A stretch of DNA of 64,000 nucleotides from assembly GCA_022402465.1 (NCBI GenBank), contig JAKRSH010000007.1, positions 248,001 to 312,000 of the forward strand, given 5' to 3'. Position 1 is the stretch's first letter. Every line of letters starts with the position of its first letter. The position numbers and the translations under genes are program-made. Positions 1 through 64,000 of this stretch are shown here, in pieces. The notes under the pieces were generated by a model that was not told the DNA's origin, did no database searches, and was given only the letters and a program-made list of their open reading frames with translations. This DNA comes from Leptospiraceae bacterium. GTDB lineage: Bacteria; Spirochaetota; Leptospiria; Leptospirales; Leptospiraceae.

Positions 1-271
1 TAGCGGGACAGATCCACATACAACAAAAGCAAGACGTACAGCGTTCTCTATTCTGTTCATCCCTCTTCAAAGAATGCAAGCCTCTAAACCTTGACGAGTA
101 TTGTCTTTTCTTATCAGGATACTCAATAGTTACTGCGCCTTTGAGGAATGCAACTTTTAGAAAATGTTTTAGGGTAATCCATAAGCCTTTACTTATGGAA
201 TAAAAATACAATTTTTCATACCAAGTGAATTGGTGGCGCTTTGCTACATTCACAACATTAATAGTTGCCAT
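1..271 (-). CDS. nuoI: NADH-quinone oxidoreductase subunit I (partial, N-terminal 90 residues)
   Basis: Reading the minus strand from the ATG at 271 gives 90 codons open to the window edge. The peptide ends in the first ferredoxin-type iron-sulfur motif, with Cys at residues 78, 81, 84 and 88 followed by Pro (CTSC, then CC and ICPA). That spacing, after an N-terminal amphipathic segment, is characteristic of NuoI, the peripheral-arm subunit of complex I that carries two 4Fe-4S clusters. The start overlaps the last codons and stop of nuoG by 14 bases, so translation is probably coupled. The second 4Fe-4S motif lies outside the window. Identification rests on motif and context and is quite secure. 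Confidence 0.85.
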
Positions 272-1700
272 GGACGAGTGCCTCCTCTTGCTTTTTTATT
301 GGATCTATAATCTTCTTAAAAAATTCAGATGTATTTAAAAGTCCTTGAACTGGTTTTAAGGATTTATCAAAATTCTGTCTCAATCCATTTTTATTCGTGA
401 AGCTTCCACCTTGCTCGGCAAAAATTTGGATTGGTACAGCATAGCCTACCTTAGTTAGATCGTCCGTTACATTTGTATCCAATAAAACTACCTTGCTCAA
501 TCGCGAGGAATCTATCCCTTCTGGTATAGCTTCTTTAATGATAAAAAGAAGATCAATTTTCTTGGAATTAAAATCATGGATGATTCCGTTTATTCCATTC
601 GACGTTGTGAGGCCTAGGTCAGTTGCGCCACGAGTGTTTGGATGGTAATCCTTAGTGAGTAGAAAATCAACTTGCTCAGTATCCTTGTATTGAGGATCTG
701 TGACTCTCGCTTCCCAAATAATATTTTTCTTAGATTTTACTAAAGTTAGTAATTCAGCAAGAGATTCATTCGTTTCATGTGCACCACCAAGAATTGCGAT
801 GGAACTTGAACTGTTTATTTCAGAAATAAGCTTATCAAATACTTGAGTAGAGATAGTTTCTTTTCCATTTTCCATGTAACTAAGAAGTCTATTCTCATTC
901 ATCCAGTCTAGATCAAATCGACCTTTGTCACATAAAAAATACATTTCTTGTTCAAAGTTCTCTTTGACCATATATCTGTACATTTTGTTATCTCGTACAT
1001 TTGCTTGAACATTACATCCTGTGCTACATCCATGGCAAATAGATTCATGAGTATTGTACCACCATACTCTAGATTTGAATAGAGTTTCATGGTTTAACAA
1101 AGCACCAACTGGGCAGATGTCAGCCAAGGCACCTTGGTAGTTATGGTTAATGGGTTCATTTTTCGCAAGACCAATGATAGAATGGTAGCCTCTTTCGAAT
1201 AGACCCAAATTCGATTCTCCGACTTTCTCTTCTTCAAACCTAACACATCGGTAACACACTATGCAGCGATTGTGATTGATGATTAAATTGGTACCTATTT
1301 CTTCTTGGGGAATGTTTCTCTTTTCAAATTCAAATCGAGATCGACCTGATCCAGAACCGAAAGCATTATCCTGCAATTGACATTCACCTGCTTTATCACA
1401 AACAGGACAATCTAGTGGATGATTTGCTAATAGGAATTCCATAGTACCTGCACGACCTTCCTTTACTCGGTCACTTTGAGTAATAATAGAAAGACCTTCT
1501 TTCACAGGAGTGTTGCAAGCTGCTTGTAATCTAGGCACACCTTCGATTTCTATAAGGCACATTCTACACATTCCAACAACAGTTAAAGCGGGATGATAAC
1601 AAAAATAAGGAATTTCTACACCAACATCTTTGGCAGCATCTATGAGATTTTTCTTCTCATTTACATCATATTCAAGTCCGTCGATTTTAATCTTTACCAA
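258..1700 (-). CDS. nuoG: NADH-quinone oxidoreductase subunit G, short form
   Basis: Electron-carrying subunit of complex I (NADH to quinone). The N-terminus holds the 2Fe-2S ligands C34, C45, C48 and C62. Next comes the His/Cys cluster motif HPLDCPVC with a further Cys in GECQLQD, then the 4Fe-4S set RCIVCYRC with ICPVG, then a third set (CHGCSTGC and a later Cys before DKGRF) as in molybdopterin-type oxidoreductases. At 480 residues it is about half the length of E. coli NuoG (about 900), because most of the molybdopterin-like domain is missing. The start is TTG, chosen because a strong Shine-Dalgarno sits just upstream and the next residues match the ferredoxin fold. It follows a response regulator gene by 28 bases and overlaps nuoI. 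Confidence 0.9.
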
Positions 1701-1705
1701 GAAAT

Positions 1706-1714
1706 CTCCTCCTT
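1706..1714 (-). promoter_or_regulatory. strong Shine-Dalgarno of nuoG
   Basis: The minus strand reads AAGGAGGAG, then five bases, then TTG. The near-perfect anti-16S match at the right spacing fixes the unusual TTG codon at 1700 as the nuoG start. Confidence 0.85.
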
Positions 1715-1728
1715 ATCTTAGACACAGG

Positions 1729-2466
1729 CTAAGCTCTAGATTCTATCTTGCAACTCATTAAATTAGGGAATTTGGCCTTGTCTGGGAGGTAATGCCCTAT
1801 CTCCTCAGCAATAATTCTAATTGTGCTAGACCTAATCTTTGTATTTCGAATAATTTTCAAAATCAACTCATCCAAAATCCTAAATCGTGAAGATTCAATG
1901 AAAAAATATTCATCAAGACGAATTTCCATCTTACTTATAGTGCTATGGGTAGATAAGAAATCAGAGAGTCTTTGGTAAATTTCATCACTCGAATTTTTCT
2001 TAGGGCATCCCTTTAATTCTAATTTAACGACATCATCAGGAATCTCTTCCAAGCTGATTCTAAGAGGAAAGGACTTCTTATCGATCAAGTCTTCTTTTAG
2101 AATCCCTAAACAATGAAGAACCTTTTCAACTAAACTTTCAAGATCAATAGGTTTTAACAAGTAATGATTTACATGTTGTTGCGCTGCTCTAAGTACATTC
2201 TTTCTTTCTCCAGCAGCTGTTAGCATAATAGTAGGTGTATCGTTAATGTATTCTGCACCTTTTTCAAGAAATGCAAGTCCATCTAAATAAGGCATCATCA
2301 AATCACTTATTATTAGATCATAGGTATTTGTCTTCACTCGAGATAAGGCCGCCATACCGTCGGAGATATGAGTAATATCAAAATTGTATTTATCCAAGGA
2401 ATGAATTACAACCTTTGCTGAATTCTCATCATCTTCCGCTAACAGAATAGAATATACTTTTTGCAT
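1729..2466 (-). CDS. response regulator with uncharacterised output domain
   Basis: Residues 1-120 are a CheY-like receiver domain: acidic pair D12/D13, phospho-acceptor D55 in SDLMMP, T83 and K105 in LLKPID. Residues about 130-245 form an output region that I do not recognise. It has no helix-turn-helix, GGDEF, HD-GYP or kinase signature and seems mixed alpha/beta, ending in IESRA. A histidine kinase partner is not nearby. The gene starts 3 bases after the aroC stop, and its ribosome-binding site (AGGAGA) is made of the last two Arg codons of aroC, so the pair is co-transcribed. nuoG follows 28 bases later, which suggests read-through into the complex I genes. Receiver call secure; the output is unknown. 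Confidence 0.85.
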   Translation of the reverse strand: MQKVYSILLAEDDENSAKVVIHSLDKYNFDITHISDGMAALSRVKTNTYDLIISDLMMPYLDGLAFLEKGAEYINDTPTIMLTAAGERKNVLRAAQQHVNHYLLKPIDLESLVEKVLHCLGILKEDLIDKKSFPLRISLEEIPDDVVKLELKGCPKKNSSDEIYQRLSDFLSTHSTISKMEIRLDEYFFIESSRFRILDELILKIIRNTKIRSSTIRIIAEEIGHYLPDKAKFPNLMSCKIESRA

Positions 2467-2469
2467 GAA

Positions 2470-3600
2470 TTATCTCCTAGTCCCTCTATTCAATACCCAT
2501 TTCTCATACCATTCAGGTTGAAGAGCTCTTTGGTAAAAATATGCATCTATCAATACTAAATTAATCGCTGCTTCAATAATTGGAACTGCCCTAGGAAGCA
2601 CACAAGGATCATGCCTTCCTCTAGCTTTTAGAGTAGTCTCCTCATTGAGTGAATTTACAGTTTTTTGCTCTTTTTTTATAGTTGAGGTAGGTTTAAATGC
2701 TGCTTTGATTACAAGTTCCATACCATTTGTTATGCCACCTTGTAAGCCGCCTGAATGGTTGGTTCTAGTTCTAACTCTCTTTTCGTCGTCTATATAGAAC
2801 TCATCATTATGATTGCTCCCGAATAGTCTCGTACCAGAAAATCCAGATCCAAGCTCAAAGCCTTTGCAGGCAGGAATGGATAAAATTGCTTTTGCTAAAT
2901 CACCATCTAACTTATCGTAAACGGGATCACCTAAACCTGGTGGCAGATTATAAACAACTGCCTTAATGATTCCTCCGACAGAGTCGCCTTCGTTTCTGAG
3001 ATCGAGAATAAGTCTTTCCATCTTGGAAGCTGTTTCTTTATCAGGACATCGAACAGGATTCACATCTACTTCTTCACGAGATTTAGGATAGCTATTCTCG
3101 GATATATTCGAATCAATTTCGCCAATCGAATCAACCCAAGCCACTGTAAGAATTCCTAGATCTCTTTCTAAAATTCTTCGTGCCAAACCAGCTGCTGCAA
3201 CTCTTGCTATGGTTTCCCGAACGGAAGATCTTCCGCCACCAACATGGGCACGGAATCCATATTTTTCTTGGTAGGTATAGTCTGCATGAGAAGGACGGAA
3301 GACATCTTTAAGATTGTCATAGTCTTTAGAAATTGTATTTTTATTATCTACAACTAAGGCAATTGGACTTCCAATTGTCTTGTCTTCAAAAACCCCTGAC
3401 AAAACTCTAACTTCGTCAGCTTCGTCCCTAGGAGTTGTTATTTCACTTTGTCCTGGTCTTCGACGATCTAAGTCTTTTTGAATTTCGGAAAGCTCCAAAG
3501 GAATTCCTGCTGGAACACCATCAATTACAACACCCACGGATGGACCATGAGACTCGCCAAAGGTGCTGATTCGAAAAATTTTACCCCATGAACTCGGCAT
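2470..3600 (-). CDS. aroC: chorismate synthase
   Basis: Last enzyme of the shikimate pathway, converting 5-enolpyruvylshikimate-3-phosphate to chorismate with reduced FMN. The N-terminus has the family signature GESHGPSVG, and the conserved segments [18 protein letters not shown] and GRHDPCV are all present. The 376-residue length is typical. The ATG start at 3600 gives the expected start of the fold ([15 protein letters not shown]). It is 49 bases downstream of the DUF445 gene and runs directly into the response regulator gene. Another shikimate enzyme, aroD, lies at 6901-7587 on the opposite strand. Confidence 0.97.
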
Positions 3601-3649
3601 ATACTACCAAAATTAGTGATTTAGAATAGAACACAAACTAAGTTTTCAA

Positions 3650-4870
3650 TCATGTTGAGAAAAAAACAAAATAAGCTTGCAAGAGACCAACAAGTCCACC
3701 CAACAATGCACCCAAAACGATCAAGGTCATTTCATCTTCTTTGAATACAGAATGTAGCAAATCTTCAAATTCATCTTTAGGAAGTTTCGCGAGTCGCTCA
3801 GCAATTGTATCTTCAATCTTCAAAGTGTCCGAAACATAACTTTTAACTCTATGAGCTACATCGGGAACTATATAAGTAATCTTCTCAGCTATCTTTTCTT
3901 TCAAGGACTGCATTTTTTCTTCTCCCATAAGAAAAGAAGCAAGGGGGATTTTTTCATTAATTTTGTTCTCGGTTGCTTCTTGAGCTTTTTTATTTATGAG
4001 TTCAATTATTAGATCTCCACCCTTTCCCATAAAGATTAATCTTACAAGATTCTCCGTATTTAAAACTCTACTTGCTATAACAGCTGCAAACTCTTTAGAT
4101 ACTTCATTCTGCCTTTTCAGAAATAAGCCTTGGTAGTTCATGAAAACATAACGCTTTACTTCAAGAGGTCTAAATATCATTAACAATGCGAGCCAATTGG
4201 TATAATATCCTACCAAAACTCCCATAATTGGCATAGTCCACCACTGACCTAGTATATTGATAAAAAGTATCTGGATTAAACCAATGATAAATCCAAAATA
4301 AGCACCTGATTGAATAATGAAGGTGAATTCGGGACCTCCACATCTTTGGAACATCTCAATTAAATAAACAGTATTCTTGCCACTCAATGATCCGCGAATC
4401 ACTTCATTAAAATCTAATACATTATCTAAATCCTCGCCAAAGCTTTTATAAACTTCACGAACTTGTCCTGGTATTACACTTCTAACTTCTTCTTCAATGC
4501 TTGCTGTTAGTCCAGCAGGAAGTAATTTCCAAAGAGCTGGATTCTTGGCTTGGATGACATCTTTAACAATTTCTTCTGCTTTACGGTCAATTAAATCAGT
4601 AACAAGTAGTAATAAATCATCAGGATTAATTTTATTGTACAATTCTTTAGGCTTAACTAATTTTTCTGTTAAAACTTTCGTGATTAAGCCGCTCATCTTT
4701 ATGGCATGATTGGGAATAATTCCTTTCCATCCAAATTTTCCAATTCCCCAAAAGTTCATAGGGTGGAAAATCATTTTAACTGCCATATAATTAGTTACCC
4801 ACCCAACAAAAGCACAGGTAAACGGAATTGATAAAATTTGAATTGCTTTCGGTGATGTGAGCCATTCCAT
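3650..4870 (-). CDS. DUF445 family membrane protein
   Basis: A 406-residue protein with membrane segments near the N-terminus (about 12-35), in the middle (about 190-235) and at the C-terminus (LGALLGGLVGLLQAYF). Between them are charged helical stretches. Two segments repeat the same motif: GWVTNYMAVKMIFHP near residue 23 and GYYTNWLALLMIFRP in the middle, each followed by a short basic loop. This duplicated TN-x2-A-x2-MIF-x-P signature is what I know from the DUF445/YheB family, whose function is unresolved. The gene is divergent from the TonB-like gene at 4934 and is the first gene of the minus-strand run into aroC. Confidence 0.8.
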   Translation of the reverse strand: MEWLTSPKAIQILSIPFTCAFVGWVTNYMAVKMIFHPMNFWGIGKFGWKGIIPNHAIKMSGLITKVLTEKLVKPKELYNKINPDDLLLLVTDLIDRKAEEIVKDVIQAKNPALWKLLPAGLTASIEEEVRSVIPGQVREVYKSFGEDLDNVLDFNEVIRGSLSGKNTVYLIEMFQRCGGPEFTFIIQSGAYFGFIIGLIQILFINILGQWWTMPIMGVLVGYYTNWLALLMIFRPLEVKRYVFMNYQGLFLKRQNEVSKEFAAVIASRVLNTENLVRLIFMGKGGDLIIELINKKAQEATENKINEKIPLASFLMGEEKMQSLKEKIAEKITYIVPDVAHRVKSYVSDTLKIEDTIAERLAKLPKDEFEDLLHSVFKEDEMTLIVLGALLGGLVGLLQAYFVFFST

Positions 4871-4933
4871 AGAAAGTCAGAATGCATTTTAAATCTCAGA
4901 TTAAAAAGCAGTTTTTTTAAACTTTAACAAAAA

Positions 4934-5425
4934 ATGATGATATTTTTATCATATAAGAGATCTTTACTAATTTCTATTTCTATCCATCTATTAATATTCT
5001 TTGGATATTTTTTTTATCAATGGAAGTTTCATCCAAGTGAAATATACAAAATAGCTTTAGAAAAAGGCTCATCTTCATCTCTTCAATTTCATTTTAGAGG
5101 AAAAGGTGATTCTAAGGCTAATTCCGTTCAATCTTCTTCACATCAAATAGGATCAGAAACGATACAAAATGAAATTCTACGAATCCAAAATGCCATACCT
5201 TACCCCGAATCAGCACTCCAAAGAGGTCTAGAATCTGATTGCGAATGGTTAGTAACAGTTGCAGAAAATGGAATTCATGAAAATGTGGAAACAACGAGAA
5301 AGTGTCGGTATGAAATTTTCAATTCTGCATTCAAAAAGATAGTCAGAGAATGGAAATTTCAGCTACCACCAGGAACTATAATTCGTATTCCAGTTTCCTT
5401 TCGTATTGTAGATAAAAATGAATAA
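4934..5425 (+). CDS. TonB-family protein, C-terminal domain type
   Basis: A 163-residue single-pass protein. Residues about 8-28 are a hydrophobic anchor (SISIHLLIFFGYFFY), followed by a polar linker. The last 80 or so residues resemble a TonB C-terminal domain: IPYPESALQRGLESDC, then VTVAENG, then a closing segment ending IRIPVSFRIV, matching the usual YP-x2-A-x2-G...V-x-F-x-V pattern. In the family this domain contacts outer-membrane receptors. The proline-rich linker of classical TonB is absent, so it may be a TonB-like structural protein. No exbB/exbD are adjacent. Its end overlaps the antiterminator gene by 8 bases. Two Met codons open the frame and either may be used. Confidence 0.7.
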   Translation: MMIFLSYKRSLLISISIHLLIFFGYFFYQWKFHPSEIYKIALEKGSSSSLQFHFRGKGDSKANSVQSSSHQIGSETIQNEILRIQNAIPYPESALQRGLESDCEWLVTVAENGIHENVETTRKCRYEIFNSAFKKIVREWKFQLPPGTIIRIPVSFRIVDKNE

Positions 5426-5936
5426 AGAATGGCACATACTCTATACCAATCCAAGAGCAGAAAAAAGAGTTCTAAGTTATCTACAAAAATATAATTTTGA
5501 AAGCTACCTACCTCTTCTAAATATAAAAACAAAATGGTCCGATCGTTGGAAAATGGTAGAAAAGCCCATGTTTACGTCTTATGTTTTCGTAAAAATTTCT
5601 TATTGGGAAGATAAAAATAAAATATTGATTCTTCCAGGCATCCATCATATCGTTTTTTACAAGGGCATACCAGCTGTTTTGGAAAATGAGATCATTGAAA
5701 TGATGAAAATCTTAGTAGTGAACTTCGGTGAAAAAATCCAAGTCATCAAAGATGAGAACCTTCAACCTGGGAAAATTCTAGAAATCAAACATGGCAACTT
5801 CAAAGGTCATAAAGCTGAAGTTGTAGAAATAAAAAACAAAACCTACGTTGTAATGAATTTGCCTATGATGGGACAGCAAGCAAGAACAGAAATTAAAATT
5901 GAAGACTTAGGCTTAGAAGAAGGATGGAATAAATAG
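5418..5936 (+). CDS. NusG-family (UpxY/RfaH-like) transcription antiterminator
   Basis: Residues 1-105 form an NGN domain: WHILYTNPRAEKRV at the N-terminus, LPLLNIKTKWSDRWK, then PMFTSYVFVKI, the hallmark of specialised NusG paralogues. Residues about 120-155 are a KOW motif (LQPGKILEIKHGNFKGHKAEVVEI). The 172-residue length fits UpxY/RfaH/LoaP proteins, which travel with RNA polymerase and suppress termination in long operons, often for polysaccharides. It overlaps the TonB-like gene by 8 bases and its stop directly abuts the kdsD ATG. That placement beside a lipopolysaccharide-precursor enzyme suggests a role in envelope-operon elongation, which is inference. It is not the housekeeping NusG, which normally sits with secE and ribosomal genes. 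Confidence 0.85.
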   Translation: MNKEWHILYTNPRAEKRVLSYLQKYNFESYLPLLNIKTKWSDRWKMVEKPMFTSYVFVKISYWEDKNKILILPGIHHIVFYKGIPAVLENEIIEMMKILVVNFGEKIQVIKDENLQPGKILEIKHGNFKGHKAEVVEIKNKTYVVMNLPMMGQQARTEIKIEDLGLEEGWNK

Positions 5937-6899
5937 ATGTCATATCTAGATATTATAAAAAAGGCTATAGATATTGAAGTTGAATCTATTCAATACTTCC
6001 AGGATAATTTGGATCCAAATATTGAACAAGCCGTACAGATTCTTTTAGATTGCAAAGGAAAAGTTATCCTAACAGGAGTTGGAAAATCAGGAAACATAGC
6101 CAAAAAAATCTCATCAACCATGTCTTCCACTGGAACACCTGCTGTTTTCATTCATCCAACAGATGCACTTCATGGCGATGCAGGCATCATTCAAAATGGT
6201 GATGTTGTCTTGGCTATAGGTAAGAGCGGAGAATCGGACGAATTGAATTCATTATTACCAACAATTAAAAAGATAGGTGCCAAAATAATCTCAATCACTG
6301 CAAATCCTGAATCTACCCTTGCAAAAGCTTCTGATGCTCCTATTGTTACTCCAGTTTTAAAAGAAGCATGTCCTCTTGCCTTAGCTCCTACATCTAGCAC
6401 TACAATTGCCTTAATTGTTGGTGATGCCCTAGCGATGGCCCTGATGGAGATACGTAATTTTAAAACAGAAGATTTTGCTCTCTACCATCCCGCAGGCAGA
6501 CTTGGCAAAAGGCTTTCCTTAGTCATAGATGATGTTATGCGAAAAGGTACTCAAGTAGCCTCAGTTGAAGCAGATGCAAATTTTGAAATGGTTTTGAAAG
6601 AAATTACTTCTAAAATGGTTGGAGCAACTGGGGTTGTAGACAGAGATCAAAAGTTAATTGGATTTATAACAGACAACGATATTCGTAAAACTTTTATGAA
6701 TAAAATCGATGTTGACCTTACTGCTGAAAAAATCATGAATCCATCACCTTCTTTTTTCCTTTCCGGGAGCAATGCATATGATGTCTTGGTAAGCATGGAA
6801 AATCGAGAAAGACCAATTTCAGTTGCTCCTATTATTGACTCAGAGCACAAATTAATTGGAATCATAACGGTTCACGATCTACTTCAGAAAGGATTGTAA
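5937..6899 (+). CDS. kdsD: arabinose-5-phosphate isomerase (KpsF/GutQ/KdsD family)
   Basis: Interconverts ribulose-5-phosphate and arabinose-5-phosphate, the first step toward the lipopolysaccharide sugar Kdo. Residues about 35-170 are a SIS domain with TGVGKSGNIAKK, TDALHGDAG and GKSGESDE, all diagnostic. Two CBS domains follow, beginning at VMRKGTQVASV and IMNPSPSFFL, each ending in the typical LIGFITDNDI or LIGIITVHDL. The 320-residue length is normal. The ATG directly follows the antiterminator stop, with AGAAGGA upstream inside that gene. It lies one base before the aroD ATG, so the genes form one transcription unit. Confidence 0.93.
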   Translation: MSYLDIIKKAIDIEVESIQYFQDNLDPNIEQAVQILLDCKGKVILTGVGKSGNIAKKISSTMSSTGTPAVFIHPTDALHGDAGIIQNGDVVLAIGKSGESDELNSLLPTIKKIGAKIISITANPESTLAKASDAPIVTPVLKEACPLALAPTSSTTIALIVGDALAMALMEIRNFKTEDFALYHPAGRLGKRLSLVIDDVMRKGTQVASVEADANFEMVLKEITSKMVGATGVVDRDQKLIGFITDNDIRKTFMNKIDVDLTAEKIMNPSPSFFLSGSNAYDVLVSMENRERPISVAPIIDSEHKLIGIITVHDLLQKGL

Positions 6900-6900
6900 A

Positions 6901-7587
6901 ATGTCTGCAAAATACAAAGTTATAGCCTCCGTTGGTGAAGAAGATTTACGAAATTTACAAAAGAAGGATACTAAAGATCTAGACCTTTTAGAAGTAAGGT
7001 TAGATCTCTTCTCAAGAAATTATATTCAAAAAGAACTTAAGAAGAAAATTAAATCTCTCTCTATTCCTGTTCTTTTAACTTATAGAAGAGCTGAAGATAG
7101 CAATATGAAATCCTATGTAAAACTCTTCCCTGAAGATGTAGAAGATTTATTAAAAGATTTTAATTCATCTGAGAATTTTTTAGATATTGAATTGAATCGT
7201 GATGATACTATATTTGTAGGATTTGAATCACTTAAGTATCAGATTATTTACTCTTATCATAGTTTTAAAAAATCCATCTCTCAAAAAGAAATGAAAGAAT
7301 ATATTTCCAATGCTAAACCAGTAAAGTCTGGGAAACCGATTTTTAAATTTGCGATTACACCCGAAGATATCAATGAAGCAGCGGATTTCATGAGTGATAT
7401 AAAAATTATTTCCAAATCTGCAACCCTTATTGGAGTCTGCATGGGAGAATCAGGAATTATTTCTAGAGTATTTGGGGATGCTTATGGATCCTCTTTTACT
7501 TACATAACGATTGGTGAGCCTAAAGCTCCTGGCCAAATTCCAGTAGATACTTTTAAAAAACTGCGTCCTGATTTATTTAAGCAATAA
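6901..7587 (+). CDS. aroD: type I 3-dehydroquinate dehydratase
   Basis: Third step of the shikimate pathway, removing water from 3-dehydroquinate through a Schiff base. The class I signatures are visible: early LLEVRLDLF, LLTYRR, the catalytic His in SYHSF, the Schiff-base Lys in KPIFKFAITP, and the substrate-binding end EPKAPGQIPVD. The 228-residue length is typical of single-domain class I enzymes. A ribosome site (AGAAAGGA) lies in the end of kdsD. The gene sits in a plus-strand operon with kdsD and a FliG-like protein. Together with aroC at 2470 it places two shikimate genes within 5 kb on opposite strands. Confidence 0.93.
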   Translation: MSAKYKVIASVGEEDLRNLQKKDTKDLDLLEVRLDLFSRNYIQKELKKKIKSLSIPVLLTYRRAEDSNMKSYVKLFPEDVEDLLKDFNSSENFLDIELNRDDTIFVGFESLKYQIIYSYHSFKKSISQKEMKEYISNAKPVKSGKPIFKFAITPEDINEAADFMSDIKIISKSATLIGVCMGESGIISRVFGDAYGSSFTYITIGEPKAPGQIPVDTFKKLRPDLFKQ

Positions 7588-7596
7588 GGATACACT

Positions 7597-7926
7597 ATGT
7601 CTGATTCTAGCGATTTATCTTTTGAAAAATTTGAAGAATTCTCTTTTTTTGATAATCTTGCCTTATACTATTTGTGTAACGAGACTCCTCCACAAACTCT
7701 AGCACTTGCCTTTTTAATCGCTGAAAAAAAAGTATGTGGCTCTATGTTGGGTGTCTTAGAACCAAAAAGAAGAAAGTATGTTCATGAACTTATGTCTTCT
7801 CAGCAAGATGAAAGCATGGAAAAAAAGAAAGCCGCGGCTGATGGTATGCTTATTATAGCCGAAGGTTTGCTTTCAAGAGATTTGATTCAGAAAAAGGGAA
7901 ATTTTTATTTCGGAAAACCAAAGTAA
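7597..7926 (+). CDS. small protein resembling a FliG domain
   Basis: A 109-residue soluble protein. Residues about 28-65 (ETPPQTLALAFLIAEKK, then LGVLEPKRRKYVHEL) resemble the FliG segment that normally reads EHPQTIALIL...VL..LP...R..V...I, part of the flagellar switch protein. Only one such helical unit is present, and the torque-generating C-terminal domain is absent. The start is well supported by AAGGA 8 bases upstream. It lies 9 bases after aroD, at the end of the operon. The likeness is by eye and could be a chance similarity between armadillo-like helices. A role in the flagellar motor is speculative. Confidence 0.6.
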   Translation: MSDSSDLSFEKFEEFSFFDNLALYYLCNETPPQTLALAFLIAEKKVCGSMLGVLEPKRRKYVHELMSSQQDESMEKKKAAADGMLIIAEGLLSRDLIQKKGNFYFGKPK

Positions 7927-7942
7927 ATTAATTATTTCACAA

Positions 7943-7990
7943 TTTTCATAAACATATATAGATTGTATATGTTTAAATTTTTTATGAAAA
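7943..7990. terminator. long AT-only inverted repeat after the aroD operon
   Basis: Inner arms AAACATATA (7950-7958) and TATATGTTT (7966-7974) pair perfectly around a 7-base loop. Outer arms TTTTCAT (7943-7949) and ATGAAAA (7984-7990) also pair, with an unpaired T-rich stretch between. It begins 16 bases after the FliG-like stop. It may be a weak terminator or mRNA 3'-end hairpin, or a protein site for the downstream gene. Lack of G:C pairs makes an efficient intrinsic terminator doubtful. Confidence 0.4.
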
Positions 7991-8004
7991 AATACTAATT
8001 AAAG

Positions 8005-8033
8005 TCAGTACTGATTTTTTGTTTAGGTACAAT
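8005..8033 (+). promoter_or_regulatory. palindrome and possible -10 box before the Ig-like lipoprotein gene
   Basis: TCAGTACTGA (8005-8014) is a perfect 10-base palindrome followed by a T run. TACAAT at 8028-8033 matches the -10 consensus in five of six bases and lies 16 bases before the ATG. The palindrome occupies the -35 region, so it could be an operator. No good -35 hexamer is seen. Confidence 0.35.
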
Positions 8034-8049
8034 TCGTCGAAAATAACAT

Positions 8050-11000
8050 ATGAACTTCTTTAGGAAATATTTCCTATATATTTTAATTTTGCTATTTGCT
8101 AATGGTTGTGTAGCTTGGCCCGGTTTCACAGCGATTTTTGCGACTCTGCAAAAAACAGCTTCATCAAGTATGGAGTCTCTTGGATTGCTTTTATTGGGAG
8201 GTCAGCCTTCACCAAATGTTGAGCAAGGAACTCCAGCTACACTAGATGGAGAATCTGTAGTTGATATACCAAGCTTGGTCTCTATTGAAATTTCTACTCT
8301 AAATCCATCTTTTCCAAAAGGAACAACAATTGATTTAGCTGTAACTGCGATCTATTCGAATAATACAAACCAAGATGTAACCAGTGAAGCTACTTTTCAG
8401 AATCTCAGTCCTATTATTTTGTCTTTACAATCTACTCATTCTCAAATTTTGGGATTCAATATAGGTAATGGACTAATACAAGCAAGCTTCCAAGGTAAAA
8501 CTGCAAACATTAACTTAACTGTTACAAATGCTATTTTACAGTCTATACAGCTAAGTCCTTCCCCTATGCAAGTACAAGTGGCACTAAATGCTACCTTTTT
8601 TGTAACAGGAATTTATTCAGATTCTACCACAGCAGATCTCACAAATCATCCCAATATTACTTATGTTAGCTCAAATACAAGTATAGCGAACATATCATCC
8701 AATGGTCAAATATTAGGAATTGCTAATGGCACGACAAGTTTTAAGGCTATCTTTGATAGTTTTGAAAGCACGGCAATCGTAGAAGTTGTTTCTCCAACTT
8801 TAACTAGTATTCAAATAACACCTAACAACCCATCGATAGCTCTAGGTTTGACTCAGAATTTTGTAGCAATTGGGAATTACAGCAATGGAACTTCTGTTGA
8901 TCTTACTAATTCAGTAACTTGGATCTCTTCCGATTCATCAGCAGCTGTATTTTATGCTAGTCCTGTTCCTAGAGGTCAAATACAATCCTTATTGGAAGGA
9001 TCAGTTACGATTACTGCTCAATTGAATTCTATTATCAGCAATTCAGTCCTACTTTCTATCACTCAAAAACAATTAACACAAATTGCTATCTCTCCAAATA
9101 ACACTTCTTTGCCTAAAGGAAATACATTGCAATTCCAAGCAATGGGAACATTTACAGATAACTCAATGGCAGATATAACAACTTTAGTTACTTGGTCATC
9201 TAATGATGCAAATATTGCAAGCATAAGCAATGGCGGAGGGATGGATGGACTGTCTTCTGCGGTCAACGTTGGAAGTACAACAATTTCCCTTAGCTATAAC
9301 ACTTTTTCAACTAGTACTTCCATCAATGTTACAGCTGCCATTCTTTCCAGTATTGCCATAGTTCCAGTTAATGCATCAACAGTTGCAGGATTGACTCGAT
9401 CTTATTCGGCAATCGGTACATACTCAGATTCTAGCACTCAAAATATTACCCAATCTGTAATTTGGAGTGTAAGTGATCCAAGCAAAGCAACTATTGACAA
9501 TAGTCTGCTGCATAAAGGATTATTAACAGCTATTAGTGCAGGAAATATAATCATTCATGCACAATTGAATCCTATAAGTGGATCAACATCTGGGACTATC
9601 CTTGCTGGAGATACGACACCACCAACTGTTATTTCAGCTACATCCATCAATCCAAGCACAGTTCAAATAACTTTCTCAGAACCAATCAATACTATAGGTG
9701 CCTTAGATACTAATAATTTTAAAATATCTAATTCAAGCTCCTTACTTGGTTTTTGTTCTAATAATTCAAATTTTTCGAATTCTTCTCAGACAACTGACTT
9801 TGCGATCGATTCTATTTCAGGTTCTGGAAGTGTGTATACTTTGAATTTAAGTTCGAGCCAGATCTTTGGGAAAAATTATACTGTCCTAGTCAATAAATCC
9901 AACATCTATGATTTAGCTGCTATTCCAAATAATTTGGGCTGTTCGAATTCAGCAGGTTTTGAAGGACAATCTATTCTACGTATTTCTTCTTCTAATTGTA
10001 AAAATCTTAATCAAATATTAGTTACATTTTCTAAACCAGTTAAGACTGGCTCATCTTCAGGAGGAGCAGAATGTGACTCAGCAAGTTCTTGCGCAACTAA
10101 ATATAAAATAACAGGAATCGATTTAGGTCAAATCACTTCTGCCAAAATATTGGATGGAATAGTATGCGGAGCCGAAGCAGCAAATTCATCTAAGGTTTGT
10201 ATCACTCATACTTTAATTCAAAATGGTGCAGTAAGCACTATAATAGGTGCCAATGCAACTAATGGAGATGGTTTTGAAGATACATCTTATTCTGCAATCA
10301 GAGATCTAGCCGACAGTGAAAATCTTCAAAGCAATCCAAGAGATCGTGCTAGTTTTTCCGGTTGCGGTACGGTACCGGTAAATTTTTCAGATGGTGCTAT
10401 TTCCACAAATACTTTCGGAGATGGAACATCATTTGGATATCTATCTAATTACAATAATCAAATCTATATAGGTCCTAACCGTGAGGGAAATTCCGCAGCT
10501 AGATTTCAATTTGATGGATCTAATCCTTCCAATATTGGATTTCAAATAGATAAACACAATGGCGCTAGGAATACAGCCAACTCAAGAGACGGTGGAATTT
10601 CTGTACCACCTTTTGTTACTATGGGTCACAATGGATGTATTGAATCCAATGCAAACCTTTCTGTTGGTTGTGGACCAGATAATGAAAATGGAAGAGGGAA
10701 TTTTTCTGTTGGAAATTTATTTGGTAGCGAAATACTTTTCATGGGTGGAGCTAGGAATTTTCCTGGTGTAACCTTTCCTCATTTTAGATATCTTTATTAT
10801 ACTGTAGATACTTCTACTTCCTTGGATTTCAAGTACATTCAATTAGGAAATATAACTGGAAGCTCAACAGCAGGAACTCAAAGTTTTGTTACACAAAATA
10901 ATAATTTATATGCTGGCTTCGCAAAGTTCAACCAACCTTCTTATGCGGGTGGTGGTGCTTCGAGAAATACGCCTGATTTTGGATTTATAAAATTTACAAC

Positions 11001-11949
11001 CAATGCCGGAGATAATACTTCTTGTTTGATTGGAAACAATTGTGAAGCAGGTAACAATGGTAGGGGTGTAAGATTTCGTATAGACCGAGTGCCATTTTTT
11101 GGTGGATCTAGCGCTGAATCGAATGATAATACTTATACAAATTATGGACTTTATACGGGAGTTGATTCCCTGATAGTCTTTAACAATAGAATCTATACTG
11201 CAAATGGTGGACACAACCAAGAAAATCACAATGGTGGAATCATTCGTTCAAATACTACAAGCCCTGGTGCCTGTGCAGGAAAATACAACTGTGCTGCTAA
11301 CTGGACAGAAATTACTCCAAGATCCAATGTTCATTGGCATGGTAGCTCTGGAAATTGGTTTTCCTTAGAGCTACGAAAATCCTCTGATTTTACGCCTGGA
11401 GATTTAGCATTTGCACAATTTGCTGAGTTCAATGGAAATTTATTTGCAATCCGAACGTTTTGTATCGCTACTGCTTCCAATGCCCTTGATCATGCTGATG
11501 CTATATCTAAGCCCGCGTTGGTAGGTTGCAATGATGGCACAACGAACAATAGACGTCCACAATTATGGAAATGTGATCCAAGTTTAACTTCTGGTCCACT
11601 TACTTGTGAAGCAGGAGATTGGTCCTTAGTAGCAGACAACAATTCTGGTATTACGAATTTCGGATCTATCGGTAATCATAGTGCGACCTTATTAGTAAGG
11701 AATGGAAGTTATTTATATATAGGCTTTGATAATAATTCAGGAATTGAGATTTGGAGAACAAATGTTGCAAATCCAGGAAACAATTCTAATGAATGGCAAA
11801 AAGTTTCTACAAATGGTCTTGGAGATCCATTGAATATGTTAAATATTTTTTCTGCGATCTCCGTTCCAGTTGGTTCGCTAAATTATATTTACGTTTCGAC
11901 TGGGAAAACTGGTATTCCATTAAAAATCTTCAGACAGCAGAACAATTAA
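8050..11949 (+). CDS. large lipoprotein with five bacterial Ig-like repeats
   Basis: Residues 1-20 are a lipoprotein signal ending FANGC. About residues 76-522 carry five Big_2-like repeats of 85-90 residues, each opening with a phrase such as SIQLSPSPMQV, SIQITPNNPSIALG or QIAISPNNTSLPKG and containing G-x-Y/F-S/T-D/N-x-S/T, then T-W-S-S. Residues about 523-640 start DTTPPTVISA and contain ITFSEPIN, resembling an SbsA-type Ig-like domain, and a related segment (ILVTFSKPVK) follows. The last 500 or so residues are Gly/Asn-rich, with blocks such as NQIYIGPN and NNLYAGF, and look like a surface beta structure. Leptospiral Lig adhesins use similar Ig repeats, but this architecture differs. It is probably an exposed outer-membrane lipoprotein. 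The two Bor-like genes directly follow. Confidence 0.85.
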   Translation: MNFFRKYFLYILILLFANGCVAWPGFTAIFATLQKTASSSMESLGLLLLGGQPSPNVEQGTPATLDGESVVDIPSLVSIEISTLNPSFPKGTTIDLAVTAIYSNNTNQDVTSEATFQNLSPIILSLQSTHSQILGFNIGNGLIQASFQGKTANINLTVTNAILQSIQLSPSPMQVQVALNATFFVTGIYSDSTTADLTNHPNITYVSSNTSIANISSNGQILGIANGTTSFKAIFDSFESTAIVEVVSPTLTSIQITPNNPSIALGLTQNFVAIGNYSNGTSVDLTNSVTWISSDSSAAVFYASPVPRGQIQSLLEGSVTITAQLNSIISNSVLLSITQKQLTQIAISPNNTSLPKGNTLQFQAMGTFTDNSMADITTLVTWSSNDANIASISNGGGMDGLSSAVNVGSTTISLSYNTFSTSTSINVTAAILSSIAIVPVNASTVAGLTRSYSAIGTYSDSSTQNITQSVIWSVSDPSKATIDNSLLHKGLLTAISAGNIIIHAQLNPISGSTSGTILAGDTTPPTVISATSINPSTVQITFSEPINTIGALDTNNFKISNSSSLLGFCSNNSNFSNSSQTTDFAIDSISGSGSVYTLNLSSSQIFGKNYTVLVNKSNIYDLAAIPNNLGCSNSAGFEGQSILRISSSNCKNLNQILVTFSKPVKTGSSSGGAECDSASSCATKYKITGIDLGQITSAKILDGIVCGAEAANSSKVCITHTLIQNGAVSTIIGANATNGDGFEDTSYSAIRDLADSENLQSNPRDRASFSGCGTVPVNFSDGAISTNTFGDGTSFGYLSNYNNQIYIGPNREGNSAARFQFDGSNPSNIGFQIDKHNGARNTANSRDGGISVPPFVTMGHNGCIESNANLSVGCGPDNENGRGNFSVGNLFGSEILFMGGARNFPGVTFPHFRYLYYTVDTSTSLDFKYIQLGNITGSSTAGTQSFVTQNNNLYAGFAKFNQPSYAGGGASRNTPDFGFIKFTTNAGDNTSCLIGNNCEAGNNGRGVRFRIDRVPFFGGSSAESNDNTYTNYGLYTGVDSLIVFNNRIYTANGGHNQENHNGGIIRSNTTSPGACAGKYNCAANWTEITPRSNVHWHGSSGNWFSLELRKSSDFTPGDLAFAQFAEFNGNLFAIRTFCIATASNALDHADAISKPALVGCNDGTTNNRRPQLWKCDPSLTSGPLTCEAGDWSLVADNNSGITNFGSIGNHSATLLVRNGSYLYIGFDNNSGIEIWRTNVANPGNNSNEWQKVSTNGLGDPLNMLNIFSAISVPVGSLNYIYVSTGKTGIPLKIFRQQNN

Positions 11950-11991
11950 TTTATGAAATCAAAGAATCCTATAAATCTAAAAAAGCAAAAG

Positions 11992-12369
11992 ATGAAGAAA
12001 CAGTTTGGAATATTTTTAAGTATGTTCTTATTTATACTGAATTGCCAACATGCAAGAATTCGATTCATCCCAGATCTTCCTGATCAGTGCATCCCTTGGT
12101 CAGAGAAAAATCAAAATGAAGTTTGCCAAGCCTCACTGGAAAGCATTCGAAATGATTTGGCCAAAAAGAAAACTATCGAGAAAGAATTCCCTCAGATTTA
12201 TACTTACTGGGGATTTAAACCAGAGGACATTAAGGTAGATTTAAACAAAGAGTGCCCTCAAGGTGTTTATGAGATATATCAATATTCTACTTTCAAGAAT
12301 GCAGTCTATGAACAATTGACAATAGGATTTTATTCTCCAAGGACTCTTAGGTTAACTTGTTATGAATAA
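11992..12369 (+). CDS. Bor-like lipoprotein, first of a tandem pair
   Basis: From the ATG at 11992 the protein is 125 residues with a compact lipoprotein signal (MKKQFGIFLSMFLFILNC). An upstream in-frame ATG at 11953 would add 13 basic residues ahead of it and is less likely. The C-terminal region (CPQGVYEIYQYSTFKNAV, then TIGFYSPRTLRLTCYE) fits the Bor/Iss pattern: a Cys-Gly start, a central helix, LGIYTP and a final Cys-containing strand. Bor proteins are phage- or plasmid-borne outer-membrane lipoproteins linked to serum survival in E. coli. Here the middle of the protein is longer. It overlaps the next gene by 8 bases. Confidence 0.6.
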   Translation: MKKQFGIFLSMFLFILNCQHARIRFIPDLPDQCIPWSEKNQNEVCQASLESIRNDLAKKKTIEKEFPQIYTYWGFKPEDIKVDLNKECPQGVYEIYQYSTFKNAVYEQLTIGFYSPRTLRLTCYE

Positions 12370-12757
12370 ATCGATAATTAAAATAAAAAGAATGTTCCTT
12401 ATCTCTTCATCATACCCTGTAAGGTTCCAGTATTTGATTTGGATTGCAATTCTATTTTTCAGCTTTTGCAATAGAACAACTTTATCACTTACAAAAGATA
12501 ATGTAGAAAATCCAAGTTATGAATCCAAAACTGAAAGTTATTTCTTAGGCTATTACGAGTTTGGTGCTGTGGAAGAATGGATTTGTCCTTCAGGTTCTCA
12601 CAATAAAATAGTAATAGAAAGAAATATAGTTGATTCGGTTATACACTTTGCTGTGGGAGGAGTTTTTACAACAAGATCAAACATTGTGTATTGCTCCAAA
12701 TCCTTAGAATCAAGACAAGCCGAAATGCAACCAAAAGCAAAACCTAAATCAAGATAG
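12362..12757 (+). CDS. Bor-like lipoprotein, second of a tandem pair
   Basis: A 131-residue protein with a hydrophobic segment ending FFSFC (Cys36). The signal is long, and an internal Met at residue 11 would shorten it. The mature part closely follows the Bor layout: YFLGYYEFGAVEEWICPSG, then a helix, then GGVFTTRSNIVYCSK at the end, against YF-x-G-x-G...ICGG...GIYTP...YCS in the family. The two consecutive genes share only this scaffold and are otherwise quite different, so any duplication is old. The tail is basic and rich in Lys, Pro and Ala. It is the last gene of the Ig-lipoprotein group, convergent with thyX. Confidence 0.65.
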   Translation: MNKSIIKIKRMFLISSSYPVRFQYLIWIAILFFSFCNRTTLSLTKDNVENPSYESKTESYFLGYYEFGAVEEWICPSGSHNKIVIERNIVDSVIHFAVGGVFTTRSNIVYCSKSLESRQAEMQPKAKPKSR

Positions 12758-12814
12758 TAGTTAAATAAAATATTTATATATGGAATAGAATATTAAAATA
12801 AATTATTCATAAAA

Positions 12815-13738
12815 CTACTTCCAAGGAATTGTAAAACCTAAGTCTTCAAATTTTTCTTCGAGCTCATCACGTTCACGGCTCTTTTTAGCTTGAGTCAAAT
12901 CTTCATTCAATAAACCAAATTCTATAGCTTTTTGAATTGCTTTTTCTTTTCCTTGCTTGTTAAAAGCAGTTATGATTTCTTTTTCAATTCGTGTTAAACC
13001 ACTCGCATTGACTCTATAATCCAAGAAAGCTTCCCAAGCAAGTGGACACCATTTGCTAACAATTTCATTGCCGATAGTTTTTGCAAAATTTCGAATCTCT
13101 AACTGAGCATGATCATCCATACGAAGAGCTAGGAAGTGCAAAAGATTATGCAGATCAACCTTCCAGTATGCTTCTGTATAAGTAGAAAGTGGTAAATCTT
13201 TACGTGCTTGTTCTCTCGCTACTCCAAGTTCTAATCTATCTTGGTAAAGTTTAACTGCATCATCATGAAATTTTTTCTCTGCTTCTGAAAGCAGCCTTCC
13301 TTGTTCTATAGGAAAATAGCCCTCACTGCCTTGGCGATTCCCTCCCGATTGCAATCTCCACTCTGATTCAGAAGTTGTTTGGGATGAATCTATTGCTACG
13401 GAATAACGAGTTGAATACTCATTTACATTTGCCATGCGATGGCGAATCCACTGGCGCCAAGTATCCATAGGAACTCTTACATGTAATTTGAGTTCACACA
13501 TTTCAAAGGGAGTAGAGTGTCTGTGGCGAATAAGATAGCGAATCAAACCTCTATCTTCATGAATTTTTTTTGTTCCTTTACCATAAGAAACACGAGCTGC
13601 TTGCACGATTGAAGAATCGGAGCCCATATAATCAACAAGACGTACAAATCCATCATCCAACACTTTAAATGCCTTCCCTAGTATCTCATCTAAAGCAGGA
13701 ACATTCAATCTTTCTAATTTTTCAGGTGTTTCTTCCAT
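12815..13738 (-). CDS. thyX: FAD-dependent thymidylate synthase
   Basis: Makes dTMP from dUMP using methylene-tetrahydrofolate and reduced FAD. The diagnostic ThyX motif RHR-x7-S is present at residues 99-109 (RHRMANVNEYS), followed by TRYS. An upstream RHRHSTPFE and the later LRMDDHAQLEIR are also conserved. At 307 residues it is slightly longer than the family norm (about 220-250), owing to an acidic N-terminal extension and a charged C-terminal tail ending FTIPWK. No folate or nucleotide genes are adjacent, so context does not help, but the motif is decisive. It is divergent from the hydrolase gene at 13859. Confidence 0.95.
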   Translation of the reverse strand: MEETPEKLERLNVPALDEILGKAFKVLDDGFVRLVDYMGSDSSIVQAARVSYGKGTKKIHEDRGLIRYLIRHRHSTPFEMCELKLHVRVPMDTWRQWIRHRMANVNEYSTRYSVAIDSSQTTSESEWRLQSGGNRQGSEGYFPIEQGRLLSEAEKKFHDDAVKLYQDRLELGVAREQARKDLPLSTYTEAYWKVDLHNLLHFLALRMDDHAQLEIRNFAKTIGNEIVSKWCPLAWEAFLDYRVNASGLTRIEKEIITAFNKQGKEKAIQKAIEFGLLNEDLTQAKKSRERDELEEKFEDLGFTIPWK

Positions 13739-13858
13739 TATAGAAATTATGTCTAGAAAATGAGCACACCAGAAAAGCCAATTTTAGTTTTAAAGAAAAA
13801 TTTTTTATCTTTATAGAATCGCTTTTTGTCAGTTTCTAGCTATTATAAGGAAATATTC

Positions 13859-15751
13859 ATGGTTATGAATTCAAGAAAAGCCTCAAAGATTGACACCGAT
13901 GCTCTGCGCATCATTAAAAATCCAAAGATCCAACGATCTGAAAATTTAAAAGTGAGTCCAGAGGAAATATTTATATTTCCTGTCCCCAAACAAACATACC
14001 AATTTCTAGAAGGTGTGTGGACATCTTTTGTCAATAAGATGGTATCATTGATTTACTTCGATGATGAGCCATGTTTTTCATATGCGATTTTTGAAATCAT
14101 TGATAAGGATGCAATGAAGGTTGTAGCGACAGCAACCCACTTTAAGCTAAAAGAATTAGCGATGAAGAAAAGTATCCCTGGTATTGATGAATTCATTAAG
14201 CAAGCAAAACCAATTCCTCTTAATGATGAGCAAAATGAATCTTCCCGCTATCTACAAGAAGCTATCATAGATTTCAATAATGGATTACGTCCTGAAATTA
14301 AGTTTATCGATTTAAAAAATGAGCCCATACATCCTGATAAACGTAGTCTTTTAACAGATACTATGAATTATGCTGTTGGACTTCCCATTTTTATCAAAGA
14401 AAATCCAATAGGAATACTTTGGGGCATTGCTAAAGATCCAATCCAAGAACATGAAAAAACAGAACTAAGACAACAATTCTTTTCTCTATTTGATGTAATA
14501 GAATTCGTAATTGGTAAAGAATTGGATTCTCATCTTGATACTTACATGGCGCGTAAGAATATTGAGAAAGCTGATACACATTCTAATTCAAAAAGTTTAT
14601 TCTATACAATCACAGAAGGACAAAAAGAACCTGTAACATCGATAGTTTTTAGATCCCACCAATACGAAACAGAATATAGGATGGATGCTTCTTTTATTAT
14701 TCCTACTAGTAAAGGTTATGCGGTAAGTTTAAAACAATTTACACCTGAAAAATTCAACAATTCAAACAAGAATCTATTATTGATTCCTGGTTTCTTTTGT
14801 CGTAGATCTGTAATGGATAAGCTTGCTAGAGAATTAGCACTTAAATATGGGTACAGAGTGTTCTCTATGGATATGCGAGGAAGATCCAAACAAACTATGC
14901 CTAAGAATGGGAAGAAAGAAGGATGGACTGTAGATGATTACATCCAATCTGATTTTCCAGAGGTTCTAAAGTGGCTTAAGAAACAATTCCCTGAAGAAAT
15001 GACTGTCGTTATTGGACATAGCATGGGGGGAATGATCCCAAGATTCTATACGGCTGCCTATGACAAGATCAATGATACCAAAGAAGGAAATATTCTTCCT
15101 AAACCTGCTGATTACATTGCGGGAGTTGTTGCGATAACTTCCCCTAATTACATAAGACTCAGTAGTAATCTTTTCTATATGGATCAAATTAAAAAGGGAC
15201 TTAGCCTTATTCCATCTCGATCTGTAGTTGATTTCTTTTTAGGAATGGCATCCTTTTCTATGCAGACAACTATTCAGACTATAGATTTAAAGCGATTCTT
15301 TAAAATGCTCTTGAATCTTCATGAATCACTTAGACCTTTTTCTTATGATATAGGAACAAAGATGTTAACAATCAAGGACTTCGTTGGATACAAAGATATC
15401 ACACCACCAGAGTGGTATTTCTTGGTTGAAGATGTCTTCTGTGAAGAATCAGTTTCTGTTATCATGCAATTTGTTCATTCCCAACTTTCTAATGAAGAAT
15501 CATTTATGTCTTCTGATGGTAAAATCAACTATACACAAGAAATGAAAAATTTCGATCTACCTATTTATTCCATACTCGGAACTGAAGATAAAATAGTTCC
15601 TATGGACACAAAAGTAGGTGATTTAGATTTATTAAAGAGCAAGAATAAGGTTGTTGAAAAATACGACCAAGGTCATTTGGGAATCATATTCCACAACGAT
15701 ACTGTTCGCAAAATTTGCAATAATATCAATGAATGGATTTTAAAACTGTAA
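13859..15751 (+). CDS. alpha/beta hydrolase with a large N-terminal module
   Basis: The start at 13859 is chosen because TAAGGA precedes it; an in-frame TTG 33 bases upstream has no such site. Residues about 1-220 form an unrecognised domain with GAF-like alternation (YAVGLPIFIKENPIGILWG). Residues about 255-630 are an alpha/beta hydrolase: LLLIPGFF near the oxyanion position, DMRGRS, nucleophile Ser388 in GHSMGG, a probable acid in LGTEDKIVP, and the catalytic His in DQGHLG. The fold suggests an esterase, lipase or polyester depolymerase. The pairing with a sensor-like N-terminus is unusual, and the substrate is unknown. It ends two bases before the convergent lipoprotein gene. Confidence 0.75.
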   Translation: MVMNSRKASKIDTDALRIIKNPKIQRSENLKVSPEEIFIFPVPKQTYQFLEGVWTSFVNKMVSLIYFDDEPCFSYAIFEIIDKDAMKVVATATHFKLKELAMKKSIPGIDEFIKQAKPIPLNDEQNESSRYLQEAIIDFNNGLRPEIKFIDLKNEPIHPDKRSLLTDTMNYAVGLPIFIKENPIGILWGIAKDPIQEHEKTELRQQFFSLFDVIEFVIGKELDSHLDTYMARKNIEKADTHSNSKSLFYTITEGQKEPVTSIVFRSHQYETEYRMDASFIIPTSKGYAVSLKQFTPEKFNNSNKNLLLIPGFFCRRSVMDKLARELALKYGYRVFSMDMRGRSKQTMPKNGKKEGWTVDDYIQSDFPEVLKWLKKQFPEEMTVVIGHSMGGMIPRFYTAAYDKINDTKEGNILPKPADYIAGVVAITSPNYIRLSSNLFYMDQIKKGLSLIPSRSVVDFFLGMASFSMQTTIQTIDLKRFFKMLLNLHESLRPFSYDIGTKMLTIKDFVGYKDITPPEWYFLVEDVFCEESVSVIMQFVHSQLSNEESFMSSDGKINYTQEMKNFDLPIYSILGTEDKIVPMDTKVGDLDLLKSKNKVVEKYDQGHLGIIFHNDTVRKICNNINEWILKL

Positions 15752-15753
15752 AA

Positions 15754-16296
15754 TCAATTGTCATTTCGAATTAGTTCACAACTTAAGAAAACACTGCTCG
15801 AAAGATTAGAAATCTCTTGAGCGATGAATTTTCCATTTCTTTGGGCACAGTTCACTCGACTAATATCTAAACTATCGTTAGGTTGTGCGTATAGAATTTT
15901 TTCGTATGCATCTGCCTGAAATATAAAACATGATCCTACCAAATTTTGAGTTGGACATTTAGCTATCTTCTTAGAAAAACCAGATTCGCAGATTGACGTA
16001 GCAATAGCTGAATTTTTATTACTTGAATAAAACTCCCTGCAAGATGGACTTTGTCCAGATTCAGCAGAACAAGAAAAAGCAAAATCTAATGTAAGAGTAA
16101 GCTTTTCTGAATCTGAAAAATTTTGAGAGGAATTCTGACTTTCCGTAAATGCCAAATAACTGAGTCGTATACATTCATCCCGCTTTAATTCATTTTGTTT
16201 CTTGCGGTCACTTCCGCAATTGAAAATGCTAAGCATTGAAAAAAAGAAAATGAATAAAATTATGTAAATAGCTTTCTTCTGCATATATAAATTCAT
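15754..16296 (-). CDS. cysteine-rich lipoprotein downstream of the porin gene
   Basis: The chosen ATG (16296) follows the porin stop in the arrangement TAG-T-ATG, typical of translational coupling; a Met four codons later is possible. The product starts with a hydrophobic segment ending LSIFNC, a spirochaetal lipobox. The mature part of about 150 residues has eight further Cys (for example CSAESGQSPSC and KCPTQNLVGSC), an even number that could form four disulfides in the periplasm or at the surface. I do not recognise the family. Co-transcription with the OprO/P-type porin suggests an outer-membrane accessory role, which is inference only. Confidence 0.65.
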   Translation of the reverse strand: MNLYMQKKAIYIILFIFFFSMLSIFNCGSDRKKQNELKRDECIRLSYLAFTESQNSSQNFSDSEKLTLTLDFAFSCSAESGQSPSCREFYSSNKNSAIATSICESGFSKKIAKCPTQNLVGSCFIFQADAYEKILYAQPNDSLDISRVNCAQRNGKFIAQEISNLSSSVFLSCELIRNDN

Positions 16297-16297
16297 A

Positions 16298-17632
16298 CTA
16301 ATAAAATAATTGTAACTGTGATCTAATTTCATAACTTCCTATTGTTAAAGCGGGATCACCATTTAACTTAAAGTAATCTGCCTGCCATTTTAAATTATGT
16401 TTGGAAAAGTAATAAGACACTCCAGCACCAATTTCACGTCCATATTTAACATTTGGATTTGTGCCATCCCAAGGTTTATACTCTCCCCACCTTGCCGTAA
16501 GTTCCCAATTATTTTCAAATAAATAGGAAGTTTGAACAAAGTATCCATAAGTAGATCTTGAATATTCTCTTTGAATTTGATTGTTTATATTTCTTTCTTG
16601 GTAGGGAAGATTCGCCTTTCTTGAAATGAATTCCGTTAAGAAAGTGAAACCCATCCATTTTAACATAATGTCTGAAGCGTAGTGTGTATAATCAAATTTA
16701 GCAAATCGGTATTGAGTCCCAAAAGTGGACCTTTCTCGATTTGTATTTTTATTGTATGCTCCTGCAAATCCTATTGCGATCTTTGGACTTCTCTCTCTAG
16801 CAAAATCAGACTCTGCAAGTAATTCATCATCAACACCGGCCAGTCTATTCCTTAAAAAATTTCCTAATGGATAATAAGTTAGCTTACTTATAGTTAGTAA
16901 ACCAGGTCCCTGGGCAGTTCTGTTTCTACCATCGCCCCCGAACACACCTAGATTGATGCTAAATTTATTTGATAATCCGAATAAATCATTTGAAAAAGCC
17001 TGGATACCAACATCCCTATCTAAGTTTAATTCTCCATTAACTATAGATCTATCTGGTAATTGCAAAGCCCCAGAGGATATCAATCTTTGACGATTGAAGG
17101 GAACTTTCATTTGTCCAAATGAAAATTTTATTCTATTGAATCCATTATAAGTAATAATGGCATCTCTTAGAGGAACATCTTTATCAATTTCTTGGTCTCG
17201 TTCAGCAAATCCCAACTGAACATTGTAATGCCATTCATCACCTTTAATTTTTCCTCGATTAATCATCCTTAGTCGACGAATTTCAAAAGTTGTGCCTTCT
17301 CTTTGTTTATCTTCTGGAACAATTCTGCTAGTGCTTCTCATTTGTCCACGAATTCGAATATTCATCAAAGATTCACCGTCATCACTCGTAATCGTAAATC
17401 CTTCTCCAACTTTAGAAGTAAACCAATTAGATTGAAAAGTTGAATTTGTTTTTGATGTTTTAGATGAATCTTTATCTTTTGTATCTTGCTTTTGGTTTGA
17501 GGAATCGTCTTTAATTGATTGCTTATCATCTACGTTCTTAATTGAGCTTGGTTCATCCTTAGTTTCTTGGGAAAACAGGATAAAAATTGGTAAAAGTAAG
17601 ATTGCAAAAAAAATTAAAATAGGTGATTTCAT
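16298..17632 (-). CDS. phosphate-selective porin (OprO/OprP-like) outer-membrane beta-barrel
   Basis: From the ATG at 17632 there is a signal peptide (MKSPILIFFAILLLPIFILF), then a Lys/Asp/Ser-rich linker of about 45 residues, then the barrel. Barrel hallmarks of the porin O/P family are TSDDGESLMNIRIRGQM, the FEIRRLRM motif near residue 105, KFSFGQMKVPF, and many alternating strands ending in an aromatic residue (QLQLFY). In Pseudomonas relatives are anion or phosphate channels, and the substrate here is unknown. A GTG at 17650 could extend the start by six codons. It is divergent from the lipoprotein gene at 17703 and shares a 15-base palindrome with it. Confidence 0.8.
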   Translation of the reverse strand: MKSPILIFFAILLLPIFILFSQETKDEPSSIKNVDDKQSIKDDSSNQKQDTKDKDSSKTSKTNSTFQSNWFTSKVGEGFTITSDDGESLMNIRIRGQMRSTSRIVPEDKQREGTTFEIRRLRMINRGKIKGDEWHYNVQLGFAERDQEIDKDVPLRDAIITYNGFNRIKFSFGQMKVPFNRQRLISSGALQLPDRSIVNGELNLDRDVGIQAFSNDLFGLSNKFSINLGVFGGDGRNRTAQGPGLLTISKLTYYPLGNFLRNRLAGVDDELLAESDFARERSPKIAIGFAGAYNKNTNRERSTFGTQYRFAKFDYTHYASDIMLKWMGFTFLTEFISRKANLPYQERNINNQIQREYSRSTYGYFVQTSYLFENNWELTARWGEYKPWDGTNPNVKYGREIGAGVSYYFSKHNLKWQADYFKLNGDPALTIGSYEIRSQLQLFY

Positions 17633-17655
17633 ATGGTTTATCAGTTGCACTGAAT

Positions 17656-17670
17656 TTGTCTAATAGACAA
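17656..17670. promoter_or_regulatory. 15-base perfect palindrome between divergent genes
   Basis: TTGTCTA and TAGACAA flank a single central A. It lies between the porin start (17632) and the lipoprotein start (17703), so one bound dimer could govern both. A TACAAT box at 17693-17698 ends four bases before the plus-strand ATG. The 12-base TTGTCTAATAGA recurs at 24078-24089. Confidence 0.5.
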
Positions 17671-17702
17671 GTCTCTACTCTACAACTAATCATACAATTC
17701 AA

Positions 17703-18881
17703 ATGCTAAAATTTTTTGCTCAAATAATATTATTTTTATTTCTTTCGAATTGCTTAGTAAAGAATCATGAAGCAGCTCGTTATACAAAAAATTTCAATCT
17801 GCTGAATCAATCCATTCTTGAGCAATTTAAGGATTATGACCAAAGACAAATTCTTTATGGAAATTTAAATCCAAAGTTAGAAGATCAACTTTTTAAAGAT
17901 GGAGCGGATAATTTATATATAGTTATGAACGGGAAATTTATTAACAATTCCCAACTTCAACTGCAAACAAGTTCCCAAGAGAAAAAAGATTCTGATTATT
18001 TACTTCGAATTGAATATAAAAAAATCAGATGGAATGAGGAAAACCTTTACCAAGTTAAGCGAAAGCAAACAAATAGAATGGGAGACTTTAAACCTTCTAT
18101 TTTTTGGGAGAATCTTTCAAGAATGATTGAACAAGATATTAAGACTTCTCTTACACAGCAGCAACTTTGTAAAAGCTTCAAATGCATTGTGGAAGAAACT
18201 AAAGATTACAAAATTTTATCCTATGAATTTGATGAGAAAACAAAATCTGAATATCCAGAATTTTATGAGAAATACGCTACAAGATTCGACCAGTTGAAGT
18301 TTAAAACCTTGATTATTCCAAATGGGAATTACTCTTCACCCATCGTTGTGGAAAATGATAAACGAAAATTAATGATTAAACTTCCCAGAAACGGTTCCAC
18401 TATTTGGAAGAATCCGAGTCGCCTGAATTTTGTTTTGGATTTTACCTTAAAAACCTACGGACTTACTTTTAAAGTGAATCAAATGCAATATATTATAAAT
18501 TACAAAAAAGAAAATTCTACTGAATATCTTTCAGGAAGATTTTTTGGAATCCCTGAATACAATTTGGACGGTAGATTTTTTTATATCATACCTCAGGGAC
18601 TTGTAGATTTTTTTATACCTGGCAATATTGAAGAGTATCTTGATAAAGGACTAACCTTAGTTACTGTAGGTTCGGATGGAAAAAGTGGAAGCCATTTCAA
18701 TGCAAAATATTATGGAAAAGGAAAATCAGCTTATTTCACTAATGAATCTTTCTCTGAGGTGTACCAAAAACGATTTTCTCTTTTCGCAAGTAAAGAAACC
18801 CAAAAGCAGAAAAATAAAGGAGATATTGAGTTTTTTATTCGGGATTTGTGGTCGGAGATTGCGAAGGATTTGGAACCTTAG
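17703..18881 (+). CDS. lipoprotein of unknown function
   Basis: A 392-residue protein with a short lipoprotein signal (MLKFFAQIILFLFLSNC). The mature region is mixed and polar, rich in Lys, Asn and aromatic residues, with several strand-like stretches such as LNFVLDFTLKTYGLTFKV and FFYIIPQGLVDFFIPGN. It has no motif I recognise. A TPR-protein gene converges on it and the two coding regions overlap by 47 bases at their 3' ends. It is divergent from the porin gene. No Shine-Dalgarno precedes the ATG, but a -10-like TACAAT ends four bases upstream, so the mRNA may be leaderless. Confidence 0.65.
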   Translation: MLKFFAQIILFLFLSNCLVKNHEAARYTKNFNLLNQSILEQFKDYDQRQILYGNLNPKLEDQLFKDGADNLYIVMNGKFINNSQLQLQTSSQEKKDSDYLLRIEYKKIRWNEENLYQVKRKQTNRMGDFKPSIFWENLSRMIEQDIKTSLTQQQLCKSFKCIVEETKDYKILSYEFDEKTKSEYPEFYEKYATRFDQLKFKTLIIPNGNYSSPIVVENDKRKLMIKLPRNGSTIWKNPSRLNFVLDFTLKTYGLTFKVNQMQYIINYKKENSTEYLSGRFFGIPEYNLDGRFFYIIPQGLVDFFIPGNIEEYLDKGLTLVTVGSDGKSGSHFNAKYYGKGKSAYFTNESFSEVYQKRFSLFASKETQKQKNKGDIEFFIRDLWSEIAKDLEP

Positions 18882-20415
18882 TTTGATTAGCATCCAAAGA
18901 GTTATTTAAACTGGATACTTTTCCCTTGGTCTTTAGAAACTCCATAAAACTCTGATTTTTCCTAAGACCTTCAAAATCATCCTCGGTCAAGGCTAGATCC
19001 CAATAAGATTCTTTAATTTCTGTTGCTTTAATTATAAACTTTTCTGTATTAGATTGCTCACCAAGAGATGCATAAGATTTTGCAGTTAAAAAATATGCGG
19101 CAGATGAACGATCAACCTTCAATAAAAGTGGAAGAGCTTTCTTAGCATTTCCTGAATAATAATTTGCCTTCCCTCTGTAGAATAGATATTCACGGTCTTC
19201 GGGATAAGTTTTCTGAATCATTTGGAAATAATTTTCCGCTATAGAATATTTTTCTAAGTTGGTATATTCTCTTGCAATTTTCAAAAAGCCTAGGTGTAAA
19301 GTTTCAGGTATAGATTCTAACTTGGAGTATTTGTTTTTAACTTTAGATTCAAAGGTGAATAGAGGAAGGGCATTTTTATTATTAGATTCATATTTACAAA
19401 TTGCATTGTACATACTAATTTCTAAATTATTCGAATTATCTTTAAGAATTCGTTCGGAAGTCGAGAGACACTTTTCCCAGTTGCTAGATTCATTATATAA
19501 ATAAACAAGAGCAATAAGTGGAGTATCCTTATTGTTGTATTTATAAGCACTTAATAATGATTCTTCTGCTTCTGTATATCGCTTAAGTTTATAGAGAGAA
19601 ATTCCTTCATTCAGATTGAGAAAATAAAGAAAATTCTTATCGTCTTCAGGGATATGTTTCTTAGAAGCTTGAAAATATTCTAATGATTCAAAGTATTTTT
19701 CTAATCTTGATAATGTAACACCTAATTTATAAGAATAGCTTGGTTTAGTTGGAAATTTTGTAACCAAAGGCTTCATATAAGATTCAGCTTTCTTATAATC
19801 CTTTTCATTGAATGCTATTAGTGCCAACTCCCAACGAGTTTCTTCATCATTTGGATTCTTAGATAGTAATGCTTCGTATTCAGATTTTGTTTTCTTAGAT
19901 TGACTAGGTGAATCATCCGATTGATTTGATTGAGATGGACTAGAATGGTGAGTTATTCTAGACGGAGTCTTTCCTCTATTAGCACTTGCTCTTTCATAGA
20001 TCTTCTGAACCTCCGCATTCCCAGGATTGGAATTTAAGTATTTACTAGAGTATGAAGCTGCAAGATCCCACTCTTGGTAGTAATTATAATATAAGGCTAG
20101 CTTTAATAGAGATGTGTTTCTATGGCTTTTAGAAAGATCTGCATCGACTGCTTTGCGAAACATAGATATTGATTTATTAAAGTCCTTCTTACTCTCGTAA
20201 ATATATCCCATGTAAACATAGGGGGTTCCATCATTGGGATGACTGTCTGCATAGCTCTGAAACTGCTTTAAGGCTGTGGCATAACTTTTCTGAGAATAAG
20301 ATTTCTTCGCCTCTTTAAGCTCTGTAGGTTCCGATTTACCAACTTGAGTAAATAATGGCGAAGAAACGAGAACGCATAGAACAATAGAAATCTTAAAAAA
20401 TTTTAAATTCTTCAT
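18835..20415 (-). CDS. exported TPR-repeat protein
   Basis: A 526-residue protein with a signal peptide (residues 1-24, ending SSPLFTQ). At least six to eight tetratricopeptide repeats follow. Clear examples are the stretch with GTPYVYMGYIYESKKDF, one with ETRWELALIAFNEKDYKKAE, and YSYKLGVTLSRLEKYFESLE. A Ser/Gln-rich linker at about 150-175 (SQSNQSDDSPSQSKK) separates an N-terminal from a central block. The last 30 residues are Asn/Pro/Ser-rich. TPR proteins are periplasmic scaffolds, and nothing shows the partner. It follows the GMC oxidoreductase gene by 25 bases on the same strand, so it may be its operon's tail. Confidence 0.8.
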   Translation of the reverse strand: MKNLKFFKISIVLCVLVSSPLFTQVGKSEPTELKEAKKSYSQKSYATALKQFQSYADSHPNDGTPYVYMGYIYESKKDFNKSISMFRKAVDADLSKSHRNTSLLKLALYYNYYQEWDLAASYSSKYLNSNPGNAEVQKIYERASANRGKTPSRITHHSSPSQSNQSDDSPSQSKKTKSEYEALLSKNPNDEETRWELALIAFNEKDYKKAESYMKPLVTKFPTKPSYSYKLGVTLSRLEKYFESLEYFQASKKHIPEDDKNFLYFLNLNEGISLYKLKRYTEAEESLLSAYKYNNKDTPLIALVYLYNESSNWEKCLSTSERILKDNSNNLEISMYNAICKYESNNKNALPLFTFESKVKNKYSKLESIPETLHLGFLKIAREYTNLEKYSIAENYFQMIQKTYPEDREYLFYRGKANYYSGNAKKALPLLLKVDRSSAAYFLTAKSYASLGEQSNTEKFIIKATEIKESYWDLALTEDDFEGLRKNQSFMEFLKTKGKVSSLNNSLDANQTKVPNPSQSPTTNPE

Positions 20416-20440
20416 TAAACCCTTGGCTTTTAGACCAAGC

Positions 20441-22042
20441 CTAAATCCTTTTTGATTTCTCAGAGGCTAACTGTCTAGCGGCTTTTAAAGAAACACTCAT
20501 AGTTGTAATCTGTGGATTCACAGAGAGTCCTGTCGGATAGACAGAAGCATCCATCACAAAAATATTTTCATGGCCATAAAGCTCTAAATTGGGAGCAACG
20601 GCACCTTGGTCTTCTGATGCAGCTGCTTGGATGGAACCATGTGGGTGTGCTGAACCAATAGCAAGATATCCAGGAGCAAAATTTTCTTTCAAAATCCATT
20701 CAAAGTTCATGCCTGCTTCCACAGGAATTGGTGCAGTAAATCTTGGAAATGGCATTACCAACTCAGTAGCTCCTGCTGCTACACTAACTTCCGCTAAAGC
20801 CTTCAAACCTCTAAGCATATTTCTTCCATCTGTTGGAGTCATTTCAAAATATACTTTTCTTTTGCCGAAGCTCCATTTCACAGAAGCATTTGCTTCGCCG
20901 TCTGCACCGTCACGAACAAGCACAATTCCTGCGTTGTAGTTTGCGTAGTCTTTCAAAACAGAAAATTGTGTATTTCCATAGAAGGGCACCAAAGAAGAAG
21001 CTAAGGTTGGTCGGTAAGGAGCAACTTCTAACCAATATCCATAACCTGAGCCATCTTGGTTGTGGCCGTCTTTGATTACAACAGACTGAGGAGGCCCTTT
21101 GTACATATTGATTTCATTTTTATATTTTGCAAAAATGGATGATGTCGGGTGAACTTTCAGATTTCTTCCTACCCAATCATTGCCTAGTGAAGATCTTTGA
21201 AGAAGGGCTGGACCTTCGATTGCTCCTGCAGATACAATTACTATAGGAGCAGAGATTTCCATCTTTTCAATAATTTGGGAAGGTGCTTTCTCGTAAGCAT
21301 CTGGTGAAAATTCAGCGTACACAGTTTTCATTTTCCCATCAGAAATCTTGGTAGCTCTCATATTGGGAACCACAATTGCTCCGTGCTCTAAGGCATCTGG
21401 AATCCAAGTTAAGAAGGTTGATTGCTTAGCATTGATAGGACAACCTAATCCACATCGACCAAGACCTATGCAACCTCGGTTATTGTTTTTAAGTATTTCT
21501 GGGTTTAGTCCTAACTTTTTACCGCCAGCCATTAAGACATTGTTGTTCGCATTTATTAATTCACTAGGTACAAGATGAACTCCAACTCTTTCATGGACTT
21601 GGTTCACATAAGATTTCATCTCTTCCAAACCGTAGCCAGTCCAACCAAATCGATTCGCCCATTCATTGGTTACGTAATCAGGAGGATAGAGGGATGTCTG
21701 CCAATTTACAGTGGTCGATCCACCTAAGGTTCTACCTTGGACTATACTTAATGTTTGGTCCTCTGCTACGATAAATCCTGCATCTCTGTACATTCTTGCT
21801 TGAGCAAGAAATTCATCACCTGTGAATTGGCTAGGGGTCAGATAAGGACCCTCTTCTATGAGAGCTACCTTCCAACCACTCTTAGCAAGTTCCGCAGCCG
21901 CAACAGCACCACCTGCACCAGAACCTATTACTACAACATCAACATTTAATTTCCACTTGGCATCTTGGATACTTTCTTGTTTGATTATTTCGGCATGCTT
22001 TTTGGGTGTTATGATTTTTGAATTGATTAATGGAATGCTCAT
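20441..22042 (-). CDS. GMC-family FAD-dependent oxidoreductase, large subunit
   Basis: A 533-residue flavoenzyme. The dinucleotide-binding GSGAGG is at residues 40-45, followed by the ribose-binding acid in ALIEEG. GRTLGGSTTVNWQ is a family signature. The segment RGCIGLGRCGLGCPINAK has three closely spaced Cys, common in bacterial sugar and alcohol members. The C-terminus has the catalytic His in SAHPHGS and Asn in SVNPQITT. Such enzymes oxidise alcohols, sterols or sugars, and the substrate is not evident. The small protein 42 bases upstream on the same strand is probably its partner subunit. No export signal is present on this chain. Confidence 0.9.
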   Translation of the reverse strand: MSIPLINSKIITPKKHAEIIKQESIQDAKWKLNVDVVVIGSGAGGAVAAAELAKSGWKVALIEEGPYLTPSQFTGDEFLAQARMYRDAGFIVAEDQTLSIVQGRTLGGSTTVNWQTSLYPPDYVTNEWANRFGWTGYGLEEMKSYVNQVHERVGVHLVPSELINANNNVLMAGGKKLGLNPEILKNNNRGCIGLGRCGLGCPINAKQSTFLTWIPDALEHGAIVVPNMRATKISDGKMKTVYAEFSPDAYEKAPSQIIEKMEISAPIVIVSAGAIEGPALLQRSSLGNDWVGRNLKVHPTSSIFAKYKNEINMYKGPPQSVVIKDGHNQDGSGYGYWLEVAPYRPTLASSLVPFYGNTQFSVLKDYANYNAGIVLVRDGADGEANASVKWSFGKRKVYFEMTPTDGRNMLRGLKALAEVSVAAGATELVMPFPRFTAPIPVEAGMNFEWILKENFAPGYLAIGSAHPHGSIQAAASEDQGAVAPNLELYGHENIFVMDASVYPTGLSVNPQITTMSVSLKAARQLASEKSKRI

Positions 22043-22084
22043 GAATTGCTCCTGAAGAATAATTAACTTCTGATATAATGCTTA

Positions 22085-22582
22085 TTATGCGTTATAACCC
22101 ATGTAAGTTTGGAATCTTTTATCAGAGGAAAGTAAGAAGAAGGAAAACTGTCTCAAAATACTATAGAGGCCTCTCTTCATAACCAAACTTGAAGTCTTCC
22201 AGCTAAGTAATCTTTTTTCCATTTCATCTTTATTAAGTTCACTTAATGGAGTAAAAGAAAAATCCAAGGCAAATGCAATCAGTGTTGAAGAAGGAATTCC
22301 CGCTAGAAAAAGGATCAAATCTTCCGTCTCAATTGGATATGGGTGTCCATAAACATAATTATCTAAGGCTAGCCCTAAATCAAAATCGGTAACGGGATTG
22401 CCTTCCAAAAATACTTTCTGTATAGCATGGAAACCAAGATAATCATTTTCTGAAATACCTTTGAGTTTAGGAATGTTGCCATGAGCGGTGCATCCAATGG
22501 TTTTGGATCCGATATATAAAACAGCGGATACTTTTGCAAAAAGCTTTAAAAACTTATTTCTTGAAATTGTATTCTCTATCAT
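22085..22582 (-). CDS. small subunit of the GMC oxidoreductase (gluconate 2-dehydrogenase subunit 3-like)
   Basis: A 165-residue protein whose N-terminus (SRNKFLKLFAKVSAVLY) is laid out like a Tat signal but lacks the twin Arg. A Cys follows at about residue 31 (IGCTAHG). The remainder is helical (LGFHAIQKVFLEGNP, then ALDFSFTPLSEL), with the size and context of the subunit-3 family that assembles with GMC dehydrogenases. Its position, 42 bases ahead of the large-subunit gene on the same strand, is the main argument. Export of the pair without a canonical RR motif is uncertain, and the complex may be cytoplasmic or use a variant signal. Confidence 0.6.
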   Translation of the reverse strand: MIENTISRNKFLKLFAKVSAVLYIGSKTIGCTAHGNIPKLKGISENDYLGFHAIQKVFLEGNPVTDFDLGLALDNYVYGHPYPIETEDLILFLAGIPSSTLIAFALDFSFTPLSELNKDEMEKRLLSWKTSSLVMKRGLYSILRQFSFFLLSSDKRFQTYMGYNA

Positions 22583-22701
22583 AAATATTAATTATATCGA
22601 ACAATCGCATCGTAAAAAAAGACTGTCTAGTAAAATTTTCAATTCCAAATAAAATTATCAATGTAGACAACAATCAATTCTTAAAGAATATTATTCCAGA
22701 A

Positions 22702-24063
22702 ATGCAAAAAGAACACAGGATTAAGATTCTTACAAATCGAATTTTTCTTATAACAAATTATACGGTTTTATTTTTAATTGTAACTTGCCGTTTTATAACT
22801 CCTCGTTATAATATTTGGACAGATCCCGAACAATCTCCACCCCTACCATTTAGTACACTTATGGATGGTACTAATTTTGGTCCTAAGTCAGAAGGTAGAT
22901 GGAATCGAAATGTTACTGCTCTTGTCTTGCATACAACGAAAGGTATGAGCACTCAGAAATTTCTACAAGAAGCATGGAATAGCAAGTGGAATGTGCACTT
23001 AGTTATTGATAGCAAAGGAGAAATCTATGGAGAAGAATTTCCAGCAAGTGTTCTTTACCCAACATCTCCAGGAATTGATGCTGTAGCTATTCACATTGTT
23101 CTTGAGGGAGATACAAAAAGTATCCTAAACAATACTAAACAAATTACTCGAACCAAAATGCTTCTCTCGTCTCTTTGTGAAAAATTGAAAATTCCTTACA
23201 ATAATTATGATGTTAGCTCAAAGCTGGGAATATTTACTCATTTGCAAGTTAAAAAAAGATTTGGAGGGTTTATTGATATCAATGACTACGGAGAATCTCA
23301 AATCTTAGAATTACTTCTTAAAGAATTAGGTGGAAAACATTTTTCAGAAAATGAATGGAAGAATCGTTTTGAAAAAGATTGGATTCTTAGAAAGGAAAAC
23401 ATTTCTGCAATAAAGAAAGCATTCCAACCTGATAGAGGAAGAGGAATTACACCAACACCAAAAGTAGAAATAAAAGCTATTGAACAAACCAAGGACAAGC
23501 TTGCAATTGAATCAAAAAGAATCCAATATGCCTACAAAGGTACAATTTCTCCTACTTGCCTAGTTCTTCATTATACAGCAATACCAAGCTATGAAAAATC
23601 CATCTCCGTGCTAGAAGCTAGAGCATTAAATGCTACCTTTCTAGTAGATAAGGATGGTAAAGCCTACCAAATATTGGACAGTTTGTATGAATTGCCCTCA
23701 ACTGCATATGGAACAAATGAAAAATGCGTCCAAATGGAAATTGTTGGAAAGGATACAGAAGATTTAATTTCAAATGAAGTGCAAATTGCAAAAGTGATTG
23801 AATTAACTAAAGAACTTTCCGTAAAATTCCATTTCCCCTTATCTAACCAACGAATCGAAAGTTTTCATGGTGTTTATTCTCATACCCAAGCTAAAAAAAA
23901 ATTTGGAGGATCGATTTACCTAACAGGAAAGGATTTTGATCCAGGAGAAGCCTACATGGAACTCATATTGACCAGAGCAGGAGGCACATACTTTCCAGAA
24001 AAAGATTGGTATAATCGCCAAGGGAACGATTGGGTAATTCTAGATAGGAAATTTCAACCTTAA
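22702..24063 (+). CDS. lipoprotein with two N-acetylmuramoyl-L-alanine amidase-like domains
   Basis: Residues 1-29 are a hydrophobic N-terminus ending LIVTC, so a lipid anchor is likely. Domain 1 (about 70-225) and domain 2 (about 285-450) share the same plan. Each has a metal-type His early (VLHTTKG; VLHYTA), a strand with DSKGEIY or DKDGKAYQ, and a late His (FTHLQVKKRFGG; YSHTQAKKKFGG). A DPGE-type ending is intact in domain 2 (FDPGEAY) and changed to DYGES in domain 1. Each closes with GG-x3-FS/FP-E-x-(E/D)W, another duplicated phrase. The family cuts the bond between muramic acid and L-Ala in peptidoglycan. Tandem duplication in one chain is unusual. Confidence 0.75.
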   Translation: MQKEHRIKILTNRIFLITNYTVLFLIVTCRFITPRYNIWTDPEQSPPLPFSTLMDGTNFGPKSEGRWNRNVTALVLHTTKGMSTQKFLQEAWNSKWNVHLVIDSKGEIYGEEFPASVLYPTSPGIDAVAIHIVLEGDTKSILNNTKQITRTKMLLSSLCEKLKIPYNNYDVSSKLGIFTHLQVKKRFGGFIDINDYGESQILELLLKELGGKHFSENEWKNRFEKDWILRKENISAIKKAFQPDRGRGITPTPKVEIKAIEQTKDKLAIESKRIQYAYKGTISPTCLVLHYTAIPSYEKSISVLEARALNATFLVDKDGKAYQILDSLYELPSTAYGTNEKCVQMEIVGKDTEDLISNEVQIAKVIELTKELSVKFHFPLSNQRIESFHGVYSHTQAKKKFGGSIYLTGKDFDPGEAYMELILTRAGGTYFPEKDWYNRQGNDWVILDRKFQP

Positions 24064-24077
24064 TTCTAGTAAATATC

Positions 24078-24089
24078 TTGTCTAATAGA
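24078..24089 (+). promoter_or_regulatory. repeat of a promoter-region 12-mer
   Basis: TTGTCTAATAGA is identical to one side of the palindrome at 17656-17667. Its TCTAAT part (24081-24086) ends four bases before the aminopeptidase ATG, placing it where a -10 element of a leaderless gene would be. Recurrence in front of two lipoprotein genes is seen directly; function is inferred. Confidence 0.35.
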
Positions 24090-24090
24090 T

Positions 24091-26745
24091 ATGGCTAAAA
24101 TTTTCCGATTTGGAATTCTGATTCCTCTTTTATTCTCTTGCAATTTATTTACTAACCCAGGTGATACGAATAAAGATATTCTTTTGCTAGATGATGCAGA
24201 AAGCCGTTACAAACAAGTTCAAAAAGTTCGATATGATCTTAAATTACAAATAGGCGAAGAGGAAAATTTTACAGGAAAGGTTAAAATCTATTTCAATTTA
24301 AATCATTTAAACTCACCGCTGAGATTTGATTTTCATAGAGGTAAGATTGATTCCATCTATATCAATGGTGAAGAAAAATCAGTGGAATACAAAGAAGGAT
24401 TTTTTACAATTTCGAGCAACTTACTTAAACTTGAAAATAACATTGTTGAAATTTCCTATTCTCATCCATATAGCCACAGTGGAAATGGACTCCACCAATT
24501 CAAAGATCCCGAAGATGGAGAAACCTATCTTTATTCCCAATTTGAAAGCTTTCATGCGAACCAAATGTTTCCTTGCTTTGACCAACCCGACTTAAAAGCA
24601 ACTTACAAATTAGAAGTTATTGCTCCAAGCAAATGGAAGGTGATCTCTTCAACTTTAGCAACTTCCATTGAAACCAAAGATAAATCTCTGAGTCTGCATA
24701 GCTTTCCTGAGAGCAAGAAATTTTCAACTTATATCTTTTCTTTACACGCTGGACCCTATGCAGAATGGAATGATACATCTTATAAAATTCCACTTCGATT
24801 ATTTTCCAGAAAATCAAATTCGAAATACATTGATTCGAAATTTTGGTTTCAAGTCACCAAACAAGGATTTGTTTTTTTTGAAGATTATTTTGGTATTGAG
24901 TATCCATTCCAAAAGTACGACCAACTCATAGTTCCTGAATTTAATTTTGGAGCTATGGAGAATGTGGCGGCTGTAACCTTTACAGAAAGATTGCTCTCCA
25001 GAGGAACTGTAACTCGAAGAGCCAAAGAAAAAATTGCTAATGTGATTCTTCATGAAATGGCGCATATGTGGTTCGGTAATCTTGTAACAATGAAATGGTG
25101 GGATGGTCTTTGGTTGAATGAAAGTTTTGCAACTTACATGGCAGCTAAAGCTCAATATGAAGCAACAGAGTTTAAAGAAGCATGGGAAACTTTTTATACA
25201 GGAATGAAAGCTTGGGCTTATTCCTCTGATCGTTCTTCTACTACACATCCAATTCAGGCTAAAATAAATGATACAGAAGAAGCATTTGTAAATTTTGATG
25301 GAATCACTTATGGCAAAGGTGCTTCCGTTCTAAAACAATTAGAGTATTTTGTTGGAGATAAAAATTTCCAAGCTGGAGTATCTGCTTATTTAAAGAAATA
25401 TTCCTATTCCAATGCAAAGTTGAGCGATTTTTTATTTTCGATAGAAGAATCATCTAAAAAAGACTTAGCACATTGGTCGAAAGAATGGCTTGAGAAAGAA
25501 GGCACCAATACTCTTTCTTACAAACAAAATTGCAAGGCCAATCAACTCCAATCTATTGAATTGCACCAAGGCAACGGACCTACCTCAAATATTTTAAGAT
25601 CGCATAGAACTAAACTTGCCTTCATTCATTTCAAAGAATCTAAACCAGAGATCTATAAGATTGTTGATGCTGAATATAGAGGATCGCTGACAAAATTAGA
25701 GTTTCAAAATTCTGAGAACATTGCCTGTCCCGACTTTATCTTTTTGAACTATGGAGATTATGATTTTGTTCGCAGTGAAATTCAAAAAGAATTTCTAAAA
25801 GAATCAAACTTAAATACATTAAAATTAATTTTATCAGATTACGGAGACCTACTTCAGTCTCTCATGCTTTGGCGCAATCTCTTTGAAGAAGTTAAAGATG
25901 GTAATTTGAAACTAAAAGACTATAATGCTTTAGCAATGGAGGAATTGCCAAAAGATCCAAGAGATTTAATTTTGGAATCTAATCTAGGCCATATTACTTC
26001 AGGTAATTATATCTCCTACCATTCCTTTTTATATTTTAAACATATACCCGAAAGAGATAAGCTACTTTCTGATTTAGAGAATTTTATTTGGGCGAATATG
26101 GCTAACTCTAAGAGCAATAGTGATCGCAAAAGATTTTGGTTTCAAAATTATATTTCCGTAGGTTCATCTAAAGAATTCCACACTCGTTCAGCGAATATCC
26201 TTGAAAACCGAGAACTAGTCGCTGGCTTAACCATTGACCAAGATTTGAGATGGTCGCTTCTTAAGAAAATCTGTTCCTTTCATTATGATGACAAACTTAC
26301 GAAGAAATTATTAAATAATGAATTGAAGAGAGACAAATCAAAGTTTGGCTCTGATAATGCACTTGCTTGTGAAGCCGCCCATCCTGATCCAGTAACTAAA
26401 AGTAAATGGATGTCCATTTTAGTTGCTCCAACTAAAGAATATTCTGCAGCAACTTTACGAACTGTTATGTATACCATCTTTCCAATTCATCAGAAGAATT
26501 TACAGATTCCTTTTGTGGAATTTTTCTACAACAATGTTGAAAACAATAAAATTGGTGGAGATGAAAACTATCTCGAAACTTATTCTGAAATGATGGCTCC
26601 CCAATTCTGTACGGAAGAGAATAAACATATTTTAAAGAAATTTCTTTCACACTCTAAAAAAATTCCTGCCACCGTTAGAAAAAATTTAGAATTAAATCTA
26701 GAGGCTGAGGAAGATTGTGTATTGGTTCGGAAATCGGATATCTAG
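24091..26745 (+). CDS. M1-family aminopeptidase, lipid-anchored
   Basis: An 884-residue zinc aminopeptidase of the PepN/M1 type. The substrate-anchoring GAMEN is at 287-291 and the zinc motif HEMAH at 321-325, with the third ligand E344 in WLNESF. The N-terminal domain has the expected beta layout (VKIYFNLN, then FESFHANQMFPCFDQPD). Unlike cytoplasmic PepN it begins with a lipoprotein signal ending LLFSC at residue 17, so it should act at the cell envelope, trimming peptides from the N-terminus. The helical C-terminal domain is present. It shares its TAG with the convergent lipid kinase gene in the palindrome CTAG. Confidence 0.9.
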   Translation: MAKIFRFGILIPLLFSCNLFTNPGDTNKDILLLDDAESRYKQVQKVRYDLKLQIGEEENFTGKVKIYFNLNHLNSPLRFDFHRGKIDSIYINGEEKSVEYKEGFFTISSNLLKLENNIVEISYSHPYSHSGNGLHQFKDPEDGETYLYSQFESFHANQMFPCFDQPDLKATYKLEVIAPSKWKVISSTLATSIETKDKSLSLHSFPESKKFSTYIFSLHAGPYAEWNDTSYKIPLRLFSRKSNSKYIDSKFWFQVTKQGFVFFEDYFGIEYPFQKYDQLIVPEFNFGAMENVAAVTFTERLLSRGTVTRRAKEKIANVILHEMAHMWFGNLVTMKWWDGLWLNESFATYMAAKAQYEATEFKEAWETFYTGMKAWAYSSDRSSTTHPIQAKINDTEEAFVNFDGITYGKGASVLKQLEYFVGDKNFQAGVSAYLKKYSYSNAKLSDFLFSIEESSKKDLAHWSKEWLEKEGTNTLSYKQNCKANQLQSIELHQGNGPTSNILRSHRTKLAFIHFKESKPEIYKIVDAEYRGSLTKLEFQNSENIACPDFIFLNYGDYDFVRSEIQKEFLKESNLNTLKLILSDYGDLLQSLMLWRNLFEEVKDGNLKLKDYNALAMEELPKDPRDLILESNLGHITSGNYISYHSFLYFKHIPERDKLLSDLENFIWANMANSKSNSDRKRFWFQNYISVGSSKEFHTRSANILENRELVAGLTIDQDLRWSLLKKICSFHYDDKLTKKLLNNELKRDKSKFGSDNALACEAAHPDPVTKSKWMSILVAPTKEYSAATLRTVMYTIFPIHQKNLQIPFVEFFYNNVENNKIGGDENYLETYSEMMAPQFCTEENKHILKKFLSHSKKIPATVRKNLELNLEAEEDCVLVRKSDI

Positions 26746-27665
26746 ACTAAGAAAGAAACAGCGCTTGGCAATACTTCAATTGTCATGGGAATCTTTCCAA
26801 TATCCTCTCCATCGCAATCAATGATTGCTGCGTTGTCAGCTTGCAAGGGTATGATTTCAATTTTCTTACACCTATAGGATTCAACTTTCGGAGAATTCGT
26901 TATTGTTCCGTTATAGAACTTTTTAGAATAAAATACTTTCTGAAACAAATTCCAGTCTCCTATAACAACAGCATCTAGATATCCATCACTTAATTCAGAA
27001 TTCGGAGACACTCTCATTCCTCCGCCAAAATATTGACCATTGCAAATCGCAAGAGAAGTTACTTTTCTCTCTAACCATTCTCCGCCATCCATTCTAAACT
27101 TAAGAGGTTTGTTTTGGTAGCTAAGAATATTTGCTATACTACCTAAATAATAAGAAAATCCTCCAAACTTCTTGGATGATTTATTTACAGTTTGAACAAC
27201 AGCTCCTGCCATTCCGCAACCAATAATATTTATGAAATAGCGAGTTAAATTCTCAGCTGTGCTTTCTGATTTGTATCGCACGAATCCTACATCTGTTTTT
27301 CGTATTTTACCATTTTTGATTTTATCCAAGGCTAGATTTAAATCACCAGGTACCCCGAGACTTCTAGAGAAATCTCCTCCTGTTCCTAAATTTAAGACCA
27401 CAATCGAAACAGATGTTTTCTTTGATTTAATAATTCCATCCACAACTTCGGAGATAGTTCCATCTCCACCAATAATCACTAAGACTTCGATTCCTTTCTT
27501 ACAAAGATCCAAGGCTACATCACTTCCATGACCTTTGGCATTTGTAAAAGTGACTTGGATTTTTCCAATTTTATCTTCAATTCGTTTAAGCAAATCTTCC
27601 CAATTTTTACCAACGCTTCCGCCACCTGAATTTGGATTTACAATAAAGTGAATTTTTTTGCTCAT
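26742..27665 (-). CDS. diacylglycerol kinase-family lipid kinase (YegS-like)
   Basis: About 307 residues from the ATG at 27665; a TTG four codons earlier is an alternative start. The catalytic-domain signature opens with FIVNPNSGGG and continues with IIGGDGTISEVVDG, the GGDGT nucleotide motif of DAGK, sphingosine and YegS kinases. LNLGTGGDFSRSLGVP, the G-T-x-N/G-D-F-A/S-R block, follows. The C-terminal beta domain has FGGGMRVSPNSELSDG, typical of the family, and IDCDGE. It phosphorylates a membrane lipid with ATP, and the exact lipid cannot be told. It is divergent from the PF10118-type gene. Confidence 0.88.
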   Translation of the reverse strand: MSKKIHFIVNPNSGGGSVGKNWEDLLKRIEDKIGKIQVTFTNAKGHGSDVALDLCKKGIEVLVIIGGDGTISEVVDGIIKSKKTSVSIVVLNLGTGGDFSRSLGVPGDLNLALDKIKNGKIRKTDVGFVRYKSESTAENLTRYFINIIGCGMAGAVVQTVNKSSKKFGGFSYYLGSIANILSYQNKPLKFRMDGGEWLERKVTSLAICNGQYFGGGMRVSPNSELSDGYLDAVVIGDWNLFQKVFYSKKFYNGTITNSPKVESYRCKKIEIIPLQADNAAIIDCDGEDIGKIPMTIEVLPSAVSFLV

Positions 27666-27733
27666 AGAAATTACCAAACCAAAGAGAAAAAAACAAGTAA
27701 ACTATAAAATAAAAAAGAAATCATAAATAAAAA

Positions 27734-28657
27734 ATGTTTTTCAATTTTTTGACAAAGTTTTATTCTTTGGTTCCAAGCATGATTTATCCCAATAAGAAGA
27801 ATCCTATACCTGAGAAGATAACTATACGAAAACCACTTTCGCAAATTACAGAGCAGGTACCAATTCATTGGCTAGATGGAAATATAGTAAAGACTCATGT
27901 TGCTAATGCATTATCGATTATCTTTAAAAATGAAGAAGAATACTTTATTAAAATAGTAAGAAAATTCATTCCTAAATTGAAAAACGCAAAACTTAAGAAA
28001 GAAATTATTTCCTTTATTGGTCAAGAGCAACAACATTGTGATTTTCATTCTGATTTTTGTAATAAACTTACAGACCAAGGTTTTGATTTTCAATTTCTAT
28101 CTTTTAATATTAAGAATTTTATTTATGGCTCCATGGATGCCTTTCTATCAGATGAATTGAATCTTGCTATTGCTTCTGGATTAGAACACTATAATAAATC
28201 TACAGCTGAACTTTCATTACGTGAAAAAGTATTTAGCAATTCAGATGCTATCTTAAAAGAGTTATTTGAATGGCATTTAGCCGAAGAGCTAGAACATTCT
28301 AATGTAGTCTTCGATTTACTAAGGGAAATTGATTCAAATTATTGGCTACGTATTGAAGGATTCTTTATTGCAACCTTAGTACGGAATCTTACTCTAACTT
28401 TTACTACTGCTAATTTAGTAGTTCAAGATGACCTCAGGCAGTTCCTTAGAATTTGGAAAGAAGGTAAAGATTTTTTCTTTACAAAGGATCAAATATTATA
28501 CAAGTTATTTTTATATATTGTTGATTATGCAAAACCTGACTTTCACCCTTCCCAACATAATATGACTGATATTATTTCAGAAATTTTTAAGAATCGCAAT
28601 TTTGAAATATTTTTCTCTAAAAAACCAGCCAATCAAACAGAACAAACAGTAAACTAA
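27734..28657 (+). CDS. PF10118-type predicted metal-dependent hydrolase
   Basis: A 307-residue helical protein. The opening (VPIHWLDGNIVKTHVANAL) and the metal-ligand-like motifs FIGQEQQHCDFH, ASGLEHYNK and FEWHLAEELEHSNV match what I know of the PF10118 family, in which Glu and His residues on four helices form a ferritin-like dimetal site. Members are sometimes annotated as hydrolases, but activity is largely unproven and an oxygenase role is also possible. The following alpha/beta hydrolase gene begins one base after its stop, so the two are probably co-translated and may work on the same lipid-like substrate (inference). Confidence 0.75.
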   Translation: MFFNFLTKFYSLVPSMIYPNKKNPIPEKITIRKPLSQITEQVPIHWLDGNIVKTHVANALSIIFKNEEEYFIKIVRKFIPKLKNAKLKKEIISFIGQEQQHCDFHSDFCNKLTDQGFDFQFLSFNIKNFIYGSMDAFLSDELNLAIASGLEHYNKSTAELSLREKVFSNSDAILKELFEWHLAEELEHSNVVFDLLREIDSNYWLRIEGFFIATLVRNLTLTFTTANLVVQDDLRQFLRIWKEGKDFFFTKDQILYKLFLYIVDYAKPDFHPSQHNMTDIISEIFKNRNFEIFFSKKPANQTEQTVN

Positions 28658-28658
28658 A

Positions 28659-29567
28659 GTGAATAAAGAAACACTACTCAATACCGAACCCGACTTAAAA
28701 ATTTACTTAAAATATTCTCAGCCAGAAAAAGAGAAATTAATTTTATTTTTACATGGTTACCCAGATACACATCGTACTTGGGATGTGTTAATGGAAGAAT
28801 TAAAACCTAATTACCAAGTTGCCGCAATCGATATGAGGGGTGCAGGAAGTTCATCAAGACCTGAATCAAGAAAATCATTTAATATTAGAAGAATATTCAA
28901 AGATATTGAAGTCGCAATCGAATACTTAGATCCAAAAAAGGAAAAATCAATTCACCTAGTAGGTCATGATTGGGGCTCTTTGATTGGTTGGTGTTTTGCT
29001 GCTGATCCTATATGCTCAGGTCATATTAGCACTTATACTGGGATAGCAGGACCTCATCCATCCTTAGCATTGAAGCAGATGCAATCCTATGCAAATCGTG
29101 GAATTTTTTCTTGGAATATAGATGAAATAATGCGTTTCTTTAAACAAGGAACAATGTCTTGGTACTTTCTTTTCTACCAAATTCCTATTCTTCCTGAGTT
29201 AAGTTGGACTTTAGGCTCCGTACCTTTTTGGCACACGATGTTAGAAGCAGGAGGAGTTCCTAAGTCAGATCCAATGTGGGATTATTCTCCCAAAGAAATT
29301 CTACGATCTTCCATTGGCCCTATTCAACTACACCGGGAGCTTATGCAGGGTGCGGAGATTCCGCTTCCTAACAAGATAGAAACTCCCTGTCACGCTATTA
29401 TCCCTATAAATGATTTTGCAATCACTCCTGAGATTTATGAAAATCTATCGGATCATGTTGTCCATTTCCGGAAAAATTTTATGGATGCAAATCATTGGGT
29501 TCACCGTGAAAAGCCTAAAGAAGTTGCCCACTTAATTGACGATTTCATTAATACTTTTGATACATAG
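28659..29567 (+). CDS. alpha/beta hydrolase, epoxide hydrolase-like
   Basis: A 302-residue enzyme starting at a GTG one base after the upstream stop. The fold signatures are FLHGYPDTHRTW (oxyanion loop), DMRGAGSS, the nucleophile elbow GHDWGS with Asp104, and the late catalytic His in ANHWVHREKP. An Asp nucleophile in HDWG is typical of epoxide hydrolases and haloalkane dehalogenases rather than Ser esterases. Two Tyr of a cap domain plausibly come from YFLFYQIP and nearby. Together with the preceding PF10118 protein it suggests oxygenation then hydrolysis of a hydrophobic compound, a hypothesis from context. Confidence 0.8.
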   Translation: MNKETLLNTEPDLKIYLKYSQPEKEKLILFLHGYPDTHRTWDVLMEELKPNYQVAAIDMRGAGSSSRPESRKSFNIRRIFKDIEVAIEYLDPKKEKSIHLVGHDWGSLIGWCFAADPICSGHISTYTGIAGPHPSLALKQMQSYANRGIFSWNIDEIMRFFKQGTMSWYFLFYQIPILPELSWTLGSVPFWHTMLEAGGVPKSDPMWDYSPKEILRSSIGPIQLHRELMQGAEIPLPNKIETPCHAIIPINDFAITPEIYENLSDHVVHFRKNFMDANHWVHREKPKEVAHLIDDFINTFDT

Positions 29568-29584
29568 AAGCAAGAATTTAGTTT

Positions 29585-30643
29585 TTATTTAGCAGAAGCT
29601 AAACGAGATGCTCTATCCTCTTCTAATAATGCTTCGATAAGTTCATCCATATCACCTTCCATGATGGAACTTAAATTGTGACTTGTGAATCCTATCCTAT
29701 GATCTGTGCATCTTCCTTGTGGAAAATTGTAGGTTCTAATTCTTTCGGATCTATCGCCTGATCCTATCATTTGCTTTTTGATTGCATCACTCGATGCTTT
29801 TGCTTCTTGCATCTGTTGGTCTAAGATTCTAGCTCTAAGGATTCTCATTGCCTTATCGCGGTTCTTGATTTGAGATTTTTCGTCCTGACAACTAACAACA
29901 ATACCTGTAGGAATGTGTGTCAATCGAACAGCAGAGTCAGTTGTGTTTACGTGCTGTCCTCCCGACCCAGAAGAGCGGAACACATCAACTCTAATGTCAG
30001 ACTCTTTAATTTCAATTTCCTTTTCTTCCGCTTCTGGTAGAACTGCAACAGTTACAGCAGATGTGTGAATTCTTCCACCTGATTCCGTTGCAGGAATTCT
30101 CTGTACTCTATGCGTTCCACTTTCAAATTTGAAAATATCATAGGCTCTTTCATCTTCTATAGAAAATACAATTTCTTTAAAACCACCAATCCCTGTAGGA
30201 CTAGAATCTATCAACTCAGTTCTGAGACCACATTTGTCAGAATACTTGTTGTACATTCGAAAAAGATCTGCACAGAATAATCCTGATTCATCTCCCCCAG
30301 TGCCTGCTCTAATTTCTACTAGGATGTTTTTTCCAGAATTAGGATCGGGAGGAAGCATCATAACTTCTAACTCTTTAGAAAGAACCTCTAATTTCTTTTC
30401 CCCATCTTCAATCTCTGATTTAAGCATTTGGTGCATATCTTCATCTTTTTCATTTGGTAAAAGAGCTTTTGCATCGGAAATATCTTTGGAAATAGTAAGG
30501 TACTCTTGTGCTTTTGTATATACGGGCGTTAGTCGTGATCTTTCTTTATAAATTTCTTTTAGCTTGTTTGGATCACTGACTGAGGAAAGTTCATCATCCA
30601 GACGAAGGTATTTTTCTTGAATTTTTTTGAGTCTATCTACCAT
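29585..30643 (-). CDS. prfA: peptide chain release factor 1
   Basis: Terminates translation at UAA and UAG. It has the peptidyl-hydrolysis motif GGQ at 228-230 (SGSGGQHVN) and the stop-codon-reading tripeptide PAT in [10 protein letters not shown], which marks RF1 rather than RF2 (SPF). Other family blocks are [16 protein letters not shown] and [12 protein letters not shown] near the C-terminus. The 352-residue length is normal. The start ATG at 30643 gives the expected N-terminus, and it lies in the sequence CATG together with the likely start of the divergent EcsC-like gene. No prmC methylase gene follows; the next gene on the left is convergent. Confidence 0.96.
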
Positions 30644-31316
30644 GTATAAGGAAAGACTAGAAAGAGACCGTTTTTTGCAAAATCAAAATTCATCCATTAA
30701 TCTCCCTGAAAAATCCAATGAGTTGGATATTTTCCTCCAAAAGCTTGTAGAAATGCTCTCAGGCATCCAAGAATACAATAGCCCATATTCTAAAATTACA
30801 GAAAATCCTGAGCTAGTAGTAGATGAAATTATTAAGAATTGTGCATGGAAGGCTAGTACAATCAGTGCAACTTGTTCCTTACCAGGTGGTGTATTCGGTT
30901 TTTTTACCTTACTTCCTGAGTTGGTTATGATTTTTAGAATCCAAGGCATGATGATCAAAGATATAGCCAGTGTTTATGGTAAAGAAGCACAATTAAACCG
31001 AGAGCTTTTGCTTTTTTGTTTATTTAAACATGGAGGAGCTCATCTATTTCGTAAATTTATTGAAGAGACAGGGGTTAAAATTTTAATCCGACCAACAACA
31101 GTGCGTGCTTTCCAAGCCTTATTGCAAAAAGTTGGATTAGATATTTCAAAAAGAGTTCTTAGAAAAAATTTTACTCGTTGGGTTCCCTTTGCTGGTGCCG
31201 CTATAACAGGAACTTTTGCTTTTTTTGATACTAAGGCAGTTGGTAAGAATACCAAGGAAGTTTTTACAAAAGAAATTGAATTTCTAAATAGTAAAGAAGT
31301 CGCCATTGAAGAATAA
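30642..31316 (+). CDS. EcsC-like protein
   Basis: About 224 residues from the ATG at 30642. The central part, [18 protein letters not shown], then a helix with [19 protein letters not shown], resembles the EcsC family: a glycine-rich hydrophobic hairpin followed by a D/E-rich helical segment. A second Gly-rich hydrophobic stretch ([17 protein letters not shown]) near the C-terminus supports peripheral membrane association. EcsC is associated with an ABC transporter in Bacillus, but no transporter is adjacent here. The start lies in CATG shared with prfA, with no ribosome site, so an in-frame TTG 12 codons on is an alternative. It overlaps the next lipoprotein gene by 11 bases. Confidence 0.7.
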
Positions 31317-32445
31317 AATCCATTTCATTTTAATTTGTTTTTATATAATCGTAACCATTTTACTTTCTTTAAATTGTAGATCGAAGCATGAAACATTTCT
31401 TGAAGAAGTAAATCAATATCTCGAAGTTCAAAAGTTTGAAAAAGCTTTAACTATCATACAAGATAAACTTGAATCAAAACGAGATTCGGATGAGGTAATT
31501 TCTCGAACAAAACCCAAAAGAGAAAGAGTCATTAGAATGTCCGAAGATCGAAATAGGATAGTTTGGTCCGAAGATGAAAAATTAATTTTTCGAGACATAC
31601 CTAATCCTTTAGTTAAGACTAAAGCACTATCAGATCTTCCTTTCGATTTTAGAATTTCAACTAACGCAGAATATGCTTTAGTTTCCTTTCGATTGAAAAA
31701 TACCAAAGGTTGTAGAATGAAAGCGATATCTATGTTGAATGATGATTTGGATTATGACTCAGGTGCACACATAGCCTGTAGAAATTCAGGGAGTATTTCA
31801 AAAGATGGAAAGTATATCTATTATTTTATTGATGAAAGTTTATATAAAGAAAAAACAGAGTCACCACGCAAACCAACTAAGATTCTAGATGCTTCTAAGA
31901 TCTTACCTCCTTTTAGTAAGCTTAGAAATAAATACTCCCTTGTTCCTATTGAAGATAATTTCGTACTCATGACTGGAATAGCTGGTTCGTACAATATGTA
32001 CTATTTACAGACTAAATCAGATAATCTTGAACTAATTTCAAAAGATATTCTAAGTCCCAAATTATATTATGGAAATGGGACATCCATTTTTACTATTGGT
32101 GGAAAAATCGGAATTTGGTTTTTACGAGAAGTGGAATATGGTGTTGGGAAGAAACCAAAAATCAATAAAGGTTTTTCTATTACATTAAGAGAAATAGAAC
32201 CTTGGAAAACATCCAATAAAAAAGACTTTTTGTCATTCTACAATAGATCTATTTACAAATGGAGTCCAGGAACTAAAAAAGTAGAATACCCTATTCTCTG
32301 TGAGAGAGCATGGGGAGTTGCAAGAGATTATATAATCTATGAAAATAAAATAGGTGAACTTGTACTAGCTAATACTGCTTATTCTGAAGAAGATTGGGCA
32401 GTATTAGATTTATATAAAGAAGTAAAAAAACAAATAAAAGATTAA
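31306..32445 (+). CDS. lipoprotein of unknown function
   Basis: A 379-residue protein starting at a TTG inside the end of the EcsC-like gene. The N-terminus is a lipoprotein signal ending LLSLNC at residue 24. A short helix (FLEEVNQYLEVQKFEKAL), like a lone TPR-type pair, follows. The rest is made of short beta strands with patterns like DGKYIYYFIDESLYKEK and NNMY/YLQTKSDNL, suggesting a beta-propeller of sensor-like repeats, although no named repeat can be defined by eye. Its TAA is interlocked with that of the convergent four-Cys protein gene at 32442-32445. Confidence 0.65.
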   Translation: MKNKIHFILICFYIIVTILLSLNCRSKHETFLEEVNQYLEVQKFEKALTIIQDKLESKRDSDEVISRTKPKRERVIRMSEDRNRIVWSEDEKLIFRDIPNPLVKTKALSDLPFDFRISTNAEYALVSFRLKNTKGCRMKAISMLNDDLDYDSGAHIACRNSGSISKDGKYIYYFIDESLYKEKTESPRKPTKILDASKILPPFSKLRNKYSLVPIEDNFVLMTGIAGSYNMYYLQTKSDNLELISKDILSPKLYYGNGTSIFTIGGKIGIWFLREVEYGVGKKPKINKGFSITLREIEPWKTSNKKDFLSFYNRSIYKWSPGTKKVEYPILCERAWGVARDYIIYENKIGELVLANTAYSEEDWAVLDLYKEVKKQIKD

Positions 32446-32642
32446 GCTGCTTGGGATTTATCTTTTTGGGTTTCAAAAACCTTACAAGAGCTATATTTAT
32501 CTGCTAAACATTTCTTAGTTAATGTCTCAAAATCTGATTTCATTAAAACGGTTGAAGAACTCGGGCATTCATCCAACTTTTGTGTATAGAGGGGACAACG
32601 AATAAAAAATTCGTTTTTTCTTTCATCTTTCTTTTTGCCCAT
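32442..32642 (-). CDS. small four-cysteine protein
   Basis: A 66-residue soluble protein with no signal. Cys occur at 16, 26, 45 and 53, in the contexts RCPLY, ECPS, KKCLAD and SSCKVF. The spacing looks like a small metal- or iron-sulfur-binding unit, but I do not recognise a named family. It has basic termini. It lies 54 bases after the exported nitrilase-like gene on the same strand and is the last member of the rhomboid-to-nitrilase group. Whether it belongs to that transcription unit is uncertain because of the gap. The clear frame and paired Cys motifs support a real gene. Confidence 0.6.
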   Translation of the reverse strand: MGKKKDERKNEFFIRCPLYTQKLDECPSSSTVLMKSDFETLTKKCLADKYSSCKVFETQKDKSQAA

Positions 32643-32696
32643 GCGTTATATTCCGAAATAGTTTTTTAGTTTTGTCAATAGGTTTTCTGAAAAAAT

Positions 32697-33854
32697 TTAA
32701 AAATATAAATTCAATATTTTAGGAATTCTTTCATCTCTAGATAGAACAGGTTCGTTATTTTCTCGACTGGAGAAACTTTGGGGTATGTCTTTTATGTCCC
32801 AAATATTCCCATCCCAAAATACCTGCAAATATACTTTTGCATTGGTTCCGACTGATCTATCTTTTAAAGAATATCGGTGCCAAGTAACTGGTTCTTGAAG
32901 TTCTAAAAGTTTATTTGACTCATCTTGAATGCGACCCATATTTATGTTACTTGCAGGTGAGACTAATCCATCTACCTTAGATTTTGCGATTTGAGAGTAA
33001 ACAGAACTATAAAAAGAGTCTATACCAATCAATACTCCTACCTTCCAACCTGGCACTGCAATTATTAGATCTTGTTTTAATTCTCCTGGAGTTAAGAACT
33101 CTTTCTCCCAATTGCTAAGATTAATTTTTTTGATAATTTGATCAATGGCCTTTCCATTTGGCAGATAAGTTATGCTGACATTATAAAGTTTACTTTCTTT
33201 ATCTCCCGCAACTAGTTCTCCTTTCACAATTTTAGGCTCAGGAAGGATAACAGATCCTGCGATTATACTTACAGAATATTCTTTTGCTAATTCAGAAAAA
33301 GTTTCATTATAAATTTTAGCCACATCGTCTTTCTTTTCTCTAATGATAGTTTCCCATTCCAAGGAAGCTGCCGAACAATTTGTTGAATTACATTGCTTTT
33401 GAAATTCTTCAATTGCAAGCTTATGAGAAGACTTCAATTCAGTTAAGGCATTAGAATAAGAAGATGTATAGACAGACTTATTTTCTTTGAGTAGATATAG
33501 ACCAGTTCCAACATGTTCTGGCAATATAATCAATGTTTTTCGATCAATAAGGTTATCTGCTTTTGCTTTTTCAAAAATTGGTCTCAGACTATTCTTGAAA
33601 TTTTCTGCTGAATAAAAATCTAAGGGAAGGAAAAAGGGCTGAATTCCAATTAAATTGCCAAGTTTACGATCAGATCCGTTTAGCATGTATTCTATAGTCT
33701 TGAATCTTTCTTCAGATTCCGATTTATAATTTGAAAAATCTGCTTCTTGTAAAGCCGGATCAGAAGGTTTTAAAAATTGTTTTCCATAAAAAGGTAGAGA
33801 AAACAAAAAACAAAAAATTAAAATTCGTATCCAAGGAAAATATAAATTATGCAT
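32697..33854 (-). CDS. exported nitrilase-fold protein lacking the catalytic Cys
   Basis: A 385-residue protein with a signal peptide (residues about 8-25, [14 protein letters not shown]). The nitrilase/carbon-nitrogen hydrolase plan is visible: catalytic-type Glu113 in [10 protein letters not shown], Lys243 in [12 protein letters not shown], and the strand [13 protein letters not shown], where the family has Cys after VLI. Here that residue is Gly277, coded GGT, one base from the Cys codon TGT. N-terminal acyltransferase (Lnt) and amidase relatives need this Cys, so hydrolysis by the usual route is unlikely. It starts inside the Nudix gene with the 8-base overlap ATGCATAA. Either a structural or binding role or a divergent mechanism is possible. 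Confidence 0.7.
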
Positions 33855-34296
33855 ATTCTTTCAAATAGATTTGTACAGCTTCTAACATGTAATCTTCAAA
33901 AAATGATTCAGGCTGATAATTATGAATATCAACCCATTCCATAAAATCATGTTCATCAGAAAGTACTATCTCTCCACCTTTATAAATGCCTTTATAAGCT
34001 AAAATTATGCAAGGATGATTTCCTTCGGTAACTCTATGCTTATGAATGAGGAAGGGCTTTGGTTCAATTTCATATTGAAATTTATTTCCCATTTCTTCTT
34101 CCAACTCCCGTCTTACGGAAACTTGCCAATCATCAAAAAATTCCGTTTCATCCATTCGACCACCGGGAAGATCTCCAAAGCCAGATTTTCTATCTTTCAT
34201 GACAAGAAGTGAATTTCCTTTTCGAAGAAAAACTTTTTGAGTTATTTGAAAAAAACCGTGCTTAGACAATACTCTTTCCCCATTTATCAATCTCAT
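33847..34296 (-). CDS. Nudix hydrolase
   Basis: A 149-residue cytoplasmic enzyme. The Nudix box runs from GGRMDETE to RRELEEEMG, carrying the REL and EExG parts that bind the divalent cation. Between the first Glu and REL there are ten residues rather than the usual seven, a three-residue insertion. It probably cleaves a nucleoside diphosphate linked to some group X. The annotated ATG at 34296 overlaps the preceding gene by 35 bases. An in-frame TTG at 34269 with a purine-rich stretch ahead of it could be the true start. The end overlaps the nitrilase-like gene by 8 bases, so the enzymes are translated together. Confidence 0.82.
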
Positions 34297-36727
34297 GATC
34301 TACAGCATAAAGCTTTCCAACTGGCAGACTACCCGAGTTTGCTTGGTCTACCATCCCAAGGGATACTGAAAGTAAATCCGAAATAATAGTGTCCATAATC
34401 TCAGTAGGAGCTCCATAGTACAGAAAGTTCACAGGACTTAAATCGGAAAGCATGAAAACATTTCGTTCGATCGCTTTGCCGTCTTTTATAAATTTAAAAA
34501 TAGCAATTCCACCTTGGTCCATTTGTGACTGAGGATCAATGATTCTTCGCAATTCTACATTTACTTTGGTATCTTTGAATGAATCCAATTTGTTCAAGAG
34601 AAATTGATTCAACCAATCAATAAAATCACTAAACTCTGCTGTCTTAGTTGATCCAGATGCTAAATAGATATTCTTAGATTCACAATTATAAAGAAAATCA
34701 GACCAAAAATCAGGCTTTAGTATGGAATCCCCAATAACTCCTAAAAATAAATCTGTCTTCAATAAATTATCTCTGGGAACTTGGTTCACATTTGCAAATT
34801 TCCAAGGTTCAGGGGTTTCATTTTTAATATCAATTTCAATTAAGTGATCATTGGTATCATGCAATCTGCTTCCTTTTAGATATTTACATAAAAAGCTGCC
34901 AATATTACCAGAAGCACCTAATACAAGAAATTTTCTTCTTGAAAGAATCTTACCCTGTCCATGCAATACATCTTCTATAGCTTTTAGAATGGATTGAGCA
35001 ACTTCTTTAGATTCTTCTTTCACTTTTTGATTTGAAATTGCTATGGAATATGCTGGTAGAAATAATTTTCCTTTTTCTTTTTCAACAGAAAGCAATCGGT
35101 CGTAGCCGTTCCGTGTATGCTCTATTGTTCCTACTAAAACTTTTGCTAAAAGGTCACCAATTGGTAACTCAGCTAAGCTGCCTTCTAATTTCAATTGGTA
35201 TTCTTTTGCGACATCTTTTGTCAATTTACCTTCTATAGCAAATGCATTTAGGAAGGGAGCAATGTAGCCACCGTCCTCAACGAGAATTAGTTTTTCAGAA
35301 TTTTGATAAGAGTTAATGCATAATTTAAGAAATAAATGAGTAGCTAAAAGTTTCATGGCAGGGAAGAATCCCAGTTCTTCTCTATCCATGAATTCTTTTA
35401 AATCCAATAGATCAGAATTATCACTAAACAGAGGTGAGATGGAATAGTATGTTTTTCTTTCAGCACTTATTTTAAGTTCAAGTCCAGACATATAAAAGGA
35501 ATCTGTCGGAAGATCCAATAGGATATCTAAATATATAGGTGGTATCTTTCCTCCATATTTTACAAAGCAAACATTCACATAATCTGCTCCCAACATTCTG
35601 TACGCTTCGAGGAGAGCTAGTATTTCTGAGGTGATATGGTGTATGAGAAATATTTTGGTATTTTTAAAATTGAATTTATGATTGCTGTTGTTTGCTAAAA
35701 TCTCTAATTCAGGCATTCGAGTTAAATAATGACCCATTTGGAGAGAAATTCTTCTTTGATTGAATGAGTAATTTAAGACCCTATCTAATCTACTTAAATC
35801 AATATATACATCGATTTTACCATTTATGATATGAATCGTATAACCTTCTTTAACGATTTTAGTAATCTCTTGGTCTTCTAAAATTAGAAATATTTTTTTA
35901 AAAAGCGGAAGTGAGTTTTTGGGGTTAGAATCCATAAGAAAACTTGCAAAGGACTTCTCCCAATAGAAATTGATTTGATTTAGTTTTCCTAAAGATGTCT
36001 TTTCGATTTGCTCAAACACTTTACTAAATCTGCGATTTTCTTCTATATATTCCCTCTCACCTTTCTGGGATGAGCCTATTAAGGAACTATGAACTGATTC
36101 AGAAATTTTTGTGCTACCACCAATATAGATTCTAGAACTTAAATCATCAACGATCAAATGGTCTATTGATTTCAGATCTAGATTTGCTCTATCGAATCGC
36201 TCTATCGTTAGGCGAAAAATAAAATCTCCAGCCTCTACTTGATTGGGCACTCTTTCCAAGATGAATTGGTAATCTACATTTTCATTTTCACTATTGTGAT
36301 GAAAAGGAAACACCAAAGCTTTACTTGGATAGGTTCGTGGATTTTCTCCGTAAAATTCAGGATGTATGACTTTTGCCCAAGCTTGTCTTTGAAATGTGCC
36401 AAATACAGTTCTTAAGTGATCTTGGAATTCTTCTCGGAAAATGAGAATATCTTTTAAAACTCCTGCTCGTGCATGAATTTGAATATAACCAATATGCATT
36501 TCACAAAGTTCACTATTAATATTTGGATTGAGTTTGTAGAGGATTGCAATGTCGCCAGGAGAAGTTATAACTCTTTCTACGATTTCGTCACCAAGTGTTC
36601 TTGAAAGAATAGAAAGTCCCCAGAAAATTCGTAAATTTGTAAGATCAATTTTATAAATGTCAGAACTTTCCTTTTCTAAATTTACTCCTAGAGATGTAGG
36701 TATATTTTCATCTGGATGTTTATGCAT
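34262..36727 (-). CDS. 821-residue protein with S-adenosylhomocysteine-hydrolase-like half
   Basis: Residues about 1-350 are not recognised (mixed, with RHH-free hydrophilic stretches and a Leu-rich end). At about 360-390, [27 protein letters not shown] resembles the SAHH opening (LH-x-T-x2-T-x-L...L-x2-GA-x-V). [13 protein letters not shown] resembles the SAHH DDGGD region, and at about 596 a Rossmann start [15 protein letters not shown] is followed by [21 protein letters not shown] and [16 protein letters not shown], matching the NAD-binding part in order. True SAHH is about 430-470 residues with strictly conserved catalytic Asp, His and Lys, which I cannot place here. The gene overlaps both neighbours, so it is part of one operon. 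Function unknown, perhaps an NAD-dependent epimerase or hydrolase. Confidence 0.6.
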
Positions 36728-38207
36728 GTTGCACCATTACTTTTACCGCGTCTGTAGTCTTTGCTGTTGCAAATGCATTTCTTAATTCTTTAGCATCAAA
36801 AGTGTGAGAAATCATATTATCGGCTAAGGATTTTGCTACTGTTGGATTCTCTTTCAAAAGCTTTATAGCAAGATGAAAGTCCCCACATCTAGAAGTACGT
36901 ATTGATTTGCCTCTTAGGAAAAAATCATTCATCGCATAATATTCCTTATCCGAAGATTCCAGATTTAATTCTTGGGGTAGGTAAAGAATTGCACCTCTGG
37001 GTCTAACTAAAGAATCTTCCTTTCCTTGAATGGGTCGAATACAGGAATCAATTTCTTCTAATTTAGTAGCTATTGCAATATCAAATCGAGGAAATTTTCC
37101 TTCCTTATCAAGGTCATCTAATTTGGTGTGAGCTTCTTCAAATGATGATAAAGTTAAACTTACTTCCCCAAACTGTGAAAGTTCATTGCGTATAATTGAA
37201 ATCCAACGTACCATGTCTTCTTTTGGAATTTCTTGGAAACTGGGGCAGAGGAAGATATTTAAATTTTCTCTTTTTTCTTTGGCCCAATGGAAATGAAGAT
37301 TCTCAATCGAAAAAGGAAGAATAGAAAGTTCATCAACTACCAATTCCGTTAGATGGCTAAGACCTCCCATTTTTTGACCATTCGTTGTTTTGAGATGTAA
37401 TTCTCTTTTGGCTAGACGAATAGCAGACTGAAAACCATCTGTTGTACTCGTAGTATCATACAATATATCAAAATGATTTTCTAAAGAATCAATTGTATGT
37501 GAATCCGAAATATTTATGCCATCATCAGCACCTAGTCGAATTGCTAGATCTAGCAACTTTTGGCGTCTAGCGAGAGCAACAATTTTGAAATTTTTCTTTG
37601 AATCCAATCGATAAGCTTGCAGGGCTGCAATGACAAGAGAACCTAATCTACGTGGACCAAGTACAGCAACAACATCTCCATCTTCAGGGGCTGATGCGAT
37701 TACAGCTTGGAGAGAAGCGGCAAATGGTTCTATCAATACTGCTGCTTTCTCATCTAAATTACTATAGGGAATAGCAGCATGTACGGGGGCAAGAATATAA
37801 GCCCCAAATCCACCAGGAAGGCGATCAATACCTAGAACCTTTCTTTCTGGAGAATGGCTTGCAATTCCTTCTCTTACAAAAGAGTCAACATCAGAATCTC
37901 CCCTAGCTTCGAATGTATCATTTATTTCTACTACATAATTCTGGTGAGTATCAGGATCTTCAGCAATCACTTCGTGACCAATTACTTGGGGAAGTGGAAA
38001 TGGAAGAAACCTTCTATCTATATCCGTTGAACAAACTCCACAAGATTTTGTTTTGAGAAGTCGGTAACCTTTGCCTAACTCAAGGTAAGGAGAACCATTT
38101 CGGATGATCTTCCAACCTTGTTTTTCATCACCTTTATAAATATAGTCTGATTCAATAAAGGTATCATCAGAAGTGTAATCTAGTGCCTTGAAATGGATTT
38201 CTTTCAT
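36720..38207 (-). CDS. medium-chain dehydrogenase/reductase-like protein
   Basis: A 495-residue protein. The zinc-type catalytic motif is present as CGVCSTD (Cys56, Cys59) and GHEV (His78, Glu79), with VLIEPFAAS for the third position. The Rossmann motif VVAVLGPRRLGSLVIAA follows. The structural-zinc loop with four Cys, standard in alcohol dehydrogenases, is absent: after GHE the chain goes straight through acidic stretches. An extra C-terminal part of about 120 residues makes it longer than the usual 340-380. It probably oxidises or reduces a polar alcohol with NAD(P). The overlap with rhomboid (ATGA) and with the 821-residue gene (ATGCATAA) puts it in the same operon. Confidence 0.75.
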   Translation of the reverse strand: MKEIHFKALDYTSDDTFIESDYIYKGDEKQGWKIIRNGSPYLELGKGYRLLKTKSCGVCSTDIDRRFLPFPLPQVIGHEVIAEDPDTHQNYVVEINDTFEARGDSDVDSFVREGIASHSPERKVLGIDRLPGGFGAYILAPVHAAIPYSNLDEKAAVLIEPFAASLQAVIASAPEDGDVVAVLGPRRLGSLVIAALQAYRLDSKKNFKIVALARRQKLLDLAIRLGADDGINISDSHTIDSLENHFDILYDTTSTTDGFQSAIRLAKRELHLKTTNGQKMGGLSHLTELVVDELSILPFSIENLHFHWAKEKRENLNIFLCPSFQEIPKEDMVRWISIIRNELSQFGEVSLTLSSFEEAHTKLDDLDKEGKFPRFDIAIATKLEEIDSCIRPIQGKEDSLVRPRGAILYLPQELNLESSDKEYYAMNDFFLRGKSIRTSRCGDFHLAIKLLKENPTVAKSLADNMISHTFDAKELRNAFATAKTTDAVKVMVQHA

Positions 38208-38875
38208 TTATATCTTGCCTCAATAAAGTAATACAGAACTAAAGTCAATGTAAAGAAAATAAGATTTAGTATAAACCCATTCTTCAATTTTTTTCGATCT
38301 TTTTCCTCTAGAAAATATGCAGTAATAATAACAGAAAAGAAACCACCTAAGTGTGCCCAATGTGCAATTTGGTCTTTTTCAAAAACATTGGTAATGTCTG
38401 TATAAACTGAGGCCCAGGCAATTAAAAATAATGGAAAAGGAAAATTCACTCCGCCCATACGAATCGAAAAAGGGGATAGTAGGGCTGAGGCAGCTGCAAG
38501 TCCAGAGATAGCCCCACTTGCTCCAAGAACTGGTGTATTGTCCCCTATAATAAATCCTCTTACAATAGAATCTCCAATTGCCGATACGATTGCTGCCATT
38601 CCGTAGAATAACATCCATTTGCTCATGCCAACCTTATACTCAACAGCCCTTCCTAGTATAAACAAAAACATAAGATTAGAAAACAAATGACTGAAACTAC
38701 CATGAGCAAAACTTGAAAGTATCCAATTGATAGGATTCCATTCCCTAGGATAAGACAAGAAAAAGTTCTGAATAATAGGATCTGGAATAAAAAAAATGGA
38801 GATAAAAAAGAATAAGAATAAAAATACAATCAAACCTGCGGTCAATGGGAATTCCCAAAAAATTTTCTGAACCAT
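38204..38875 (-). CDS. rhomboid-family intramembrane serine protease
   Basis: A 223-residue polytopic membrane protein with about six hydrophobic segments. The catalytic dyad is visible as the Ser in LGASGAISG (GxSG) and the His in HWAHLGG. The oxyanion-region His and Asn come in SHLFSNLMFL. The Trp/Arg-type loop GRAVEY is also family-like. Rhomboids cut transmembrane segments of substrate proteins. Which substrate is cut here is unknown, but the exported nitrilase-like protein and other membrane proteins of the operon are natural suspects. Its ATG (38875) begins the tightly overlapped five-gene run; its TGA overlaps the next ATG. Confidence 0.9.
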   Translation of the reverse strand: MVQKIFWEFPLTAGLIVFLFLFFFISIFFIPDPIIQNFFLSYPREWNPINWILSSFAHGSFSHLFSNLMFLFILGRAVEYKVGMSKWMLFYGMAAIVSAIGDSIVRGFIIGDNTPVLGASGAISGLAAASALLSPFSIRMGGVNFPFPLFLIAWASVYTDITNVFEKDQIAHWAHLGGFFSVIITAYFLEEKDRKKLKNGFILNLIFFTLTLVLYYFIEARYK

Positions 38876-38906
38876 GATGATTATAATCTAAAATTCAACT
38901 ATGAGT

Positions 38907-39743
38907 TCAATTCGATTTTGGGGAAAAAGCTGGAACTTCAGGAGAATCTTCATTTCGAAAATATGCATCGTCCACTCCATCTATTCCTGTAGAGAGCTCT
39001 TGTAATTTCGGTTCATTCCAAATAGTTTCGAAAGCGTCTTCTGAATCATATACCTTAAAATTACTATCGTAATGACAGCGAGTATAGTAATCTGAATTCT
39101 TAGGAATGACTCTTTGTATTTCCAATTTTATAACATCGAAATTATTTTCCAATTCTTCTTCTGAATCATATTCTCCCTCATGGAGAAGTGCAAGTAGAAC
39201 TACATACTTTTGGGCTTGTTTAACAGACTGAAGTGCATAAGAAAGATCTCGGATCTTATTAATATAGATCTGCGGATGTGAATTTCTAGCTGTAAGTACT
39301 TTTTTCTTTGCAACAGCAATTTCCCGAAAACCCATAGAAAGATAATGATGTGTATTTGTTTTCTCAAGTCGATTCGAGATTCGAGTTAAACGGATCAAAT
39401 CTTTTTCTGTTCGCTCGATATTTGATTCAACTACTTTGAGAAATAATTGAATCATAATTTTTTGGGTTCTTCGTAATTCATCAAAACCCTTACCAAGATC
39501 CATTTGCAATTGAAGCAATTCAGTTTCTATATGATGCTGCAATGCTCGTCTAAATAAAACTTTTTCTGTATCAGATCCAAAATTAGAAACGGATGGACTA
39601 ATAGATTTTAAATGATCATAATTCTCTTTCATACCTATAGTAACTTTAATTAGTTGAGTAGATTTATTCGATTGATTCGAATATGATAAAGTCCAACTAA
39701 AACAAAGTAAGATCAAGAAGAAGAATAACCTTTGAGAACTCAT
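38907..39743 (-). CDS. exported helical protein of unknown function
   Basis: A 278-residue protein with a signal peptide (residues 1-21, LFFFLILLCFSWTLSYS). The mature part is highly helical, with heptad-like Leu/Ile spacing in segments such as LLQLQMDLGKGFDELRRT and VESNIERTEKDLIRLTRI, and an acidic stretch (EGEYDSEEELENN). The C-terminus is acidic and rich in Ser and Pro. It has no motif I can name. A 30-base gap separates its start region from the rhomboid-led operon, which lies downstream on the same strand, so they may be one transcript. Divergent from the 39880 gene. Confidence 0.6.
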   Translation of the reverse strand: MSSQRLFFFLILLCFSWTLSYSNQSNKSTQLIKVTIGMKENYDHLKSISPSVSNFGSDTEKVLFRRALQHHIETELLQLQMDLGKGFDELRRTQKIMIQLFLKVVESNIERTEKDLIRLTRISNRLEKTNTHHYLSMGFREIAVAKKKVLTARNSHPQIYINKIRDLSYALQSVKQAQKYVVLLALLHEGEYDSEEELENNFDVIKLEIQRVIPKNSDYYTRCHYDSNFKVYDSEDAFETIWNEPKLQELSTGIDGVDDAYFRNEDSPEVPAFSPKSN

Positions 39744-39879
39744 ATATGAAAATCATCGGAAAGATTCCTTTTTAATTCTAAAAGATAAAAAATTGTTAGG
39801 AAAACTAGTTTACAAATCCTGGATTATGTATTATTGTAATGGAAATTGTCTAGAAATGGAAGAATTTTAAGGATTTGAG

Positions 39880-40497
39880 ATGCCGGCTGAATTTCCGCTA
39901 AACACTGCTTCTGTAAACGATTGCATTATAGAATTAAAGAAAATCCAAGAAACCAAAAGTTTCGGTATTATTCTCAGTGAATTAACTGAATCCGCTATTT
40001 CTAATGATAAAAATACGTGGTCTCTTATATATCAAGTTATGCGAGATGCTGATTCTGGCAGGTTATCCTGGGCGCTTCACAAAGAAATACTTTCCGGCTT
40101 CATATCCATTTTAACCCAAGTGGGAGATAGCAAATCTTATCGGTTAATTATCAATTATATTAAAAATCTCGATAGAACCATTCCTTTAGGTGCCATAGAA
40201 CTTATATCGGATCTTCTGCCAACCTTCGAAGAGCTGGACAGTGATGAAATCATTAAAATTGCATCTCAAAAGGATGATATCAGATCTGCAATTGGAATCA
40301 TTGCTCTATCGCGATTGATGATAGAAAACAAATTAAATGAGGATCAAAAGAAAGCTATCCAAGAATTCCTACAATCCTACTCCAATTCAAAATACTATAT
40401 GAAAGATATCGTAGAATCTATCTTAGAAATGATTCAAGATGCCGAGAAAGGAACTTCCCTTCTTCCTGAAAATGAACTAAGTTCACTTTTTGATTGA
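39880..40497 (+). CDS. helical-repeat protein of unknown function
   Basis: A 205-residue soluble, mostly helical protein whose repeating units of about 35 residues (for example LHKEILSGFISILTQVGDS, then IPLGAIELISDLLPTF) resemble HEAT/armadillo repeats. The start is supported by AAGGA eight bases upstream. No enzyme motif is visible. It is followed by a hypothetical gene after 103 bases, with a strong palindrome in between. The name HEAT-like is by pattern only. Confidence 0.6.
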   Translation: MPAEFPLNTASVNDCIIELKKIQETKSFGIILSELTESAISNDKNTWSLIYQVMRDADSGRLSWALHKEILSGFISILTQVGDSKSYRLIINYIKNLDRTIPLGAIELISDLLPTFEELDSDEIIKIASQKDDIRSAIGIIALSRLMIENKLNEDQKKAIQEFLQSYSNSKYYMKDIVESILEMIQDAEKGTSLLPENELSSLFD

Positions 40498-40561
40498 TCC
40501 AAGATAAAATCTGATTCTTAGGTACAATTTATGCATTAAAATAATTGTATACAGATAAAAT

Positions 40562-40580
40562 CATTTTGCAGTGCAAAATG
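40562..40580. promoter_or_regulatory. 19-base palindrome just upstream of the 40601 gene
   Basis: CATTTTGCA and TGCAAAATG flank one G (9-base perfect arms). The 3' edge is 20 bases before the ATG. It may be an operator or, as RNA, a 7-bp hairpin with loop CAGTG covering the leader. The repeat AGATAAAATC also occurs twice nearby (40502-40511 and 40554-40563). Confidence 0.5.
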
Positions 40581-40600
40581 CTTAATTTAAGGGCAGGTGT

Positions 40601-41479
40601 ATGGTCAAAAATGCTAAGAAAGGTACAAATTTCTCAAAAGCAGGGTTGCTCTGGAAGAGTATTGAAAGACAGGCTGAGGTTCAATTAGGTCTTGTTCGTT
40701 TGAATAAGGACGTTACTTTACGAATTTTAAATAATAAACCAAATGAATTTCTAGAAGCAAATCGTTTTGATTTTACAAAAAATATGAAAGAGTTCATGAA
40801 AACTGTCGTTACTATGGACTCAGAAAAGTTAGAATATTTTATCTTTAGAGTCTACGACTGCTATCTGCGTGAATTGAACTTTATCAATGAAAGAAATTCA
40901 CAATTTTCCATTGATATTTTGTTCCAAGTTATCGAAACACTCACTGTAGAAAAAGAATCAATTCAATCGGTTGAGGGATATTTTTCAGCCTCTAACCAAG
41001 AATCAATTAGTAGAGCTGATATGGAAAATATTCTGAATCACATGAAGGCTTATAATTTCATGTCTATTCAATTCAAAAAAATCAATAATCTAAAAAGATG
41101 TGTAGAATTAAGCGATCAAATTATATTAAAAGCTGCAACATTAAATCCTATGGTATCTATACTCTCCCTGGACAATATGTACAGTTTAATTTTAGCTCAA
41201 AACATTCTTTCCTCAAAATATGGGATACGCAATCTTCTTTCGGGTTGGATGGAAGAGTATGGATTCACTGAAGAACAGGCTATTCGAATTCTCCCTTTGT
41301 TTCCTAGTGATTCTTCTTTGAATGAGTTTCGATCTGTTTACACCAAAGCGATTCAAACTTTAGGACAGAAAGTTGATCCTATAAACAAGGATATGGATTT
41401 ATTTATGATGCGATCCATTTGCAATTATTTCACATCTTGGTTGAATAGAGTTGCAAACCAATTGCCGGCTGTTGCTTAG
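40601..41479 (+). CDS. conserved-looking protein of unknown function
   Basis: A 292-residue soluble protein with a basic N-terminus (MVKNAKKGTNFSK) and a long helical body (for example FIFRVYDCYLRELNFINERN and RLNKDVTLRILNNKP). It has no signal, membrane segment or catalytic motif that I can see. The frame is clean and the codon use matches the neighbours. A 19-base palindrome lies immediately upstream, so regulated expression is likely. Convergent with the methyltransferase gene, with a hairpin and T run between. The helix-rich pattern could suit a scaffold or regulator, which is a guess. Confidence 0.55.
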   Translation: MVKNAKKGTNFSKAGLLWKSIERQAEVQLGLVRLNKDVTLRILNNKPNEFLEANRFDFTKNMKEFMKTVVTMDSEKLEYFIFRVYDCYLRELNFINERNSQFSIDILFQVIETLTVEKESIQSVEGYFSASNQESISRADMENILNHMKAYNFMSIQFKKINNLKRCVELSDQIILKAATLNPMVSILSLDNMYSLILAQNILSSKYGIRNLLSGWMEEYGFTEEQAIRILPLFPSDSSLNEFRSVYTKAIQTLGQKVDPINKDMDLFMMRSICNYFTSWLNRVANQLPAVA

Positions 41480-41493
41480 TCTTTTCATAAATT

Positions 41494-41516
41494 ATCAGAC
41501 TACTGATTTTATTTTT
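41494..41516 (+). terminator. possible terminator after the 40601 gene
   Basis: ATCAG (41494-41498), loop ACTA, CTGAT (41503-41507), then a T-rich tract running into the convergent gene's end. The stem is short, with two G:C pairs, so efficiency is doubtful. Confidence 0.35.
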
Positions 41517-42363
41517 TTACCATAGTAACAAAGAGAGTATTACTGATATTCCAATGTCCAAAACTCAATTGAAATACCCACTTGGATAAATAATAGTAAA
41601 GGACTTTAGCATACAATCCTAGCTTTGACTTAGATCCTGCCACACTCATGATTGGTTTAAGAATGTAGTACTTAGGTTGGTAGTATCCACACTGAGAGCC
41701 AAGTTCAGCAAGTGTTTTCATTTTATAATTATTTACATGATCCTTGGCTTCTAAGTAATGAACACCTGGTTTCATACCCTTGATCAATACCTTTAGTCTT
41801 GCCTTCCACAATTGAAAAGGAAAATTGGGAGTCTGCATAAATAGAATTCCACCAGGCTTGAGAATGGAATTTAAATACTGAAGTAAAGAATGCGGTTTAG
41901 GAATATGTTCTATCACATCCCACAAAGTTATAATATCCAGAGAGTTGGGATCTATCTTACTAGCTTGCACCACACCTGAATGAACATTTTTAAGATTATT
42001 TTTTTCTTTCGCAAATTGAACTGCTTTTTCAGAAATTTCATATCCTATTGCCTTCCAATTCGGATTGGTCTCAGAAATTCTTTTGACAAAAAATCCTAAA
42101 CCACAACCAACATCAAGAATCTGCCCCTTTTTACCAGCTATGAATCTTGAAATAAAATCATCATAAATATCACGATGAGCTTCATCCCACCATTTTAAAT
42201 CAAATTCTTCTTCTGGATCATCCCAATAGCCTTCATAATGCTCATCCTGTTGGTAAGAGGAATACACATGGTCGCAATAAGAGCATTTAACAATAGCTAT
42301 ACCATTTTCAACAAAAACAGGTTGGCTGTCTTGGCATCCACAAAGAATACATTCTTGGGTCAT
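41509..42363 (-). CDS. SAM-dependent methyltransferase with zinc-ribbon N-terminus
   Basis: A 284-residue protein. Residues 5-30 have a Cys pair arrangement (CILCGC ... KCSYCDHVYS) typical of a zinc ribbon ahead of class I methyltransferases. The S-adenosylmethionine motif I is ILDVGCGLGFFVKR, with motif II-like DIITLWDVIEHIP and motif III LLQYLNSILKPGGILF. The combination of a metal-binding head and this domain is common in enzymes that modify sugars or small molecules in cell-envelope clusters. No substrate is evident from the neighbours. It is divergent from dapF, 103 bases away. Confidence 0.85.
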   Translation of the reverse strand: MTQECILCGCQDSQPVFVENGIAIVKCSYCDHVYSSYQQDEHYEGYWDDPEEEFDLKWWDEAHRDIYDDFISRFIAGKKGQILDVGCGLGFFVKRISETNPNWKAIGYEISEKAVQFAKEKNNLKNVHSGVVQASKIDPNSLDIITLWDVIEHIPKPHSLLQYLNSILKPGGILFMQTPNFPFQLWKARLKVLIKGMKPGVHYLEAKDHVNNYKMKTLAELGSQCGYYQPKYYILKPIMSVAGSKSKLGLYAKVLYYYLSKWVFQLSFGHWNISNTLFVTMVKK

Positions 42364-42420
42364 AGTCTTTTTAGAATCTTAAATCAAAAGTATAGGTCAA
42401 CTAAATTCTAAATTATTCTC

Positions 42421-42449
42421 TTGAGTACAAGATTGCTAGATCGAATTAT
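42421..42449 (+). promoter_or_regulatory. possible sigma70-type promoter of dapF
   Basis: TTGAGT (42421-42426) and AATTAT (42444-42449) are separated by 17 bases, with moderate consensus match. They lie upstream of a good ribosome site (AGAGGGA) at 42456-42462. Confidence 0.4.
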
Positions 42450-42466
42450 GTTCCTAGAGGGAATTT

Positions 42467-43309
42467 ATGGAGCTTAAGTTTACAAAAATGGAAGGCATTG
42501 GTAATGATTATGTTTACATAGATGCAACAAAGAATGACATTCGATTGAGCTCTGAGCAGATCCAACAACTCTCCGATAGAAATTTTGGCATTGGTGGAGA
42601 CGGGGTAATTTTCATTCGATCCTCTGAGAAAGCTGACTTTCATATGGATATGTATAATTCGGATGGATCTTCTTCCGAAATGTGTGGAAATGGAATTCGC
42701 TGTGTTGGTAAATTCGTTTATGATCATGGACTAACGAACAATCTGAATCCTAAAATCGAAACTGGTAAAGGTGTGCTTACCTTAGACCTACAAAAAAATA
42801 AATCCAATAAAATTGAAATAGTCACTGTAGATATGGGTGAGCCAATTTTGAAACCAAGCCTAATCCCACTTAAATGGAAAGATGATGAACCTGTTATCAA
42901 TCAAATAATTCATGTAGACGGTGTTGATTACAACTTTACTTCTGTGAGTATGGGAAATCCGCATTGTGTAATCTTTGTTGAAGATCCAGATAAAATACCT
43001 TTGTATGAAATTGGTCTCAAGATAGAACACCATGAGTTATTTCCGAAACGAGTGAATGCAGAATTTGTATCTTTAAAAGCCAAGGACCATCTCTACCAAA
43101 GAACATGGGAAAGGGGTACTGGGGAAACCTTGGCCTGTGGAACAGGTGCTTGCGCTGTAGCCGTCTCCGCTGTCTTAACAGGACGAACTGGTAGAAAAGT
43201 ACAAATTGATCTTAGAGGTGGAACTCTTCACATAGAATGGGCCCAAGGCGGTTCCGTCTTCATGACAGGTCCTGCGAAAGAAGTTTATACAGGTCTCATT
43301 GAAATATAG
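42467..43309 (+). CDS. dapF: diaminopimelate epimerase
   Basis: Converts LL- to meso-diaminopimelate for lysine and peptidoglycan synthesis. Both racemising Cys are present: C73 in [12 protein letters not shown] and C224 in [13 protein letters not shown]-terminal [12 protein letters not shown] and the conserved GNPHCVIFV are seen too. The length of 280 residues is normal, and the start is backed by AGAGGG six bases upstream. Its final 25 bases overlap the convergent HAD gene, and no dap neighbours are present. Confidence 0.97.
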
Positions 43310-44031
43310 TATTCTAAAGAAGAATTCAAGTTATGCGCAACAAAAGAATTCGAAACAGAGATATTCAAATTTTTAGTTATTTCTCTTTCACCAAACATTT
43401 CTTTTAGATGTATTGTTGTAATTCCTAGTTTAGATGCGCCTTCGATATCATCTATTTGGTTGTCTCCGATCATGACACATTGTTCAGGATTAGAATCAAT
43501 TCTACGACAGGCTTCTATAAAAATTTGAGCAGATGGCTTTTCGATTCCTAGTTCTTCAGAAACAAGTAAGTTAAAATGAAAATTTTTTGGAAACACTGAT
43601 TCTAATTTGATCAATTGTGTCCGAAGATTCTCATTTGATAGAAATATGATTTTATGAGAAGCTTGGATTTCATTCAAAAGTTTGAAAGTATACTTATAAT
43701 TGCCTTTATTAAGATGGAAAAATTCTTTAAGATATTTGCTAAAATTCTTAAAGTAAATCTCTTCCATTTTCAAAACGAGGTTAATACGTTTCTTAGTTAA
43801 AGATCCAAATTTTAATTCTATCATTCTCTTAAAATACAAAATACGTAAACGATTCGAAGAATGCCCTTCTAAATTCACTTTGATTTCTTCTCTTGCAAGT
43901 TTAAATCTATCATAAAAATCTAAAGCACTTCCATATGCTTTCCTTTGCCAAAATTCTGAAAGACATTTTAATGAATAATCATAAGCCTCTTTGGATGGAA
44001 GAATAGTATTATCTATATCTAAAATCAACAT
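43285..44031 (-). CDS. HAD-superfamily hydrolase
   Basis: A 248-residue phosphatase-like enzyme. Motif I is DIDNT at residues 5-9 (nucleophile D5, acid D7). Motif II is the Ser in [10 protein letters not shown], and motif III/IV appear as [10 protein letters not shown] and [13 protein letters not shown]. The cap (about 15-100) is a helical C1-type. Substrates of such enzymes are phosphosugars, nucleotides or similar, and this one cannot be predicted. The coding regions of dapF and this gene overlap by 25 bases at the 3' ends. The small membrane protein is divergent from it. Confidence 0.88.
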
Positions 44032-44058
44032 TGATACAGAATAAAATGTAATTCCTAG

Positions 44059-44087
44059 TTGACGAGTAAAATTGTATCTACTAAAAT
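44059..44087 (+). promoter_or_regulatory. strong promoter placed for a leaderless mRNA
   Basis: TTGACG (44059-44064) and TAAAAT (44082-44087) with an ideal 17-base spacer, each a five-of-six match to consensus. The ATG of the 67-residue gene (44094) starts six bases after the -10 box, so transcription would start at or next to it. No ribosome site fits in between. Confidence 0.6.
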
Positions 44088-44093
44088 CGAATC

Positions 44094-44297
44094 ATGCTTC
44101 CTATTGCAAGGATTCTTGGATCTTTATTTACCATTCTTGGAATCTTTCTATTTCTATATGGCTTATTCACAGACGGAAATTCTATGTATGATAAAACCTT
44201 CTCCTTCAATATCAATCTATATTGGGGTATTATTATGATAGGATTTGGTTTGGTATTTGTTGTTTTTGGAAGAAAAAACGGATTTCTAAATCAATAA
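44094..44297 (+). CDS. small two-helix membrane protein
   Basis: A 67-residue protein with two hydrophobic segments (ILGSLFTILGIFLFLYGLF and YWGIIMIGFGLVFVVFG) joined by a polar loop and ending in a basic tail. It resembles common small membrane proteins of unknown role. The coding call is supported by the promoter positioned exactly ahead of it (44059-44087). It is seven bases from the end of the convergent BtuF-like gene. Confidence 0.65.
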   Translation: MLPIARILGSLFTILGIFLFLYGLFTDGNSMYDKTFSFNINLYWGIIMIGFGLVFVVFGRKNGFLNQ

Positions 44298-44304
44298 AAC
44301 AAAA

Positions 44305-45090
44305 TCAACTTACATTCTCTTCAAGGATAGAATTTAGCTTCTGAACTCCTTCGAGGAATAATGCAGGACCAGGTTGTAAGATGATGGATGAGTCAATTTC
44401 ATAGAGCTTATTTTTTCTTACTGCTGTTGTTTGCTTCCATTCTTCTACTTGTTGTATCCAATTAAAATCAACAGGTTTTCCACACCAAGATCCAATAATT
44501 AAATCCGGATTTTTATCTGCTATAAAATCTTTACTTACAATTCGATCTTTCGCCAACGATTTATCTGCTTTATTAGAATGAATTTCTTCACCACCACATA
44601 TTTGGATCAATTCACTTACCCATTGGATTGCTGTTATGATTGGCTCATCCCATTCTTGAAAAAAAACTTTAGGTTTGTAATTTCTAGTTTTAGCTTTTCT
44701 TGAAATTCCATCTAAAGTTTGCTTCCATGTATCAATTAAAAGTAAAGTTTCTTTGCTTCTTCCTACTATTGATCCAATCAAATACATCGTTTCAAAAATT
44801 TCTTCTATAGATCTTTGATTGGTAACTAAGACATTGAGACCTTCTTTTATTAAATCATGTGCAAGTTGAGCTTGTATATCGGAAAACCCGATGATTAAAT
44901 CTGGTTTTAGTGATTTAATCTTTTTGATATTTCCTGAAATAAACGAAGATACCTTAGTTTTTTCTTGAATTGCAATGGATGGACGAACAGTATAAACACT
45001 AATCCCAACTATACGACTTTGTTCTTGTAATAGATAAAGCAACTCGGTGGTTTCTTCTGTTAAACAAATTATTCTTTTTGGATAAATCAT
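44305..45090 (-). CDS. BtuF/periplasmic-binding-like protein without signal peptide
   Basis: A 261-residue protein of the ABC-transporter substrate-binding (class III, PF01497) fold: RIICLTEETTELLYLL at the start, then the helix-linker region IEEIFETMYLIGSIVG, and LKPDLIIGFSDIQ. BtuF and siderophore-binding relatives bind B12 or ferric chelates in the periplasm. This chain begins MIYPKRIICLTEE with no hydrophobic signal, so it should stay in the cytoplasm. It is the last gene of the potassium-uptake run, 7 bases after trkA. Its ligand is unknown. Confidence 0.75.
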   Translation of the reverse strand: MIYPKRIICLTEETTELLYLLQEQSRIVGISVYTVRPSIAIQEKTKVSSFISGNIKKIKSLKPDLIIGFSDIQAQLAHDLIKEGLNVLVTNQRSIEEIFETMYLIGSIVGRSKETLLLIDTWKQTLDGISRKAKTRNYKPKVFFQEWDEPIITAIQWVSELIQICGGEEIHSNKADKSLAKDRIVSKDFIADKNPDLIIGSWCGKPVDFNWIQQVEEWKQTTAVRKNKLYEIDSSIILQPGPALFLEGVQKLNSILEENVS

Positions 45091-45097
45091 AAGTAAA

Positions 45098-45793
45098 TTA
45101 TAACTCTATAAATTTATTGATATCCTTTTGCTTTCCAAAGAGAATTAAAGTATCCTCACTCTTAAACCTTTCATCCCCCGAAAGAATTCCAAGAATAGAT
45201 ATTTCTTTTTCATCTTCATTTCTTCGCCTCGAGACTGGTTTAGTTCGTCGTTTAATTGTAATTATATTCAAACTAAATTTTTCTCTAAGCATAGCCTCTT
45301 GAATTTGAGTTCCTACCAATGACTCAGGTATTTTTACTTCAGCAATACGGTATTCATCGGAAAGAAAAAGATTCGAGATGAGACTTCCGTGCCTTAGCAT
45401 TTCAGCCATATTCGTCGCTGCTGTTTCCTCTGGATTAAAAAAGAAATCAACACCGATTAACTTAAGAATTCTTTTTTGTAATTCTGTTTTATATCTAGCG
45501 AATATTTGCTTAACGCCAATTTGCTTTAGTATATCCGCTGCAACAACCAAGGCCTCGAAATTTTCTGCGACGGATATGACCACAATGTCCATTTCGTCCA
45601 GACCCTGTGATCTAAGAGCATGGTCATCCGTTGCATCCAGACGAACTGATGCAGTACAAATATCCTTAACATCCTCCACCGTTGACTGAGCTATATCAAT
45701 TGCTAAAACCTCATGCCCTTCCAAAAATAGTCTTTCAACTAAAACTTTTCCAAAACTTCCTAAGCCAATTACAGCAATTTTTTTTCTAATCAT
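45098..45793 (-). CDS. trkA: Trk/Ktr potassium uptake regulatory subunit (RCK domain)
   Basis: A 231-residue protein. The N-terminal RCK Rossmann fold begins IAVIGLGSFGK (G10, G12, G15), with VLAIDIAQ for the ribose-binding acid. The domain ends in the usual C-terminal RCK_C-like part (RIAEVKIPESLVGTQIQE). It binds NAD(H) or ATP and gates the TrkH/KtrB channel. The single RCK unit and the length match KtrA better than the doubled TrkA of E. coli. It starts one base after trkH on the same strand, so the two are co-transcribed. Confidence 0.93.
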   Translation of the reverse strand: MIRKKIAVIGLGSFGKVLVERLFLEGHEVLAIDIAQSTVEDVKDICTASVRLDATDDHALRSQGLDEMDIVVISVAENFEALVVAADILKQIGVKQIFARYKTELQKRILKLIGVDFFFNPEETAATNMAEMLRHGSLISNLFLSDEYRIAEVKIPESLVGTQIQEAMLREKFSLNIITIKRRTKPVSRRRNEDEKEISILGILSGDERFKSEDTLILFGKQKDINKFIEL

Positions 45794-45794
45794 T

Positions 45795-47606
45795 TTATGT
45801 TACAACAACCTCTTCTTCAGGATATTGGTAATTCGATACGTCTTCTTCTTTTATCATAACTAAGGCTAAGTTAAATACCCCAACTCTTCCAACAAACATA
45901 ACGACCATTATGACAATTTTACCAAAAAGGGATAAACTTTCCGTTAGACCTCTAGACAGACCCACTGTCCCGTAGGCTGAAACAATTTCAAAAGCTAAAT
46001 CTAAAAAGTTTCCATTCTCTGAAAATGTAAGAAGAAATAAGGATGCAAAAATTACAAAGAAGGATAACAAAATAGTTGCGGAAGCTCGTGAAATGCTATT
46101 TCTTGAAATTGTTCTTTTTCCAAATTCGACATTAGTTTTTCCTCTAAAGTTGATCCATATATTCAGAATTGCTATTGAAAAGGTAGTAGTTTTTATTCCG
46201 CCACCAGTTGAGGTGGGACTTGCTCCTATCCACATAAATAAAAGTGAAAAGAAGATTATAGATTCACTTAAATAACTCATATCTATGGAATTAAAACCTG
46301 CCGTACGCAATGTAACAGAATAGAACATTGAGTGAAATATTTGATCAACAAAGCTCATTCCTTTTAATGATTGATTTTGTTCAATCAATAGAAAGGAAAT
46401 CGAACCTAAACCAAACAATAATGCACTAGTGATCAGTACTAATTTAGCTGAAACTGAATATCGAATCTTTGGATTTCCTGGATTCAGAATTTTTTTGTAT
46501 GTTTGACTCAATAACGGAAATCCAATTCCACCAAGTGTTATTAGAATCATGGAAATTGATAAAAAAAGTTTTGATTGGAAAATTTCAATTGTGGCATATC
46601 CATTTGGAAAAAGGCTAAATCCTGCATTGCAAAAGGAAGAAACGGAATGAAAGATTGCAAGAAAGATTCTATCGAAATTGGACCTAGCTATTGTATCAGG
46701 AATAGAGTAATACATAAAAATAGAACCTATACCTTCAATCACAAAGGAGAATATTGCTATTCTTAATAACAAATACTTTACTTCACCTAGGGACTGTTCA
46801 CTCAATAAATCTTTCATTAATAGTTTATCTGTAACAGATGTTTTGCCGGTAAGAAAGATTCCAAAAAAACTTGCAAGAGTCATGATTCCTAATCCACCTG
46901 CTTGCATTAGAAGAATTAATATAACTTGACCAGTAAATGTAAATGAATCAGAAATATTGATTGTGGCAAGTCCAGTAACACAGGTTGCACTTACAGCTGT
47001 AAATAAAATATCAATCGTAGGAATAGATTTAGTTAAAGCTTTTGGTAAGTGCAATAGTACAGATCCAAACAGAATAATAAAAGCGAAGCTTCCAACAAAA
47101 ATAGTAGAAGGACTGAACTTTTTCACATCATAAAATTTTGTATTTCGAATTAAATGTGATAGATTAGAAAAAAGAAAAAATGCCTGAGTAATAGACAAGA
47201 AAAGTAATCCTGCTTTTTCAGGAGCTAAATAAATTAATAGTTCGTCCTTGAAAAATTTTTGTAAAAGAACAAGTACAATAATAGAAAATTCTACTAAGTG
47301 AGTTTTAAAATATTCCCAAAATTTGGAGCTAGTGAATAAGAAGGCAGATATTTCGTAAATAAGGAGAAAATTTATTATTATATTTACTATAGATGAAATG
47401 GTATTGATCCAGGAAACTGGATAATAGAATCCAAATTCCATGATTAAAATTACTGCAGAAGCTATTCCTGAAAGTACATACAGAAATTGACCCCAGGCTA
47501 AGAGATTAGCTACGTATATTGCGTTTATAAATATTTTAAAATTTCTCGAAAATTCTAAAATATGATAAAGGAAAATGTAAGCTTTTTTCTTAAATCTATG
47601 ATTCAT
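45795..47606 (-). CDS. trkH: Trk/Ktr potassium uptake channel subunit
   Basis: A 603-residue membrane protein. The four selectivity-filter loops of the TrkH/KtrB family are present: TCVTGLAT, FCNAGFSLF, LRTAGFNS and YGTVGLSRG. Its last part contains the charged hairpin typical of the family. Before the first filter there is a membrane region of about 180 residues, longer than in KtrB, with several extra helices. Overall length lies between KtrB (about 450) and large TrkH-like forms. The start overlaps the preceding hypothetical gene by ATGA, and trkA follows. Confidence 0.9.
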   Translation of the reverse strand: MNHRFKKKAYIFLYHILEFSRNFKIFINAIYVANLLAWGQFLYVLSGIASAVILIMEFGFYYPVSWINTISSIVNIIINFLLIYEISAFLFTSSKFWEYFKTHLVEFSIIVLVLLQKFFKDELLIYLAPEKAGLLFLSITQAFFLFSNLSHLIRNTKFYDVKKFSPSTIFVGSFAFIILFGSVLLHLPKALTKSIPTIDILFTAVSATCVTGLATINISDSFTFTGQVILILLMQAGGLGIMTLASFFGIFLTGKTSVTDKLLMKDLLSEQSLGEVKYLLLRIAIFSFVIEGIGSIFMYYSIPDTIARSNFDRIFLAIFHSVSSFCNAGFSLFPNGYATIEIFQSKLFLSISMILITLGGIGFPLLSQTYKKILNPGNPKIRYSVSAKLVLITSALLFGLGSISFLLIEQNQSLKGMSFVDQIFHSMFYSVTLRTAGFNSIDMSYLSESIIFFSLLFMWIGASPTSTGGGIKTTTFSIAILNIWINFRGKTNVEFGKRTISRNSISRASATILLSFFVIFASLFLLTFSENGNFLDLAFEIVSAYGTVGLSRGLTESLSLFGKIVIMVVMFVGRVGVFNLALVMIKEEDVSNYQYPEEEVVVT

Positions 47607-48313
47607 GGAGAAGTTACTGCAATATCTTCATCCTTAGGCCATTCCGTTCCGTGTATTTTCTTATGTTCTTCTAATTTTTTTAAATCTTGGTAAGCATTAG
47701 CAGCTGATAAACTACTTGTCCCAGTAATCATTAAAATAGAACCTTCAATCATTCTTTCGATTCCTAGTAATCCCGCAGCACCAGCAGAAACCCCAAGAGC
47801 AAATGGCATAGTAAGAAAAAATATAATTTGAAATCTTCTTAACTTAGATTCTTTATAAACAGTTTCTTCTTTAAATTTCAATCGATCCTTTTCTTTTTTA
47901 CTTCGATTTTGCGATTGGTTAGTCAATGAGTTATTTACGGCTTCCTGGTTGACTTCCCCAGTTATTGGATTAATCAATGGAGCTGGTGTATTTCTACTAT
48001 TAGCTTGATTCACATTCTGGTTATTTTGTTGAGTTATTTGATTTTGAATACTACCAGCACCTGGTATGCTAAGAAGTGGATCATACAATCTTCCAACTTT
48101 CTTAGGAGTAACAACAAAGTTTTTTTCATTTCTAGGAGGAATGGTGTAGGTAGAGAATCTTTCTTCCCCTTCTGTTTCAGACTCTCCTCTAGGAAGGTTT
48201 CTTAAGTCCATATTGTATTCATCATAAAAACCAGTTCCACTTTGTGGAAGCAATTGAGATGATACAAAAAATATAGCAAGAATGCTTAAGAAGGATGTAA
48301 ACCTACGAAACAT
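47603..48313 (-). CDS. signal-peptide protein of the Trk operon
   Basis: A 236-residue protein with a signal peptide (FLSILAIFFVSSQLLPQ). The mature N-terminal region is polar, rich in Asn, Gln and Thr (for example TQQNNQNVNQANSRN). A long helical hydrophobic segment (RFQIIFFLTMPFALGVSAGA, near residue 165) and a final basic helix suggest membrane anchorage at the C-terminal third. I do not recognise it. It overlaps trkH by four bases (ATGA), so it probably belongs to the potassium-uptake transcript. Confidence 0.6.
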   Translation of the reverse strand: MFRRFTSFLSILAIFFVSSQLLPQSGTGFYDEYNMDLRNLPRGESETEGEERFSTYTIPPRNEKNFVVTPKKVGRLYDPLLSIPGAGSIQNQITQQNNQNVNQANSRNTPAPLINPITGEVNQEAVNNSLTNQSQNRSKKEKDRLKFKEETVYKESKLRRFQIIFFLTMPFALGVSAGAAGLLGIERMIEGSILMITGTSSLSAANAYQDLKKLEEHKKIHGTEWPKDEDIAVTSP

Positions 48314-48343
48314 TCTATAAGCTTCTAACTGCTTGCAAATTGG

Positions 48344-49660
48344 TCAACTCGATTTAGATCTACCGGAAAGCAGAGAACTTGTGTATAAAAATGATTTTGT
48401 TCGAATAGTTTCAATTTCTTCTTCAGAAAGACCCATCTCTTTAGCTTTACTATATTCTTTTCGTAGATTCGTATCAAAAATTCCAGGATCATCTGAGCCA
48501 ATTGTGACCTTAACTTTATTTTCCACAAATCTCTTCAATGGATGTTCCGTAGAATTATGTATCATACCAATATAAAAATTCGAACTGGGACAAGACTCAA
48601 TTATTGAGTTTGATTCTTTTATATAGTTTAAGATATAATCTTGCAATGTTCTTAGGTATTGAATTGTTAACTCATCAAAATGAAATTCAATATTTTGATT
48701 GGATATTGGAGAATGGTGGCATTCTTTTAATTTTTTTTCTATTTCTTGCTTAGAATAATATTCACCAAATTTTAAAATCTCTTCGTGGAATCTTAATTCC
48801 CACTTGAGTTGGTCTACTCTTTCCTTTATACTTTCTTTGCGTATGCTATTCGCAAAATAATTCGGATCCAGTCCAAGTGCAATGCAATGTCCTAATCGAT
48901 GAGCACCATTTCTTACTGACTCCCAAACCCACCTTGAAGCAGAAAAAGGTGTCTTATCCTCATAACTTTCCGCTACATGGTATACAATAGCTAAAGCAGA
49001 ATTAGGACTTTGCTTATTATCCGATAGAACTCTATTGAAAAAATCTTCTTTCTCTTTTGGTGGAAAGCCTTCTTCAATATGGCAGAAATCTATTCCTGTT
49101 AGTCGATCATTCACCAAGGAATCTTTAACCATCAATTCCTTTAGCCAGCTATAATTTTCTAAAGTATTTTGATTTCTATGAAGCGATAGAATAGCCTCTG
49201 AACGAATATTCAATCCTTCTTTTAATGCTAAAGCTTCACCTTCAATTAGTCCGTAGCAAATGGCTTGAATTCTTTTCTCAAAAATATCCCTCTCTTCATT
49301 GGGCGGAAACATGATTCTATATTCTGTATGACTTACATTTTCTCTTGAATGATCGAGTACAATTTGTTCAGCAAGATTTTTCATTTCTTCTATTGTAAAT
49401 GGTACTAAAGCAATGATAAGGTTGAATTTTGCTTGAAATTCAGGAAAAGGCCCTCGATGATTAAAGTAGTATAATTTTGAAAATTTTTCTAAAGTATCAT
49501 ATTCTTCAAAGAATTTCGAGGGATCAATTATACGACCATAGGCCTTCTCATAGCTATCAGTAAATAGATTCCATCTAGGATTTGGATTTCTTTTGCCTAT
49601 TGTATACAATCTTTCAGCAGTCAAAGATCCATACAAATGGTTGTGTAACTCACAATACAT
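48344..49660 (-). CDS. adenosine deaminase-family hydrolase
   Basis: A 438-residue amidohydrolase-type enzyme. The metal motif HxH is in ELHNHLYGSL (H6, H8). Next come YHVAESYEDKT (His and acid of the purine pocket), GAHRLGHCIALGL, and the metal Asp pair GSDDPGIF, all in the usual order. Purine deaminases of this family are about 330-380 residues, so this one is longer, with extra helices after the first third. The substrate may be adenosine, adenine or a modified purine. A second family member lies at 57349. Confidence 0.85.
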   Translation of the reverse strand: MYCELHNHLYGSLTAERLYTIGKRNPNPRWNLFTDSYEKAYGRIIDPSKFFEEYDTLEKFSKLYYFNHRGPFPEFQAKFNLIIALVPFTIEEMKNLAEQIVLDHSRENVSHTEYRIMFPPNEERDIFEKRIQAICYGLIEGEALALKEGLNIRSEAILSLHRNQNTLENYSWLKELMVKDSLVNDRLTGIDFCHIEEGFPPKEKEDFFNRVLSDNKQSPNSALAIVYHVAESYEDKTPFSASRWVWESVRNGAHRLGHCIALGLDPNYFANSIRKESIKERVDQLKWELRFHEEILKFGEYYSKQEIEKKLKECHHSPISNQNIEFHFDELTIQYLRTLQDYILNYIKESNSIIESCPSSNFYIGMIHNSTEHPLKRFVENKVKVTIGSDDPGIFDTNLRKEYSKAKEMGLSEEEIETIRTKSFLYTSSLLSGRSKSS

Positions 49661-49663
49661 ATA

Positions 49664-50278
49664 CTATTTGACTTTTTTAGAATTTAATTCAGATTGAAAG
49701 CTTAATTCTTTATAAATTTTCTCTACTGTTAAATTATTCATTTCTGAGAAATTTTCTTTTCGAATCATTTTACCAGATGAACTGTATGTTGTTAAAAGCA
49801 TTGTTTTTTTTCTTAATCCACTTTTAAGTTCACCTTTTGAATCAAAATACAATGGTTCAATTCTATCATTTTTCAAAAGAGATTTGATTTGATTTAAATC
49901 TTGAATGGAAAGATTTTCTGTTTCTATAAAAGCTATAAATTTATAGCTATCTTCTTTACCATAAATATGATTTTGCATCAACCAGTAAATTTTGCGTGCC
50001 AGGCTTTTGCAGAGCTTCCAATCTTCTGGATAACAACCCATGATAATTGCATTCTTATTCTTTAAATTAGAATTTGATATGGATTCTTCAAATTGATTTT
50101 TCATACCAAATACTGGCATTTCTGTCTTATTTTCTTTAGCGATTAAGGAAAGATTTGAGCTAAACAAATTTTGCAAGAAAAAGACTAGCATGAAAAAGAG
50201 AATCTTCTTATACTTAACAGAGATGAATCTTAAGATTTCATATCTCTGTAAATTTAAAGTATATCTATTATCAGCCAT
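49664..50278 (-). CDS. exported thioredoxin-like protein, start uncertain
   Basis: The frame is open to 50296. An ATG at 50278 is used here, and one at 50191 (giving the hydrophobic segment MLVFFLQNLFSSNL) is possible, since the upstream part overlaps the divergent gene. The mature part resembles a small thioredoxin-like fold: NAIIMGCYPEDWKLCKSL, then IEPLYFDSKGELK and TTYSSSGKMIRK. The two Cys are six apart and are not a CxxC pair. I do not know the family. It ends three bases from the adenosine-deaminase-like gene on the same strand. Confidence 0.5.
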   Translation of the reverse strand: MADNRYTLNLQRYEILRFISVKYKKILFFMLVFFLQNLFSSNLSLIAKENKTEMPVFGMKNQFEESISNSNLKNKNAIIMGCYPEDWKLCKSLARKIYWLMQNHIYGKEDSYKFIAFIETENLSIQDLNQIKSLLKNDRIEPLYFDSKGELKSGLRKKTMLLTTYSSSGKMIRKENFSEMNNLTVEKIYKELSFQSELNSKKVK

Positions 50279-51098
50279 TCTAGTTTTAGACTGCACATCT
50301 TCTCAAAATCGGGAAATGAAATTAATCGATCAGGATGAGAGTTTTGCAATCTTTGAATTAAGTAATAAGGAAACACTTTCTTTTCAAGAGTCTATTTCCT
50401 CTTCCACTATTTCAGAAACTATTCTAGAAAGTAAATCCGAATGGAACCCTATAATTATAGAAGCATTATTGAAATCAACCTTAGTTATACAGGCATCGCT
50501 TTTTATCAGTACTCCTTCCAAGATTTTTTCCAAGGATGAAACATACAAATACCTCTCCTTAGCAATTTCGCAAAGACTTCAAAACACCCAAGGTTCTTAT
50601 CCACCTACAACTTATTTTGTAGTTGTAAAGGAAAATGATGACTTGGCCCCTTTTACAAAAATTCTAAGAACATCTTTTTATATTTTTTTGAATCAAGGCA
50701 GAGTTCATATTTATTTTGGTGAAATTCGGGAAAGTATCAGCTTTCTAACTCCCTATACATTCAGTGATTGGGTATCTTCTCAAAAATTTACTGTTTCCAA
50801 GAAAGGAAAATCAAGAATTACTTTTTTAGAAAATAGAGTTTTAGATGCAGAATTGTTAACTTCAAAAGATAAAGAACAGAAAGAGTATTATCTCGATGCA
50901 ATATCTTGGAGATTCAAATTCGATAAGCCATCTAATCTGAGTGAGAATAAAAAAGGAATCGAAAAGAAAAACGAATCTTCCAATTTGCCAAAGGATACAG
51001 AGGCTAGGCTTAGACTATTGGAGGACTTGAAGAAAAAAGGATTAATCACCTTAGAGGAATACAATACAAAGAGAAAATCTATCTTAGATGAAATTTAA
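50223..51098 (+). CDS. lipoprotein with C-terminal SHOCT-like motif
   Basis: The ATG at 50223 gives a 24-residue lipoprotein signal ending AILVLDC; an upstream ATG at 50190 exists in frame. The mature part of about 230 residues has strand-rich stretches and no recognisable enzyme motif. The last 32 residues (LRLLEDLKKKGLITLEEY-type ending) form a SHOCT motif, a short helical module often found at protein C-termini with a presumed assembly role. Its stop is interlocked with cysE in TTAA. Confidence 0.65.
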   Translation: MNLKISYLCKFKVYLLSAILVLDCTSSQNREMKLIDQDESFAIFELSNKETLSFQESISSSTISETILESKSEWNPIIIEALLKSTLVIQASLFISTPSKIFSKDETYKYLSLAISQRLQNTQGSYPPTTYFVVVKENDDLAPFTKILRTSFYIFLNQGRVHIYFGEIRESISFLTPYTFSDWVSSQKFTVSKKGKSRITFLENRVLDAELLTSKDKEQKEYYLDAISWRFKFDKPSNLSENKKGIEKKNESSNLPKDTEARLRLLEDLKKKGLITLEEYNTKRKSILDEI

Positions 51099-51814
51099 AT
51101 ACCATCCCCATTGATAAAGTTTTGAATCATCTCATTGTCGTCTTTAGTATCTTCAATGTGCATAGAATCAACTTTTCGTAAATCCTCGTACAATTTGTTG
51201 ATTTGTTTTTGTTGTGTTTCAATTTTTTCTAAAACTACAGAAAATACTTTTGCTACAGGATCTGGCATTTCTCCATGATCTAACATATTATTGGTATCAT
51301 CATTTACTCCAGTAGCTGTCTTCACAATTTTCCCTGGAATCCCAACAACAGTACAGCCCTTGGGCACATTTCGCATAACAACAGATCCAGCACCGACTCT
51401 ACAATTCTCTTCTATGGTGATATTCCCTAAAATTTTTGCTCCTGCTCCTACCACTACATTCCTTCGAAGTGTAGGATGTCTCTTACCGGATTCTTTACCT
51501 GTACCGCCTAAAGTAACTCCTTGGTAAATGAGACAACCCTCTTCAATGATGGCAGTCTCTCCAATTACTACCCCCTGACCATGATCTATCATAATTCCGT
51601 TAGCAATTTTCGCTCCAGGGTGAATATCTATTCCAGTAAACATTCTGGTAAAATAATTGATCAATCTAGGAAATAGGGGAATCTTTAAAACATAGAGTAG
51701 GTGGGCAATCTTATGGAACCAAAGTGCATGCAAACCTGGGTAACAAAGTATAATTTCGATTATGGATCTTGCAGCAGGGTCAAATTTTCTAATTGCTTTG
51801 ATATTTTTAAACAT
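51095..51814 (-). CDS. cysE: serine O-acetyltransferase
   Basis: Makes O-acetylserine, the carbon skeleton for cysteine. The left-handed beta-helix hexapeptide repeats are clear (GIMIDHGQGVVIGETAII, then LRRNVVVGAGAKILGNI and VGAGSVVMRNVPKGC). The catalytic HGQG/H region (IDHGQGV) and GGTGKESGKRHP loop match the family. The 239-residue length is typical of the short form. It is divergent from the M50 protease gene. No cysK is adjacent. Confidence 0.92.
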   Translation of the reverse strand: MFKNIKAIRKFDPAARSIIEIILCYPGLHALWFHKIAHLLYVLKIPLFPRLINYFTRMFTGIDIHPGAKIANGIMIDHGQGVVIGETAIIEEGCLIYQGVTLGGTGKESGKRHPTLRRNVVVGAGAKILGNITIEENCRVGAGSVVMRNVPKGCTVVGIPGKIVKTATGVNDDTNNMLDHGEMPDPVAKVFSVVLEKIETQQKQINKLYEDLRKVDSMHIEDTKDDNEMIQNFINGDGI

Positions 51815-51893
51815 AATTTCTAACTCTAAACAGATCCTTCTTATCTCCAGTTTTTAGGAAATAGTTATTGAATCAAGATTCTTATTCCTTAAT

Positions 51894-51903
51894 CTAAGCT
51901 TAG
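51894..51903. promoter_or_regulatory. 10-base palindrome in the cysE/M50 intergenic region
   Basis: CTAAGCTTAG is a perfect palindrome 12 bases before the plus-strand TTG start, in a divergent 100-base gap. It might be an operator, though a short palindrome like this can occur by chance. Confidence 0.3.
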
Positions 51904-51914
51904 GTAGCAGCACA

Positions 51915-52835
51915 TTGAAAACTAAAACCTATACTATTCATATATTTCTATTCGTAGCAACTTTTCTTTCTATGACATTTCGGGAGAATTTTTTAGCAGT
52001 TTTTGGAATATTGGATTTAAATACAAGCCTAGCTATTTTCTGGTCAGAAATTTGGTATTCCTTCCCGCTTATTTTCATACTGTTTGCTCATGAAATGGGT
52101 CACTATATACCATCTAGGCTTTATGAGCTAAAGGTTTCCTTACCTTATTTCATTCCCTTTCCATACAATCCAATTGGAACTATGGGTGCAGTGATCAAAA
52201 TAAAAGAACCTATTCGAAACAAAATTCAACTCTTTGATATTGGTGTGGGTGGCCCCTTGATGAGTTTAATTCTTTCCATACCTTGCTGGATTGTTGGGAT
52301 CTATCTTTCAGACTTAATTCCCATAGATCCAAGTGTAGATACTTCAAATTTCCTTTTCTTTGGAGATAGTTTGTTTACATATTGGACCGGGCAGTGGATA
52401 CTCGGACCTTATGATCCAAACTTATTTGACATTCATATTCATGCACTTGCCAAGGCTGGATGGGTAGGTTTACTCATTACTGCAATCAATCTTCTCCCTT
52501 TTGGTCAGTTGGATGGAGGGCATATCATTTATGCAATTTTTGGTGAAAAATATAGAACTTGGATTTATTATCTTTTTATCGCCTTTCTATCTTTATCTTT
52601 AGTTAATTTTGGTTGGTTGCTTTGGGCATTTATCATTTTTTATTTCATCAAAATTGAGCATCCTTTTACACCAGATTCTGATCATCCTAGAATGGGAAAG
52701 AACCGAAAGTACTTAGGATACTTTATGCTTTTAAGTCTATTTTTTATATTTGTTCCTTCACCAATTTCTTTTGGAACTAAACCAGGTGAAGACTCTTTGC
52801 TTTTCGAAATCTGGAGGTTTGTTCTTGAAAACTAA
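51915..52835 (+). CDS. M50-type site-2-protease-like membrane metalloprotease
   Basis: A 306-residue membrane protein starting at TTG, with AGGTAG upstream. The zinc motif HEMGH is in LFAHEMGHYIPSRL, and the third ligand, Asp, is in LLPFGQLDGGHII near residue 200. Several hydrophobic segments surround both. Members cut membrane proteins, for example in regulated intramembrane proteolysis. It leads a transcription unit: the next gene starts within its last 11 bases. No PDZ domain is present, so it is a minimal-type S2P. Confidence 0.87.
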   Translation: MKTKTYTIHIFLFVATFLSMTFRENFLAVFGILDLNTSLAIFWSEIWYSFPLIFILFAHEMGHYIPSRLYELKVSLPYFIPFPYNPIGTMGAVIKIKEPIRNKIQLFDIGVGGPLMSLILSIPCWIVGIYLSDLIPIDPSVDTSNFLFFGDSLFTYWTGQWILGPYDPNLFDIHIHALAKAGWVGLLITAINLLPFGQLDGGHIIYAIFGEKYRTWIYYLFIAFLSLSLVNFGWLLWAFIIFYFIKIEHPFTPDSDHPRMGKNRKYLGYFMLLSLFFIFVPSPISFGTKPGEDSLLFEIWRFVLEN

Positions 52836-54255
52836 TTCGAAATATTTTATTTCCCTTGCTCTAGCATTCAATCTCATCTTGATTCCCAATCTATTTTCTC
52901 AAGAACAAAGAGATTACCCAGTTACTGATAAAGCTTACGGAATTACTTGGGATGGAACCTATCTTTACTATTTAGATTCTGATCGTCGAGCGATCATTCG
53001 CTACCTAGATAATGGCGAGCAAGAAGTATTTAATCTCGGGCTTGCAAATATGAAAGGAATAAGTTTCGATAGCAAGGAAGGAAGACTTCTTGTTACAGCG
53101 CCTAAGGTTATTCTTAAGCTTGATCCGAATACGGGTGGAGTTGTTGAGCGCATTCCTATTCCCCTAACTCTTGTTGGGGGAATTGCATCAGCCGACGGAA
53201 CCTATTTTCTTCTTGATTTAGAATCGGGAAAAATCCGTTTTATGGATAAGGCAACTGGTTTACTTGTTGGTGGTTTTCTAACAGATAGAGCCTCTCCCCG
53301 TGATCTAACCTATGGGAAGGATTCGCTTTGGGTTAGTGATTCTTCCAATGGAACAGTCTATCGTTACAATCCAAACAATGGGAATATTACGGGTTCTATC
53401 CAAGCGCCGGCTGATGAGATTCGTGGTATTTTATTTTCTGGAGCAAAACTATGGGTGGTGGATCGAGCAAGTAAACAAATTCGCTCTATCCCTTTTGTAG
53501 AAACAGATCGTTTTATTTCTTCAGGTGAAACAGAAGTAAATGTAACTTATAAAATTCACTATAAGCTCCCAGATATTTCACTTGCCAAATCAGAAATAGC
53601 AATCCTACAACCACCTACAAATGAAAACCAAAGGATAAGAAATCTGGAAGCAACTTCAAAAGGGTTTCGCAATGGAACTATGAATCGTTCCAGATCATTC
53701 AATAAAAAGTTAGACCTTAGTTCAGATCGTGGCAACCAATCCACAACACTTACCTTTCAAGCAAGAATTGCAAATACAGCTTACTATATTGATGATCGTT
53801 TCCTCAAAAGGAAGGAAGCCATTCCTGATGAGTTAAATCGATTTAGAATTCCAGAAAAAGAGAATCTCAAAATTTCTCCGAATGATGCACTAGGTGTTTT
53901 TAATTCATGCTTAATATCCTCCAAGCAAGCGGAAGATGTCCATGCTAAATTAATTGATAAAGGTTTTGCTTCTCAATTAACAAGGGGAGTTCGCTGGAAC
54001 AAAAAAGATTTTACAACAAGTACTATGGATTCCTTAAATGCATACTTTCCTGGATTCGGATGGATTCCTATTTCTATCAATAATCTAAAGCCTTCCAAGG
54101 AAAACAGAACCTATTTTGCAACAGAGGATGAACTAATTCTCTACCAATCAGACAATATGGAAAAAATAGAATCTCCCGTTTACTTCCGAAATTCACCAAC
54201 AGATGAATGGACGCAACTAGATGCTCGCTGGGAGATCACTATCAATAGAAAATAA
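52825..54255 (+). CDS. exported beta-propeller protein with transglutaminase-like end
   Basis: The start is a TTG at 52825, with GGAGG eight bases upstream; an ATG at 52750 in frame lies deep in the protease gene and is unlikely. The 476-residue protein has a signal peptide (SLALAFNLILIPNLFSQ). Residues about 30-220 have YVTN/NHL-type propeller phrases (YGITWDGTYLYYLDSDRRA, LTYGKDSLWVSDSSNGTV). The rest contains FPGFGWIPI, like the end of a transglutaminase core, but no catalytic Cys-His-Asp set. It may be a non-enzymatic relative. It is followed by a lipoprotein gene after 4 bases. Confidence 0.65.
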   Translation: MKTNSKYFISLALAFNLILIPNLFSQEQRDYPVTDKAYGITWDGTYLYYLDSDRRAIIRYLDNGEQEVFNLGLANMKGISFDSKEGRLLVTAPKVILKLDPNTGGVVERIPIPLTLVGGIASADGTYFLLDLESGKIRFMDKATGLLVGGFLTDRASPRDLTYGKDSLWVSDSSNGTVYRYNPNNGNITGSIQAPADEIRGILFSGAKLWVVDRASKQIRSIPFVETDRFISSGETEVNVTYKIHYKLPDISLAKSEIAILQPPTNENQRIRNLEATSKGFRNGTMNRSRSFNKKLDLSSDRGNQSTTLTFQARIANTAYYIDDRFLKRKEAIPDELNRFRIPEKENLKISPNDALGVFNSCLISSKQAEDVHAKLIDKGFASQLTRGVRWNKKDFTTSTMDSLNAYFPGFGWIPISINNLKPSKENRTYFATEDELILYQSDNMEKIESPVYFRNSPTDEWTQLDARWEITINRK

Positions 54256-54259
54256 GATA

Positions 54260-55039
54260 TTGAATCAAAATTTTTTCATTGGATCTGTAGTAATATTGAG
54301 CACGGCTTTATTAACTTGTGTCCCTGAAACTAAAATTAGAAGTAAGCCAATTGGAAATTGGTTAGATACAGTTCAATATGCTTGGAAAGAATTGCCTGAT
54401 ACTGCATCCCTTTGCCTTGGAGAAGATGCCTTCCCTGATGGAGGTATGCAAGATTTTTATTGTCATTTGAAGAATTTTACAAGCTTAAAAGAATTAGAAT
54501 CCTACTTTGGGGAAAGTGTTTTTCTTTCTGGTCCTCATATCTCCGGATATTTGGTACTCGATGATAGGTATGAATTTGGGTATTACAATCCTGCTTTTCC
54601 CAAATTCTTAGCTCAAACTCTTATCCCTGCAAGTAAAGATTCAGGCTTCAAAACAATAACGCAGCCCATTTACGAAATCTATATTAAGAATTTGGCTAGA
54701 ACCTTTTTTGCCACTTATAAAAAGTTACATTCCAATCAAATTTATCTCGTGAAAGAAAGAATTCGTTACAATCGATTGCGAAAGGAAGGAATTCTGGATC
54801 CCTTTTATTTCGAGAAATACAAATCTTTCATGCACCCACAATTTTCTGATGATGAGGATGAAAAACTAGCAAGTAAATTTGTTAGTCATTCAGATGATAT
54901 TCATTTCAATGGAGACATTGTTAAAACCTGCGTAGCCTTTTGGATTCGCAGGTCTATAGACCAATCCGATAAGGCATTTTTTGAAGGACTAAACTTACTT
55001 TTGCTTACATATGATCCCAATTATAGGAACACAAGATGA
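54260..55039 (+). CDS. lipoprotein of unknown function in the M50 operon
   Basis: The TTG at 54260 is preferred, because it gives a tidy 20-residue lipoprotein signal ending ALLTC directly after the upstream stop; an ATG at 54221 would overlap. The mature part of about 240 residues is mixed. It has Cys pairs (SLCLGEDAF, DFYCHLK) and a helical C-terminal half. No family is recognised. It overlaps the phosphoesterase gene by ATGA, so these genes are co-translated. Confidence 0.6.
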   Translation: MNQNFFIGSVVILSTALLTCVPETKIRSKPIGNWLDTVQYAWKELPDTASLCLGEDAFPDGGMQDFYCHLKNFTSLKELESYFGESVFLSGPHISGYLVLDDRYEFGYYNPAFPKFLAQTLIPASKDSGFKTITQPIYEIYIKNLARTFFATYKKLHSNQIYLVKERIRYNRLRKEGILDPFYFEKYKSFMHPQFSDDEDEKLASKFVSHSDDIHFNGDIVKTCVAFWIRRSIDQSDKAFFEGLNLLLLTYDPNYRNTR

Positions 55040-55902
55040 AAATAGCGCTTATAGGTGATGTGCATGGGTTTTGGAATAGTAAGGATACTATATATTTCAA
55101 TGAATCAGATTACGATGCTCTCTTCTTTGTAGGAGATCTCAAAGGTGGAACTCAGAAAAGTTTAAATACAATAATTCCCTTTCTTCAAAATCTTTCTAAG
55201 CCTGTCTATTTCTCTTATGGAAATTGGGACACAACAAACCTAATTCAGATGGCTGGTGAAGTATGGCACAATCCATTCTTAGCTAGGCTTGGGTCAGGAG
55301 GACAGAGTAAGCGTATTCATAAATTTCAAGAACAATTGCCTAATTTTCATTTAGGAATGTTCGATTTATTTTCCTTACAAGCATTTGATTTAATTATTGG
55401 CAGACCATTTTCAGCAGGAGGACCAATTTCATTTGTACCCATCCTCAATAAATTATTCAACATTCAAACATTAGAAGATTCCTTCGCTAGATATAAAGCA
55501 ATAATAGACAAATCTGCAAATGAGAATCTTGCGTTTCTAACACACAATGGACCATTTGGTTTGGGTGCAAAAGCGACCGATATTTATGGCTGCGATTTTC
55601 TTAAGGAAGAAGGAGATTGGGGAGATAAAGATCTGCAAGATGCCATTTCTTATGCAAAATCAAGAGGCAAGAAAGTTCTCTTTGTTGCATCTGGGCATAT
55701 GCACCATAGAAATCCCAAGACGAAACAAATTAGAAAATGGCTTGAATTCGTAGACAATACTTATTATACAAATGCCGCCAATGTCCCAAGAATAAGAAAG
55801 GCTAAAAAGGATGCATCATCATCCCACCACCATATTTGTGTTGATTTAAATGATTTGAAAAATATCAAAATCCAAGAAATTTGGATTCAAATAAAAAATT
55901 AA
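55036..55902 (+). CDS. metallophosphoesterase
   Basis: A 288-residue calcineurin-like phosphoesterase. The metal motifs appear in order: IGDVHGFW (D-x-H), GDLKGG (GD), YGNWD (GNxD-like GNWD), THNGP (H) and GHMHHR (GHxH). The binuclear site is complete, so hydrolysis of a phosphoester is expected. It sits at the end of the M50 operon, overlapping the lipoprotein gene by four bases. The substrate is unknown. Confidence 0.9.
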   Translation: MKIALIGDVHGFWNSKDTIYFNESDYDALFFVGDLKGGTQKSLNTIIPFLQNLSKPVYFSYGNWDTTNLIQMAGEVWHNPFLARLGSGGQSKRIHKFQEQLPNFHLGMFDLFSLQAFDLIIGRPFSAGGPISFVPILNKLFNIQTLEDSFARYKAIIDKSANENLAFLTHNGPFGLGAKATDIYGCDFLKEEGDWGDKDLQDAISYAKSRGKKVLFVASGHMHHRNPKTKQIRKWLEFVDNTYYTNAANVPRIRKAKKDASSSHHHICVDLNDLKNIKIQEIWIQIKN

Positions 55903-55968
55903 TAGAATCAAATATTTCCTCTAAGTAAATCAAATATTAGTTTAATCTGAAAATGCAATAGATCTAGT

Positions 55969-55987
55969 ATCTTGTAATCTTCAAGAT
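55969..55987 (+). terminator. possible terminator after the M50 operon
   Basis: ATCTTG (55969-55974) and CAAGAT (55982-55987) are complementary around a seven-base loop and lead into TTTTAAAT. It lies between convergent genes. The stem is short. Confidence 0.35.
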
Positions 55988-56001
55988 TTTAAATAGTTTG
56001 T

Positions 56002-57216
56002 TTAGTTTTCCAAAATATTTTTGACTGCATAGATAACATCATCCACATCATCATCATTCATTCCGGCAAAGAGAGGAAGAGATAGACAGCGATCGTACAT
56101 TTTGCATGCAGCAGGAAAATCTTCTCGGTCATATTGAAATTTTTTTCTATAATATGGATGCTCAAAAATTGGAATAAAATGCAAGGAGGAACCAATATTT
56201 CTATCTTTGAGTTCTTCCGCTAAACTATCTCTTCCCATTTTAGCATGATTTGGATCCAATTCAATTCTATATAAATGCCAAGAATGGATTCCATTCTTAT
56301 CTTCTTGGGGCAATTTCATTCCTGGAATGTTACAGAAAGCATTAGCATAAGCTTTTGCGATAGCTCTCCGTCTATCCCAAAAAAAATTCGCATCCTTCAA
56401 TTGAGAAATTCCTAATGCCGCAGAAATATCAGTCATATTGTATTTGAAACCAGCATCCGTCACTTCATAGTACCAAGAAGGTCTATCATAAGCAATTTTA
56501 TTAATTCCATGCAATCTGGTTCGACGGATTCTATCAGCAAAGTTACCATGTTTGGTGGTGACCATTCCGCCTTCTCCAGTTGTGATTCCTTTGGTTGCAT
56601 AAAAGCTAAAAACAGTAAAGTCTCCCCAATTTCCTATTAGTTTATCTTTGTATACCGCTGGAAAAGCATGAGCTGCATCCTCAATTACATACAAATTGTA
56701 CTTTTTAGCTACGGAAATAATTCCTTCCATATCACAAGATGAACCAGCTATATGTACAGGAAGAATAGCTTTCACGAGTTTTTTAGAATTTTTGAGATAC
56801 AATTTTCTCGAACGAACTGTGCAAAATTTTTCTATCGAAGCTTCTAAAGTTGCCACAGTCATATTGTTTGATAAAGGATCAACATCTGTGAGTATTGGTT
56901 CTGCTTGGAAATAACAAATTGCCTCTGTCGTTGCAGTGAAGGTTACTGAGCTAGTGATAGCAGCAGAATTTTTATCCATTCCTATGGCTTCTAATGCCAA
57001 ATGAAGTCCTGCTGTCGCCGAACTTACCGCTATGGAATGATCACAGCCAAGAAATTGTGAAAAGTCAGCTTCAAATTGTTTTACTTTAGGACCAGACGTA
57101 ATCCATCCTGATCTAAGTACTTCAGTCACAGAGTCAATTGCATCCTCAGATATACTAGGAAGTGCAAATGGTAAGAAGTTCTTTCGTATTTGTTGGTTCA
57201 TATTTTTATGTGACAT
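56002..57216 (-). CDS. DegT/DnrJ/EryC1-family sugar aminotransferase
   Basis: A 404-residue PLP enzyme that aminates nucleotide-linked keto-sugars. The N-terminal LRSGWITSGPKVKQFEADF, the PLP-Asp region EDAAHAFPA, the Schiff-base Lys in FYATKGITTGEGG, and the C-terminal LHFIPI are typical. Such enzymes usually serve lipopolysaccharide or glycan synthesis, but no other sugar genes are adjacent. Alternative start: Met six residues in (57201). Divergent from the second adenosine deaminase. Confidence 0.9.
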   Translation of the reverse strand: MSHKNMNQQIRKNFLPFALPSISEDAIDSVTEVLRSGWITSGPKVKQFEADFSQFLGCDHSIAVSSATAGLHLALEAIGMDKNSAAITSSVTFTATTEAICYFQAEPILTDVDPLSNNMTVATLEASIEKFCTVRSRKLYLKNSKKLVKAILPVHIAGSSCDMEGIISVAKKYNLYVIEDAAHAFPAVYKDKLIGNWGDFTVFSFYATKGITTGEGGMVTTKHGNFADRIRRTRLHGINKIAYDRPSWYYEVTDAGFKYNMTDISAALGISQLKDANFFWDRRRAIAKAYANAFCNIPGMKLPQEDKNGIHSWHLYRIELDPNHAKMGRDSLAEELKDRNIGSSLHFIPIFEHPYYRKKFQYDREDFPAACKMYDRCLSLPLFAGMNDDDVDDVIYAVKNILEN

Positions 57217-57221
57217 AACTT

Positions 57222-57237
57222 AAAAGTAAGTACTTTT
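57222..57237. promoter_or_regulatory. inverted repeat ahead of the aminotransferase gene
   Basis: AAAAGTA and TACTTTT flank AG. It is five bases upstream of the minus-strand ATG (57216), within the 132-base divergent region, and could be an operator or a promoter element. Confidence 0.35.
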
Positions 57238-57348
57238 CCATTCTGTCTATTTCATTTTCGGAATTTATGGGAAAAGTTGAATTTAATTTCAAATAAAATA
57301 AAAATCTACTTGTAGGATGAGGGCAATTTCAAACAATTTCGGGAAGGA

Positions 57349-58695
57349 ATGTCTACTACTCTTAAGGATATATTGGAACGAGTCTCTATTATTGATAGAG
57401 ATGTCACTGAATTAAACAGACTCAAAAGTAGATTACCTGCTGACCGTCCTTATTCACCTTCTTTACAATTATCTTTCGATAAACAAATAAATAATTTACT
57501 GAATGAACGAATTGCACTTATGGATTTGGGCCTAATAAGCCCTCCTAGCTGGCTTTCGCTCAAAAGTGAATCTTTTGAGGTTCTAACTGGTGCCAAAGAC
57601 GAAGCAAAGGCTCCCGAGCCAGATTCTCTCTCTGGGGAACACCCTAGTGAGCAGTTGGTTTTAGACTTTCTAAGAGCACTTCCAAAAACAGAAATACATT
57701 TACACCTAGAAGCCTGCGTAAGTAAGAAAACATTAAAATTTCTTTACGAGAAAAATGGAAATCCTCTCACCGAGGAAGAAATTGAAGAAAAGTTCAATTT
57801 CAAAGATTTAATGGGATTCATTCAAGTCTTCTTCTTCGTCCAAAGTTCTGTTAAAGAACCTAGTGATTTAGCCTATTTAATCGAAAGTTTACATGATTAT
57901 TTAAAATCAAATAACATTCTTTACTCCGAAGTTTTCTTTGCCCCATCTAAGTTTATTCAAAATGGATTGGATTTTGATGAAATGGTAGATGTCATGGTTC
58001 GCAAAATTCGAGACATTAAATCACAGGATGGAACCGACATACGAATCTTAGTCGATGTTTCAAGATCATTTGGTCCAGAGAACGCTATGAATAATTTGAA
58101 TCGTGTTCTTAAGGTTCGCCATCCGGAGATTATTGGTATTGGACTTGGGGGAGCTGAGCTAATGGGCCCTGCAAAAGACTATGCTGAAGTTTTCAAAGTA
58201 GCTCGTGAATCTGGATTACGAACAGTTGCTCACTCTGGAGAAGATGATGGTCCATGGGCGATTTGGGATGCAGTTACTCTATGTAAGGCAGAGAGAATTG
58301 GTCATGCAACATCTGCTATCCAAGATCCTGAATTGGTTAAGTATATGAAAGACAATCATATTCCGATTGAGATCTGTGTAACATCCAATGTTTTTACTGG
58401 AAAATATGTTCGAAAAGAACAAAATCATCCAGTGAGGTATTACTATGACCAAGGTCTCCCACTTGCTATAAACACAGATGATCCAGTTATTTTTAATGTA
58501 AATCTTACATATGAGTATTTTAAATTGTATCGCTTTTTAGATTTTTCTCTGGATGAAATTTTTGATTTAATTAAACAAGGTGTATATGCAACATTTGCAC
58601 CTGACAAAGATGCGCTTTGGAAACAAGTAGAAGCGCGAATCAAGACAGTTTCAGAGAATTTTGGATATAAACCTAAATTACCTGTTCTAACTTAA
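57349..58695 (+). CDS. adenosine deaminase with N-terminal extension
   Basis: A 448-residue member of the family. After about 110 residues of leading helical and Pro/Glu-rich sequence, the core begins LPKTEIHLHLEAC, with the metal HxH in the HLH part. Then come the Glu-type purine motif in VAHSGEDDGP, the Zn-His in ERIGHATSAI, and the Asp pair of INTDDPVIF. The core order matches true adenosine deaminases. AAGGA abuts the ATG with no spacer, so the start could be the in-frame TTG eight codons on. The partner at 48344 is a diverged relative. Confidence 0.85.
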   Translation: MSTTLKDILERVSIIDRDVTELNRLKSRLPADRPYSPSLQLSFDKQINNLLNERIALMDLGLISPPSWLSLKSESFEVLTGAKDEAKAPEPDSLSGEHPSEQLVLDFLRALPKTEIHLHLEACVSKKTLKFLYEKNGNPLTEEEIEEKFNFKDLMGFIQVFFFVQSSVKEPSDLAYLIESLHDYLKSNNILYSEVFFAPSKFIQNGLDFDEMVDVMVRKIRDIKSQDGTDIRILVDVSRSFGPENAMNNLNRVLKVRHPEIIGIGLGGAELMGPAKDYAEVFKVARESGLRTVAHSGEDDGPWAIWDAVTLCKAERIGHATSAIQDPELVKYMKDNHIPIEICVTSNVFTGKYVRKEQNHPVRYYYDQGLPLAINTDDPVIFNVNLTYEYFKLYRFLDFSLDEIFDLIKQGVYATFAPDKDALWKQVEARIKTVSENFGYKPKLPVLT

Positions 58696-58718
58696 CAAAG
58701 ATTTGTGTTGATTCCTCT

Positions 58719-59474
58719 CTAATCTAAAAATCCTTTTGGGTAATCAAATACAATCTTCACTTTGGGAAAATCCTCACCGGCATCATCTCTTAAATTAGAA
58801 ATTCCTATATATTCCAATAGGCGGTGGGTCTTAGTATCATATGTGACTTGGATTTTATCAGCTAAAGTTCTTAAGATTAAATTTTCTGGTTGAAGAATAA
58901 ATACTGTTGCATCTCTTCCTTGAAATTTAGAATCTGAAATTTTGCGAACACGACAAACAAAGTAATCCAAGCGATTTACCAATAAAAATTGACCTTTAAT
59001 CGTCTTGCCACTTACAATAGTATCAAAATCATCCCGAATAAAATAATCGAAGCCACCATCTACAACTACTAGGCCAGGAACTTTTAATTTTTCCTTCTTC
59101 AAGGGCTCTGATTCAGAACGACGGTGTTCAATAGCAAATTCTTGTGTAGATGGATTAACTAAAACAGACTTATCTAGGTATCCTGTTCTAAAATCTTCCA
59201 TAAAAAAGTCTGGTTGGGTTCTCTTTTTACCAAATTCGATTTTCTTTCTTGCAAATGTTTTACCAGAAGAATCTTTGTATTCAATAATTGAGAATATATG
59301 AGAACCATCTTTATAGTGCTCGGTATGATTTTCTGTATAAATAAATTTCTTTGTTTCCCAATCATACACTTTGGATCTAAAAGAAATTTTGCTAGGCTGA
59401 GTCGAAGAATCTTTCGAATAAACTGATTGTAGACTAAACAAAAGGACGAGAATAATGATTGCAAATCTTTTCAC
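58719..59474 (-). CDS. exported protein of unknown function
   Basis: A 251-residue protein with a signal peptide (residues 1-20, AIIILVLLFSLQSVYS). The rest is beta-rich with charged loops, for example YIRDDFDTIVSGKTIKGQFL and LRTLADKIQVTYDTKTHRLL. This may be a small outer-membrane or periplasmic lipocalin-like shape, though I cannot name it. Convergent with the adenosine deaminase, 23 bases apart, and divergent from a small lipoprotein gene. Confidence 0.6.
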   Translation of the reverse strand: MKRFAIIILVLLFSLQSVYSKDSSTQPSKISFRSKVYDWETKKFIYTENHTEHYKDGSHIFSIIEYKDSSGKTFARKKIEFGKKRTQPDFFMEDFRTGYLDKSVLVNPSTQEFAIEHRRSESEPLKKEKLKVPGLVVVDGGFDYFIRDDFDTIVSGKTIKGQFLLVNRLDYFVCRVRKISDSKFQGRDATVFILQPENLILRTLADKIQVTYDTKTHRLLEYIGISNLRDDAGEDFPKVKIVFDYPKGFLD

Positions 59475-59548
59475 ACTTATTAGACTAATGGAATTCCTTA
59501 ATAAAGATTTTTTAGAGTATAAATGGGATGCCTTTTAAATTTGATTTT

Positions 59549-59920
59549 ATGAATAGATACGCTATTTCATTCTTAATACTTTCTATATTTATATTTACTT
59601 TTAGTGTTTCCTGTTCAGGAAATTACTATGGCATAGATGGCTCTGATGTATATACTCGAGATGAATCTATTCAAATACTTTCTACGGCTCAATTTATCTA
59701 TTATCAAAATTGTTCAAATCGCAAAGCTGCAGATTCACTTTTTCTAGATTTAGCAATTACAAATCCTAGAATGATTTTAGATAGCGCATATTACTCAAAA
59801 AAAGATATACATTATTGCGAAGAAACTATTTTACTCGCACCTTGTAACCTTCCTTTGGTGGAGTGTCAAATAGCTCCTGAAGAATTTTTCAATGGAAATT
59901 TTGGACAAGGTGGATTTTAA
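59549..59920 (+). CDS. small cysteine-containing lipoprotein
   Basis: The ATG at 59549 is preferred over one 21 bases upstream, because it starts the signal (MNRYAISFLILSIFIF) directly; the lipobox is FSVSC. The mature part of about 100 residues holds five further Cys, in YQNCSN, HYCEET, APCNLP and VECQIA, and an Asn/Gly-rich tail. I do not recognise the family. Its stop directly precedes that of the TonB receptor on the opposite strand (59918-59923). Confidence 0.6.
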   Translation: MNRYAISFLILSIFIFTFSVSCSGNYYGIDGSDVYTRDESIQILSTAQFIYYQNCSNRKAADSLFLDLAITNPRMILDSAYYSKKDIHYCEETILLAPCNLPLVECQIAPEEFFNGNFGQGGF

Positions 59921-62731
59921 TTAAAAAGTATATCGGAAATTTAACCAGTAGGTTCTTCCTTCTATAGCTGGCGAGCCACTGCCTATAGCAACATCACCTG
60001 CATTATTATTCAAAGGATATAGTACCGTTGTTTGAAGAAGATTGGTTGCAGATAAAATCAATTCCATATTTTCCATAAAAGTATATGCTATTGCTGAATT
60101 CAATATTCCAGATCCAATTACTCTTTGTCCTGTAGGTGCATACCAATCATAAAAATGTAAATAATTTAATGATAAGCTTAGTTTATCGGTAGGATAAATC
60201 ATAATATTTGCTCGAGTAACATTTTCAGGATAAGCTCTATGTCTCCTATTTGCCGAATTAGGTGTTAAATAAATAGAACCGTAAAGCTCTCTGTCAGCAG
60301 AGATTACCCTAACAACTGAATGACTCAAATCAAAACCAAAATATTTACTTAGAAACGATATCGAATACTCACCTCCTGTTTGTTTTAGAGTTCCAGGAAC
60401 ATTTCTAAAGAAGAAATACCCTCCCCAATCGCCTGGAATATCATCTCCCAATGGAGGGGCACCTGTACCAAAAGGCTCTGGGAAAATCACACCCACATCT
60501 ATGATATTTCTAACTTGGTTGTAGAAGACTACACCATCAAAGGACCAATTAGAATTTATCTTCCATTTAGAACCAAACTCCGCCGATCTCATTTTTTCGG
60601 GCTGAGTTTCAGTAATATTTCTAAAGGTTGTTGGATTTCCATTTCTATCTATTGTTGGGATTTGAGCCAATTCTACTCTGTCAAAATTATTTCCTCTTAG
60701 TAGTCCATCTCTTCGATAGCCTCCAACATAGGCTACACCTACAGCTCCTCTAAAGCCTTCTTGGTAAGATATTCTAAATTTAAGATCATTGGTCATTGCA
60801 TATAGAACTCCTAATCTTGGAGAGACATTAGATCCCCAAAATGGATGTTTATCATATCGAAATGCTGCAAAGAGATCTACCGAATCAGTTAGCTTATGAA
60901 AGTCTTCTGCAAAAAAAGAAGCCACTTCTATAGTAGAAGGTTTTACGAAAGTATTTGTATTATTTAAATCAGCATTAGGTGGTAAAGAAGGATTCGATAC
61001 ATTTGGAAAAAAGCTATTAGCATCTGCTCTGTTAACAATAAAGTTATTGCCATTTGCATCCTTATTCCCCATATCATACTTTCTATATTCTGTACCAATA
61101 GCCAGTTGATTGTTAGAAAAAGGACTTAAATTTAAAATAGTGGACCCACCGTATCGATTTTCTCTTGTTCCACCAAGCAAAATACCATTGTGAGATTGGA
61201 ATCCAAAATCGTCCTGCGTATAAAAACCTTTAGTTTTGAGGTTGATTTTTTCACTTATCGCATAATCATAACTAGTTCCCACATTATATAATTTTGAAGA
61301 TACTTCATTTCTATCTCGATAAAAATTATAAATATCTCGATTCTGATTTGTTAAGAGAGTATCAATTTTAAAACCTTTATATGCAATATTTCCAATAATT
61401 GTATCATTCTGATTACGGTTTAATCGGTTACCACTGGAAGAAGCAATATTTGGATAGATATTAATTGGACCAAAAGTTTCTGGTTTAAAGGCTGCAATCT
61501 CATCTTGTTTAGTAATTATTTCATAGCCTTGTATATCTACACCTTCATAAGCTCGAGACCTTGCCCAACCATCGCTACGCATCTTCTGCCCATTGTATTG
61601 GGTTTTTGAAATGTAAAAATAAGTTTTAAGATCTTCAACATATTTACCAGATGATCCTGCTTGAAGATTAAAATTTCGAAATTGATTTTCACCAACTCCA
61701 GCTTGTAAGGAAGTTCCATTATAATTGCTACCATTTCTAGTAATTATATTAATTACACCTAATAAGGCTCCTTGCCCCAAGGTAACAGAACCTGGTCCTC
61801 GAATCACTTCTATTCTTTCTATGTAATCCATATTCATAGAATTTAAGATTGCATCCGATGGACCAAACTGCCATTCAGTATTTACATTCTGTCCATTGAT
61901 TAATAATAGTGTCTTTGCATTTGCATCTGGAACTAATCCTCTAAAACCTGCGATGGTATCGTCTTGATCTTCCACCTTAAAAAACCCAGGTACATAAATA
62001 GATAGAACGTCATTGATTGTTCTACCACCACTCATAAGAATTTGTTTACGAGTGATCACAGAAACTGATACAGGTTGTTTGTCTGAGTCTTTAATAACAT
62101 TTGATGCAACAGTTATTTCATTTGCTGCCATTAGTTGGAAAACTTCTTTTGATTCGGTTTTGGTATCTTGGTCTAGTGTTGGTAAGTTTAATTTTCCAAT
62201 AATTGGATGATTGGTTACAAATTCTTGAACGTTTTGGGATCGCAAAGATTTCTTACTATTTGATCTTAATCGAATAGATATTTTATCTGCAAATTCTTTG
62301 ATTAATTGAGATTCGGATTTCTTAATATCATTGATATCTATATTTAATGATTCAATTCCCTCTATAGTATCAGATATATTAATAGCATCAATGATGATGG
62401 ATTTTTCAGGATCATAGATCTGAGCTGAAAGTTCTATAGAGTTAGTTTTACTAATATAACCCGAAATATAAAAATCAGATTTACTATTTTTAGAATTTGA
62501 TAGAGATGATTCTAATGATTTATTAGCTTCGATATTAATTTCGAATTTATTTTTTTCTAAATTAGCTAATATAGATTCAAACAAATTTTGTTGAAATTCA
62601 TCAGAGGGAGCACCTTTTAAAATTTTGAATTTACTAATACTAACTTTTTGAGACTTAGCTTCCGCAAAAAGTGAAAAACTCCAAATCATAAATATACAGC
62701 TAATTAATATTATACTTTTTTTTGATTTCAT
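59921..62731 (-). CDS. TonB-dependent outer-membrane receptor with extended N-terminus
   Basis: A 936-residue protein with a signal peptide (SIILISCIFMIWSFSLFA). Residues about 25-190 form an extra domain before the receptor proper (SKFKILKGAPSDEFQQNLF; QLIKEFADKISIRL). The plug starts near 200 (VSVITRKQILMSGGRTIND, then DYIERIEVIRGPGSV) and the barrel ends with the aromatic NFRYTF. Such receptors import siderophores, B12 or other ligands using TonB energy. The start ATG overlaps the upstream gene's TAA as TAATG, so the upstream ABC-type protein is co-translated. Confidence 0.9.
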   Translation of the reverse strand: MKSKKSIILISCIFMIWSFSLFAEAKSQKVSISKFKILKGAPSDEFQQNLFESILANLEKNKFEINIEANKSLESSLSNSKNSKSDFYISGYISKTNSIELSAQIYDPEKSIIIDAINISDTIEGIESLNIDINDIKKSESQLIKEFADKISIRLRSNSKKSLRSQNVQEFVTNHPIIGKLNLPTLDQDTKTESKEVFQLMAANEITVASNVIKDSDKQPVSVSVITRKQILMSGGRTINDVLSIYVPGFFKVEDQDDTIAGFRGLVPDANAKTLLLINGQNVNTEWQFGPSDAILNSMNMDYIERIEVIRGPGSVTLGQGALLGVINIITRNGSNYNGTSLQAGVGENQFRNFNLQAGSSGKYVEDLKTYFYISKTQYNGQKMRSDGWARSRAYEGVDIQGYEIITKQDEIAAFKPETFGPINIYPNIASSSGNRLNRNQNDTIIGNIAYKGFKIDTLLTNQNRDIYNFYRDRNEVSSKLYNVGTSYDYAISEKINLKTKGFYTQDDFGFQSHNGILLGGTRENRYGGSTILNLSPFSNNQLAIGTEYRKYDMGNKDANGNNFIVNRADANSFFPNVSNPSLPPNADLNNTNTFVKPSTIEVASFFAEDFHKLTDSVDLFAAFRYDKHPFWGSNVSPRLGVLYAMTNDLKFRISYQEGFRGAVGVAYVGGYRRDGLLRGNNFDRVELAQIPTIDRNGNPTTFRNITETQPEKMRSAEFGSKWKINSNWSFDGVVFYNQVRNIIDVGVIFPEPFGTGAPPLGDDIPGDWGGYFFFRNVPGTLKQTGGEYSISFLSKYFGFDLSHSVVRVISADRELYGSIYLTPNSANRRHRAYPENVTRANIMIYPTDKLSLSLNYLHFYDWYAPTGQRVIGSGILNSAIAYTFMENMELILSATNLLQTTVLYPLNNNAGDVAIGSGSPAIEGRTYWLNFRYTF

Positions 62732-64000
62732 TAGTTTTTGTTACGTAATTTCTCTTTCAAAATTTCAATAGCTTCCTTTTTTTTATATGAAAGTCTTAAA
62801 TATTCTTTTGCTGATTTTTCTTCAGGATTAATTAATAAAATATTTTCAAACATTTGAATTGAATTATCATATAGCCGTTCATTGTAGTAATTAATTCCTT
62901 GTTTAAGATATGATTCTATCTTAGAAGATTCAGATTTTCTAAGATTAGCAAGTTCAGATTGTGTTTTTGTATTACTCGGTAGAGTTCTAAGGCTAGACAA
63001 ATATTCTTTGATTGCTTCAAAGTTCTTGTCAGATTTTTCATAAGCATTTCCTCGCAATCTTTCTTGTTCACTAAGTGCGATTGTAGTTTCTTTCAATCCA
63101 AATTTAGCTAATTCATTATTCGGATTTATTTGAAGAATCTTAGAATATTCATTTTTAGCTTGGAGAAATTGATTATTTGCATATAAAGAATTTGCTAATT
63201 TTAAAAGTTCTTTTGTTTTTGTTCCTGTAATTTTTTCAATAGTTAATGCTAAATAAGTCTGTGCTGAAGTATTATTTGGATCCTTTTTAAGAATTGCTTC
63301 AAAGATAGTTCTGGCAGAAGTCAATTTGTTCTCATTTAGTAAAGTTATGCCGGCTGAAAATAATTTCGTCTGCTTTGCTCTTTCTAAAATTTGGTCTGGA
63401 ATATTGATACCAGATGCTTTAGCATATTCTTCGTTGATATAGAATGCGGATTGTGTTGGCAATAAAACTCTTTCCTTAGAGCAATTTGATTTACCAGATA
63501 AGACTCGATTTGCCATATTTCCAGTCTCTACACCTAATTTACTATATTCGGGACTGATGGCAAAAGTCGCCCCTGCTTTAACTAATGCAGGAAATGTAGT
63601 CATTAATATAATATTATTCTTCTTTGCAAATTCTGAAAGAAATTCAAAACGAGAAGAATTATAAATAGGATCAGATATCATATAAAATGCATCAGCATCC
63701 GTTTTTAAGTTATTTAAACCGGTTTCAAAATTTTCTTCTGAAATATGAACTGCTGAATAGAGTAAGTTGTATTCAATATCCCTAAAGTTCCCTTCTCCTG
63801 CTTGGTAATTAATTTCATCGGATGAATAGAATGCATACACTTTCCTTATCCTTGTATCAATTTGATTTAAAGTCAGGAAAAATTCACTGATAGAAATATC
63901 CATTCCGACTCCACAAAAATTCTTTTGATTCAATCCTAAACTTTTAGGATTGGAAATCATTGAAAAAATAACAGGTGTTTTGTTTAAATTATCCTTAGCT
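62731..64000 (-). CDS. ABC-transporter substrate-binding-like protein with TPR repeats (partial)
   Basis: The frame is open through the right window edge, so the N-terminus is missing. The visible first part (PVIFSMISNPKSLG; then GVGMDISISEFFLTL) matches the ABC_sub_bind (PF04392, TrpX-like) family: a lobe with strands such as KVYAFYSSDEIN and ADAFYMISDP. About residue 190 onward there are TPR-like repeats (LNENKLTSARTIFEAIL, LRGNAYEKSDKNFEAIKEYL, YYNERLYDNSIQMFENIL). The fusion of a ligand-binding domain and TPR in front of a TonB receptor suggests a sensing or delivery partner. No ABC permease or ATPase is visible here. Confidence 0.8.
   Translation of the reverse strand, partial: AKDNLNKTPVIFSMISNPKSLGLNQKNFCGVGMDISISEFFLTLNQIDTRIRKVYAFYSSDEINYQAGEGNFRDIEYNLLYSAVHISEENFETGLNNLKTDADAFYMISDPIYNSSRFEFLSEFAKKNNIILMTTFPALVKAGATFAISPEYSKLGVETGNMANRVLSGKSNCSKERVLLPTQSAFYINEEYAKASGINIPDQILERAKQTKLFSAGITLLNENKLTSARTIFEAILKKDPNNTSAQTYLALTIEKITGTKTKELLKLANSLYANNQFLQAKNEYSKILQINPNNELAKFGLKETTIALSEQERLRGNAYEKSDKNFEAIKEYLSSLRTLPSNTKTQSELANLRKSESSKIESYLKQGINYYNERLYDNSIQMFENILLINPEEKSAKEYLRLSYKKKEAIEILKEKLRNKN

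Follow-up and report, generated by a model that had tools for sequence, protein, structure and literature searches.

A UpxY/RfaH-type NusG paralogue of a Leptospiraceae bacterium and a candidate ops-like leader element at a distant glycan cluster and a recombinase locus

UpxY-type regulators have long been known as activators of the operon in which they are encoded. The 64-kb stretch of DNA analysed here (the window; C42:248001-312000 of a 3.99-Mb draft genome of 45 contigs) encodes a NusG paralogue of this type that lacks this trait: it does not lie inside a glycan operon that it could activate, while its relatives in G150, G151 and G048 do. This raises the question of where its target is. 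The original prediction had placed a specialised UpxY/RfaH-type NusG paralogue between a TonB-like gene and kdsD, and this is borne out by the profile scores (Table 1). It had also described a short operon; kdsD indeed belongs to it, but the run extends further, into aroD and a 109-amino acid ORF that has no NCBIfam match. The five genes (TonB-like gene, UpxY, kdsD, aroD, ORF) are tightly packed: genes 1 to 4 overlap or abut, with the kdsD start codon directly at the UpxY stop and aroD beginning one base past kdsD, and the successive intervals are an overlap, 0, 1 and 9 bases. Directly downstream of the operon (8050-11949, plus strand) is the gene of a 1299-amino acid protein with four Big_2 (bacterial Ig-like) domains. 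The absence of a glycan operon around the paralogue holds for the whole of contig C42, which has no GT1 or GT2 genes (none of 21 PF00535 places and none of 13 PF00534 places); 'elsewhere' is used here for a position on another contig.

Table 1. Genes of the paralogue's operon (window positions) and copies of the candidate element (contig positions)
Feature	Location	Strand	Evidence
TonB-like gene, LIC_10042 family, first of the operon	4934-5425	plus	NF047760 LIC10042_TonB 144.9 bits (cut-off 100); Pfam TonB_C 33.6 bits
UpxY/RfaH-type NusG paralogue (NGN + KOW), 172 aa	5418-5936	plus	NF033644 UpxY 111.5 bits (cut-off 100)
kdsD/kpsF arabinose-5-phosphate isomerase (SIS + 2 CBS)	5937-6899	plus	TIGR00393 275.3 bits (cut-off 203.7)
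aroD type I 3-dehydroquinase	6901-7587	plus	PF01487 115.5 bits
109-aa ORF, last gene of the run, weak FliG_C likeness	7597-7926	plus	PF01706 16.1 bits (below cut-off 23.3)
Candidate element, copy 1	C29:104424-104452	minus	R1 training site
Candidate element, copy 2, just downstream of nucleotidyltransferase-type gene pair	C29:96253-96283	minus	R1 training site
Candidate element, copy 3	C18:6324-6353 (L111)	minus	R1 E 2.7e-4, outside training set

Beyond the UpxY model, the paralogue also exceeds the cut-off of Pfam NusG (56.5 bits, cut-off 22.2), with a KOW domain that is sub-threshold in Pfam. RfaH and LoaP were ruled out as its family, as the scores against both models are below cut-off (TIGR01955, 75.5 bits, cut-off 144.5; NF033641, 40.2 bits, cut-off 125). 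The original prediction had named the absence of a second nusG as its refutation, and this fails: the genome has one other NusG-family gene (C39:29262-29738), which stands in the order secE-nusG-rplK-rplA. With the secE-nusG-rplK place held by this gene, the idea that the window protein is the general NusG was rejected; the two proteins are 24% identical. In a tree of 31 rows, in which the placing of single long rows is unsure, the window protein groups with that of G004 (98/96) within a clade of eight class members (97/97), and the clade is apart from general NusG (100/99).

Contig C29 contains an envelope-glycan cluster of about 99 kb (C29:5198-104391), with 97 of the 100 ORFs picked on the minus strand, that extends from a wecA-like gene (start 104391) to a GT2 gene (5198). 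The median gap is 6 bases and ten gaps are larger than 200 bases; a MarR_EPS gene (144.8 bits) and rmlD are close by at its head. A similar cluster in G004 has 79 ORFs, 76 of them on one strand. Leptospira rfb loci are larger than 100 kb in some strains according to PMC13111663, and the words NusG, MarR and antitermin are absent from the accessible text of this paper. The search for long envelope operons with ops-like leader sites, proposed together with the original prediction, thus leads to the C29 cluster, which carries two copies of a candidate element; together with the second nusG, the distant cluster and its ops-like leader element support the proposal that the target is probably elsewhere. 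A nucleotidyltransferase/HEPN-like gene pair lies inside the O-antigen cluster (C29:96471-97173), just upstream of the second element copy, and this copy is placed as if it restored elongation after an insertion.

A block such as ATGTGACTCACGCGGCGAAGCTATG is present in the leaders of five genomes (G000, G004, G029, G150 and G151). The element also occurs at two Bacteroidota loci that were picked by protein similarity alone: at L049 right after the UpxY gene and at L048 (Flavobacterium paronense) after UpxY and a winged-helix gene. Its consensus is TGTGACTCAC-N2-GGCGAAGCTATG with the core GCGNAGC, and its form in this genome is GGGACTSAS-N2-GGCGGAGCTATG; the candidate element has 24 bases and is found in two phyla. 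Model R1, made without structure from eight sites (the leaders of the five genomes, the second C29 copy, L048 and L049), was run on 149 genomes of the phylum and identifies three sites in the own genome, two on C29 and one on C18. Model R2, made from 22 sites, returns the same three sites and, among the 150 of 525 first-look candidates that were scored, none further up to E 10. In the R2 alignment, 11 of 33 columns are invariant in the 22 rows and the GCGNAGC heptamer is present in 21 of them, which is a description rather than a test, as the rows were chosen with the model. Judged from these sequence comparisons, the window gene likely encodes a trans-acting antiterminator of the UpxY/RfaH type that is recruited at the ops-like leader element, with predicted targets on C29 and C18.

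The canonical ops sequence GGCGGTAGCGTG, with at most one mismatch, was not found in the scanned loci, and scans for sigma-70 promoters and terminators gave counts equal to those of shuffles. A BLAST search of plasmids with a 30-base consensus returned five records, none of them from a spirochaete or from Bacteroidota. R1 had no match at 12 further loci: eight plasmid paralogue loci (five of Bacteroidota and three proteobacterial), L047, L050, L060 and L062. L047 and L062 are UpxY loci whose elements stand elsewhere in the genome, and L060 is the locus of G075, which has UpxY and no element; the loci without the element include classical UpxY loci of Bacteroides, Phocaeicola and Spirosoma and the three proteobacterial ones. 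Two matches were taken as chance, a tblastn match with three mismatches at L047 that has no R1 support, and a match in G013 (E 0.04) that is inside a coding gene.

Whether the element tracks UpxY was examined in 48 genomes of the class (Leptospira is not among them), with an R1 threshold of E <= 0.05 that was set post hoc. UpxY is over its cut-off in 24 genomes and the element is present in 23, of which 19 are UpxY-positive; the UpxY-negative genomes with element (G155, G158, G162 and G141) are 67-82% complete. Among the 32 genomes that are at least 90% complete, 15/18 UpxY-positive and 0/14 UpxY-negative genomes have the element (p 1.5e-6), and when the five training genomes are left out the numbers are 10/13 and 0/14 (p 3.4e-5), in Fisher tests that take no account of kinship. 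At E <= 0.3, the limit of the search, the element is found in 17/18 complete UpxY-positive and in 3/14 complete UpxY-negative genomes (G017, G040 and G090; partial match), leaving G075 as the only complete UpxY-positive genome without it. Within genus g14, UpxY and element are both present in G048, G062, G169 and G170 and both absent in G110 and G168, while G141 (82% complete) has the element only. In three genomes, an element outside the training set stands directly behind the paralogue: 128 bases past the paralogue match in G048 (C1:291529, E 0.001), 154 bases past the paralogue in G170 (C131:422-447, E 5.7e-4) and, with a weak E of 0.16, about 210 bases past the paralogue gene in G122 (C47:69909).

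The element could instead be the operator or RNA site of the EPS-associated MarR or of another DNA-binding protein, with UpxY simply co-occurring. Indeed, 19 of the 52 sites with enough flanking sequence have a MarR_EPS-like gene within 2 kb downstream on the same strand, and both MarR and UpxY correlate with the element in the 48 genomes (p 0.0047 for MarR). Among complete MarR_EPS-positive genomes, however, the element is found in 12/13 with UpxY and in 0/5 without UpxY (p 7e-4), and the element as a property of MarR_EPS was rejected on this count. Moreover, at 7/52 sites the element is followed by a recombinase gene without MarR, and at the two Bacteroidota loci and in G122 an unrelated winged-helix gene stands in MarR's stead. 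The element is not palindromic, and a better operator candidate exists: a separate palindrome, TGTTCA-N5-TGAACA, lies 20-60 bases before the block in G000, G004, G029, G150 and G151 (L064, L078, L079, L061 and L063) and is likely the operator for the MarR or winged-helix regulator that the cluster itself encodes. All this makes a MarR site an unlikely identity for the element. L049 has an unrelated inverted repeat at the palindrome's matching place, and in the UpxY-negative G137 a weak R1 match (E 0.36) and the MarR_EPS gene are about 3 kb apart. Four of the five complete genomes with MarR and without UpxY and element (G115, G105, G129 and G069) do have a second NusG-like gene, more distant and short of the UpxY cut-off; this suggests an element that goes with this UpxY lineage and not with NusG paralogues generally. 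In three of them (G115:C47, G105:C79 and G129:C84) the distant paralogue is within about 2 kb of MarR_EPS with no element, and it may use another signal.

The third site in the own genome was not foreseen by the original prediction. The C18 element is followed after about 60 bases by a tyrosine recombinase gene; next come genes for a type II methyltransferase (582.5 bits), a type II restriction enzyme (374.4 bits) and a PDC-S26 protein. The recombinase has Phage_integrase and SAM_4 domains and matches the integron-integrase and XerA models below their cut-offs. This particular recombinase is found within 2 kb downstream on the same strand at 7/52 sites, in six genomes including the own one, by a profile that was built from three of these sites; L173 and L174 look like two copies of the same locus. 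Other sites are near type I cas genes: in G029 (L115, C8) cas3-cse1 and a run of small genes lie downstream of the element, and in G095 (L116, C126) and G150 (C189) the element stands between cas3 and unknown genes. The remaining sites are at glycan genes as judged by eye (G062, G158, f11 genomes and G041), at contig ends or at unknown genes (mostly in G153). A sister family has many copies per genome, with four sites in G145 (C18, C21, C32 and C16) and 15 R1 matches in G153 (C22, C46 and others). In G145, recombinase genes follow two of the four sites, both of them close to contig ends, an arrangement suggestive of a repeated mobile unit. This spread beyond glycans, as read from the sequences, was unexpected and looks new.

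In which form the element would be read is a further question. RNA hairpins are the reported signal of LoaP-type paralogues, and the element sits in leaders; the window protein is UpxY-like, and a UpxY recognition site was not found in the open-licence literature. Against an element that acts as nascent RNA in a LoaP-like manner rather than as non-template DNA stand the nearly invariant core, which shows no compensatory changes in the R2 alignment, and the search for known Rfam leader RNAs, which gave no match at gathering in five sources; we regard the RNA form as improbable. In the favoured reading, the paralogue would recognise the non-template strand directly, possibly folded into a GNA mini-hairpin. 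The ops non-template strand forms a hairpin in which C3:G8 closes the loop G4-A7, and this hairpin is of importance along with pausing (PMC5995543, accessible text). The accessible part of PMC4686876 describes two classes of extraordinarily stable DNA mini-hairpins, with GNA and GNNA loops closed by G-C pairs, and a melting temperature of 78 C for the mini-hairpin GCGAAGC. By analogy, the GNA core of the element may parallel the GGTA core of ops as a stable mini-hairpin. Nearest-neighbour DNA folding did not predict the mini-hairpin in six of seven element variants and gave a different, longer stem in the seventh: ACGCGGCGAAGCTATG and four others yield nothing, the G004 variant a weak different pairing and the G029 variant the longer stem via its flanks.

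The best Foldseek matches of the AlphaFold2 model of the window protein are NusG and RfaH structures. The model, based on a 5-sequence alignment, has an NGN domain with pLDDT of about 90 and a beta-type KOW domain with pLDDT of 53-75, and the predicted NGN superimposes on the RfaH N-terminal domain of the ops complex (8pen) with rmsd 1.8 and TMt 0.85. The RfaH ops-contact residues K10, H20, R23, Q24 and R73 correspond to N, Y, K, Y and P in the window protein, and of the residues that touch ops, H20, Q24, N70 and R73 are not conserved; such differences would be expected if a different loop is read. Because KOW is predicted as a beta-barrel and not as an autoinhibited alpha-hairpin, the selectivity of the paralogue is left without explanation. 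In its accessible part, a 2026 preprint (PMC13015549) connects action in trans with a KOW that is alpha-helical and autoinhibited; the beta-type KOW modelled here for a trans-encoded member would be an exception to this rule, but five sequences are too few to decide.

The family set of eight genomes, one per species, has UpxY over the cut-off in seven, and the eighth genome is 75% complete. The tonB-like/UpxY/kdsD/aroD order recurs in G004. In G150 and G151 the paralogue heads the glycan cluster in the order gmhA-UpxY-(2HADH)-MarR_EPS-fcl, and in G048 the order is UpxY-element-MarR_EPS; these orthologues in related genera, within their own glycan cluster and directly upstream of the element, had not been foreseen. 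In G029 the paralogue adjoins fcl and a divergent glycan run, and in G075 a 2-hydroxyacid dehydrogenase gene. The members of one clade are therefore encoded both inside glycan clusters (G150, G151) and away from them (G004, window). G148 (L121, C8), of another family, has the order neuB-UpxY-kdsD, and as its paralogue is in a different clade, the UpxY-kdsD linkage may have arisen twice. It is very improbable that the window paralogue serves its own operon locally or doubles for the general NusG: it is co-transcribed with the LPS-precursor gene kdsD in two genera, but R1 has no match in the 64-kb window, for which reason the operon and the window were rejected as element carriers, the operon consists of five short genes, the general nusG has its own conserved ribosomal-protein context, and the paralogue is divergent.

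According to the accessible parts of PMC7819879 and PMC7593976, UpxY proteins and RfaH act on the elongating polymerase. For the recruitment of the window paralogue in trans we propose that the protein would be expressed steadily as part of a housekeeping operon, would be recruited to RNA polymerase at the ops-like element in early leaders and would then ride with the polymerase along very long transcripts; the predicted targets are the C29 glycan cluster and the C18 operon with recombinase and type II restriction-modification genes, and pausing, suppressed termination (antitermination) and exclusion of NusG would be part of the process. More tentatively, and with slightly less than even confidence, this UpxY lineage may have its own GC-GNA-GC recruitment code, the three-base-loop counterpart of the GC-GGTA-GC of ops, both being extraordinarily stable mini-hairpins; the code would enable a capsule regulator that was formerly encoded in cis to reach, in trans, giant O-antigen clusters as well as mobile recombinase, restriction-modification and cas loci, as an elongation-control network that joins surface antigen and genome defence.

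With a 24-base candidate and three copies in the genome, the question of UpxY recruitment becomes directly testable. The element offers a candidate answer to how an O-antigen cluster of about 100 kb is transcribed in relatives of leptospires, and it predicts that the same factor controls recombinase/restriction-modification and cas loci. The cis- and trans-encoded members of one clade would form a natural series from a local antiterminator to a distant-acting one. In the open-licence literature no description of the element, of this regulator or of a UpxY recruitment signal was found, which is weak evidence of absence. Regulators of this type are known. What looks new is the recruitment element with its link to the UpxY lineage, together with the cis and trans members of the clade and the recombinase/restriction-modification targets.

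Among the known systems, the UpxY capsular antiterminators of Bacteroides fragilis belong to the same family, and both they and the paralogue are linked to long glycan clusters. In contrast to B. fragilis UpxY, the window gene is far from its putative target and beside kdsD, with no UpxZ seen nearby, and four classical Bacteroides and Phocaeicola UpxY loci (L124-L127) lack the leader element. A 2020 mBio paper describes UpxYs, in its accessible part, as activators of the operon in which they reside, and considers an RfaH-like action possible for two orphan UpxYs. LoaP of Bacillus is likewise a NusG paralogue for long operons, with a model whose cut-off the window protein does not reach. The EPS regulator MarR (TIGR04176) marks the same cluster heads, but is also present in five complete genomes without UpxY and element. 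RfaH/ops of E. coli shares the distant envelope operons served in trans (as predicted here), a short leader element, which here is ops-like but distinct, and the NGN fold. Unlike RfaH, the window protein has a predicted beta-barrel KOW and different contact residues, and a recombinase and restriction-modification locus as a target was not found in the open-licence literature. The E. coli K-12 rfb ops reads AGGGGCGGTAGCGTGCATTA (L149). Both ops and the element have a GGC-loop-GC core with TG at the end, GGC-GGTA-GC-GTG in ops and GGC-GNA-GC-TATG in the element, which differs from ops by its GNA loop in place of GGTA and by a conserved GACTSAC block upstream.

Follow-up and report, generated by a model that had tools for sequence, protein, structure and literature searches.

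The window analysed here, a 64,000-nucleotide stretch of a Leptospiraceae genome, carries six minus-strand genes in close succession. The first encodes a rhomboid-family intramembrane serine protease (223 aa, 38204–38875), followed by a zinc-dependent medium-chain dehydrogenase in its long form (ADH, 495 aa, 36720–38207), a giant protein consisting of an N-terminal domain of unknown fold and an SAHH-like C-terminal half (the giant, 821 aa, 34262–36727), a Nudix hydrolase (149 aa as listed, 33847–34296), a nitrilase-like protein with a hydrophobic N-terminus and a replaced catalytic Cys (385 aa, 32697–33854), and a small four-Cys protein (66 aa, 32442–32642). The initial annotation described the first five genes as overlapping at 38204, 36720, 34262 and 33847, and all of these ORFs were found at those places. 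The overlaps are 4 bp between rhomboid and ADH (38204–38207), 8 bp between ADH and giant (36720–36727), 35 bp between giant and Nudix with the Nudix start as listed (34262–34296), and 8 bp between Nudix and the nitrilase-like gene (33847–33854). The small four-Cys gene said to follow the five is present, but it is separated from the nitrilase-like gene by 54 bp, with no overlap.

The true start of the Nudix gene is probably the TTG at 34269, because its relatives begin there, at M-S-K/D-H-G, and the SD-like sequence GGGGAAAGAG lies just upstream. With this start, the giant and Nudix genes overlap by 8 bp, so that all four junctions are 4 or 8 bp long. Because the gene order is kept in other genera, the clustering is more than chance, and the six-gene arrangement is, judged from the sequence, a real compact operon. 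The minus-strand transcript may begin further upstream, with the gene for an OmpL37-family surface protein (38907–39743, minus strand, NCBIfam E 1.5e-66) as its first member, because this gene ends just 31 bp before rhomboid. The OmpL37-family gene is not conserved at that place in relatives, several of which carry a DinB-like gene there. Promoter and terminator scans gave signals no better than those of shuffled sequences. A transcript map has been published for Leptospira interrogans (PMC5243855). On the plus strand, an EcsC-like gene and an unknown 379-aa gene (30627–32445) are convergent with the operon, and the same gene pair is present in locus L030 (14049–15820), about 3.5 kb past the last gene of the operon.

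Assignment of the first gene product as a putative rhomboid protease is supported by the Pfam Rhomboid match (E 1.4e-21) and by retention of Ser120 in the GASG motif and of His172, both of which, together with H58, H63 and N67, are invariant in 5 sequences; the nearest solved relative is GlpG. The candidate Nudix hydrolase scores above the Pfam NUDIX cut-off (E 3.3e-6) and keeps its catalytic residues, with R63-E64..E67-E68 invariant. The key residues of the Nudix box GX5EX7REUXEEXGU are present, with a loop of 10 residues instead of 7, and the 3-residue gap is visible in the comparison with the nearest solved relative, 3grn. The nitrilase-like protein remains below the Pfam CN_hydrolase cut-off (E 1.1e-4; 22.0 bits, cut-off 23.2). 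Compared with the genome's own CN hydrolase (L124), the Cys of the ICYD motif is replaced by Gly, and by Ser or Thr in relatives. Glu113 is kept, and the nearby Lys is kept in most relatives, but the Glu-Lys-Cys triad is incomplete. Because the nucleophile Cys is replaced, the protein should be inactive as an amidase and, given its hydrophobic N-terminus, probably is the exported protein with a dead active site that had been proposed. The four Cys residues of the small protein (C16, C26, C45 and C53) are invariant in 4 sequences.

The ADH gave NCBIfam matches of the idonate/threonine dehydrogenase type, with scores far below every equivalog cut-off. Its zinc ligands (C59, H78, E79 and E160) are invariant in 10 sequences comprising long and short forms, and the RPRG and SRCG motifs and Rossmann-loop glycines are likewise invariant in both forms. 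For the short form, the best solved relative is RspB (4ilk).

The first 344 residues of the giant (35696–36727, minus strand) were predicted by AF2 with a pLDDT of 93.6 and a pTM of 0.87. The model gave no PDB fold match at E ≤ 0.001, and profile searches gave no credible match and none in Pfam. Scattered weak fold matches, many of them to pol-beta-type nucleotidyltransferases (TM ~0.12), were not accepted as homology. The most conserved residues of the domain include Q113, E158, R172 and W256.

The SAHH-like label given to the giant in the initial annotation falls below every sequence-family cut-off, with an E of 0.28 and 10.7 bits against Pfam AdoHcyase (cut-off 25) and no match in NCBIfam, but it is borne out by structure and profile comparison. 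An AF2 model of the giant, built from 16 sequences (pLDDT 85.8), matched SAHH structures in Foldseek (E 4e-14, TM by target 0.52–0.65). Alignment by hhalign of a 47-sequence profile (giants plus their short relatives) with canonical SAHHs covered profile columns 324–811 (E 5.7e-6, probability 85.5). Weak PDB sequence matches of the giant to epimerases and a tautomerase were set aside as Rossmann or chance matches.

An ordinary canonical SAHH (439 aa) is encoded elsewhere in the same genome, which rules out the giant as a stand-in for a missing SAHH, and the residues of the giant were mapped onto this protein. In this mapping, H364 corresponds to H61, D485 to D139, E536/H537 to E163/E164, and K568 to K194. 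The catalytic lysine K568 and the NAD glycine loop (G604/G607/G610) are thus kept, while the catalytic Glu of SAHH (E164) is His (H537) in the giant. E572 lies near D198 of SAHH, and the two align as an Asp to Glu exchange only without the one-residue gap. The HFD motif of SAHH is S693-T694-K695 (STK) in the giant by motif position, at a place where the hhalign alignment is gapped. The adenine-site GHPSFVM motif is YGxPTE at the aligned place, and the KPxHYRY motif of the SAHH C-terminus is missing. We take the equivalent residues of human SAHH to be K186 for the lysine, E156 for the Glu, D190 for the Asp and H301 for HFD. K568, H364, D485, G604, G607 and D633 are invariant in giants across phyla, and G610 nearly so; among the 47 sequences from many phyla, 34 columns are invariant, and these concentrate at the SAHH-site motifs, the lysine among them. 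With an altered substrate pocket despite its conserved fold, NAD loop and lysine, the giant is SAHH-like rather than an SAHH. Because the substrate residues and one catalytic Glu are replaced, its site may not carry out SAHH chemistry. The suggestion that the operon encodes two probable oxidoreductases is consistent with these comparisons, in which both ADH and the giant appear as NAD-type enzymes.

Gene order was compared in eight Leptospiraceae genomes, with the source genus represented by one genome. The order rhomboid-ADH-giant-Nudix-nitrilase-like is kept wherever contigs allow, with the exception of G004. Rhomboid and ADH are linked in 7 of the eight genomes, ADH and giant on every contig holding both, and Nudix and nitrilase-like genes come next wherever the contig continues, again except in G004; the small four-Cys gene is present in 5 of the eight. 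In G004 (four contigs), ADH and giant lie together on contig C1 and the rhomboid ortholog (57% identity) on contig C2, and no Nudix, nitrilase-like or small four-Cys gene was found. Comparison with relatives thus upheld the order across genera, but G004 divides the core pair from the accessories, and outside Leptospiraceae ADH and giant alone of the six genes recur. The supposition that the six genes form one functional unit is consequently not supported. Because in G004 only ADH and giant stay side by side, the core is this pair, and the rhomboid, Nudix, nitrilase-like and four-Cys genes are local, lineage-specific Leptospiraceae accessories in the same cluster.

To investigate the occurrence of the pair in bacteria, a giant profile was searched against one genome per species, giving 73 loci, most of them from MAGs; a single giant sequence used as query against the genome contigs found nothing. 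Giant loci are present in Planctomycetota, Desulfobacterota, Acidobacteria, Elusimicrobia, Verrucomicrobia, Lentisphaerae, Bipolaricaulota and others. In 37 of the 62 loci with enough upstream sequence, the giant is preceded by a same-strand ADH (25 long and 12 short forms); these loci belong to Spirochaetota, Planctomycetota, Desulfobacterota and Bipolaricaulota. One of the short-form loci, L095, has the ADH 2 kb from the giant, with two genes between. The other 25 loci lack an ADH immediately upstream, and 23 of them showed none anywhere in the stretch retrieved. One planctomycete encodes an in-frame ADH-giant fusion of 1285 aa. In Planctomycetota, only close relatives share operon mates besides ADH. 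On a contig labelled Desulfobacteraceae (L046, 492–6390), a giant with 45% identity to the Leptospira giant, flanked by genes for a YfhO-like membrane protein and a glycosyltransferase, occurs without ADH, through either transfer or mis-binning.

Tree distances of ADH and giant are correlated (r 0.97, 25 long forms), and 21 of 36 splits are common to the two trees (39 pairs), an agreement partly due to shared descent alone. Among 393 spirochaete genomes, searched phylum-wide for the giant with one query sequence, ADH is present in 16 of the 17 with a giant versus 7 of the 376 without (Fisher 4e-22, uncorrected for kinship). The sole giant carrier without ADH, G199, is an 81% complete genome. 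Phylogenetic profiling among the spirochaetes, as advocated, thus reveals co-occurrence of the ADH-giant pair. In a sister family, ADH and giant are unlinked, and ADH is present in 7 of 8 giant carriers versus 2 of 14 other genomes. In the sister-family loci examined, the ADH lies behind glycine-cleavage genes (gcvT-gcvP). A conserved 93–96 aa protein without Pfam or NCBIfam match is encoded between these genes and ADH (L130 8805–9086, L131 9046–9327, L134–L137). Neighbouring PrmA and M50B/epimerase genes in this family probably reflect vertical synteny and were rejected as functional partners.

The pair is conserved, with an SAHH fold and with its zinc-ligand and NAD/lysine residues kept, and its recurrence in several distant phyla makes it probably an undescribed metabolic step. 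We see an even chance that ADH and giant are a functional core whose two enzymes most likely act in turn on one small metabolite in an NAD-dependent step. ADH would first oxidise (or reduce) a secondary alcohol. The giant, with a tightly held NAD in its SAHH-type site, would then take the ADH product through a cycle of oxidation, elimination or addition, and reduction, and its N-terminal domain would serve as a second site for binding or catalysis. ADH can occur alone and the giant almost never does, which suggests that ADH makes the substrate of the giant and may act before it; the occurrence of ADH without the giant also means that ADH has other uses. The substrate would perhaps be a nucleoside- or polyol-like metabolite. 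A purine nucleoside phosphorylase gene stands directly ahead of the short ADH in two small (1.2 Mb), giant-less spirochaete genomes (L132 5967–7753; L133 4355–6131), and inositol-phosphate synthase is encoded upstream in one giant locus and galactokinase in one other, a polyol hint. Few loci provide these hints, and in the sister family ADH lies behind glycine-cleavage genes instead. We infer that both enzymes are active, as well as their order of action and the substrate class. Only tentatively do we propose that the pair is a widespread undescribed NAD-dependent step in which SAHH-type chemistry is applied to a non-SAH substrate, with the new N-terminal fold as a second catalytic or carrier site.

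A second cassette, found in about 20 loci (L062 1051–4000, also L069, L070, L081, L088, L104 and others) of Desulfobacterota and other phyla, has genes for a MinD/ParA-like ATPase bearing the motif FRGGTGKSN and an ECF-S-like/HAMP membrane protein ahead of the giant, often with a short ADH and sometimes with a cupin alongside. We know of no described system of this kind. Its signalling-like composition would suit a giant that is an NAD-binding regulator, sensing NAD(H) or a metabolite and controlling ADH or membrane proteins, in the manner of mammalian AHCYL1/IRBIT, which are SAHH-like regulators with an SAHH fold and an added N-terminal part. The replacement of several SAHH catalytic and substrate residues and the large extra N-terminal domain point the same way. 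However, the invariant columns at the SAHH-site motifs, lysine included, exceed what a regulator would need, and the partner ADH keeps all its zinc ligands, so we regard this role as unlikely.

It is quite improbable that all six genes constitute one Leptospira envelope pathway, making or releasing an envelope-attached small molecule, as first suggested. The overlapping genes, their order in other genera, the membrane and probably exported products, and the joint absence of the Nudix, nitrilase-like and small genes from G004 agree with such a pathway, but G004 keeps ADH and giant without these three and with rhomboid elsewhere, relatives in other phyla have only the pair, and the operon contains no envelope-building enzyme. 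More improbable still is that the pair is conserved because two separate housekeeping reactions are regulated together, with ADH in amino-acid or one-carbon metabolism and the giant in another, since the lone ADH behind gcvT-gcvP in the sister family, and beside a nucleoside phosphorylase in another family, is outweighed by direct adjacency, the fusion, tree agreement and unlinked co-occurrence.

The preferred reading, a two-enzyme step by ADH and giant, concerns a protein family (~820 residues) named in neither Pfam nor NCBIfam, present in many phyla and tied to one dehydrogenase. One half of the protein has an unknown fold, the other a well-known enzyme fold with an altered site. Its links to ADH by adjacency, one fusion, tree agreement and co-occurrence single it out as a concrete gap in bacterial metabolism that can be tested. 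If the giant works on a non-SAH substrate, this would broaden the use of a fold long linked with a single reaction. The initial annotation knew of no described pathway of this composition, and none was found in the open PMC literature, nor any description of an ADH-giant system.

Comparison with known systems shows that ADH shares the catalytic zinc ligands and the Rossmann domain with zinc polyol/threonine dehydrogenases (RspB, Tdh, L-idonate 5-dehydrogenase), but its long form lacks their Cys lobe for structural zinc and carries a ~110-aa insert. The giant resembles SAHH in the fold of its C-terminal half, the NAD-binding Rossmann loop, the lysine, and the DG and H-x-T positions, and differs from it by the extra 340-residue N-terminal domain. 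Short SAHH-like relatives in gut-type Firmicutes and Bacteroidota (L108 5139–9584; L111 4696–7362; L112 1100–3706; L113 511–3000) share the SAHH-like core of the giant with its SGSTKT, EDGGY and RNGYD motifs, but have neither the giant N-terminal domain nor an ADH. Instead, an ATC_hydrolase-like partner of ~165–183 aa comes next or, in L113, is fused to the short protein, and in L108 the SAHH-like gene is present twice, nearly in tandem. Like the giant, AHCYL1/IRBIT combine an SAHH fold with an N-terminal extension, but the extension of the giant is a folded domain by prediction, and the gene is partnered with that of a dehydrogenase.
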